Under the pieces are notes generated by a model. The model did no database searches and was not told where the DNA came from. It saw only the letters and a program-made list of their open reading frames with translations. From Candidatus Omnitrophota bacterium (GTDB lineage Bacteria; Omnitrophota; Gorgyraeia; B26-G9), in contig JACQZH010000002.1 of the NCBI GenBank assembly GCA_016213925.1, positions 1 to 32,716 on the forward strand: a stretch of DNA of 32,716 bases. The letters run 5' to 3'. The translations under genes and the position numbers were made by a program. This document shows positions 1-32,716 of the stretch, one piece after another. The stretch's first letter is position 1, and each line of letters starts with the position of its first letter.

Positions 1-110
1 TAACCAGTAACCAGTCCCCTCGAAAAATTACCTTTGGGTAAATTTTCGAGTTGGAGTCCCCGTAGGGGAAACCAGTAACCAGAGAGTAGTTCAATATTCA
101 ATATTCAATG
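1..110. repeat. Intergenic short tandem repeats (taaccag units, ttcaatat units) interrupted by two hairpins
   Basis: taaccagtaaccag at 1-14 and aaccagtaaccag at 70-82; hairpin 19-50 ctcgaaaaattacc/tttg/ggtaaattttcgag (one mismatch); hairpin 57-69 tcccc-gta-gggga; ttcaatattcaatattcaat at 90-109. Confidence 0.75.
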
Positions 111-139
111 TGAAGCTTTTATGATAAAATAAAGCTACT

Positions 140-1084
140 ATGCGTACAGGCATTTCTTATATGGGGCATCATGACCCTGACCATGTAAAAAAAGATTTGG
201 CTGATATTAAAAGCCTCGGTTGTGAGGATATATTCCTTGCCGCGCAGGAAAACGACTTTATCTATTTTAAGGGCAAGGTTGAATTTTTTGCAAAGCTGGC
301 TAAGGATTACGGATTGAATCCTGTAGCTATATTCTGGGGCGCTCTTAATCTTTTCGGCGGCGGACGGTCAAGCCAGTTTCTTTTGGAATATCCCCAAGCC
401 TACCAGATAAAGAAAACCGGACAGATGGCTTCTGCCGGCTGCTATAACAACCCCTCCTCCAGAGGTTATATAAAACAAATGATTGATTGCATTGCCGCTT
501 TAGGATTTGCGGGCTATTTTATAGATGAGCCGACCTTGACGGAATGTTATTGCCCCTCTTGTGCCGGGATGTTTGAAAAAATGTTTTCCGGTTCATTATG
601 GAAAGCAGACGCAGTGCTGATTAATCAGTTCCGGAAAAGATGCGTTATTGATTATGTTCAGGAAATATCAGGATATATTAAAAAAAATTACCCGCGGGTG
701 CAAACGCTATGCTGCTTAATGCCGTCTGATGAATGTTTATGGGAAGATATTTCCGCAATGGATTGCCTGGATGAGCTGGGTACGGATATATACTGGGTAA
801 ATGAGGATATTGATGTTGAGTTAATGTCTGCGATGATTAATAAATTATCCTCTCTTTGCAAAAGCGCGGGCAAGAGGCATCATCAATGGCTTCAAGCCTG
901 GGGCGTTAAAAAAGGCAGGGAAAACAGGATTAAAGAGCAGGGAGAAGTTTTTTTGAAGAATAATCCGGATGCTCTGTATGTATGGGCGTATAAAGGGCAG
1001 ATTGGAACTTCAGAAACCTGCGAAGACCCGAAGGCAGCCTGGAATGCCGCTTGTGAAATACTTAAAAAAGCGAAACAGCTATAA
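140..1084 (+). CDS. Hypothetical protein, glycosidase-like TIM-barrel type
   Basis: 314 aa ORF with alternating beta/alpha pattern (MRTGISYMGHHDPDHVKKDLADIKSLGCEDIFL, GFAGYFIDEPTLTECYCPSC). Confidence 0.55.
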   Translation: MRTGISYMGHHDPDHVKKDLADIKSLGCEDIFLAAQENDFIYFKGKVEFFAKLAKDYGLNPVAIFWGALNLFGGGRSSQFLLEYPQAYQIKKTGQMASAGCYNNPSSRGYIKQMIDCIAALGFAGYFIDEPTLTECYCPSCAGMFEKMFSGSLWKADAVLINQFRKRCVIDYVQEISGYIKKNYPRVQTLCCLMPSDECLWEDISAMDCLDELGTDIYWVNEDIDVELMSAMINKLSSLCKSAGKRHHQWLQAWGVKKGRENRIKEQGEVFLKNNPDALYVWAYKGQIGTSETCEDPKAAWNAACEILKKAKQL

Positions 1085-1163
1085 GCTTTAAGATTCAAGA
1101 AAAATAATCAGATAGTTTATATGTATACAGATAAAGTGTTATTTTTTTTAATTGGCATGAAAA

Positions 1164-1267
1164 AACTATTTTCACTCATTCTCGACTGACATCCTTGTCA
1201 GTCTGCGAGGGATTTCCTGATTTTTACACATCCTGTAAAATCAGGAAATAAATCCGCGAAAATAGTT
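1164..1267. other. Structured intergenic element (three-way-junction fold), candidate ncRNA or palindromic mobile repeat
   Basis: Outer stem aactattttc (1164-1173)/gaaaatagtt (1258-1267); arm 1 actgaca-tcct-tgtcagt (1185-1202) extended by ctcg/cgag; arm 2 atttcctgatttttaca (1212-1228)/tgtaaaatcaggaaat (1234-1249). Confidence 0.6.
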
Positions 1268-1351
1268 ATTTTCATTACAATAATGTAAGCGAATTTTTGC
1301 TGTATCTCACATAGTTTTTTATTTTTGGTTTTTAATTGTTGGTGTATGATA

Positions 1352-2650
1352 ATGAACCCCAAGATTACCTTACTTCTTGCTCCTCCTTTTTGGCCGAACC
1401 TTCCTCCGTTAAGTTTAATCCATTTAGGCGGTTTCCTGGCAAAACATGGATTTACTCCAGAAATTGTCGACCTGAATAATTTTTATTTCAATAAAGCTGA
1501 TCCGCAGGCTAAAAAACAATGGTTTAAAAGCTGCAATAAAACATTTGAAAATGAAATGCTTGAGCTGTTAAAGAAAGACACGGATTTTACAAACAGCGAA
1601 TTATTTAAAAAAATTTTAGAGAGCGATATAATCGGGTTCTCCTGCTATAAAAGTAATTTTAAGGCCGCGCTTTTTATGGCTGAAATCATAAAACAACAAA
1701 AAAGAGATATTAAAATCGTTTTCGGCGGGCCGGAAATCTCCTGGATATATTTTAAAAATAATCAAAGCATTCCGCTTAAGATAAAGAATATGGCTGATTT
1801 TATAGTTGTCGGCGAAGGAGAGATGCCTTTGCTTGAGCTTGCGCAAGGAAAACGAAAGGAAAAAGTCATCTGCTTTAGAGAGCTTGAAGATCTGGATGGA
1901 AACAATTTTGTATATGCGTATGGAAAGTTAAAGCCAAAGCTATACCCGCGGAAAAAAACAGCGTCAATAATCGTATCCCGGGGGTGTGTGCGCTGTTGTG
2001 AATTCTGCTCAGAGCGGCTTTTATATAAAAAATTCCGCATAAGGTCAGTTGGCGATATTATCAAAGAAATAGATTTTCACAAGAAAAAAGGTGCTGAAAA
2101 TTTTATTTTTCATGATTCAATGTTAAATAGCGGCCTGAAGTTTCTGGATGCTCTTTGCGAAGCTATTATTGATAATTTCAAAGCGGTTAATTGGGAAGCG
2201 CAAATGGCGGTGCGGGTAGATATGCCGGATGATTTGCTGGGAAAAATAAAGAAAAGCGGCTGTTATAATATTTTTATCGGCCTTGAGTCAGGCGCGCGCA
2301 ATATTATAAGTAAAATGAATAAAGGATTTACTAAAGAGCAAGCATTGGAATTTTTCAAAAAACTTAAAAAAGCGCAATTGTCTTTCGGGATAAGCCTTAT
2401 CGTCGGATATCCCGGAGAAACAAGGGCGCAGTTTCAGGAAAGCCTTGATTTTATTATTCAAAACAAAGCGTTTATTCCAAAAATCGAGCAAGTAAACCCT
2501 TTTATATATTATCCGGGAACTCGGGCGGATAGAAGGTTTGATTACCGCAGAAGAAAAGGCGCTTTTTTAAAAACGCAGTATTATATAGAAGAGCTGAAAA
2601 AACACGGTTTTAAAATGACAAAAGCGTTTTTAAATAACCTGGTTGAATAA
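1352..2650 (+). CDS. B12-binding-domain radical SAM protein
   Basis: N-terminal B12-binding-like segment (LLLAPPFWPNLPPLSLIHLGGFLAKHGF, IGFSCYKSNF, IVFGGPE) followed by CVRCCEFC (CxxxCxxC). Start chosen at ATG 1352 (1346 is also possible) rather than TTG 1325. Confidence 0.8.
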   Translation: MNPKITLLLAPPFWPNLPPLSLIHLGGFLAKHGFTPEIVDLNNFYFNKADPQAKKQWFKSCNKTFENEMLELLKKDTDFTNSELFKKILESDIIGFSCYKSNFKAALFMAEIIKQQKRDIKIVFGGPEISWIYFKNNQSIPLKIKNMADFIVVGEGEMPLLELAQGKRKEKVICFRELEDLDGNNFVYAYGKLKPKLYPRKKTASIIVSRGCVRCCEFCSERLLYKKFRIRSVGDIIKEIDFHKKKGAENFIFHDSMLNSGLKFLDALCEAIIDNFKAVNWEAQMAVRVDMPDDLLGKIKKSGCYNIFIGLESGARNIISKMNKGFTKEQALEFFKKLKKAQLSFGISLIVGYPGETRAQFQESLDFIIQNKAFIPKIEQVNPFIYYPGTRADRRFDYRRRKGAFLKTQYYIEELKKHGFKMTKAFLNNLVE

Positions 2651-2653
2651 TTT

Positions 2654-2685
2654 ATCATCTTGCGCAGGAATAAAGATGATTTTAA
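2654..2685 (+). terminator. Intrinsic terminator after the radical SAM gene
   Basis: atcatctt (2654-2661)/aagatgat (2673-2680) followed by TTTT. Confidence 0.5.
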
Positions 2686-2700
2686 AGGGCTTTGTGCCTA

Positions 2701-2919
2701 TTAAAGGCCTTTTTTGTAATGCGGGCTTTTATAAAAATCGCATTTCATGCAGTTTGCGAGTTTAGTGGCAAATGACCCCTGAACATTGCCGCCGCATAAT
2801 GTCCCTGCTGTCCGGGCGCAGTTTTTCCCATTGTCCGGATACGCCGGGCATATCCCAAGTTCAGCAGCTTTAGCGCCGCCTTTTTCTCTTCCGCATTTTT
2901 TAAATTCCCAGCAATTCAT
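2701..2919 (-). CDS. Two-CW domain-type small cysteine-rich protein
   Basis: MNCWEFKKCGREKGG...LGICPAYPDNGKNCARTAGTLCGG...CMKCDFYKS. Internal Met at 2919 used; the N-terminal 29 aa of the ORF look spurious. Confidence 0.7.
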   Translation of the reverse strand: MNCWEFKKCGREKGGAKAAELGICPAYPDNGKNCARTAGTLCGGNVQGSFATKLANCMKCDFYKSPHYKKGL

Positions 2920-3109
2920 AATAAAAACCCTTCTTTGGTTTGAAATTAATAGTATGATAAATTTTGCTGATAAGATATATTTTAATTTTTTTGCTATTTT
3001 TGTCAACCAAAAATTAACAATAATCTGACAACAACGCTGTCCTTAAAACTTTCGCATTTCTGAACAACGGTTTTTGGCATGCGTGTATCTTTAGCCTGTT
3101 AACCGAGGT

Positions 3110-3304
3110 TTATTTTTTTGATACATTGTCCAAAATAAATATTGTGATGCTTATTATGACCAGTATCCATCCTATTATTACAGCACCTGTTCCACGAATA
3201 GCACAGCCGTCTGACCTGCCAATTTCTTGCAGCATTATGGTAAGAAACCCTAATACTAAACATAATAAAGATGTTTTATTTTTGCTGATAATTTTTTTTA
3301 TCAT
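3110..3304 (-). CDS. Small two-TM membrane protein
   Basis: 64 aa with two hydrophobic segments (SLLCLVLGFLTIML, AVIIGWILVIISITIFIL). Confidence 0.5.
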   Translation of the reverse strand: MIKKIISKNKTSLLCLVLGFLTIMLQEIGRSDGCAIRGTGAVIIGWILVIISITIFILDNVSKK

Positions 3305-3647
3305 AGTTAATATAACTATCCAAACTTATCTGCTGATAGCTGATGCGATTTCGCGGCGGGTAACGGTCAGAGAAGTGAGTTGCTAACTTTAACTTAATTT
3401 TTAATTTTGAGGTCTGACCTCGTTATCCTTAAAGATTCATATAATATATTTTATGCCGCATTCCTAAACAACATTTTACTCTTAGTTAAATAAGTTGTCG
3501 AGCAAAAACATGCGCATTCTACCCTTGTGTAATTATTTGATAGAGAAATTTGATGAAGAATTATAATTTGCGGCTTAAGGCTTACGCAGTTATCGGTAAA
3601 ATACTTATCGATTGACTAAAAACAAACAAACGGTATACAATTCTTGT

Positions 3648-4487
3648 ATGTTGAAAGTAATCGAACAAAAAGTCACTACTATACTGCGGCCGACAGGCAT
3701 AAATCTCGCGCCTTATGTGATCAATCCATATCAAGGGTGCCAAATGGGCTGTTTATTCTGTTACGCGCAATTTAGCAAACAGGCGCAAAAAGAACAAATA
3801 CCCTGGGGCGAATATGTAAAAGTTAAGATTAATGCAGTTGAAGTTTTAGAAAATGAATTGGACAGGATTATGCCGGAACAGGTATTGTTAGGCTCTACGA
3901 CTGAAATTTTCCAGCTTGCTGAAAAGAAATACAAAATTACGGAAAATATTCTTAAAATTTTAAATAGGAGGAAAATCAAATATGTGATCATGACAAGGGC
4001 TTTATTGATAGAGGAATATATTGATATTTTAAAACAAGGATATTGTAAGAGCATTTATTATACTGTGGATCTTGTGCCGGAAGAAATCAGTAAAGCGCTT
4101 CAGCCGTATTCTTCCCCGGCGGATGAGCCGATAGCCATGGTAAATAAGCTAGGAGATAATAATTTAGATGTAGTTCCGTATTTTTGCCCGGTCATGCCTT
4201 TTTTTGTTAATAATTTTGACAAGGTTAAGAAGATTAATAAAGCGGAAAAAGCGGAATTTGAGGTCATAAATTTCAAAATGGCTGGAATCGAAAGGCTGTT
4301 AGAACTGATGGAGAAAAATTTTCCTGATATAGCGCTAAGATATAGGAAAATGTGTTCTGATAAGAGATTGTACGAAGATACAATAGCGCGGATAAAGGAA
4401 GATATTTATAAGGCTGCCGGGAATTTTAAAAAGATAAAGATTCATACGCATGAATATGAGGAGTATTTTAAGAATAAATATGCATAA
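3648..4487 (+). CDS. SPL-family radical SAM protein (spore photoproduct lyase-like)
   Basis: NPYQGCQMGCLFCYAQF (CxxxCxxC). ATG 3648 used; the ORF track starts at TTG 3612. Confidence 0.75.
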   Translation: MLKVIEQKVTTILRPTGINLAPYVINPYQGCQMGCLFCYAQFSKQAQKEQIPWGEYVKVKINAVEVLENELDRIMPEQVLLGSTTEIFQLAEKKYKITENILKILNRRKIKYVIMTRALLIEEYIDILKQGYCKSIYYTVDLVPEEISKALQPYSSPADEPIAMVNKLGDNNLDVVPYFCPVMPFFVNNFDKVKKINKAEKAEFEVINFKMAGIERLLELMEKNFPDIALRYRKMCSDKRLYEDTIARIKEDIYKAAGNFKKIKIHTHEYEEYFKNKYA

Positions 4488-4534
4488 ACTTGAATGCCTG
4501 CGTCTTCGGGGCGTAATTTTACAAAAGGAAAGAT

Positions 4535-4870
4535 ATGGGAAAGAAAACAATTAGTATTTGCTTGCTGCTGTTGTGTATAGTTAGTATGGATGCGGGATAT
4601 TTATTTGCTTATACGGATAATGATAATGAGTGGACAGGGGCTGATAAAGCCGTGCATTTCACAGTATCCTGCGGATTAAGTTTGGGCGCGTATAATTACT
4701 ATAAGAAAAATACTGATTATTCGGATTCTAAAGCAAAAACCGCGGCTTTCTGTACGAGCCTTGCTTTTGGGCTGGCAAAAGAACTTATTGATGAAGAATT
4801 TAGCTGGAAAGACCTCACTTGGGATGCTGTGGGATCTGCTGTAGGAATAGGAATAAGTTTTGAGTTCTAA
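4535..4870 (+). CDS. YfiM/DUF2279-like exported protein
   Basis: Signal peptide MGKKTISICLLLLCIVSMDAGYLFA, then DKAVHFTVSCGLSLGAYNYYKK and GLAKELIDEEFSWKDLTWDAVGSAVG. Confidence 0.65.
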   Translation: MGKKTISICLLLLCIVSMDAGYLFAYTDNDNEWTGADKAVHFTVSCGLSLGAYNYYKKNTDYSDSKAKTAAFCTSLAFGLAKELIDEEFSWKDLTWDAVGSAVGIGISFEF

Positions 4871-4900
4871 TCCCTAATCCCTGTTCCCTGATCCCTAGTC
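4868..4900. repeat. Degenerate heptamer array (taatccc)n
   Basis: taatccc taatccc tgttccc tgatccc tagtc. Confidence 0.8.
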
Positions 4901-5308
4901 TATTTCCGGTTTTGCCCTTGATTTTTTTATCTCCGAGCGTTCCCGTTTTAACCTTAAGATTTTTTCCTTGGCGCGTTTCGAGCGTTTTCTTTTCTGGCGG
5001 CGTAATTTTTCTATTTTTTGCTGTGCCAGGCTTTTTTTATTTAAAATCATTTGTTCTATTTTTTCCGCAAGAAGCTTTCTGGCAAGAAAACGGTTGAGGG
5101 ACTGTGAACGCTCTTGCTGGCATTTTACTTCTATGCCTGTCGGCAGGTGTTTTAAGTATACGCAGCTGGATGTTTTGTTAATCTTTTGCCCGCCTTTTCC
5201 TTGGCCTAAAATAAAGCGTTCTACAATATCAGATTCTTTTATGCCTAGTCCGTGCATTTTATTGCGCAAAAATTTTTCGGTTTGTGCAGTTATATTAAAT
5301 AAAGACAT
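4895..5308 (-). CDS. Class I release-factor-domain protein (ArfB/YaeJ-like)
   Basis: GGQ motif in FILGQGKGGQKINKTSSCVYLKHLPTGIEVKCQQERSQSLNR and a strongly basic C-terminal tail. Confidence 0.85.
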   Translation of the reverse strand: MSLFNITAQTEKFLRNKMHGLGIKESDIVERFILGQGKGGQKINKTSSCVYLKHLPTGIEVKCQQERSQSLNRFLARKLLAEKIEQMILNKKSLAQQKIEKLRRQKRKRSKRAKEKILRLKRERSEIKKSRAKPEID

Positions 5309-5626
5309 AAAACTCTCCCAATATCATAATAGCATACACAGAGCTATTTTAAGGGAATTTTTATTCAAAGTAAAGGTTGCGGATTGATAAGTCGACGGAT
5401 TGTTGAAAAGTTAGGCTTGGTGTATTTTTGATTTCTCTGCAGGAAAAAGGATATTTATATTATTTAAGGAAGGTGCTTATTTATGCCTAAAATTCGTCAA
5501 ATAAACGAAAATAAGCAATAACTCTTTGATTTATTTAATGTTATACTAAAATTGAGTGATAATATGCTAAAAATTGAATAAAATTAAAATTATTTAGTAG
5601 AATTTTTAATAAAATTAAAAAATATA

Positions 5627-5654
5627 TTGAAATTATTTAATTTTATGCTATAAT
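5627..5654 (+). promoter_or_regulatory. Sigma70-type promoter for the DUF2089-lemA pair
   Basis: TTGAAA (5627-5632), 16 nt spacer, TATAAT (5649-5654). Confidence 0.6.
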
Positions 5655-5673
5655 TATTATGGAGGAAGAAAGA

Positions 5674-6027
5674 ATGAGAATAGCAGAATGTCCATATTGC
5701 AAAGAAACGGTTGATGTAAAAAAGGTATCTTGCAGGAAATGCGGAATAAGCCTTGAAGGCGATTTTTATTCATCTCCGGTTATGGATCTTTCTGAAGACC
5801 AACAGAACTTTGTGGAACTGTTTATGCTTAGCAGTGGAAGTTTAAAGGAAATGGCAAAGATTTTAGGAGTTACATATCCAACTGTCCGTAACAGGCTAGA
5901 TGAGGTTATTGCTGCTTTAAGACAGGCGATAGCAAAACGCGAAGAATATAAAAATGATGTATTGGATAAGGTTTCTAAAGGTAAAATTTCGCCGGAACAG
6001 GCAGCAACAATAATAAGGAACCTATAA
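5674..6027 (+). CDS. DUF2089-family protein (zinc ribbon plus helix-turn-helix)
   Basis: CPYCKETVDVKKVSCRKCG then LKEMAKILGVTYPTVRNRLDEVI. ATG 5674 has SD GGAGG; ATG 5659 abuts the -10 box. Confidence 0.8.
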   Translation: MRIAECPYCKETVDVKKVSCRKCGISLEGDFYSSPVMDLSEDQQNFVELFMLSSGSLKEMAKILGVTYPTVRNRLDEVIAALRQAIAKREEYKNDVLDKVSKGKISPEQAATIIRNL

Positions 6028-6038
6028 AAGGGGTTGGC

Positions 6039-6773
6039 ATGAAAAGTAAAGAACAAATTGAAAAAATGGTTCAAGAGGGGAAAGTGACACGGGAACAGGC
6101 CAATATGCTTTTGCAGGCTTTGGAAGAATCACAGGCAAGAAGAAAAAGGATTTTGAAAAATGTATTCGCTGCAAAAAATCTTGGCAGCAAACTTAAATAT
6201 TTAATTATAACAATAGTTCTTTTATGCGTTTTAATAGTTATAGTCAACTATAATAAATTTATTGTCTTAGAAAAAGCCGTGGAAGAAGCGCGAGGGAATA
6301 TAGGCTCTGTTTGCCAGCGCAGACTGGATCTTATCCCCAATTTAGTGAATATAGTTAAAGGTTATATGAGACATGAAAATGAGGTTTTAATGGCACTGAC
6401 TCAAGCTCGTTCAGATGCACAGGAAGTTTTAAGAATTTTAAAATCAAAAGAAGATATCTCTGGAGATGATATTTTGCAGTTAGGCGCAACACAAGATATG
6501 CTTACGAAATCCATAAAAAATATTGTTGCCTTAGCAGAAAGCTATCCGGATATAAAAGCCAGTTCGAATTTTTTAGCTTTGCAGGATCAGCTTGAAGGGA
6601 CGGAAAACAGAGTAAATATTGCTAGATTGCGTTACAATTATACAGTTAGACAATATAATCAAAAGATTAAAACTTTTCCTGGAAATTTTTTAGCTAAGAT
6701 GTGCGGATTTAAATCAAAGGCTTATTTTGAAGCAGATAATGAAGCTTTTAATGCTATTAAAATAAATTTTTAG
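6039..6773 (+). CDS. lemA: LemA-family protein with N-terminal SHOCT-like segment
   Basis: TM segment followed by LEKAVEEARGNIGSVCQRRLDLIPNLVNIVKGYMRHENEVLMALTQARSDA. Confidence 0.88.
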   Translation: MKSKEQIEKMVQEGKVTREQANMLLQALEESQARRKRILKNVFAAKNLGSKLKYLIITIVLLCVLIVIVNYNKFIVLEKAVEEARGNIGSVCQRRLDLIPNLVNIVKGYMRHENEVLMALTQARSDAQEVLRILKSKEDISGDDILQLGATQDMLTKSIKNIVALAESYPDIKASSNFLALQDQLEGTENRVNIARLRYNYTVRQYNQKIKTFPGNFLAKMCGFKSKAYFEADNEAFNAIKINF

Positions 6774-6782
6774 CGTAAATAT

Positions 6783-6807
6783 AAAACCCAAATTAGGGGT
6801 TTTTTTT
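6783..6807 (+). terminator. Intrinsic terminator after lemA
   Basis: aaaaccc-aaattag-gggtttttttt. Confidence 0.75.
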
Positions 6808-6862
6808 GACAGGTTAATAAATAGTTTTAATAACATCAGAAAAAGAGGGAGAGGCGAGTAAG

Positions 6863-7774
6863 ATGTTTATGGGCTTAAAAGTTTTATTAATAAGTGCAGA
6901 TGATAGATTTATATGTAAAGTAAAGAATATTTTAGGAGAGGAATCATGCACCTGTGAGGCAATAGAAAGCGATCTTGAAATTCTTGAACAACAAAAAGAT
7001 ACTTCCAAAATTGTTGATGTTGATTTGGATTCAGTTAAAAACGATATCGATCATTGGCATATTTTGAAAGAAAAATATCCTTTCCCTTGCAAATTAATTA
7101 TAGCAGGGGTAAATGCAAGCAATATTTTGCAGAATAACGCAGGAAGAAGATTAATAGATGATTATATAAATAAGGATATGAATATAGAGCTTATGAGGCA
7201 TGTTTTTATTAGAAATTTAAGAGAATATAAGTTTGAGGAAAAAGCGTTGTTTTATGAAAAAATTATCCATTATGACGATCTAAGCGGCCTGCATAACAAA
7301 CGTTTTTTTAATATTATTCTTAAAAAAGAAATTGCAAGAGCTGTACGTTATAAACATCCGCTTGCAATGGGCATAATTGATATAGATAATTTTAAGGAAA
7401 AAAATGATCTCTATGGACATTTGATTGGGGATCAGATTCTTGTAAAAGTTGCCAAAATGATAAGTCTGTCTTTGCGTAGTATTGATTATAGTTTTCGCTT
7501 TGGCGGAGATGAATTTCTGGCGCTTCTTCCAAATACCGATTTTAAAGGGGCTTTTATAGCGGCAAGGAGATTAATCAATGTTATCCGCAATATTCGTATT
7601 TTGGGAAAAGGTGAAGATGAGCCGTTAACAATGGTAACGGTGAGCATAGGAGTAGCCGAATATATAGGAAATCAGACGGAAGAAGAGTTTATTAGCCAAG
7701 CAGATAAGGCTTTGTATAAAGTTAAGAAAAACGGGAAAGATAAGGTTTTTATTGCTGATGAAAGCTGCTTGTAA
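6863..7774 (+). CDS. Diguanylate cyclase with degenerate receiver-like N-terminus
   Basis: DDLSGLHNKRFF, IDIDNFKEKNDLYGHLIGD, RFGGDEFLALLPNT. RxxD I-site (RSID) lies five residues before GGDEF. Confidence 0.9.
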   Translation: MFMGLKVLLISADDRFICKVKNILGEESCTCEAIESDLEILEQQKDTSKIVDVDLDSVKNDIDHWHILKEKYPFPCKLIIAGVNASNILQNNAGRRLIDDYINKDMNIELMRHVFIRNLREYKFEEKALFYEKIIHYDDLSGLHNKRFFNIILKKEIARAVRYKHPLAMGIIDIDNFKEKNDLYGHLIGDQILVKVAKMISLSLRSIDYSFRFGGDEFLALLPNTDFKGAFIAARRLINVIRNIRILGKGEDEPLTMVTVSIGVAEYIGNQTEEEFISQADKALYKVKKNGKDKVFIADESCL

Positions 7775-7796
7775 GAAAAATATAGGAGGGAAATAT

Positions 7797-10700
7797 ATGA
7801 TTAAGGTTAAGTGTATATTTTTAATATTTTTAAGCGTTATAAGTATTGTTAGTAATAAAAAAGTCTTAGCTGAAGTAATCCCGGTATCATTTGAATGTCA
7901 GCTTCCTTCGATTGTACAGGATGCTGAATATGATAACATGATATTTGATAAAATTATCACTTTTGATTTATATGATTATGGTGACGGTCCTGCGGGTGCG
8001 CCGAACATTCCTTATAGAATTATAAATGTTTTGCTCCCCCAAACAGAACAGGTTTCAAGCATAGAAGTTATTGCCGGTAAGCCGACAGAAATTATCCGCA
8101 AAAATGCACATCAAATTCTTCCTGTTCAGCATGCCCTGGGAGAACAGGGCCGCCTCATATCTTCGAATAAATTTGACCCTGCGCAAATGTTTCCTTATCA
8201 ACTGCATAATTCTTTTTATAAACAAGTAGCGCAAAGTTATTGCCGGGGATATAGAATTCTAGTTTTAAAGATATATCCGATACAGTATATACAGGCTCAA
8301 GAAAAGCTTATATATTATAAAAATCTAACCTTGACTATAAAAACAGAACCTTGCGGATTTATTAGCTCAAATTTTCGAGATTGTGAAAAAGATAAAAACT
8401 GGGTTTCCTCTATTGTAGTAAACCCGGCAGAAGAAATCTTTAATAGCTATCAAAATAAAACAGAAAGAATAAAATTTTCTCCGATCTTGGGAGAAGTTGC
8501 AGATTCTCAGGATAACGGTGTGGATTATTTAATAATTATACGTAATGAATTTATAGGAAATACTTATCTTGATGAATTTATTCAGGAAAAGCAGAGGCAA
8601 GGGTATAAGGTCAAGGCTGTTTCTACTCAGCAGATTGCGGATAACTATTGCGGAAATGATATGCAGACAAACATACGAAATTTTATTAAAGATGCCTATA
8701 GTGGCTGGTATGCGGAATATGTTCTTTTAGCTGCGGACGCAGAATATATTCCAACTCGAAGAGTACAAAACAATGTGGAATCTTGGCATTATGATTTATT
8801 TGAAAATGTAAGGTCATGGCAGGGCATCAATGCAGACCTTTATTATGCTTGTTTAGATGGAGAATGGGATAGCAGTGGGCGTATCAAAATTGCAGGAGTA
8901 GAGAAAGAGGATTTATTTGCAGAAGTTCTTCTTGGCAGAATACCGTTTGATAGTGAAAGAAATATCGAAAACATAGTACGTAAACAAAGAGAATATGTTG
9001 ATTTTCCTGCAGGAGATAGAAGTACTTTGCAGAAAATATTATTAGGCGGAACTTATTTATGGTCAGGAGTGGATTATCCAAAACTTTCAAAAATTCATTA
9101 TGGAGGAGACTATTTGGATACAGGCATGGAGATTATTCCTCAAGGTATTGAGGCTCTAAGGCGTTATCAAAAAGATAACAGCTGGCAGGGAACAGCTGAA
9201 CTTATTGAAATTATTAATAAAGGAATACATTTTATAATTAATAGCGGTCACGGATCAGCTTCTGACGTGCTTTTTTTAACAGAAGGAGATTTATCCCGAA
9301 TGAATAACTATAGGCCGTTTGTGTTGTATTCTTTATCATGCCAAGTCGGAGAATTTGATCTTTATCCGGGATATGATTGCATTGCAGAAAAAATTTTGCT
9401 GCGAGATTACGGAGCAGTTGCTTTTATAGGGTATTCGGATACGGCATTTTCAGAATGCGATCCTCATTCAGGAGGCACACAGGATAATTATCATGATTTT
9501 TTAAAACAGATAGCTTATTCAAAAGAGAGACAGCTTGGGAAAATTGTTGCCAGGATTAAGCATGCAAGTGCTGTTAATATTGATCAGCCTTCTGCAAGAG
9601 CAAATTATTTTTCTTTAACATTGCTAGGAGATCCGGCAATGCCGATACTTGATTTTTTTGAACCTATGGATCGCACTGCTCCTGTTATCAATGATGTTCT
9701 AGCAGAGATATATGAAGAAGAAATAAAAAAGTTGTGTTTGCAGGTAAGCCTAGAAGATTTTGAATCACCTATAAGTAAGATTCAGTATAGAATTACTAAG
9801 AGTGCTTTGAATCAAGACGATGAAGCAATAGAGGTAATAAAAGACTGGGTAATAATAGATGAAACCACAAATATTATTACGGAGGATTTATCTCTTGAAG
9901 CCGGACAGTCATACTGTTTTAGCGTGAGGGCAAGAAATACTGCTGGATTGTGGAGTGATATCGCTTATTCCAATGAAGTAACAATTAAGGTGTCGCCTCC
10001 GTCAGTATCTCTTGAAGCAAGTAAAACAGCAGTTAATTACAATGAATTTTTTACTATAACGGTTAGAGGAGAATCGCAAATCGAGCTTAGCTCAGTGTGG
10101 TGGTGGGTAAAGGATAAGGATAACCCAAGCAATACAAATATCCCGGGAAAAATTAACGGAGTAGTTAAAAATCTGGCCCAGGCCCATGACTGGGGACAAG
10201 GCGGCGGCATGAAAAACCATAGCTATACAAGGATAATAAGTTTTGATAAGCCTGGTAATTATGAAATCGGAGCAAATGCGCGGGATATATTATATCCGAT
10301 AGCAGGGGAGGCGCACCAGGCATCAGAAGGAGCCGGCATGGCAAAACAGCTAATAACAGTTAATGACAACATAGCGCCGGCAACAGTGATTACCAACCCG
10401 CAGAATTATGCTGTAGTGTCAAGGAACGGCTTTGAATTTAAAGGAACAGCAAGCGATGTATCCGGAGTAATAGCAGCGTATATCTATGTGTATGATTATG
10501 GAAGAAGCACATATACAATTTCAAACCGTATGATACAGTTAAGCGCAAATACACAAGAGAATTGGATAATGAATATAAATTCTAATTATGTAAGCCCGGG
10601 CAAAAGGGCAATACTCTGGGTAAGGGCAGTAGATGCAAAAGGCAATACTTCAGCGTGGGAATCAATATATGTAGATGTAGAGCAGTACCCGAATGCTGAT

Positions 10701-11009
10701 GTAACAGCGCCGAGCGTGAGCGTATTATATCCGCAGAGCGGAAGTTCGGTTCCAAGTACGGGATTCTGGTTTTACGGATATGCAACAGACACGTCCGAAG
10801 TAGCAGAGATAAGGGTATATGTATATGATTATGCCAGAAGCATGTGGACAGCAGTTAATGTGCAAGCTTCTTATAGCGGAACTGTTTGGTATATATATGT
10901 AGATCAAAGTCAGGTAACAGCCGGCAAGAATGCACTGTTGTATGTCAGAGCAAAAGATACAAAAGGCAACTGGAGTTGTTGGCAGTATATAGTTGTGCCT
11001 GTGAAGTAA
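7797..11009 (+). CDS. Gingipain-like (peptidase family C25) secreted protease with C-terminal Ig-like repeats
   Basis: Signal peptide; ADYLLLAADAEYIPTRR-like segment (YVLLAADAEYIPTRR); NSGHGSASDVLF (His) and LYSLSCQVGEF (Cys) catalytic-type motifs; two approximately 100 aa C-terminal repeats. SD ggaggg precedes ATG 7797. Confidence 0.8.
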   Translation: MIKVKCIFLIFLSVISIVSNKKVLAEVIPVSFECQLPSIVQDAEYDNMIFDKIITFDLYDYGDGPAGAPNIPYRIINVLLPQTEQVSSIEVIAGKPTEIIRKNAHQILPVQHALGEQGRLISSNKFDPAQMFPYQLHNSFYKQVAQSYCRGYRILVLKIYPIQYIQAQEKLIYYKNLTLTIKTEPCGFISSNFRDCEKDKNWVSSIVVNPAEEIFNSYQNKTERIKFSPILGEVADSQDNGVDYLIIIRNEFIGNTYLDEFIQEKQRQGYKVKAVSTQQIADNYCGNDMQTNIRNFIKDAYSGWYAEYVLLAADAEYIPTRRVQNNVESWHYDLFENVRSWQGINADLYYACLDGEWDSSGRIKIAGVEKEDLFAEVLLGRIPFDSERNIENIVRKQREYVDFPAGDRSTLQKILLGGTYLWSGVDYPKLSKIHYGGDYLDTGMEIIPQGIEALRRYQKDNSWQGTAELIEIINKGIHFIINSGHGSASDVLFLTEGDLSRMNNYRPFVLYSLSCQVGEFDLYPGYDCIAEKILLRDYGAVAFIGYSDTAFSECDPHSGGTQDNYHDFLKQIAYSKERQLGKIVARIKHASAVNIDQPSARANYFSLTLLGDPAMPILDFFEPMDRTAPVINDVLAEIYEEEIKKLCLQVSLEDFESPISKIQYRITKSALNQDDEAIEVIKDWVIIDETTNIITEDLSLEAGQSYCFSVRARNTAGLWSDIAYSNEVTIKVSPPSVSLEASKTAVNYNEFFTITVRGESQIELSSVWWWVKDKDNPSNTNIPGKINGVVKNLAQAHDWGQGGGMKNHSYTRIISFDKPGNYEIGANARDILYPIAGEAHQASEGAGMAKQLITVNDNIAPATVITNPQNYAVVSRNGFEFKGTASDVSGVIAAYIYVYDYGRSTYTISNRMIQLSANTQENWIMNINSNYVSPGKRAILWVRAVDAKGNTSAWESIYVDVEQYPNADVTAPSVSVLYPQSGSSVPSTGFWFYGYATDTSEVAEIRVYVYDYARSMWTAVNVQASYSGTVWYIYVDQSQVTAGKNALLYVRAKDTKGNWSCWQYIVVPVK

Positions 11010-11056
11010 GTTGGGTGAGCAGGTTCTTTTAAAAAGCAAAACTAAGGAGGTAAATA

Positions 11057-11380
11057 ATGAATAGAGAGTTGGTAATTCTTGCGGTCTTAGGAAGCATAGG
11101 TTTAGCACTGATTATTTTAGGAAGCTTAATTAAATTTAAAAAAGCAATCTATTTGGTGGCAGGGGGTTATAAAAACGAAGAGAAAATTATAGACAAAGAA
11201 AAATTTACAGCGTTAATAGGAGGCAATGTGTTTTTATTAGGATTTGTTTTTTGTCTGACTGCTGGATTAATGTTTATTTGTCCAGCATGGGAAATATTTT
11301 TTAATCCGGTAATTTTGATAATTACGTTGGGGGTATCAGTAAAGACATATTTAAAATCCGGATGTTTTATGAGGAAGTAA
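11057..11380 (+). CDS. Small membrane protein
   Basis: 107 aa with several hydrophobic segments; SD aaggagg. Confidence 0.6.
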   Translation: MNRELVILAVLGSIGLALIILGSLIKFKKAIYLVAGGYKNEEKIIDKEKFTALIGGNVFLLGFVFCLTAGLMFICPAWEIFFNPVILIITLGVSVKTYLKSGCFMRK

Positions 11381-11412
11381 AGATATAATTGTAAACGTGC
11401 AATAGCATGGTA

Positions 11413-11446
11413 GCCAGGTTGTTTAACAGCAGCCTGGCGTTTTATT
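11413..11446 (+). terminator. Intrinsic terminator
   Basis: gccaggttg (11413-11421)/cagcctggc (11430-11438) with one G-U pair, then gttttatt. Confidence 0.7.
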
Positions 11447-11533
11447 ATATTAAAAACAAATAAATAAAAAGCTGGCTTTATTTATCCAAAATATAATGCT
11501 AAAATTAAGGTGTATATTTAGGAAAAAAGAGAG

Positions 11534-13123
11534 ATGAAAAAAAACAGGTATTGTTTTATAAAAATTTTATTTTTTTTTGGATGCAGTTTATTTTTAACGG
11601 CTTGTTCTAAGGACGCAATTTATCCTCAAAGACCAATAGACCACTCTTATTTTTATAATGAGACCTCTTTGCAGCAAATTAACGGAGCAGTTATTGTAGA
11701 ATTGAAATATGCTTATAAGATAACAGGAGTAGAGTTTGCGCTAGTAATGCTTAAGAAAAATCCTTCGGCTATGCCGGTTGAAGAATATGCGGCTGGGTTA
11801 TTCGATGCTTGGAGGATAGGAGAAAGAAATAATGGCCGGGGAGTTTTAATTCTTTTTATTGAAGATGTCGGTACGGTCAAAATAGAAGTAGGCTATGCGG
11901 TGGAGCATATTTTTACAGACACTTTTTGTAGCAATTTCCAGCCGACGGTAAAAGCATATTACAATAAAAGACATTTTGGCGATGCATTTTGCGGATTCAT
12001 CCGCTGGATGTATAGACGATATATGAGCAAAGAATCAGCTGATGCAGATGAACTGATGCAGCTTAGATTATTTGCTAAAGATAGAGAAATGCCGGAAGGA
12101 TTTCTTTCCGGAGGAGGCGGGATTGTTGATAGCGAATATATCACAGATAAGAAATTTAAACTTTCTTTAATCCGCGATATTTCTAAAGAAGAACAGGAAA
12201 AATATAAGAGCGATAAAAATATTGAGATTGTTATTAAGCGGTATTTTCAGAGTCTTGAGCAAGGAGTAAATTATCCATATTTGGATATTTTAACAAAGGG
12301 ATCCCAAATGATGAGGTTTGAATATCCGGAGAGTATGCATTTTATGCGGTTTATCGGGCGCGAATATGCAAAGGCTTTGCCATATAGAATAATTGAAAAT
12401 AAACAACTCGCCTTGGTGCGTTTTAAAGATGATAAGGCTTTGCCTCTTTTTATGCGCAAAGATTCTTCTGGCTATTGGAAACTTGATATAGTAAAATCCT
12501 GGGTTTTTTCTTATCAGGATGAACAAACAAGGAAAATTAAACCTTTTGTTTGCGAGCATGCCTGGATGTTTGGTTTTCCCGAATATAATTGTGAGGATAG
12601 CTTGTTTAATGTGCCGGATTTAAGTCCGCTTGATATTGATAAAATAATAAAAAAACTCGAGGAGAACATTGTTCTTGATCCAAATAATGCATCAAATTAT
12701 TTTAGGCTGGCGGATATTTTTTATTTTGAATATTACTGGATAAATTCAGCAATTGATATGACAGAGAGGGGATTATTAAAAGATCCGAATAATTTAAAAT
12801 ATCGCTGGCTTGCAATTGTTATGCATACTAGAGTAGATGATTTTTCACAGATTTCTAAGCATTATGAGGCTATTCTAAATGTCATCCCTGATGATTTTAT
12901 TGCTTTATATCGATATTCATTATTTTTGTGGAATAATTTAGAGTATAAAAAAGCTATACGGTTGGTTAAGAAAGCAAAAATTATTAGCAAAAGGGCAGAA
13001 GAACGCGATTTCGTTAGAGGATTGCTGGAGAAATATAAAAATGAGTTTAATGGCGATATTAGTACGGGTAGAAATTTTTTTTGGAAAACCTGTATGTATA
13101 TATATTTATTTTTATTTCCGTAA
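11534..13123 (+). CDS. TPM-domain lipoprotein with C-terminal TPR-like region
   Basis: Lipobox FLTACSKD; RNNGRGVLILFIEDVGTVKIEVGYAVEHIFTDTFC; C-terminal repeats such as LDPNNASNYFRLADIFYFEYYW. Confidence 0.75.
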   Translation: MKKNRYCFIKILFFFGCSLFLTACSKDAIYPQRPIDHSYFYNETSLQQINGAVIVELKYAYKITGVEFALVMLKKNPSAMPVEEYAAGLFDAWRIGERNNGRGVLILFIEDVGTVKIEVGYAVEHIFTDTFCSNFQPTVKAYYNKRHFGDAFCGFIRWMYRRYMSKESADADELMQLRLFAKDREMPEGFLSGGGGIVDSEYITDKKFKLSLIRDISKEEQEKYKSDKNIEIVIKRYFQSLEQGVNYPYLDILTKGSQMMRFEYPESMHFMRFIGREYAKALPYRIIENKQLALVRFKDDKALPLFMRKDSSGYWKLDIVKSWVFSYQDEQTRKIKPFVCEHAWMFGFPEYNCEDSLFNVPDLSPLDIDKIIKKLEENIVLDPNNASNYFRLADIFYFEYYWINSAIDMTERGLLKDPNNLKYRWLAIVMHTRVDDFSQISKHYEAILNVIPDDFIALYRYSLFLWNNLEYKKAIRLVKKAKIISKRAEERDFVRGLLEKYKNEFNGDISTGRNFFWKTCMYIYLFLFP

Positions 13124-13150
13124 CTTGTTTTTTTAATTTTTAAGGTTTCC

Positions 13151-13179
13151 TTGCAAAAAAGATTTAAAAACGCTATAAT
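13151..13179 (+). promoter_or_regulatory. Sigma70-type promoter
   Basis: TTGCAA (13151-13156), 17 nt, TATAAT (13174-13179). Confidence 0.6.
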
Positions 13180-13223
13180 ATATTTAATTCTTACCTAAAG
13201 TCAAACTGTAAAAACCAGCTTAT

Positions 13224-15294
13224 ATGAAGAAAAAAAAGACAACGGACAGTGAGTTATTAGAGCAAATAAGGGCTTTACAGTCAAGAATTAATCTTCTTGA
13301 GAAAACAAAAAAAAACCGCCAAGAAGTTCAGGAGAGCCTTCGCGAAAGCATAGAGCTTTATCAGGCTCTTTTGGAAATCTCGCCTGACGCGATAATAATA
13401 AGCGATCTTAACCGCAGGATTATTATGGTTAACGAAGAAGCAGCGCGTGCGCATGGATTTGATAGCATGGAAGAAATGATCGGTTTGAATATCCTGACAT
13501 TGATCGCTCCGGAAGACCGCAAGCACACGCAGGGTCCTTTAAAAGAAAAAAATTTCCGGTATAAAAAGTTTTCCCTGCTTAAGAAAGACGGAAGTGTTTT
13601 TCCGGCAGAGATAAGCCTTAGCGTGCTTAAAGACGCCCAGGGCAATCCTCAGGCTTTCATTGGAATGATGAGGAATCTTGCTGAATACAATAAGATTGTC
13701 GATGAGTTAAAGCAGAAAAGCGTTTTTGAAAATCTTATTGTTTCTTTGTCGGCGAAGCTTATAAACTTAGATGAAAAAGAAGTTGACCAGGGAATAAATA
13801 ATGCTTTAAAAGCAATCGGAGATTTTGCCAAGGTTGACCGCAGCTATATTTTCTTGTTTTCAGCTGACGGAAAGAAAATGGATAATACTCATGAGTGGTG
13901 CGCCCCGGGCATAGAGCCGCAGATAAAAAGGCTTCAAAAAATATCCGTGGATGCGTTCCCTTGGTTTATAAAAAACATCAAGAAACAACAAACGCTTTAT
14001 GTGCCAAGGGTCAGTGATCTGCCTGATGCGGCCGGCGATGAAAAAAAAGAATGGGAAGCGGAAAAAATTAAATCTTTGATCAATGTCCCGATGGTATTTA
14101 AGGGGGAATTGATCGGTTTTATCGGTTTCGATTCGGTTATGGAGACGAAAGAGTGGCCAGAGGAGATGCGCATGCTGCTTAGGATAATGGCGGATTTACT
14201 TGCCGGAGTTGTAAAACGCCGTTATATGGAATGGGATATTAGAATCCTGCATAAAGAATTGCTGAAGACAAATATGCGTTTAAAGCAAATGGCTTTGCGC
14301 GATTCCCTTACCGGTTTGTTTAATCACCGTTATTTTGAGGATGCTATCGAGTCGGAGTTTACCCGGGCTAAACGGCATTATTATTATTACTCCCGGCGCT
14401 GATAAAAAGATAGCGATGATTCTTGCCGGCAGGCTGATGGATGTAATCAAACTGTATAATTTCGGCAATAAACAGCATCAAGTAAAATTAAAATTAAGCG
14501 TGGCGGTTGCTTCTTTTCCCGAGGATAAAATACAGCGCGGCAGTGATTTTATCAAGATCGCTGATTATATATTGAATAAGGTCAAAGAACTCGGCGGTGA
14601 CCGCGTATATTCATATGGGGACGTTACGGCTAAAGGTAAAACGCCTGTTCCAATTGCGGATGATACAGCGGATGTCACAGTATTAAAAGAAAAACTTGAA
14701 AAACTTACTAAAAGGGCAAATCAGAGCCTTGCAGAGGCGATTTTTGCTTTTGCCAAAACAATCGATATAAAAGACCATTATACCGGAGAACACGTTGAGA
14801 AAACCGTTCATTACGCGACAGAAATAGCCAGAGCAAAAGGCTTATCCAAAGACGAAGTGGAAAACATTAAACAGGCGGCGATTTTACATGACCTTGGCAA
14901 AATCGGAATAAGCGAAAATATATTACTAAAAGATTCGAAACTGACTCCAGAGGAGTATGAGGAAATAAAAAAACATCCGCAGATTGGCGCTGATATTTTG
15001 CGTCCGATACATTTGTTTCATGCTTTGATTCCTTTGGTGCTGCATCATCATGAACGCTGGGACGGGAAAGGGTACCCTTATGGCTTAAGAGGCGAAGATA
15101 TTCCTTTGGGCGCGAGGATAATCGCGCTTGCCGATACTTATGAAGCTTTAACATCAGACCGCAGATACCGCAAAGCGTGCGCTAACAATATTGCCGTCCA
15201 AAAGATTCAACAGGTTTCCGGAACGCAGTTTGATCCGGAAATCGTGGAGTTGTTTTTAAAAGTAATACAGGAAGAACAAGATAATGGTTATTAG
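13224..15294 (+). pseudogene. PAS-GAF-GGDEF-HD-GYP signalling protein, frame broken in the GGDEF domain
   Basis: Frame 1 (13224-14402): PAS, GAF, then DSLTGLFNHRYFEDAIESEFTRAKR. The other frame resumes near 14380 with IIIITPGADKKIAMILAGRLMDV, then HD-GYP motifs HDLGKIGI and HHERWDGKGYP. The GGDEF core is missing. Confidence 0.85.
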
Positions 15295-15374
15295 AGTAAC
15301 CAGTAACCAGTAACCAGAGAACAGAAGACATAATGGTACGCCTCAAAAAACAGGTTAGCGCTTATCGGTTAGCG
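15295..15374. repeat. Intergenic word-repeats: (gtaacca)x3 and ggttagcg x2
   Basis: agtaaccagtaaccagtaaccag from 15295; ggttagcg at 15353-15360 and 15367-15374. Confidence 0.75.
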
Positions 15375-15473
15375 CAAAAAAAAATAAAACCGAAAAACTA
15401 AACCTGGATGCTTTGGAATTTATTTAGGATTTAGAGTTTAGGAAGACAAGGGCGGTTAGGAGGGTTAGGCTGG

Positions 15474-15502
15474 TTGACAACTTGTTCTGTTTTAGATATA
15501 AT
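15474..15502 (+). promoter_or_regulatory. Consensus sigma70 promoter of the B12 operon
   Basis: TTGACA (15474-15479), 17 nt, TATAAT (15497-15502). Confidence 0.85.
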
Positions 15503-15521
15503 ATTTTTATTAAACAATAAT

Positions 15522-15676
15522 ACAGGTATTTACTTAACAGGGAAAACGGTGTAATTCCGTTGCGGTCCCGCCGCTGTAACCGGGGACGAACGCTGCAGGT
15601 AAAGTCACTGTTCCGGAATGGAATGGGAAGGCGCGGCTAGTAGGATGATCCGGGAGTCAGAAAACCTGCCTGTATG
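15522..15676 (+). promoter_or_regulatory. Cobalamin riboswitch 1
   Basis: acaggta (5') / tgcctgt (3') closing helix; cggtgtaattccgttgcggtcccgccgctgtaaccgggg B12-box-like core; gggagtcagaaaacctgcctgt 3' end; directly upstream of cobS. Confidence 0.93.
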
Positions 15677-15728
15677 CAAGAATATTTTTTTTTATTCTCG
15701 AAGAAGGATGAAGAAAACACGGGTGCAA

Positions 15729-15766
15729 TCCTTGATGTCTTGAAGATGTCAGGGATTTGTTGTTTT
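15729..15766 (+). terminator. Terminator-like expression platform of riboswitch 1
   Basis: ccttgatgtct-tga-agatgtcaggg (11 bp with three G-U pairs), then atttgttgtttt. Confidence 0.55.
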
Positions 15767-15826
15767 AGGGGATAGGGTTTTGGATATAGAAAATACAGTA
15801 ACCGATTTGCATTTGAGGATTTTTAG

Positions 15827-16561
15827 ATGAGAGCTTTTTTCGCGGCATTAGGATTCTTAACAATAATTCCGGTTTCGAAGATAATTAAGGTTGCTGAAAA
15901 AGATTTCGCGAAGGCATTATTATTTTTTCCTTTTGCGGGATTAGTTATCGGGGGTATCCTGTGCGTTGTTTTCAGTATTTTTCAAGGGTATGGACAATCA
16001 GTATACGCGCTGATGGTTTTGCTTGTTTCCGTAGTGATTACCGGTGCATTGCATATAGACGGATTTGCCGATTGCTGCGACGGTTTTTACGGGTTTTCCA
16101 AAAGAGAGAGGGCTTTAGAAATCATGCGTGATAGTTCTCTCGGAACAATGGGCTCTGCAGGCATAGTATGCCTTTTACTTTCTAAATTTGTGCTTATGTC
16201 ATCTCTTTCTAAAAATACGGTTTGTCCGGCGATTATTATGAGCTGTGTTTTTTCCCGCTGGGCGCAGGTTTTTACCTGCTACAAGAGCGGTTACGCCCGC
16301 AAAGAGGGAAAAGCAAAGATATTTATCGAACAAGCAAAAAAAGAATATGTTTTTATGCCCGGCATAATCGTTTTCTGCTTGTTTTTATTTCTTATGCATG
16401 CTAATGGCGTTTTGATATTTTCGCTGGCTTTGGCAGCGGTATATATTTTTAAAAAATTCAGCCTCAAAAAAATACAGGGTGTTACCGGCGATGTAATCGG
16501 CGCAAACAGCGAGATCGCGGAAATTGCTGTTTTGCTGGGTACAGTGCTTTTATTTAAGTGA
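15827..16561 (+). CDS. cobS: Adenosylcobinamide-GDP ribazoletransferase
   Basis: FFAALGFLTIIPVSK, HIDGFADCCDGFYGFSKRERALEIMRDSSLGTMG. Confidence 0.93.
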   Translation: MRAFFAALGFLTIIPVSKIIKVAEKDFAKALLFFPFAGLVIGGILCVVFSIFQGYGQSVYALMVLLVSVVITGALHIDGFADCCDGFYGFSKRERALEIMRDSSLGTMGSAGIVCLLLSKFVLMSSLSKNTVCPAIIMSCVFSRWAQVFTCYKSGYARKEGKAKIFIEQAKKEYVFMPGIIVFCLFLFLMHANGVLIFSLALAAVYIFKKFSLKKIQGVTGDVIGANSEIAEIAVLLGTVLLFK

Positions 16562-17166
16562 AAAATATGAAAGAAAAATTTACAGAAATATTTTTGATAA
16601 GGCACGGGCGCACAGAGTATAACCGGAATAGGCAATATTGCGGCAGCCTTGACGCGCCTTTGAATGAAGAAGGGATGGCACAGGTTAAATTATTAAAGCC
16701 AAAGGCCTGGAGATTAAAACCGGATATTTTATTTTGCAGCCCGCTAAAAAGAGCGGAACAGACGGCAAGGATTTTATTTCCTGATGAAAAAATTGAATTT
16801 GAACCAGCTCTGAGAGAATTGAATTTCGGGGAATGGGAGGGCCTGCAATTTGAAGAGATTAGGAGAATTTACGGGGATTTGTACGCAAAATGGATAAATG
16901 ACCCTTTTAGCGTTACCCCTCCCGGAGCGGAAAGCCTTGTTTGTATGCAGAAAAGATGCATGAAATTTTTTAATAGTGTGCTTGAAAAGCATGAGCGTAA
17001 GAAAATAGGCATTATTTCTCACGGCGGGACGATAAAAATGATCCTGCTTAATGTCAATAATATAGAGCGTAAAAGATTCTGGGATGTTGAGGTTAAGAAC
17101 GCGAGTTTGTATAGGCTTAAATTTAAGAATAAGAAATTGGTTGCGAGTAAAGCGGGTGAAAAATGA
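16558..17166 (+). CDS. cobC: Histidine phosphatase-family protein, probable alpha-ribazole phosphatase
   Basis: FLIRHGRTEYNRNRQYCGSLDAPLNEEG, ISHGGTIKMIL; GTG overlaps the cobS stop. Confidence 0.85.
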   Translation: MKNMKEKFTEIFLIRHGRTEYNRNRQYCGSLDAPLNEEGMAQVKLLKPKAWRLKPDILFCSPLKRAEQTARILFPDEKIEFEPALRELNFGEWEGLQFEEIRRIYGDLYAKWINDPFSVTPPGAESLVCMQKRCMKFFNSVLEKHERKKIGIISHGGTIKMILLNVNNIERKRFWDVEVKNASLYRLKFKNKKLVASKAGEK

Positions 17167-17678
17167 AAAAGATAATTTTTATCAGCGGGGCAGTGAGGAG
17201 CGGCAAAAGCAGGCTGGCGGTTGAGCTGGCAAAAAAATCCGCGAAAAAAATAGTGTTTCTGGCAACCTGTAAGCCTTTGGACAAAGAAATGGAAATAAGG
17301 GTAGAAAAACATAAGCAATCAAGGCCCAAAAACTGGAAAACTATTGAAGAACCGGTTAATGCCGCGAAGGTTATTGCAAGAGCAGGCAAGAATGAAATGA
17401 TTATTTTTGACTGCCTGACGCTTTGGCTCACGAATGTTATGCTGAAGTTTAAAAAATGGCCGGCTATTGATGGAAATGTAAGTGAATTTATAAGATCTCT
17501 CGAAAATACAAAAGCTGATGTGATTATTGTTTCAAACGAGGTTGGGTGGGGCATAGTTCCGGAAAATAAGCTGGCAAGGGACTTTCGGGATAGGATTGGT
17601 ACGCTTCATCAGCAATTGGCAGCTTTGAGTAATGAGGTGTATCTGGTAATCGCAGGTATTAGCCAAAGGTTGAAATAA
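17163..17678 (+). CDS. cobU: Adenosylcobinamide kinase/guanylyltransferase
   Basis: FISGAVRSGKSRLAVELAKK P-loop, DCLTLWLTNVML, VSNEVGWGIVPENKLARDFRDRIG. Confidence 0.93.
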   Translation: MKKIIFISGAVRSGKSRLAVELAKKSAKKIVFLATCKPLDKEMEIRVEKHKQSRPKNWKTIEEPVNAAKVIARAGKNEMIIFDCLTLWLTNVMLKFKKWPAIDGNVSEFIRSLENTKADVIIVSNEVGWGIVPENKLARDFRDRIGTLHQQLAALSNEVYLVIAGISQRLK

Positions 17679-17682
17679 AAAC

Positions 17683-17713
17683 AAAGTTGTAAAGTTCATA
17701 AAGTTATAAAGGG
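17683..17713. repeat. Degenerate aaagtt(n2-3) tandem repeat
   Basis: aaagttgt aaagttcat aaagttat aaaggg between cobU and cobT. Confidence 0.75.
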
Positions 17714-17728
17714 ATAGGTGGAAAAAGG

Positions 17729-18796
17729 ATGAGCATGGATAAGATAAATAGGATTATTGCGAGGATAGATGATTTAGACTTGGCTGTCATGGAAAAAGCG
17801 CAGAAAAAACTTGATTTTCTGACCAAGCCCCAGGGAAGCCTGGGAAAACTTGAAGATTTGGCAAAACATATTTGCGGGATCAGGGGCAAGCTGGTTTTGG
17901 AACTTAAAAATAAGGTTATTTTTACGTTTGCCGGGGATCACGGAATTGCCGAAGAAGGGGTGAGTGCTTTTCCTCAGGAAGTAACCAGCCAGATGGTTTA
18001 TAATTTTTTAGCGGGCGGCGCGGGCGTGAACGTGCTGGCAAAACATGCCGGAGCGCGCGTAATAGTCGCGGATTTAGGGGTAAAAAGCAGGTTAAAAGCT
18101 AAAAGCAAAAAGCTAAAAATTAAAAAAATAGATTTTGGTACGAAAAATTTCGCAAAAGAAAAGGCAATGACCAGAGAACAGGCAGTATCTGCGATTGAAG
18201 CGGGAATCGAAATTTTCGAAGAAGAACGGGAAAACGGTATAGATATTACCGGTATTGGCGAGATGGGTATTGCCAACACGACTTCAGCCAGCGCGATTGC
18301 CGCGGTAATCACAGGCGAGAGCGTCAAAAATATTACCGGGCGGGGAACAGGGATTAATGATAAAGCTCTTGAGCATAAAATCAAGGTTATTGAACAGGCT
18401 TTATTTTTGCATCAGCCTGACAAAAAAGACGCTTTGGATATTTTATCCAAAGTCGGAGGTTATGAGATTGCCGGCTTGGCCGGGGTTATTTTGGCGGCTG
18501 CGGCGAATAAAGTGCCTGTTGTTATTGATGGTTTTATTTCAACTGCCACGGCTTTAATCGCTTATATCTTAGAGCCGAAAACAGCGCGGTATATGATCGC
18601 GGCGCATGCTTCGGTAGAGATAGGCCATAGGGCAATGCTAAAATATTTAAACTTGGAGCCTTTATTGGATCTTAATCTTCGGCTGGGGGAAGGTACCGGA
18701 GCTGCTTTGGCAATAAGCCTGGCAGAATCCGGGGTTAAAATTATGAATGAAATGGCATCGTTTGAATCAGCAGGGGTTTCAGAAAAAAGCGGGTAA
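17729..18796 (+). CDS. cobT: Nicotinate-nucleotide-dimethylbenzimidazole phosphoribosyltransferase
   Basis: LDFLTKPQGSLGKLEDLA, FAGDHGIAEEGVSAFPQEVT, GEMGIANTTSASAI, RLGEGTGAALA. Confidence 0.95.
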   Translation: MSMDKINRIIARIDDLDLAVMEKAQKKLDFLTKPQGSLGKLEDLAKHICGIRGKLVLELKNKVIFTFAGDHGIAEEGVSAFPQEVTSQMVYNFLAGGAGVNVLAKHAGARVIVADLGVKSRLKAKSKKLKIKKIDFGTKNFAKEKAMTREQAVSAIEAGIEIFEEERENGIDITGIGEMGIANTTSASAIAAVITGESVKNITGRGTGINDKALEHKIKVIEQALFLHQPDKKDALDILSKVGGYEIAGLAGVILAAAANKVPVVIDGFISTATALIAYILEPKTARYMIAAHASVEIGHRAMLKYLNLEPLLDLNLRLGEGTGAALAISLAESGVKIMNEMASFESAGVSEKSG

Positions 18797-18829
18797 TTCC
18801 AAATTTTGGATAATAATTTTAGGATTGTT

Positions 18830-19722
18830 ATGAAAAATGATTACAAAAAAATTGCAGAACACGGCGGAAACGCAGAGGCGCTTTTAAAATTATTTGGCGC
18901 TTGGCCGAAAAATATTTTGGATTTCAGCCAGAACATTAATCCTCTGGGAATTCCTCCTGGTTTAAAGCGGAATATCCTGAAGAATTTTAATGAGATCATG
19001 AATTACCCGAAAAAGAAAACGGGTTTGATTTTAATCCGGAAGATTTTAAAGCGGCAGTTCAAGGAGCGGATGCTGTTTTTTTATGCAATCCTAATAATCC
19101 TACCGCTGTTTTGCTCAATCATCGGACATTGAAACAGGTCGTTAATATTTGCGCTAAAAATAAAATCTTTCTGATAATCGATGAAGCATTTATGGATTTT
19201 GTCGAAAAAAAAGAACAAAGTTCTTTGATAAAAGAGGCGGCAAGGAACAATTTTATTATTGTCATAAAATCAATGACCAAGCTTTTTGCTATTGCCGGAC
19301 TGCGGTTAGGATATGTTGTGGCAACCAGGCAGAACATTAAAAAGATAACCGCGTTTCAATACCCATGGAACGTGAATGTATTTGCCCAATTAGCGGCCAA
19401 GGTTATTATTAAAGATAAGGCGTTCATGAAAAAGACCAGGGAATTTATGCGGAAAGAAAATGCTTTTCTGGCCAAAAAACTAAACCGGATGAAGAACTTA
19501 AAAGTGTACCCTTCTAAAACGGATTTTATTTTATGCCGGTTAATGCATAAAAAGATCAGCACAGCTTTTAAATTTCAGAAGTATTTGTCAAAAGAGGGTA
19601 TTGTTATTAGGAACTGTGCTAATTTCCAGGGGCTGGGCAGTGATTTTTTTCGAGTGGCAAGTAAAAAAAGAAATGATAATTTACGGCTGCTTAAGAGTTT
19701 AAAAAACATACTGGATAAATAA
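18830..19722 (+). pseudogene. cobD: L-threonine-O-3-phosphate decarboxylase-like PLP enzyme, disrupted by an internal deletion/frameshift
   Basis: Frame A: EHGGNAEALLKLFGAWPKNILDFSQNINPLGIPPGLKRNILKNFNEIMNYP. The other frame resumes near 19012: ENGFDFNPEDFKAAVQGADAVFLCNPNNPTAVLL...IKSMTKLFAIAGLRLGYVV. Confidence 0.88.
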
Positions 19723-19723
19723 A

Positions 19724-20671
19724 ATGGAAAATATCGCAATAATTGCAGGGCTGGCTTACCTGTTGGATCTTTTTGCCGGCGACCCCTTAGGGTTTCCTCA
19801 TCCGGTAAGGCTTATCGGGTTTTTGATCGAAAGGTTTGAGCCTGTTTTTAGAAAAGCGGTTAAGAATAAAAAGATAGCAGGAGCTTTATTCGCTTTATTT
19901 ATTGTGTCCGGTACTTATATTGCTTCTTTGCTGATAATTTCAAGCAGCGGATTTATAAACAAAAAACTGGCGCTGGTTTTATCCGTAATACTGATGTATA
20001 CAACGCTTTCGGTTAAAAGCCTTAAGATTGAGGCGCTAAAAATTTATCAGGCATTAAAAGCCGAAGATTTGCCGGCAGCAAGAAAAAATCTTTCGATGAT
20101 CGTAAGCCGCGATACATCGCAAATGGATAAAGACAGTATTATCAGGGCTGCTATAGAATCGGTAGCTGAAAATACTGTGGACGGAATTATAGCCCCGCTT
20201 TTTTTTGCTTTTACCGCAGGAGTACCCATGGCAATGGCATTTAAGGCAGTTAGTACGCTTGATTCTATGGTCGGCTATAAAAACGAAAAGTACAGGGACT
20301 TTGGTTTTTTTTCCGCTAAAATGGATGATTTATTTAATTATATTCCGGCGCGTATCAGTGCTTTTATTATGCCTTTGGCGGGATTTTTCTGCGCCGGTGA
20401 TTTGAAACGGTCGGTTTCCAGCGTATTCTTGTTCGGCAATAAAAATCCCAGCCCGAATAGCGGGATTCCTGAAGCTGCCATGGCAGGCGCTTTGGGCGTG
20501 CGCTTAGGCGGCGGAGGTATTTATCACGGGAGATTTATTGAAAAAGATTTTATCGGAGAAGATTTGAACCGGCCGGTTAAGGAGCATATTCTAAAGAGCG
20601 TTGATATCGTTTATATAACTTCGGCGCTTGCTGTTTTAACAGGGATAATTTTCAGGAGGTTTATTGTATGA
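19724..20671 (+). CDS. cbiB: Adenosylcobinamide-phosphate synthase
   Basis: LAYLLDLFAGDPLGFPHPVRLIG, SRDTSQMDKDSIIRAAIESVAENTVDGIIAPLFFAF, PNSGIPEAAMAGALGVRLGG. Confidence 0.95.
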   Translation: MENIAIIAGLAYLLDLFAGDPLGFPHPVRLIGFLIERFEPVFRKAVKNKKIAGALFALFIVSGTYIASLLIISSSGFINKKLALVLSVILMYTTLSVKSLKIEALKIYQALKAEDLPAARKNLSMIVSRDTSQMDKDSIIRAAIESVAENTVDGIIAPLFFAFTAGVPMAMAFKAVSTLDSMVGYKNEKYRDFGFFSAKMDDLFNYIPARISAFIMPLAGFFCAGDLKRSVSSVFLFGNKNPSPNSGIPEAAMAGALGVRLGGGGIYHGRFIEKDFIGEDLNRPVKEHILKSVDIVYITSALAVLTGIIFRRFIV

Positions 20672-21645
20672 ATGATATTGAGGGCATAAACAGCGTTGAA
20701 AGTATAAAGGCTCAAATAAACAGGATATTAACTGCTTACGCGAAAGAATTTCCCAGCCAGGGAGTTATTTTTTCCGGAGGCCTGGATTCTTCTATCGCGG
20801 CGTTTTTATATAAAGGGGCAAAACTGATAAATGTTTCTTTAGAGAATTACAGCAGCGATTTGATGTATGCGGCGGCTGTTGAAAAGTATTTAAATACTAA
20901 AGTGGATTATGTCAGGGTATCAGTAGATGAGGCTTTGGAAAAGATACCTGAAGTGATAAGGATTTTAAAGAGTTTTGATCCTGCTTTGCCTAATGACCTT
21001 GCTGCGTACTTCGCGATTGCCAGAGCAAAAGGATCGGGGATTAAGTCAATTGCCACGGGCGACGGGGCAGACGAACTTTTCGGCGGGTATGGGTTTATGC
21101 AGCAGATTAAAGGCCTTAAAGCTTATATCAGGCGGATTTCGCAAAGCATGTTTTTTAGTTCTAATGTCTTTGCCGAACATTTTAATCTGGAAATAAGGCA
21201 GCCTTTTATACGGAAAGAAATGATTTCCCTGGCAAATGAGGATACAGATACTTGCTTTAAGATAAGGCAAGAGAAGGGCGCTCTCTTTGGAAAGTGGATA
21301 TTACGCAAAGCTTTTGAGGGGTTTTTACCGGATGAGATTATTTGGCAGAGCAAAAGGCCACTTGAGTTCGGCTCAGGCATGACGAAAATGCGTGAGATCA
21401 TTAGTGAAAAGATATCGGATGATGATTTTGAGAAGAAAACAAAAGATTACGGGATCAAGTTCATAACCAAAGACCATCTTTATTATTATGAAATTTACCG
21501 CGGTATTTTTGGTGCAGTTCCTAAACCGCAGAGTTATGAGAGCATATGCCCGGGCTGTAAAACCGGGATAGAAGAAAAGCCGCATCATTGCCGTGTTTGC
21601 GGGTGGGTAAAATCAATAGATGGTTTATGCTTAAAAGTTTCTTAA
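20668..21645 (+). CDS. Asparagine-synthase-type PP-loop ligase lacking a glutaminase domain, with C-terminal zinc ribbon
   Basis: SGGLDSSIAAFL, ATGDGADELFGGYGFM, CPGCKTGIEEKPHHCRVCGW; ATGA overlap with cbiB and SD aggagg. Confidence 0.85.
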   Translation: MNDIEGINSVESIKAQINRILTAYAKEFPSQGVIFSGGLDSSIAAFLYKGAKLINVSLENYSSDLMYAAAVEKYLNTKVDYVRVSVDEALEKIPEVIRILKSFDPALPNDLAAYFAIARAKGSGIKSIATGDGADELFGGYGFMQQIKGLKAYIRRISQSMFFSSNVFAEHFNLEIRQPFIRKEMISLANEDTDTCFKIRQEKGALFGKWILRKAFEGFLPDEIIWQSKRPLEFGSGMTKMREIISEKISDDDFEKKTKDYGIKFITKDHLYYYEIYRGIFGAVPKPQSYESICPGCKTGIEEKPHHCRVCGWVKSIDGLCLKVS

Positions 21646-21661
21646 GTAAAAGGGGCGGATA

Positions 21662-22309
21662 GTGAAAGCATTTGTATCCTGGAGCAGCGGAAAAGAAAGC
21701 TGCCTTGCTTTATATAGAGCAAAAAAAGATTATGATGTTAAATATCTTTTTAATATGATGTCTGAGGATAATAAGCGTTCCCGCTCGCATAATATTGCGG
21801 TTGAGCTTATTAGGCAACAGGCGCAATGCCTGGGTATTGAGCTGGTGCAGAAAAGCGCGTCCTGGGCTGATTATGAAGATGTTTTTAAAAATCTGCTGAA
21901 AGAAAAATTTTTCAAAGAAGATATTCTTACCGGGATATTCGGTGATATTGATGTGCAGGAGCACCGCGCGTGGGTGGAAAAAGTATGCGCTTTTGCCGGA
22001 ATGAAAGCGGTATTGCCGCTATGGCAGCAGAAGAGGGAATCTTTGCTTAAAGAGTTTATCGGCCTTGGATTTAAAGCAGTGGTTGTTGTGGTAAACAGTG
22101 ATTATTTGTCGGATAGGTGGCTGGGAAGAGAAATAGACATGAGTTTTATGCGGGACCTAAAGGAGCAGACAACTGCTGATGTTTGCGGAGAAAACGGAGA
22201 ATATCATACCTTTGTCTACGACGGCCCGGTATTTAAAAAACCGGTGCAGTTTAAGAGAGGCAAAAAAATAAAAAATGATAATTACTGGTTTTTAGAACTT
22301 AAAGGATAA
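21662..22309 (+). CDS. Dph6-like (COG2102-type) ATP pyrophosphatase
   Basis: VSWSSGKESCLALYRA, GIFGDIDVQEHRAWVEKVC, GENGEYHTFVYDGPVF. Confidence 0.88.
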   Translation: MKAFVSWSSGKESCLALYRAKKDYDVKYLFNMMSEDNKRSRSHNIAVELIRQQAQCLGIELVQKSASWADYEDVFKNLLKEKFFKEDILTGIFGDIDVQEHRAWVEKVCAFAGMKAVLPLWQQKRESLLKEFIGLGFKAVVVVVNSDYLSDRWLGREIDMSFMRDLKEQTTADVCGENGEYHTFVYDGPVFKKPVQFKRGKKIKNDNYWFLELKG

Positions 22310-22315
22310 TAAAGA

Positions 22316-23170
22316 ATGCTTGTGTCCAAAAAAATAATAATACTGGTTTTTTTCTTGTGCGCTTTTTATCAGTCGCCGGTAGTATTGGCGCAGGGGCAGC
22401 CCTTAAGGATAGTTTCTCTAAGCCCGGCGATTACTGAGGAGATTTTTTTACTTCAGGCGGAGGATATGCTGGTAGGAGTAACATCTTATTGCCAGAGGCC
22501 CAAGCAGGCACAGCAAAAACAGATAGTAGGGACAGTTACCGGAGTGAGCCTGGAAAAGATTATAGAGCTTGAGCCGGACATCGTTTTGACAACTCCGCTT
22601 ACGGATAGGAAAGCTGTTGAGCATTTAAAAAATCTGGGCATAACGGTGGAAAATTTTCCTTTAGTAAAGAATTTCGAGCAGATATGCAGCCAGATAATAA
22701 GGCTGGGAGAAATCACCGGCAAAAAAAACAAGGCAGAACAGATAGCGCTTAATGCCAGGCAGGAGCTTGAGCGCATAAGGGCAATAGTAACGAAAGAAGG
22801 CGGTATTGCTTATAAGGTATTTGTACAGATAGGAGCAGAGCCGCTTTTTACTGTGAATAAGGATTATTTTATTAATGATATGGTTGAGCTTGCCGGAGGA
22901 ATTAATATCGCAAAGGACGCAGGCTCTGGTTTGTATTCGAGAGAAAAGGTTATTGAAGCTGACCCTGATTTTATAATTATTGCCAGTATGGGTATTGTAA
23001 CGGAAAAAGAAAAGCGGATATGGCAGAAATATCCGTCATTAAAGGCTGTAAGGCTTGGCAGGATAGGGCAGATAGATTCAGAGGCCATCTGCAGCCCAAA
23101 TCCGCAGAGCTTTGTCAGTGCGCTTGATGATATTGTTAAATTTATGTATGGCGGGCAGAAAAATATATGA
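22316..23170 (+). CDS. btuF: Corrinoid ABC transporter substrate-binding protein
   Basis: Signal peptide; RIVSLSPAITEEIFLLQAEDMLVGVTSYCQRP, KIIELEPDIVLTT; B12 operon context. Confidence 0.9.
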   Translation: MLVSKKIIILVFFLCAFYQSPVVLAQGQPLRIVSLSPAITEEIFLLQAEDMLVGVTSYCQRPKQAQQKQIVGTVTGVSLEKIIELEPDIVLTTPLTDRKAVEHLKNLGITVENFPLVKNFEQICSQIIRLGEITGKKNKAEQIALNARQELERIRAIVTKEGGIAYKVFVQIGAEPLFTVNKDYFINDMVELAGGINIAKDAGSGLYSREKVIEADPDFIIIASMGIVTEKEKRIWQKYPSLKAVRLGRIGQIDSEAICSPNPQSFVSALDDIVKFMYGGQKNI

Positions 23171-24159
23171 AAACAAAGATAATAAAAGCGCTGGCTTTAT
23201 GTTTTATTTTACTTGTAATAGTTATCATGGTTGCAGTTTTTTCCCTGAGTGTGGGAGCAAGTAAGATAGCATTAAAGGATATTCTCAGCGGTAATGCCAG
23301 CCCCAGCGCAATGAGTATTATTTACCAGATCAGGCTGCCGCGCATAGTGCTGGGGTTTGCCGTCGGCAGTGCCCTTGCTCTGGCGGGAGTTATTCTTCAG
23401 GGAATGTTCCGCAATCCGCTTGTCGAACCATATACCCTCGGTATATCAGGAGGAGCGGCTTTGGGCGTGGCTCTTGGGATTGCCTTAAAGCTAAACAGGT
23501 TTTTTAGAGGCAGCGTGTTATCTTTAGCTGGCTTTGCGGGAGCTGCTGTTGTTGTGATATTGGTATATTTTTTGAGCAGGAAAAGGGGCATTATTAGGAT
23601 GCAGGGATTTTTACTTCTGGGAGTAATGCTTAGTTATATCTGCGCTTCGATGATGATGCTTATCATGGCATTAGTAAGGGCTGAAGATCTGCAAGGCATT
23701 ATATTCTGGACAATGGGCTCCTTGGAACAGCCGAACTTATTTTTGATTAAACTGATGCTTTCGGTATCAGTGGCCGGACTGGTATTTTCATATTATTTTT
23801 GCCGGGAGCTGAACGCTTTTTCTCTGGGGCAGGAGCAGGCGCAGTATTTGGGTATTAATACTGAAAAAGTGAAGAATAATCTTTTTTTTCTTGCGTCTTT
23901 ACTTACAGGTATGAGTGTTTCGGTATCCGGTATTATCGGGTTTGTCGGGCTGGTGATACCGCATTGTGTGCGTTTTATTACCGGGGCCGATCATAAAAAA
24001 CTTCTTATAAGCAGTTACTTTATCGGCGGGGCTTTTCTGATTTTTTGTGATACTCTTGCCAGAACGCTTATCACCCCCCTGGAGCTGCCGGTGGGGGTAA
24101 TAACCGGAGTTGCAGGCGGTTGTTTTTTTATTTTTATTTTACTTAAAAAGACAGGATAA
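23167..24159 (+). CDS. btuC: FecCD/BtuC-type permease
   Basis: QIRLPRIVLGFAVGSALALAGVILQGMFRNPLVEPYTLGISGGAALG, GIIGFVGLVIPHCVR. Confidence 0.93.
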   Translation: MKTKIIKALALCFILLVIVIMVAVFSLSVGASKIALKDILSGNASPSAMSIIYQIRLPRIVLGFAVGSALALAGVILQGMFRNPLVEPYTLGISGGAALGVALGIALKLNRFFRGSVLSLAGFAGAAVVVILVYFLSRKRGIIRMQGFLLLGVMLSYICASMMMLIMALVRAEDLQGIIFWTMGSLEQPNLFLIKLMLSVSVAGLVFSYYFCRELNAFSLGQEQAQYLGINTEKVKNNLFFLASLLTGMSVSVSGIIGFVGLVIPHCVRFITGADHKKLLISSYFIGGAFLIFCDTLARTLITPLELPVGVITGVAGGCFFIFILLKKTG

Positions 24160-24168
24160 AGACAGGCT

Positions 24169-24969
24169 ATGCTGCAGGTAGATAAACTCTGTTGCGGATA
24201 TGATAAGAAACCGGTCCTTGAGGATATTTCTTTTAATATAAACCAAGGAGAGGTGGTAGGCATAATCGGCCCTAACGGCGCGGGGAAAACGACACTTTTT
24301 AGAGCGATAACTAAGCTCATAACACCTCAAAAAGGAGAAATATTTCTTTTTGGAAAGAATATGGCACAGATAAGCGCGGAAGAGTTATCCCGTAAAATTG
24401 CGGTTGTTTCTCAGGATATAAATTTTGTTTTTAATATGACTGTGCGCGAGTTTGTCGCGCTTGGCAGGATCCCCTATCAGCAGAGGCTGCAGTTTTTTGA
24501 GTCAAGCTCTGATGAACATATAATTGACTACGCCATGAAGATAACAGATGTATACGAACTCAAGCACAGGGATATAAGCACCTTAAGCGGCGGAGAAAGA
24601 CAGCTGGCTATTATTGCTAAAGCCCTGGCGCAGCAGCCGCAATTGATATTGCTTGATGAGCCTACGGTATATCTGGACATTTCTCATCAGGTGCAGGTAC
24701 TTGATCTAGTGAGAAGGCTTAACAGAGAAAAACAGCTTAGCGTAATAGTTATCCTGCATGAACTGAATCTGGCAAGTGAATATTGCGACCGGTTGATTTT
24801 ACTGCATAAGAGGAAGATACATTCTTTAGGCGCTCCGGATGAAGTGCTGAATTACCGGACAATTGAAGAGGTTTATAATACCGTGGTTGTTGTCCAGCCG
24901 AATCCGGTTTCTAAAAAACCTAATGTACTGATCGTTCCGGGAATGCAGAAAAACAGGAGAAAGAAATGA
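24169..24969 (+). CDS. btuD: Corrinoid ABC transporter ATPase
   Basis: GPNGAGKTTLFRAI, LSGGERQLAIIAKALAQQPQLILLDEPT. Confidence 0.93.
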   Translation: MLQVDKLCCGYDKKPVLEDISFNINQGEVVGIIGPNGAGKTTLFRAITKLITPQKGEIFLFGKNMAQISAEELSRKIAVVSQDINFVFNMTVREFVALGRIPYQQRLQFFESSSDEHIIDYAMKITDVYELKHRDISTLSGGERQLAIIAKALAQQPQLILLDEPTVYLDISHQVQVLDLVRRLNREKQLSVIVILHELNLASEYCDRLILLHKRKIHSLGAPDEVLNYRTIEEVYNTVVVVQPNPVSKKPNVLIVPGMQKNRRKK

Positions 24970-25523
24970 AAAAGCAAGGTTTGGTGCAGATTTATACCGG
25001 AGATGGTAAAGGCAAAACTACCGCGGCTGTAGGCCTGGCGGTAAGGGCTAACGCGCAAAAGTTTAAAGTTTGTTATGTTAGTTTTCATAAGGATCCGCAA
25101 AGATGCGGATACTCGGAAATAAAAACTTTAAAAAAATTAAAGATAAAAGTTTTTTGTTTCGCAAAAACGCATCCTTTATGCGGTGATATAAGCGCGTTTA
25201 GAGAAAAAACAAAAAAACAGTGCGTGGAAATCTTAAGGCCGTGGTGTTTAAAGGGGCTGGAATTGATAAAGGAAATTTATAAACAAAATAAATTTGATAT
25301 GCTTATTCTTGATGAAATGAATATCTGCGTAAGGGACGGGTTTTTGAAAGAAAAAGAAGTCCTATTTCTGCTTGAAAATAAGCCGGAGAAACTGGAACTT
25401 GTTTTGACCGGCAGAGGCGCGACAAGAAAGATGATAAAAAAAGCAGGCCTTGTAAGCTATATAAAGGAAGTGAAGCATCCCTATCGAGAAGGAGTGCAAA
25501 AAAGAAGGGGAATAGAATATTAA
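24966..25523 (+). CDS. cobO: Cob(I)yrinic acid a,c-diamide adenosyltransferase
   Basis: QIYTGDGKGKTTAAVGLAVRA, ILDEMNICVRDGFL, LVLTGRGA. Confidence 0.92.
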   Translation: MKKQGLVQIYTGDGKGKTTAAVGLAVRANAQKFKVCYVSFHKDPQRCGYSEIKTLKKLKIKVFCFAKTHPLCGDISAFREKTKKQCVEILRPWCLKGLELIKEIYKQNKFDMLILDEMNICVRDGFLKEKEVLFLLENKPEKLELVLTGRGATRKMIKKAGLVSYIKEVKHPYREGVQKRRGIEY

Positions 25524-25604
25524 TTCAGGGGATGGGGGAGGGAGGAGGTGATACCGAAAAAATTATTTTGATTGTTGATTGGATTATCTGTGGAAAATAT
25601 TAAT

Positions 25605-25795
25605 GTTTACTCATACCGGCAAAAGAAGTCTTCGTGAGATTCGAAGCGCTGCCCCGCAACGGTAATAACTTAGCGTGTAGCGTATAGCGTATAGCGAATA
25701 GCGGATAGTTTTCTAAACGCTAATCGCTAGCCGCTAAGTGCTAAGTTGAGCCCGGACGATTGTTGGAACATGAGAATCCTCGAGGGAGGAGAAAG
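25605..25795 (+). promoter_or_regulatory. Cobalamin riboswitch 2 (btuB leader) with an oversized peripheral hairpin
   Basis: cgtgagattcgaagcgctgccccgcaacggtaat core, agcccggacgattgttgg 3' part, ctcat (25610-25614)/atgag (25770-25774) closing helix; possible SD-sequestering tcctcgagggagga near 25778; upstream of btuB. Confidence 0.8.
25667..25747. repeat. Inverted heptamer arrays (tagcgNN) forming a long hairpin inside riboswitch 2
   Basis: aacttagcgtgtagcgtatagcgtatagcgaatagcgg opposite cgctaatcgctagccgctaagtgctaagtt; stems in register with 2-3 nt internal loops. Confidence 0.8.
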
Positions 25796-25802
25796 GAATA
25801 AA

Positions 25803-27683
25803 ATGAATAGGAGAATGGTCGCCTGTATTGTTTTGTGTTTTATGTCAGTTTTTTTTGCGGGCAGTTTAAAAGCGCAAACAGAAACAACAAAATATAATCT
25901 CGGCCAGGTTGTTGTAAGCGCGACAAAAACCGAAGAATATGTTTCGGGCATAGGCGCGAGCGCGACTGTTATTAGCAGCGAAGAAATCCGCAAAAGCGCA
26001 AAACCGACAGTTTTTGAAATCTTAAAGGATGTCCCGGGGGTGTCTTTAACAAAAAGAGGCGGATTTGGCGGAGGCGCTAATATTTATTTAAGAGGAACTA
26101 AGCCAGGGCATACGCTTGTTATGATAGATGGAGTGAAGGTAAATGACCCGATAGGAGTCGAGCGTTCCTGTGATTTCGCGCATATAAGCGCAAATAATAT
26201 TGAGAGGATCGAGGTTATCCGGGGTTCGCAGAGCACATTGTACGGGCCTGAGGCAATCGGAGGGGTTATTAATATTATTACCAAAAAAGGCAGCAAGGGA
26301 GCCCAAACGGATTATTCTATTGAAGGCGGGTCTCATAATACTTTCAGTGAGTCACTGGCAGTAAGCGGAGCGAACGAGAAGCTGAATTATTCTTTATCGG
26401 TTTTTAGGAAGGATTCCGACGGGATTTCCATGGCAAAGGATACTCAAGAAGACGATTCTTATGCCGGCACCACGGTATCGTCAAATTTCGGCGCCCGGAT
26501 TTTTGATAATAGCGAGTTGTCTTTTGTCATGCGTTATACCGGAGCGGATTATGATATTGATGACGGCGCGTATGAAGATGACCCTAATTACACTTCTGAA
26601 TGGGAACAATATAGTTCCAAGCTCGCGTTTAAGCAGGACATCAATGAAAACTGGGATCACTGCCTGGCGTTTTCTTTTATGGACATTGAAAGGTCTAACC
26701 TGGATTTTCCGGACGCGATAGACGCGGGGGATGATTTGGAAGATAAATATACGGGAGATAACAGGAAAATTGAATGGCAGCATAATTTTTCATTTTGGGA
26801 GAACCTGATGCATACCTTCGGAGCTGAGCATGAAAAAGAACGCGGGACTTCGGATTACCGATCAGGGGCATTTACAGACAGGCTTGACCGCAGGAGCATA
26901 AGCAATTATGGTTATTATTTTCAAAACCAGTTGAAGGCAACCGATAATTTTTCTGTTTTGCTCGGGGTTCGTGCCGATGATCATGAAATTTTCGGCAAGC
27001 AGGAAACCTACAAAGCCTCTTCGGTGTATTCGTTAAATAATGGGCAAACCCGCATTAAGGGGAATTGTTCGGCCGGTTTTAAGGCGCCTGCGATTTATCA
27101 GCTTTATTCAAGTTACGGGACAAGTAATTTATCCCCGGATAAAAGCAGAAGTTATGATTTCGGTTTTGAACAGGAGTTTTTTGAAAATAAATTAAATTTT
27201 AGTACAAGGTATTTTTATAATAACTTTAAAAATATGGTTGAGTTTGATATGACAGACTGGAAATATAAAAATATCGGCAGGGCAAAAACCGACGGCTATG
27301 AGTTAGAAACGGATTTTTCTGTTTTTGATGGCTTGAAACTAGCGGCTAACTACACTTTTTTGCGGGCAAAGAACAAGGACAACGGAAAGACTCTGGCGCA
27401 AAGGCCAAGAAACAGCGCGAATTTTTCCGCGGACTGGGGATTTCTACCTAAGTGGAATGTTTTCATGAACGCTAATTATAGCGGAGCGCGTTGGAATGAC
27501 GCTACCAATGCGAACAAACTAAAACATTTTTTAACCGCGGATCTGGCTCTTGCTTATGAAATAAAAGAAGATCTTGGCTTAAGCTTTCGGATAGTAAATA
27601 TCTTTGACGATAAATATCAAATTATCAGAGGTTATAATACTGAAGACAGGTCATGTTATGCCGGCATAAAAGGTAATTTTTAA
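25803..27683 (+). CDS. btuB: TonB-dependent receptor, vitamin B12-type
   Basis: Signal peptide, TonB-box-like QVVVSATKTEEY, plug VFEILKDVPGVSL...IYLRGTKPGHTLVMIDGVKVNDP...IERIEVIRGSQSTLYGPEAIGGVINIITKK; riboswitch upstream. Confidence 0.92.
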   Translation: MNRRMVACIVLCFMSVFFAGSLKAQTETTKYNLGQVVVSATKTEEYVSGIGASATVISSEEIRKSAKPTVFEILKDVPGVSLTKRGGFGGGANIYLRGTKPGHTLVMIDGVKVNDPIGVERSCDFAHISANNIERIEVIRGSQSTLYGPEAIGGVINIITKKGSKGAQTDYSIEGGSHNTFSESLAVSGANEKLNYSLSVFRKDSDGISMAKDTQEDDSYAGTTVSSNFGARIFDNSELSFVMRYTGADYDIDDGAYEDDPNYTSEWEQYSSKLAFKQDINENWDHCLAFSFMDIERSNLDFPDAIDAGDDLEDKYTGDNRKIEWQHNFSFWENLMHTFGAEHEKERGTSDYRSGAFTDRLDRRSISNYGYYFQNQLKATDNFSVLLGVRADDHEIFGKQETYKASSVYSLNNGQTRIKGNCSAGFKAPAIYQLYSSYGTSNLSPDKSRSYDFGFEQEFFENKLNFSTRYFYNNFKNMVEFDMTDWKYKNIGRAKTDGYELETDFSVFDGLKLAANYTFLRAKNKDNGKTLAQRPRNSANFSADWGFLPKWNVFMNANYSGARWNDATNANKLKHFLTADLALAYEIKEDLGLSFRIVNIFDDKYQIIRGYNTEDRSCYAGIKGNF

Positions 27684-27687
27684 TTAA

Positions 27688-28305
27688 ATGGATAATAGGA
27701 GAATAATGGCTGCTGCGTTTATGTTTTCTATGGCAGCGCATGCGATTGCGGGCGCTGCCATAGGGAACTTTTTTGACGGTTCTTTTGACAAAAAAGCAGT
27801 TTTTCCCAGAACGGAAATTATTTTAATTAAGGAAAAAGAGATTCCGGCATTATTGCCGGATATCGATATGATTGGGAAGGAGAAAAAACTTGGACAAAGC
27901 GCGAAAGAGGAAAAACCAAAAGAAACCAAACAAGAACAGTTCCAAGATGTTTACGGCCGGATAAATTTGCCTGCGGAAGAAAAGACGGAACATAAACAGG
28001 ATGTTGCTGCAAAAGAGGCAATGTTAAGATACCAGGATAAAGTTAAACAGCGCATTGAAGCGCGCCGCAGGTATCCTGCGCAGGCAAGGCAAAAGAAAAT
28101 AGAAGGAACAGTAAATATTTCTTTTTCAATAATGCGCGATGGGTCCTCTCAAGAGGCTAGGGTAGCGCAAAGTTCAGGTTGTGATATTCTCGATAAGGAG
28201 GCAGTGGATACGATTAAACGAGCTTGTCCATTTTTGCCTTTACCGGAAGAGATAACAAGTGATTCTATAGCAATATATGTTGCTATAGTATTTGCTTTAA
28301 ATTGA
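27688..28305 (+). CDS. tonB: TonB-family energy transducer
   Basis: N-terminal anchor; RRRYPAQARQKKIEGTVNISFSIMRDGSSQEARVAQSSGCDILDKEAVDTIKRACPFLPLP. Confidence 0.85.
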   Translation: MDNRRIMAAAFMFSMAAHAIAGAAIGNFFDGSFDKKAVFPRTEIILIKEKEIPALLPDIDMIGKEKKLGQSAKEEKPKETKQEQFQDVYGRINLPAEEKTEHKQDVAAKEAMLRYQDKVKQRIEARRRYPAQARQKKIEGTVNISFSIMRDGSSQEARVAQSSGCDILDKEAVDTIKRACPFLPLPEEITSDSIAIYVAIVFALN

Positions 28306-28331
28306 CAAAGTTATGCGGATAAGAGTACAAT
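28302..28331 (+). promoter_or_regulatory. Sigma70-type promoter upstream of the DJ-1 gene
   Basis: TTGACA (28302-28307), 18 nt, TACAAT (28326-28331). Confidence 0.55.
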
Positions 28332-28364
28332 ATCATTGAGGTTTATCGATAAGAGAAAGATATT

Positions 28365-28928
28365 ATGAGTAAAAAAGCGGTAGTTATTCTGGCTGAAGGT
28401 TTTGAAGAGATGGAGGCGGTAATACCCATAGATATTTTGCGCAGGGCGAATATTGATGTTTTGGCTGCCTCTGCCGCGGATAAACTTCTTGTGTGCGGCT
28501 CCCGAAAAATCATAATACAGGCTGATGTACTGCTGAAAGATATTATAAACGAGGTTCCGGATATTTTGCTCCTGCCTGGGGGCAGCCAGGGGGCAATCAA
28601 CCTTTCGCATTCGGAAATGGTGATTGACTTTGTAAGACGATGCGCGGCTGAAGATAAAATTATAGCTGCTATTTGCGCCGCGCCGGCTTATGTGCTTACT
28701 AAAGCCGGAGTTTTATCCTTAAAGAAAGCGACTTGTTATCCCGGCAGTGAAATAAGATTCAGCAAAGATACGGTTTATGTCAACAAAAAAACAGTGATTG
28801 ACGGTAATATTATCACAGGCCAGGGGCCTGGAGCGGCTTTTGCTTTTGCTTTAGCAATCGTTGAAAAAGTTTATGGGCAGAGCAGGGCTAAGGAAGTTAA
28901 AGATAAAGCCCTGATAACCGGGGGATGA
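28365..28928 (+). CDS. DJ-1/PfpI family protein
   Basis: VVILAEGFEEMEAVIPIDILRRANIDV, LPGGSQGA, AAICAAPAYVLTKAGVL. Confidence 0.92.
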   Translation: MSKKAVVILAEGFEEMEAVIPIDILRRANIDVLAASAADKLLVCGSRKIIIQADVLLKDIINEVPDILLLPGGSQGAINLSHSEMVIDFVRRCAAEDKIIAAICAAPAYVLTKAGVLSLKKATCYPGSEIRFSKDTVYVNKKTVIDGNIITGQGPGAAFAFALAIVEKVYGQSRAKEVKDKALITGG

Positions 28929-28946
28929 AAAAGGGAGGACAATTAA

Positions 28947-29324
28947 GTGGAGCAAAAAAGAAAACATATGCGTGTTGAAGATTTAGTAGAGGTAGAATTT
29001 GTTTCAGTTGCTTCTGAAGCTACGGTTATTATCAAGACCAAGACCAGGGATATCGGCGCCGGCGGGGTAAAGGTATACTTAAACCATAGAATCTTTCCCG
29101 GGACTAAACTGCAGTTAAATATAAAAATTCCCAATGAAAAAACAGATATCCAGTCAGAAGCTGAAGTTATCAGCGCGGACTTGATCGGTGTTATCGGTGA
29201 TAAAGGCCAGGAGCGGTTATATGAGACCAGGCTTAAGTTTATTAAAATGGAAGCACAAGACAAAAATAAAATTATCCGTCATGTTTACGGATGCCGGAGA
29301 AAACAATTGATTGTAAAAAAATAA
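28947..29324 (+). CDS. PilZ-domain protein
   Basis: EQKRKHMR (RxxxR) and DIGAGGVKVYL (variant of D/NxSxxG); GTG start with SD. Confidence 0.75.
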   Translation: MEQKRKHMRVEDLVEVEFVSVASEATVIIKTKTRDIGAGGVKVYLNHRIFPGTKLQLNIKIPNEKTDIQSEAEVISADLIGVIGDKGQERLYETRLKFIKMEAQDKNKIIRHVYGCRRKQLIVKK

Positions 29325-29399
29325 AGAGATTTGGCCTAAAAAGTGATGAAGCCCCTGCTTTTTAAGTCCGAGGGGCATCTGGGATCAAGGAAAGCGAAA

Positions 29400-29786
29400 A
29401 TGAGTGTTTTAAACGCCAAGTTGAGTTTTGCTTTTTTATGCGATTATGCTTCGGTAAGCCGCGAAGGCAAGCTTAGCTTGAATGGAATTTTTGAAAATAT
29501 TAATGCGCGGGCTTTTCCCGTGCATCATCCGCTGATGTATATCGTCGCTAATATTATCGGAGTGAATGATAAAGATAAGTTTACTTGTGAACTGACATTG
29601 GAAAGCGATCCAGGCAATAAATTGGCAGTTATTGCGCAGGAAGTTACGATTAATCAAAACCGCAATTTTGGATTTATCGGCCAGTTTATAAATATCCGTT
29701 ATGATGTGCAGGGCAAGTACGCGGTGAAATTTTATATCGATAATAAAGAAATCGGGACACATTGTTTCTATCTCAGGCAAAATTGA
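29400..29786 (+). CDS. DUF6941-like protein
   Basis: AFLCDYASVSREGKLSLNGIFENINARAFPVHHPLMYIVANI. ATG 29400 preceded by aagga; the GTG 29343 start is less likely. Confidence 0.65.
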   Translation: MSVLNAKLSFAFLCDYASVSREGKLSLNGIFENINARAFPVHHPLMYIVANIIGVNDKDKFTCELTLESDPGNKLAVIAQEVTINQNRNFGFIGQFINIRYDVQGKYAVKFYIDNKEIGTHCFYLRQN

Positions 29787-29793
29787 CTAAAGG

Positions 29794-31662
29794 TCAAACC
29801 AGCACTGCTTTTACCATGCCTCTTACTGAATTAGTTAAATATATTTCATCTGCTAATTTAAGGTCATTAATTGTGATGACCCTTTCTTTTATTTTTCGGG
29901 GATTATTTTCGATGAGGAACTGACGGTAAATCCCTGGTAAAAGGCCGCATGATTCTGGCGGGGTTAGCAATAAAGAACCCTTTTTAATAAAGATATTTGA
30001 AATCGCGCCCTCGGTGATTTGGTTTTTCGTGTTTACAAAAATTACGTCGTAATATCCAAGTTGATGGTATTTTTGGTATTCCTTATTGTAAAGCAGCCGG
30101 TTAGTTGTTTTATGATATAAAAATGTATCGTTAGAGTTTGTCTTGTATTTTGATAAAATTATTTTATTGAGAATGCTCTTGTTAGGCAAAGACAAGGCTT
30201 CGCGTTCAATTTTTATACGGTTATTTATAGAAAGTAAAAAGCGTACCTTATAATTGGATTTTTCGCAAAAAGAATGAGAATAAGCAAATAGTTGTTTTCT
30301 TACCTCATTTTCCTTAAAAGGGAATCCAAAAAAACAGGCTGATTTTTTTAAGCGGGCTAAGTGCGCGTCAAGCAGCAGAAATCCTTTCTTTTTCGACCAG
30401 CGCATTGTTTCTATCAGCTCAAAGGTAGGTGTTTTAAGAAACCGCGCTTTTAAGTTGCTTTCTTTATATTCAGAATAAGGGTCAGAGCTGTATGTAATTC
30501 CGCTGCCGATACCCATTTCGCCTTTTCCTTTTTCAAGGAGTATAGTCCGAATTACGACATTAAAAACTCCCCGGTTTTTCGGCCCCAAAAAACCAATTGA
30601 ACCTGTATAAATTTTTCTCGGCTCCAGCTCAATTTTTTTGATTAGTTCCATGGTATGGATTTTCGGCGCACCGGTGACAGAGCCGGAAGGAAAAATACTG
30701 GAAAATAACTTTGAAATATTTATGCCTGGTTTTAAGCGGCTTTTGACTGTGGATGTCATTTGTAAAAGAGTTTTATATTGCTCGATGCTAAACAAGCGCT
30801 GGACTTTTACGCTGCCGGTTTTTGAAATTTTTCCCAGGTCATTGCGTAAAAGGTCAACGATCATAATATTTTCCGCCTGGTTCTTAGGATCGTTTTTTAA
30901 TTCAGTACTATTTTTTTTATCTTCGTAAATATTTTTTCCTCTGCAAATGGTACCTTTCATCGGCCGGACAGTTATATTATTTTTGTTCAGGCGGAAGAAT
31001 AACTCTGGTGAAAATGACAAAATATCAAAGTCAGGGGTTTTAATCAAAGCGGAATAGTTAACCGGCTGCCTGTTGCGTAGTTCCTGATATAGGGCAAAAG
31101 GACATCCGCTAAAAGAAAATTTATATTTCATAGTGTAGTTTACCTGGTAAGTATCGCCGTTTTCGATAAATCTTTTTATTTTGCTGATATTATTGAAATA
31201 TTCAGGACGGGAAGTATTAAGTTTAAGTTCAGAAATTTTATATTTTTCCGCGTAATCAATTATCTGGAGATTAAATTTTGCCGCGTGAGGTATTTTGTAA
31301 TGCGGCGCATTATTAGAAAAAACATTGTTTCTGTGATTAAATATCAGGGGTTTTTTAAAGACGCCCATCCAGATAAGGGGGAAGTCATATTTTTCAGCTG
31401 GTTCGAATTTTCCAGAAAAGGCATAGCCTGTCTCATAAGCGATAAATCCGCAAATATAATACCCCTTGCTTGTTGCCTGCTGGAGTTTTTTAAATGCCGC
31501 TTTAATTTTTTTAGTTTCAAAACAACAGACAATAGACATAGGGTCAGTGAAAACATATGAAAGATAGTTTTCTTTGTCTGGCGTTACGCTTTCCATGAGA
31601 ATGAATGTCTGCTGATTTTTTAGGGAATTTAAAATATTTTCTAAAGGAAATTTATTTTTCAT
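29794..31662 (-). CDS. pabB: Aminodeoxychorismate synthase component I fused to 4-amino-4-deoxychorismate lyase
   Basis: Chorismate-binding motifs (FSPELFFRLNKNNITVRPMKGTICRG, IFPSGSVTGAPKIHTMELIKKIE, YTGSIGFLG) then class IV aminotransferase (LIETMRWSKKKGFLLLDAHLARLKKSA, TEGAISNIFIKK). Start at 31662. Confidence 0.92.
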   Translation of the reverse strand: MKNKFPLENILNSLKNQQTFILMESVTPDKENYLSYVFTDPMSIVCCFETKKIKAAFKKLQQATSKGYYICGFIAYETGYAFSGKFEPAEKYDFPLIWMGVFKKPLIFNHRNNVFSNNAPHYKIPHAAKFNLQIIDYAEKYKISELKLNTSRPEYFNNISKIKRFIENGDTYQVNYTMKYKFSFSGCPFALYQELRNRQPVNYSALIKTPDFDILSFSPELFFRLNKNNITVRPMKGTICRGKNIYEDKKNSTELKNDPKNQAENIMIVDLLRNDLGKISKTGSVKVQRLFSIEQYKTLLQMTSTVKSRLKPGINISKLFSSIFPSGSVTGAPKIHTMELIKKIELEPRKIYTGSIGFLGPKNRGVFNVVIRTILLEKGKGEMGIGSGITYSSDPYSEYKESNLKARFLKTPTFELIETMRWSKKKGFLLLDAHLARLKKSACFFGFPFKENEVRKQLFAYSHSFCEKSNYKVRFLLSINNRIKIEREALSLPNKSILNKIILSKYKTNSNDTFLYHKTTNRLLYNKEYQKYHQLGYYDVIFVNTKNQITEGAISNIFIKKGSLLLTPPESCGLLPGIYRQFLIENNPRKIKERVITINDLKLADEIYLTNSVRGMVKAVLV

Positions 31663-31675
31663 AGTTTTACCCTGC

Positions 31676-31707
31676 GAAATAAAAACCACCCGGCGAATCT
31701 GGGTGGC
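31676..31707 (-). terminator. Intrinsic terminator/attenuator in the pabB leader
   Basis: Minus strand: ccaccc/gggtgg stem (plus coordinates 31686-31691 and 31701-31706) followed by tttttatttc, 14 nt before the pabB start. Confidence 0.75.
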
Positions 31708-31780
31708 TGTTCGAATATCTCTTTTTCTGGTGCAATTATGAAGTATTCGAGGTAAAGCTTGTCATAATTCGTTAAATATT

Positions 31781-31808
31781 AGTATAATAGATTTTTGTAT
31801 TGAGTCAA
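31781..31808 (-). promoter_or_regulatory. Sigma70-type promoter for pabB
   Basis: Minus strand TTGACT (31803-31808), 16 nt, TATACT (31781-31786). Confidence 0.7.
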
Positions 31809-31885
31809 GCAAAAACAATAAATTAATTCGTCAGCATAACATATTTTATTTCAATTTGTTACGTTAAATATTCAGATATATTTTC

Positions 31886-31914
31886 TTGATGTTTTTTAGG
31901 TTTAATGGTATACT
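31886..31914 (+). promoter_or_regulatory. Sigma70-type promoter for the Gln-rich secreted protein gene
   Basis: TTGATG (31886-31891), 17 nt, TATACT (31909-31914). Confidence 0.6.
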
Positions 31915-31960
31915 TTATATAAACTTTTGAAAAGAGCGGTTCATGATTTAAAAGGCGTAT

Positions 31961-32716
31961 ATGCATGATAATAGAAGAATGAAACATAAGTTAACTTTTG
32001 GCTTAATTGCGTTTATTTGCCAGGTTAGTTTGGTTTATTCTGCAGCACAGGCCAGCTGGCTTAATCGGGATGTTGCGCAAGATTATTTGCAGCAACGCTA
32101 TGGTGACCAAAATAAAAATAATCATAATAGTACCAAGCATAACAATATAATTGTAATCAAAAAAACAGATAAGGAAACCGGCCTCCCCAATAACCAGAAC
32201 ATAGAAAAGATGATAATGCCTCTTTTGAACAAATCTTCTGCAGAGAAAAGTTCACAGCAGGATCTAAAACAACAAACAGCTAGCGGATTAAATGTATCCG
32301 GCGCTGATTTACAAACGAAAGTGAAACTTTTAAAAAGCATGGATTGTTCCCAATCTGAAGCCGCGGTTAATTTAATCGGGGTTAATGGCGGAGGGCATGC
32401 GGTAAAAGATGTTTCTAACGCGCTCAAAGAAGCGGGATATAACCAACAGAAGGTTGATAGATTCCTGGGGAGTGTTGTAGATAGGTTAGAGCAAAATCTG
32501 GATTTAAATAAGATGCCTACGAATAATGAGCAAAATACTCGGATTGATTGGAAACAGCAGAAGACAGTCGCGCAAACCGGCCAGCAGAAACTTCAGGAGC
32601 AGAATAAGCCGGCGGATAGCAAACAAAACGAAATTTATTCCAATCAGCAGTTAGAACAGCAAAAGACAGTCGCGCAAACCGGCCAGCAGAAACTTCAGGA
32701 GCAGAATAAGCCGGCG
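31961..32716 (+). CDS. Secreted Gln-rich repeat protein, 3'-truncated by the window end
   Basis: Manual translation is open from ATG 31961 (or 31979) to the last base: MKHKLTFGLIAFICQVSLVYSAAQA signal peptide, then tandem QQKTVAQTGQQKLQEQNKPA. Not in the ORF track because there is no stop in the window. Confidence 0.8.
   Translation, partial: MHDNRRMKHKLTFGLIAFICQVSLVYSAAQASWLNRDVAQDYLQQRYGDQNKNNHNSTKHNNIIVIKKTDKETGLPNNQNIEKMIMPLLNKSSAEKSSQQDLKQQTASGLNVSGADLQTKVKLLKSMDCSQSEAAVNLIGVNGGGHAVKDVSNALKEAGYNQQKVDRFLGSVVDRLEQNLDLNKMPTNNEQNTRIDWKQQKTVAQTGQQKLQEQNKPADSKQNEIYSNQQLEQQKTVAQTGQQKLQEQNKPA
32561..32716 (+). repeat. 54 nt perfect direct repeat (102 nt period) in the Gln-rich gene
   Basis: aagacagtcgcgcaaaccggccagcagaaacttcaggagcagaataagccggcg at 32561-32614 and 32663-32716. 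Confidence 0.95.

Follow-up and report, generated by a model that had tools for sequence, protein, structure and literature searches.

AsnX, an AsnB-type partner of DUF71-B12 in the corrinoid salvage operons of bacteria and archaea

Introduction

The DUF71 family of PP-loop ATPases was divided by de Crecy-Lagard et al. in 2012 into Dph6, with the motif EGGE/DxE188, and a DUF71-B12 subgroup with ENGEF/YH188 (PMC3541065). DUF71-B12 genes adjoin btuFCD in 75 of 102 cases and cbiB in 18 of 102, and they anticorrelate with CbiZ in bacteria; the authors proposed that DUF71-B12 replaces CbiZ, and a reviewer of the same paper remarked that PP-loop ligases seldom turn up in the role of amidohydrolases (PMC3541065). 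In human asparagine synthetase (ASNS), replacement of Glu-364 abolishes activity, and Asp-400 and Arg-403 are conserved residues close to the substrate (PMC6748925). The salvage role of DUF71-B12 has stayed unsolved since 2012. Here we describe AsnX, an AsnB-type protein that is its conserved partner across many bacteria and archaea.

Results

The window is the whole stretch of DNA analyzed, 32,716 nucleotides of contig JACQZH010000002.1 from a Candidatus Omnitrophota bacterium (assembly GCA_016213925.1). It carries a B12 uptake and salvage operon under riboswitch control on the + strand, with the following parts in this order:

15507..15687, +, cobalamin riboswitch 5′ of the cob operon (Rfam RF00174, 109.3 bits, E 9.2e-27)
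15827..16561, +, cobS, adenosylcobinamide-GDP ribazoletransferase (TIGR00317 above cut-off; PF02654 in the genome search)
16558..17166, +, cobC-like alpha-ribazole phosphatase (TIGR03162, 159 bits against a cut-off of 162.9; PF00300)
17163..17678, +, cobU, AdoCbi kinase/AdoCbi-P guanylyltransferase (NF004469 above cut-off; PF02283)
17729..18796, +, cobT, DMB phosphoribosyltransferase (TIGR03160 above cut-off)
18806..19722, +, cobD remnant with internal deletion and frameshift (tblastn; TIGR01140)
19724..20671, +, cbiB, adenosylcobinamide-phosphate synthase (TIGR00380 above cut-off; PF03186, E 2e-100)
20668..21645, +, AsnX, AsnB-type synthetase (PP-loop) domain with no glutaminase domain and a C-terminal zinc ribbon (PF00733; AlphaFold2; alignment)
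21662..22309, +, DUF71/COG2102 PP-loop ATPase of the DUF71-B12 subgroup, ENGEYH motif (PF01902, E 1.2e-52; motif of PMC3541065)
22316..23170, +, btuF-like corrinoid-binding protein (PF01497; NF002894, 110 bits, below its cut-off)
23167..24159, +, btuC-like permease (open reading frame and order conserved in relatives)
24169..24969, +, btuD-like ATPase (open reading frame and order conserved in relatives)
24966..25523, +, cobA, corrinoid adenosyltransferase (PF02572, E 1.2e-49)
25559..25781, +, probable second, expanded cobalamin riboswitch 5′ of btuB (RF00174, 18.5 bits, E 0.011, below the gathering score)
25746..27683, +, btuB-like TonB-dependent receptor (open reading frame; same place conserved in relatives)
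27688..28305, +, tonB-like protein (open reading frame; same place conserved in relatives)

The names cobS, cobC, cobU, cobT, cbiB, btuF, and cobA were confirmed with Pfam/NCBIfam, while btuC, btuD, btuB, and tonB are named from open reading frames and conserved order. The weak riboswitch match at 25559-25781 is expanded by a tandem-like insert, AGCGTATAGCG. As the initial annotation had it, AsnX and DUF71 both lie between cbiB and btuF, and the AsnX start overlaps the cbiB stop (ATGA at 20668-20671). An AGGAGG stands 8 bases 5′ of the AsnX ATG, and the GTG start of DUF71 follows 16 bases past the end of AsnX.

On cobD the same annotation needs correcting, as the gene is not intact. Some 70 codons are deleted internally, and a frameshift is found at TACCCG, near 19007-19020; intact CobD used as a tblastn query matches with residues 11-67 and 138-363 only, and TIGR01140 is covered from 115 to 330 only. 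The gene is either a pseudogene or an assembly error. CobD makes aminopropanol-phosphate, and cobyric acid is used by CbiB only, so the earlier statement that both enzymes need cobyric acid holds for CbiB and fails for CobD.

AsnX is 325 amino acids long and contains a complete AsnB-type synthetase domain; its only Pfam match is PF00733 (Asn_synthase, E 6.6e-32). No GAT-II/GATase domain was found in the Pfam search, and the open reading frame begins at the synthetase domain. No NCBIfam model claims the protein, the best reaching 134 of 499 bits; lasso cyclase models match weakly. In an alignment of 74 family members, the four cysteines of the zinc ribbon (C294, C297, C308, and C311) are invariant, which bears out the initial description of a synthetase domain that lacks its glutaminase half and carries a zinc ribbon. 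Also invariant are the SGGxD PP-loop (S36, G37, G38, and D40), D132, D135, E136, and K229. K229 aligns with Lys-466 of human ASNS, and D132 takes the position of Glu-348 in E. coli AsnB and Glu-364 in the human enzyme. The equivalents of human Asp-400 and Arg-403, a D-x-x-R pair, are absent from the aligned stretch. Where AsnB has TTIRAS, bacterial-type AsnX has PxxPND; archaeal-type AsnX retains the Arg in this stretch (xEIRN). An AlphaFold2 model built from the 74-member alignment (pLDDT 94) has the AsnB synthetase fold, with E. coli AsnB (1ct9) as the closest PDB match (TM 0.73 of the query). Judged by its residues, AsnX has kept the adenylating machinery and lost the aspartate site. Asparagine synthesis by AsnX is thus unlikely, given the loss of these residues and the three full-length AsnB proteins encoded elsewhere in the same genome.

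The DUF71 protein of the window (215 amino acids, GTG start) matches PF01902 above the gathering score. Its motif is GENGEYHTF, in which His replaces the Glu that Dph6 has at position 188; the Dph6 motif EGGE/DxE is not present, and TIGR03679 reaches 117 of 197 bits. The initial assignment to a COG2102/Dph6-type ATPase is thus correct as to the PP-loop ATPase family, but Dph6 function is ruled out by the motif. With btuFCD and cbiB as neighbors, the protein is a member of the DUF71-B12 subgroup, the half of the pair that was already known. Nearly all AsnX-linked DUF71 copies with a readable motif show the ENGEF/YH pattern. Since the catalytic Glu188 of Dph6 is His in DUF71-B12, the chemistry may not be ligation.

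Within Omnitrophota, AsnX is sporadic, being found in 15 of 285 genomes including that of the window (E <= 1e-30) and in none of the 7 other genomes of the window's own family. Its nearest relative in our tree, which was built quickly and leaves many forks unresolved, is the L032 protein, with weak support. This scatter would fit horizontal transfer of the gene. B12 genes surround AsnX in all 14 of the other Omnitrophota genomes, and since these loci were retrieved by the AsnX sequence alone, the linkage is independent evidence. DUF71 is at the same locus in 12 of the 14; of the remaining two loci, the first breaks off at AsnX and the second is without DUF71. The two genes occur together in 13 of the 15 AsnX genomes, compared with 98 of 285 genomes overall having DUF71 (Fisher, 2.9e-5).

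A single-sequence AsnX scan of genome contigs gave no matches. A profile scan of GTDB representatives yielded 80 loci, some from genomes already in the Omnitrophota set. They belong to Omnitrophota, Thermodesulfobacteriota and other former Deltaproteobacteria, Nitrospirota, Chloroflexota, Spirochaetota, ANME archaea, Bathyarchaeota, Nitrososphaerota, and others. Of the 46 loci that carry the bacterial motif, 32 have a DUF71 gene no more than 2.5 kb away, 34 have two or more cob/btu genes inside 8 kb, and 38 are accompanied by one or more DUF71, cob, or btu genes. Loci with the archaeal motif have DUF71 within 2.5 kb in 9 of 34 cases and any DUF71, cob, or btu gene in 13 of 34. The Nitrosopumilales-type loci (L094-L110, Nitrosopumilus and relatives) have no B12 neighbors; the genomes of this branch that were checked contain Dph6-type DUF71 only and no DUF71-B12, and their AsnX keeps the zinc ribbon. 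In two archaea (L084 and L087), a CobY-like domain is fused N-terminally to AsnX; among named NCBIfam models this domain matches CobY best (NF045495, 93-108 of 250 bits), and it also matches TIGR00454 (125-135 of 174.7 bits), both below the curated cut-offs. The pair thus recurs in B12 operons across many phyla, contrary to the outcome (no recurrent co-occurrence with B12 genes) that would have refuted the initial interpretation, and the link of AsnX/DUF71-B12 to the B12 pathway is strong. AsnX is a previously undescribed partner of DUF71-B12: no description of it, including any B12 role, was found in the family models or literature searched.

Several loci hold further genes. CbpA, a 35-amino-acid peptide (...RKKCKANGTGLSHYVLLDKK), and CbpB, a radical SAM/SPASM enzyme, make up a RiPP-like system in B12 salvage operons; they lie between AsnX and DUF71 in L018 (7150-8737), L020, L023, L029, L035, L036, L037, and L039, except that CbpB of L037 is upstream of AsnX. 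Nothing on a cobopeptide was found in the literature searched. Further small radical SAM proteins, which belong to no curated family, lie between DUF71 and btuF in L020 (5033-6627), L018 (9428-10165), and L023 (12631-13377), and the salvage operon of L023 includes a single CbiE-type methyltransferase on its own (13386-14054; TIGR02467 above cut-off). The Nitrososphaeria archaeon of L082 has AsnX directly 3′ of gatC-gatA-gatB (names read by eye). ANME-type loci L121-L123 and L126 encode AsnB-DUF71 fusions of ~720 amino acids with the Dph6 motif GEGGEFES and a separate AsnX gene alongside; we therefore rejected the methanogen-like archaeal fusions as the same pair. ThiC beside AsnX in ANME was likewise set aside as a lower-ligand link, as it scores as true ThiC and not BzaB.

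In 51 AsnX genomes, mostly MAGs and with each absence resting on one HMM, CbiC is missing from 46, CbiZ from 42 (present in 9), and a full-length CbiP above the cut-off from 48 (present in 3). AsnX genomes are thus mostly corrinoid scavengers, and a role for AsnX as a non-orthologous CbiA/CbiP in de novo synthesis can be dismissed, as 46 of 51 have no CbiC. In agreement with the gap first noted in the window, its whole genome (90% complete) has no CbiC, CbiP, or CbiZ (PF01955), and no complete cbiA/cbiP/cbiZ set elsewhere. CbiB is present in 38 of the 51 and overall in 57 of 81, and was not found in 13 of the 51 and 11 of 30 further genomes (24 of 81). No CobD scores above the TIGR01140 cut-off in any of these 24, whereas 6 of 8 CbiB-bearing controls have one; the TIGR01140 matches in the 24 are at HisC level except one at 266 bits. 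CobS is also missing from 13 of the 24. In a 96% complete genome (L048; G050 by contig identity) without CbiB, CobS, or CobD above the cut-off, the locus contains only btuB, tonB, AsnX, DUF71, and btuFCD. MAG incompleteness can account for single absences but not easily for the joint CbiB/CobD/CobS pattern.

Discussion

Because CbiB and CobD above the cut-off are jointly missing from 24 of 81 AsnX genomes, neither cobyric acid production nor aminopropanol attachment can be what the pair does in general, though it may perform one of them in CbiB-bearing genomes. All AsnX genomes are compatible with a task on the imported corrinoid itself, and, given these 24 genomes and the 13 among them without CobS, the task is not restricted to the f side chain. 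We propose, at a probability of roughly 40%, that AsnX and DUF71-B12 work together as an ATP-dependent corrinoid-scavenging module that amidates side chains of imported corrinoids. Corrinoids would enter through BtuB and BtuFCD, and CobA would adenosylate them. Next, the two PP-loop enzymes, dividing the work between them, would convert side-chain carboxylates to acyl-adenylates and these to amides, with free ammonia as the probable donor because neither enzyme has a glutaminase domain. Under-amidated corrinoids would in this way be repaired or completed before use or before nucleotide-loop assembly by CobU, CobT, and CobS. Since both proteins keep adenylating residues, they could plausibly activate carboxylates on the way to amides. 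The simplest chemistry for two PP-loop adenylating domains that have no glutaminase, in genomes that lack the de novo pathway, would be ammonia-dependent amidation. The more specific idea of a previously unknown repair pathway, in which these ligases re-amidate hydrolyzed side chains of scavenged corrinoids, is more doubtful, and we offer it as a tentative suggestion.

Several observations weigh against amidation. Two ligases for one repair task would be unusual, CbiB is kept in most AsnX genomes, and the Nitrosopumilus branch of AsnX has no B12 neighbors and, in the genomes checked, no DUF71-B12; no corrinoid-binding motif was recognized. The CobY-like fusion points to the nucleotide-loop arm rather than to peripheral amides and, together with the His188 change of DUF71, is least well explained by amidation.

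It is unlikely, if still worth weighing, that the pair acts as proposed for DUF71-B12 in 2012, with DUF71-B12, helped by AsnX, opening the aminopropanol amide of imported cobamides or pseudo-B12 to give cobyric acid for rebuilding by CbiB and CobD. The published anticorrelation with CbiZ and adjacency to cbiB (PMC3541065) argue for such remodeling, as do the absence of CbiZ from 42 and the presence of CbiB in 38 of 51 AsnX genomes, and His188 suggests altered chemistry. However, cobyric acid would be a dead end in the 24 of 81 genomes without CbiB or CobD above the cut-off, cobD of the window is broken, and the reviewer's objection to amidohydrolase activity applies. Quite improbable, in our estimate, is a role of AsnX as a soluble counterpart of CbiB that joins cobyric acid to an aminopropanol-type amine. 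AsnX adjoins cbiB/cobD in most Omnitrophota operons, the two archaea with the CobY-like fusion lack CbiB, AdoCbi-P, the known substrate of CobY, would be the product, and beta-lactam and carbapenam synthetases are AsnB domains able to use amines; yet CbiB accompanies AsnX in 57 of 81 genomes, and genomes without CbiB have no CobD above the cut-off to supply the amine. Thus, of the corrinoid roles initially suggested, side-chain amidation gains from the recurrent B12 linkage and retained adenylating residues, while aminopropanol joining is disfavored. That AsnX makes or attaches a corrinoid-linked peptide with the CbpA/CbpB system is very unlikely: CbpA (TIGR04164) and CbpB (TIGR04163) lie between AsnX and DUF71 in several relatives and some AsnB-family enzymes, such as the lasso cyclases weakly matched by AsnX, work on peptides, but CbpB is missing from the surroundings of AsnX in most loci, the window among them. 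Least credible is a plain asparagine synthetase or other amidotransferase with an incidental operon position, since PF00733 membership, the Nitrosopumilus branch without B12 neighbors, and the copy following gatCAB stand against three full-length AsnB proteins elsewhere, the lost aspartate-site residues, and B12 linkage recurring across phyla.

AsnX/DUF71-B12 is a concrete two-protein system that makes the old question of B12 scavenging testable, and its presence in genomes without CbiB, CobD, or CobS narrows the possible roles. The proposed module would account for the processing of imported corrinoids in many uncultured corrinoid auxotrophs; if the suggested repair pathway exists, bacteria and archaea of the subsurface that cannot make corrinoids de novo could draw on aged or damaged B12 in their environment. 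Caution is also due in annotation, as AsnX genes labeled generically as asparagine synthase may belong to B12 metabolism.

Comparison with known systems

The window DUF71 shares with the DUF71-B12 subgroup (PMC3541065) the ENGEF/YH motif, the btuFCD and cbiB neighborhood, and a bacterial host without CbiZ, but no separate AsnB-type partner was described in 2012; the AsnB fusions mentioned there are of the Dph6 type (GEGGEFES) in the ANME homologues checked here. With asparagine synthetase B (1ct9), AsnX has in common the fold, the SGGLD loop, the GxGxDE motif, and the catalytic Lys. It differs in having no GAT-II domain, Asp for Glu-348/364, and an extra zinc ribbon, and the bacterial type also lacks R325 and the D-x-x-R pair. 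Beta-lactam and carbapenam synthetases are likewise AsnB-type domains specialized for other carboxylate substrates, but they keep the N-terminal domain, have Tyr at the Glu position, and possess neither zinc ribbon nor B12 context. CbiZ and CbiR also serve the salvage of imported corrinoids beside uptake and loop-assembly genes; unlike AsnX/DUF71, they have unrelated folds and hydrolyze without ATP, and neither AsnX nor the window DUF71 matches PF01955. CbiA and CbiP carry out ATP-dependent amidation of corrin side chains, the very outcome proposed for AsnX/DUF71-B12, but they are of an unrelated family, use a class I glutaminase, and belong to de novo synthesis, which is mostly missing in AsnX genomes.

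Follow-up and report, generated by a model that had tools for sequence, protein, structure and literature searches.

The outer part of the P6 helix of a cobalamin riboswitch in an Omnitrophota genome (G000) is built from heptamers and their inverted copies. The window, the whole stretch of DNA that was analysed (32,716 nucleotides), carries this riboswitch ahead of a gene for a BtuB-like TonB-dependent receptor. The array lies outside the conserved core, it belongs to a repeat family dispersed in the same genome, and repeat-filled P6 helices recur in relatives. We consider it likely that a dispersed inverted heptamer hairpin came to form the outer P6 of a class-II-like B12 riboswitch, where it is tolerated, and that the same helix was filled independently in relatives. 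The element would presumably retain ligand binding, and the hairpin would be expected to have little effect on switching.

The cobalamin riboswitch and its downstream gene

The features that were located are the following.

25605..25796, +: cobalamin riboswitch, class-II-like (no P7-P12), delimited by the clade covariance model R1
25610..25622, +: P1/P2 5′ strand, CUCAU-A-CCGGCAA, paired with 25760-25774 in the minimum-energy fold; P2 columns covary
25630..25646, +: P4 hairpin, CUUCG-UGAGAUU-CGAAG, in the minimum-energy fold, with strong covariation (columns 26-42)
25649..25665, +: P5/L5 and start of P6, CUGCCCCGCAACGGUAA, a block invariant in 17 relatives
25666..25748, +: P6 extension, an 83-nt repeat hairpin flanked by two conserved sequences, GGUAA and AGCCCGG
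25671..25708, +: 5′ arm of the array, (TAGCGNN)5-TAG, by direct reading; TRF period 7, 5.4 copies
25709..25712, +: hairpin loop UUUU, from the fold
25713..25743, +: 3′ arm of the array, CTA-NN-(CGCTANN)3-TGCTA, by direct reading; 3′ units pair at probability 0.96-0.99
25749..25766, +: 3′ core AGCCCGGACGAUUGUUGG, with the P6 closing strand, J6/3 and the P2 3′ strand, conserved as [AG]G[CT]CCGG
25777..25790, +: putative expression platform P13, UCCUC-GAGG-GAGGA, overlapping the Shine-Dalgarno sequence and covarying (columns 128-141)
25803..27683, +: BtuB-like TonB-dependent receptor gene (PF00593, PF07715)
27688-28305: TonB gene, after the receptor gene

A covariance model, R1, was built from 17 relatives with a short P6 while the window sequence was held out. 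R1 called a riboswitch in the window with 90.1 bits (E 8.4e-19; 70.4 bits on an 801-base stretch with filters off) and assigned the array to an insertion in the loop at the tip of P6, with the core outside it. No core nucleotides were placed inside the array, in agreement with the claim of the earlier note that a heptamer hairpin sits within a cobalamin riboswitch. With the Rfam Cobalamin model, RF00174, which it had proposed as a check, the match at 25559-25781 reached 18.5 bits, below the cut-off of 31.5; it is the clade model that supports the call. The low Rfam score reflects the clade as such, because most of the relatives tested also fall below the cut-off (it was passed by 4 of 20 loci). 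Those members that exceed it have their match at the same riboswitch site. The exact 16-mer GCCCCGCAACGGTAAT (25651-25666) was found in 36 of 384 genomes of the class by a search that passes over cores with changed letters, and a reversed-pattern control was found in none. Among the 17 aligned relatives, 16 of 31 pairs showed two-sided changes, located in P2, P4, P6 and the Shine-Dalgarno hairpin. Comparison with these homologues identified all parts of the conserved core in the window: the B12-box-like block, L5, P4, the P6 closing pairs and the 3′ core. The partner strand of P1/P2 reads UUGUUGG-AAC-AUGAG. We take the element to be, with good probability, a translational class-II-like cobalamin riboswitch that would bind its ligand.

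Class I riboswitches carry an extension on P6, class II riboswitches are without the P8-P12 extension, and class IIb is marked by GGAA in J3/4 and UCU in J6/3 (PMC11260477). A class I assignment was rejected because P7-P12 are absent: in the window, as in its relatives, P6 consists of a simple hairpin. The element shares with the class II members of RF00174 (IIa, env8-like, and IIb) the L5 sequence CUGCCCCGCAAC, the P4 hairpin, the P6 closing pairs and the 3′ core, as well as the L5/L13 and Shine-Dalgarno layout and a B12-type TonB receptor downstream. It differs from them in the 83-nt repeat hairpin in P6, the score below the cut-off and the J3/4 sequence. The marks of class IIb are missing: J3/4 (25624-25627) is AGAA in the window and GGAA in all 17 aligned relatives, J6/3 reads [AT]C[GT]A, and no UCU was seen in the J6/3 region. 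Judged by these sequence features, the element is filed as class-II-like only; the env8-like class IIa is set apart by its preference for methyl- or hydroxocobalamin. The AGAA may change activity or ligand preference. Riboswitch 1 of the window (15507-15687), upstream of cobS, scored 109.3 bits, matched the Rfam model over its full 189 positions and shows the P7-P12 extension of P6, the class I arrangement. Therefore, one region holds two riboswitch architectures.

The P13 hairpin is retained in relatives, where its strands are made of different pairs (UUUUC/GAAAA in G213, for example). A kissing-loop contact between L5 and L13 is known (PMC10653944), and by analogy the GAGG loop of P13 could pair with the CCCC of L5. 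Binding of the ligand would favor this pairing, and the ribosome-binding site would then be closed. The array is a lengthening of P6 and lies outside the L5/P13 switch. The best NCBIfam match of the receptor was TIGR01779 (TonB-B12) with 300.6 bits, which misses the cut-off of 599.7. The gene that the earlier note calls btuB is closest to those of B12-type TonB receptors. The receptor's sequence similarity places the window in Omnitrophota. Ahead of the receptor gene lie genes resembling btuF, btuC and cobA, and one resembling an ABC ATPase gene.

The repeat hairpin and the dispersed heptamers

The 83-nt stretch, which corresponds to the block of approximately 80 nt described earlier, is flanked by CUGCCCCGCAACGGUAA and AGCCCGGACGAUUG (25749-25762). 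TAGCG occurs at 25671, 25678, 25685, 25692 and 25699, followed by TAG at 25706-25708; the 3′ side has CTA at 25713, CGCTA at 25718, 25725 and 25732, and TGCTA at 25739. With at most two mismatches, TAGCGNNTAGCGNNTAGCG had 8 matches in the window, 7 of them in the hairpin, where 0.08 were expected, and none of 100 shuffles reached this count. The hairpin folds with −36.3 kcal/mol (z −4.1), a value that none of 200 shuffles equalled. Its outermost pairing is that of AACUUAGC with GCUAAGUU, and a further G-U pair is possible. The arms had been said to align in register, which holds for most units; the 5′ arm is one unit longer than the 3′ arm, so that one heptamer is looped out. The unit at 25685-25689 has a pairing probability of 0.46, and the remaining units have 0.89-0.99. 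The ggttagcg words reported upstream of riboswitch 1 were found at about 15354-15374, 130-155 nt upstream of it. Other heptamer arrays of the window, AGTAACC (15295-15317), CTAATCC (4867-4897), TAAAAGC (18093-18118) and TTCAATA (90-109), are mostly without an inverted partner.

The repeat survey covered samples of G000 (671 kb) and G013 (293 kb); the G013 sample and three of the G000 stretches had been chosen partly for known arrays. The intergenic DNA of the 671 kb contained 23 segments of period 7, compared with 0-3 at other periods up to 13 and 0.3 in shuffles. Their density was 32.3 segments per 100 kb of intergenic DNA versus 0.7 in coding DNA. The heptamers of G000, among them TAGCGNN, AACCAGT, CTAAANN and AAAAGTT, are intergenic heptameric tandem repeats in that they have a unit of seven, are dispersed and are mostly non-coding. 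Matches to three units of TAGCGNN numbered 16 in G000, 4 of them in P6, and the reversed pattern had none. The same search gave 72 matches in G013, 54 in G129, 35 in G233 and 9 in G474. G474 has seven congeners that carry the riboswitch; these had none, and G474 is the only one of the group with a TAGCGNN P6. In BLAST searches the P6 motif of G366 had 35 matches in G366 itself, a count that takes in both strands and the P6 of G366. Two congeners had 11 and 5 matches, and 13 other genomes had 0-1 each. Several G366 loci share loop and arm sequence of the P6 hairpin around TTTTCCCTATATTCTACCTACTA, and a full-length relative of that hairpin, 72 nt long with 89% identity, lies away from the riboswitch in G376. 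Because the P6 motifs recur in their own genomes, the P6 arrays belong to dispersed repeat families. The exception is the AGAC motif of G006, which scarcely recurs in its own draft genome. All these genomes seem to be drafts assembled from metagenomes, in which short repeat arrays may be misassembled.

TAGCGNN arrays and stand-alone TAGCGNN hairpins are scattered over this genome and over the class. Stand-alone hairpins with A/T-rich loops were found in genomes of several families, among them G013, G233, G055, G026 and G020. One of those in G233 (L187, 1501-1575) has 24-nt arms that are perfectly complementary, variable dinucleotides included, which suggests a recent inverted duplication. Copies of the repeat hairpins differ in unit number, and fixed ends like those of REP or MITE elements are not obvious. 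An inverted partner accompanies about one third of the heptamer arrays of G000 (one count gave 14 of 43, another 10 of 35) and all three strict P6 arrays (p 0.02, n = 3 arrays), which fits selection for pairing. Within the riboswitch region, strict arrays were confined to P6 apart from one in the 3′ part, and the 5′ half of the aptamer had none. RNase P RNA was considered as a second target, by analogy with cyanobacteria, and 0 of 38 loci had an internal heptamer array. The locations and the inverted partners fit a simple view in which insertions at other sites, and unpaired ones, are lost. A plentiful supply of repeats is not sufficient, since G013 and G129 are rich in TAGCGNN arrays and their P6 is short. 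Differences between units were concentrated in two positions weakly above chance (0.60 vs. 0.51 and 0.64 vs. 0.56). G366 also contains large nested inverted arrays of several heptamer motifs (L169, 130-400, and L170, 380-640), with predicted energies of −107 and −89 kcal/mol.

P6 in relatives and the origin of the hairpin

P6 was compared in 40 Omnitrophota riboswitches of the same type. It ranges from 16 to 113 nt; 25 are plain hairpins of 16-34 nt and 15 measure 42-113 nt. The stem of the window is not shared by the relatives as a conserved helix, so that neither refuting observation named in the earlier note was made; some relatives have a differently built repeat hairpin. Tandem-repeat hairpins make up 11 of the 15 long P6 helices. 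Their period is 7 in seven genomes (G000, G003, G006, G233, G290, G366 and G474), 10 in three (G001, G002 and G008, with CACGAATNAN) and 8 in one (G332). At least eight motifs are involved: TAGCGNN, AGACNNN, AGATNNN, AGTTANA-like, NNNNTAG, CAG-rich, CACGAATNAN and TTGTGACN. The CACGAATNAN repeat is thus a second type within the window's family, where it makes up the P6 of three genera (L062, L025 and L065). G344 is borderline (lag-7 z 2.5 in one run and below 2.5 in another) and stands outside the eleven, and G317, which has an exact match to the 16-mer but no 3′ core, was dropped.

The strict run-score detected P6 arrays in G000 and G474 only, because the others are degenerate, and autocorrelation with shuffles was used instead. 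In the arms of the first 13 long P6 helices, 39.7% of positions matched at lag 7, compared with 26.8% in dinucleotide shuffles (z 8.5); lag 14 had z 7.1 and every other lag at most 1.8. The lag-7 signal persisted when the window was taken out of the long P6 set (0.371 vs. a null of 0.268). For individual P6 helices, the level of periodicity at lag 7 was attained in 0.8-2% of control windows.

A tree of 38 downstream receptors requires seven gains or losses of a repeat P6, each forced by well-supported branches, with G344 labelled as a repeat; without it about six changes are forced. G470, with a P6 of 31 nt, and G474, with 77 nt of TAGCGNN, are close sisters. G000 and G474, which is of another family, fall in different deep halves of the tree, and therefore the TAGCGNN P6 was most likely captured twice. 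It is less likely that one ancient array was inherited and changed its motif over time, since many losses would then be required. The CACGAATNAN group, in which G002 and G008 are sisters, may represent single inheritance with motif turnover. These data support recurrent capture at P6 from several repeat families, the extent of which was underestimated in the earlier reading.

In the mechanism that we propose, a dispersed hairpin (TAGCGNN arm, A/T-rich loop, CGCTANN arm) would have been copied in to become the outer P6, by a molecular route that is inferred, and slippage would have followed. The insert is self-complementary, so that it closes as a hairpin on P6 and holds the two conserved strands of the core together. 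Neither the four-way junction nor L5 nor the hairpin proposed over the Shine-Dalgarno sequence is displaced, and such an insert is therefore tolerated by selection. In relatives the tip of P6 has been filled repeatedly and independently, usually by a repeat type that is also found elsewhere in the same genome.

The long P6 could also have grown in place, from a seed TTAGCG/CGCTAA in a native P6 that lengthened through slippage and through switching of the template from one arm to the other. In G011, a member of the window's family, a 30-nt P6 shares AACTTAGCG and CGCTAA with the window, and the short P6 helices of G470 and G376 hold single-arm fragments (AGTAGGTAGTA and CTACCTACTG) of the array of their congener G366. 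However, fragments like that of G011 are equally explained as remnants of deletions, the P6 motifs follow the dispersed repeats specific to each genome, and both the full-length relative of the G366 hairpin found off the riboswitch in G376 and the G366 loci sharing the TTTTCCCTATATTCTACCTACTA region speak against growth in place. We regard it as possible but rather unlikely. Chance or convergence, leading to an ordinary stem without any link to genomic repeats, could invoke the naturally variable P6. This account is refuted by the counts given above and deserves practically no weight, considering the eight pattern matches versus 0.08 expected, the lag-7 z of 8.5 in the long P6 set and the 16 three-unit matches in the genome versus none for the reversed pattern.

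The question of what the hairpin does is related. The earlier note had left it as recruited or tolerated; toleration is better supported than recruitment in the sense of a gain of function. It is unlikely that the long P6 acts as a junction stabilizer in place of the class I P7-P12, or that its repeat number tunes folding speed or repression and B12 uptake. A role of this kind would agree with a long P6, able to pair back on itself, in 15 of 40 riboswitches, with the P6 extension of class I (PMC11260477) and with the lack of strict arrays in the 5′ half of the aptamer. Nonetheless, the core is kept without a long P6 in 25 of 40, the sequence and length of the helix are unconserved, the sisters G470 and G474 differ, and inspection of the inserts revealed no conserved motif for tertiary contacts. 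Also quite unlikely, in our estimate, is an undescribed process of Omnitrophota that spreads genome-specific heptamer hairpins, with the tip of P6 as a recurrent landing site and repeat number tuning B12 uptake. Alternatively, regulation of the receptor may no longer be needed and the array may be a disruptive insertion in a decaying riboswitch. The Rfam score below the cut-off would fit, and AGAA in place of the invariant GGAA means that the switch might be impaired, in which case the insert would be part of the decay. Decay is nevertheless very doubtful, as most relatives tested score below the cut-off too, and P4, the 3′ core and the invariant L5/P6 block are all retained in the window, as is P13 with compensated pairs (UCCUC/GAGGA). 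A captured and tolerated repeat hairpin remains the reading that we prefer.

Relation to known heptamer repeats

STRR heptamers are said to lie inside rnpB of heterocyst-forming cyanobacteria. They resemble the present case in that a structured and functional RNA has genomic tandem heptamers inside its gene, and they differ in the RNA, the phylum and the repeat sequence; here the RNA is a riboswitch, and one helix tip is filled in many relatives with differing motifs. Short tandem repeats in cyanobacterial rnpB are credited to Vioque 1997 (PMID 9254706) in a passage of PMC2858038. Heptamer repeats, an excess of units of seven and inverted pairs are already known from passages on GGGAATC heptamers with inverted pairs in Xanthomonas (PMC4692102), TAACTGA heptamers in Beggiatoaceae and cyanobacteria (PMC4679880) and paired heptanucleotide elements in Geobacter metallireducens (PMC2700814). 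According to these passages, the repeats share with those of Omnitrophota the unit of seven, the mostly intergenic location and the genome-specific sequence, and in Xanthomonas and Geobacter they often form convergent pairs capable of forming stem-loops. The motifs differ, and the passages place no heptamers inside a riboswitch. The open-access papers that were searched yielded no report of repeats in cobalamin riboswitches or as riboswitch helices, nor of Omnitrophota repeats. What is new here is the recurrent capture of repeats with several motifs at one helix tip of a riboswitch.

Repeat DNA can become part of the architecture of a presumably working RNA, and the core of the switch is intact in relatives. 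Peripheral helices vary widely among relatives and their origin is rarely visible; in this case the source can be read. A P6 filled with repeats shows why general covariance models overlook such riboswitches. Sister pairs of which one member has the insert and the other lacks it (G470/G474 and G366/G467) make the effect of a peripheral extension on the ligand response testable. Other parts of the riboswitch carry additions as well: extra hairpins, not built from heptamers as far as seen, were observed in the P4 loop (L071, L072, L073 and L154) and in the linker before P13 (L023, L077 and L154). The P4 loop and the linker before the Shine-Dalgarno hairpin are further tolerated insertion sites in relatives.
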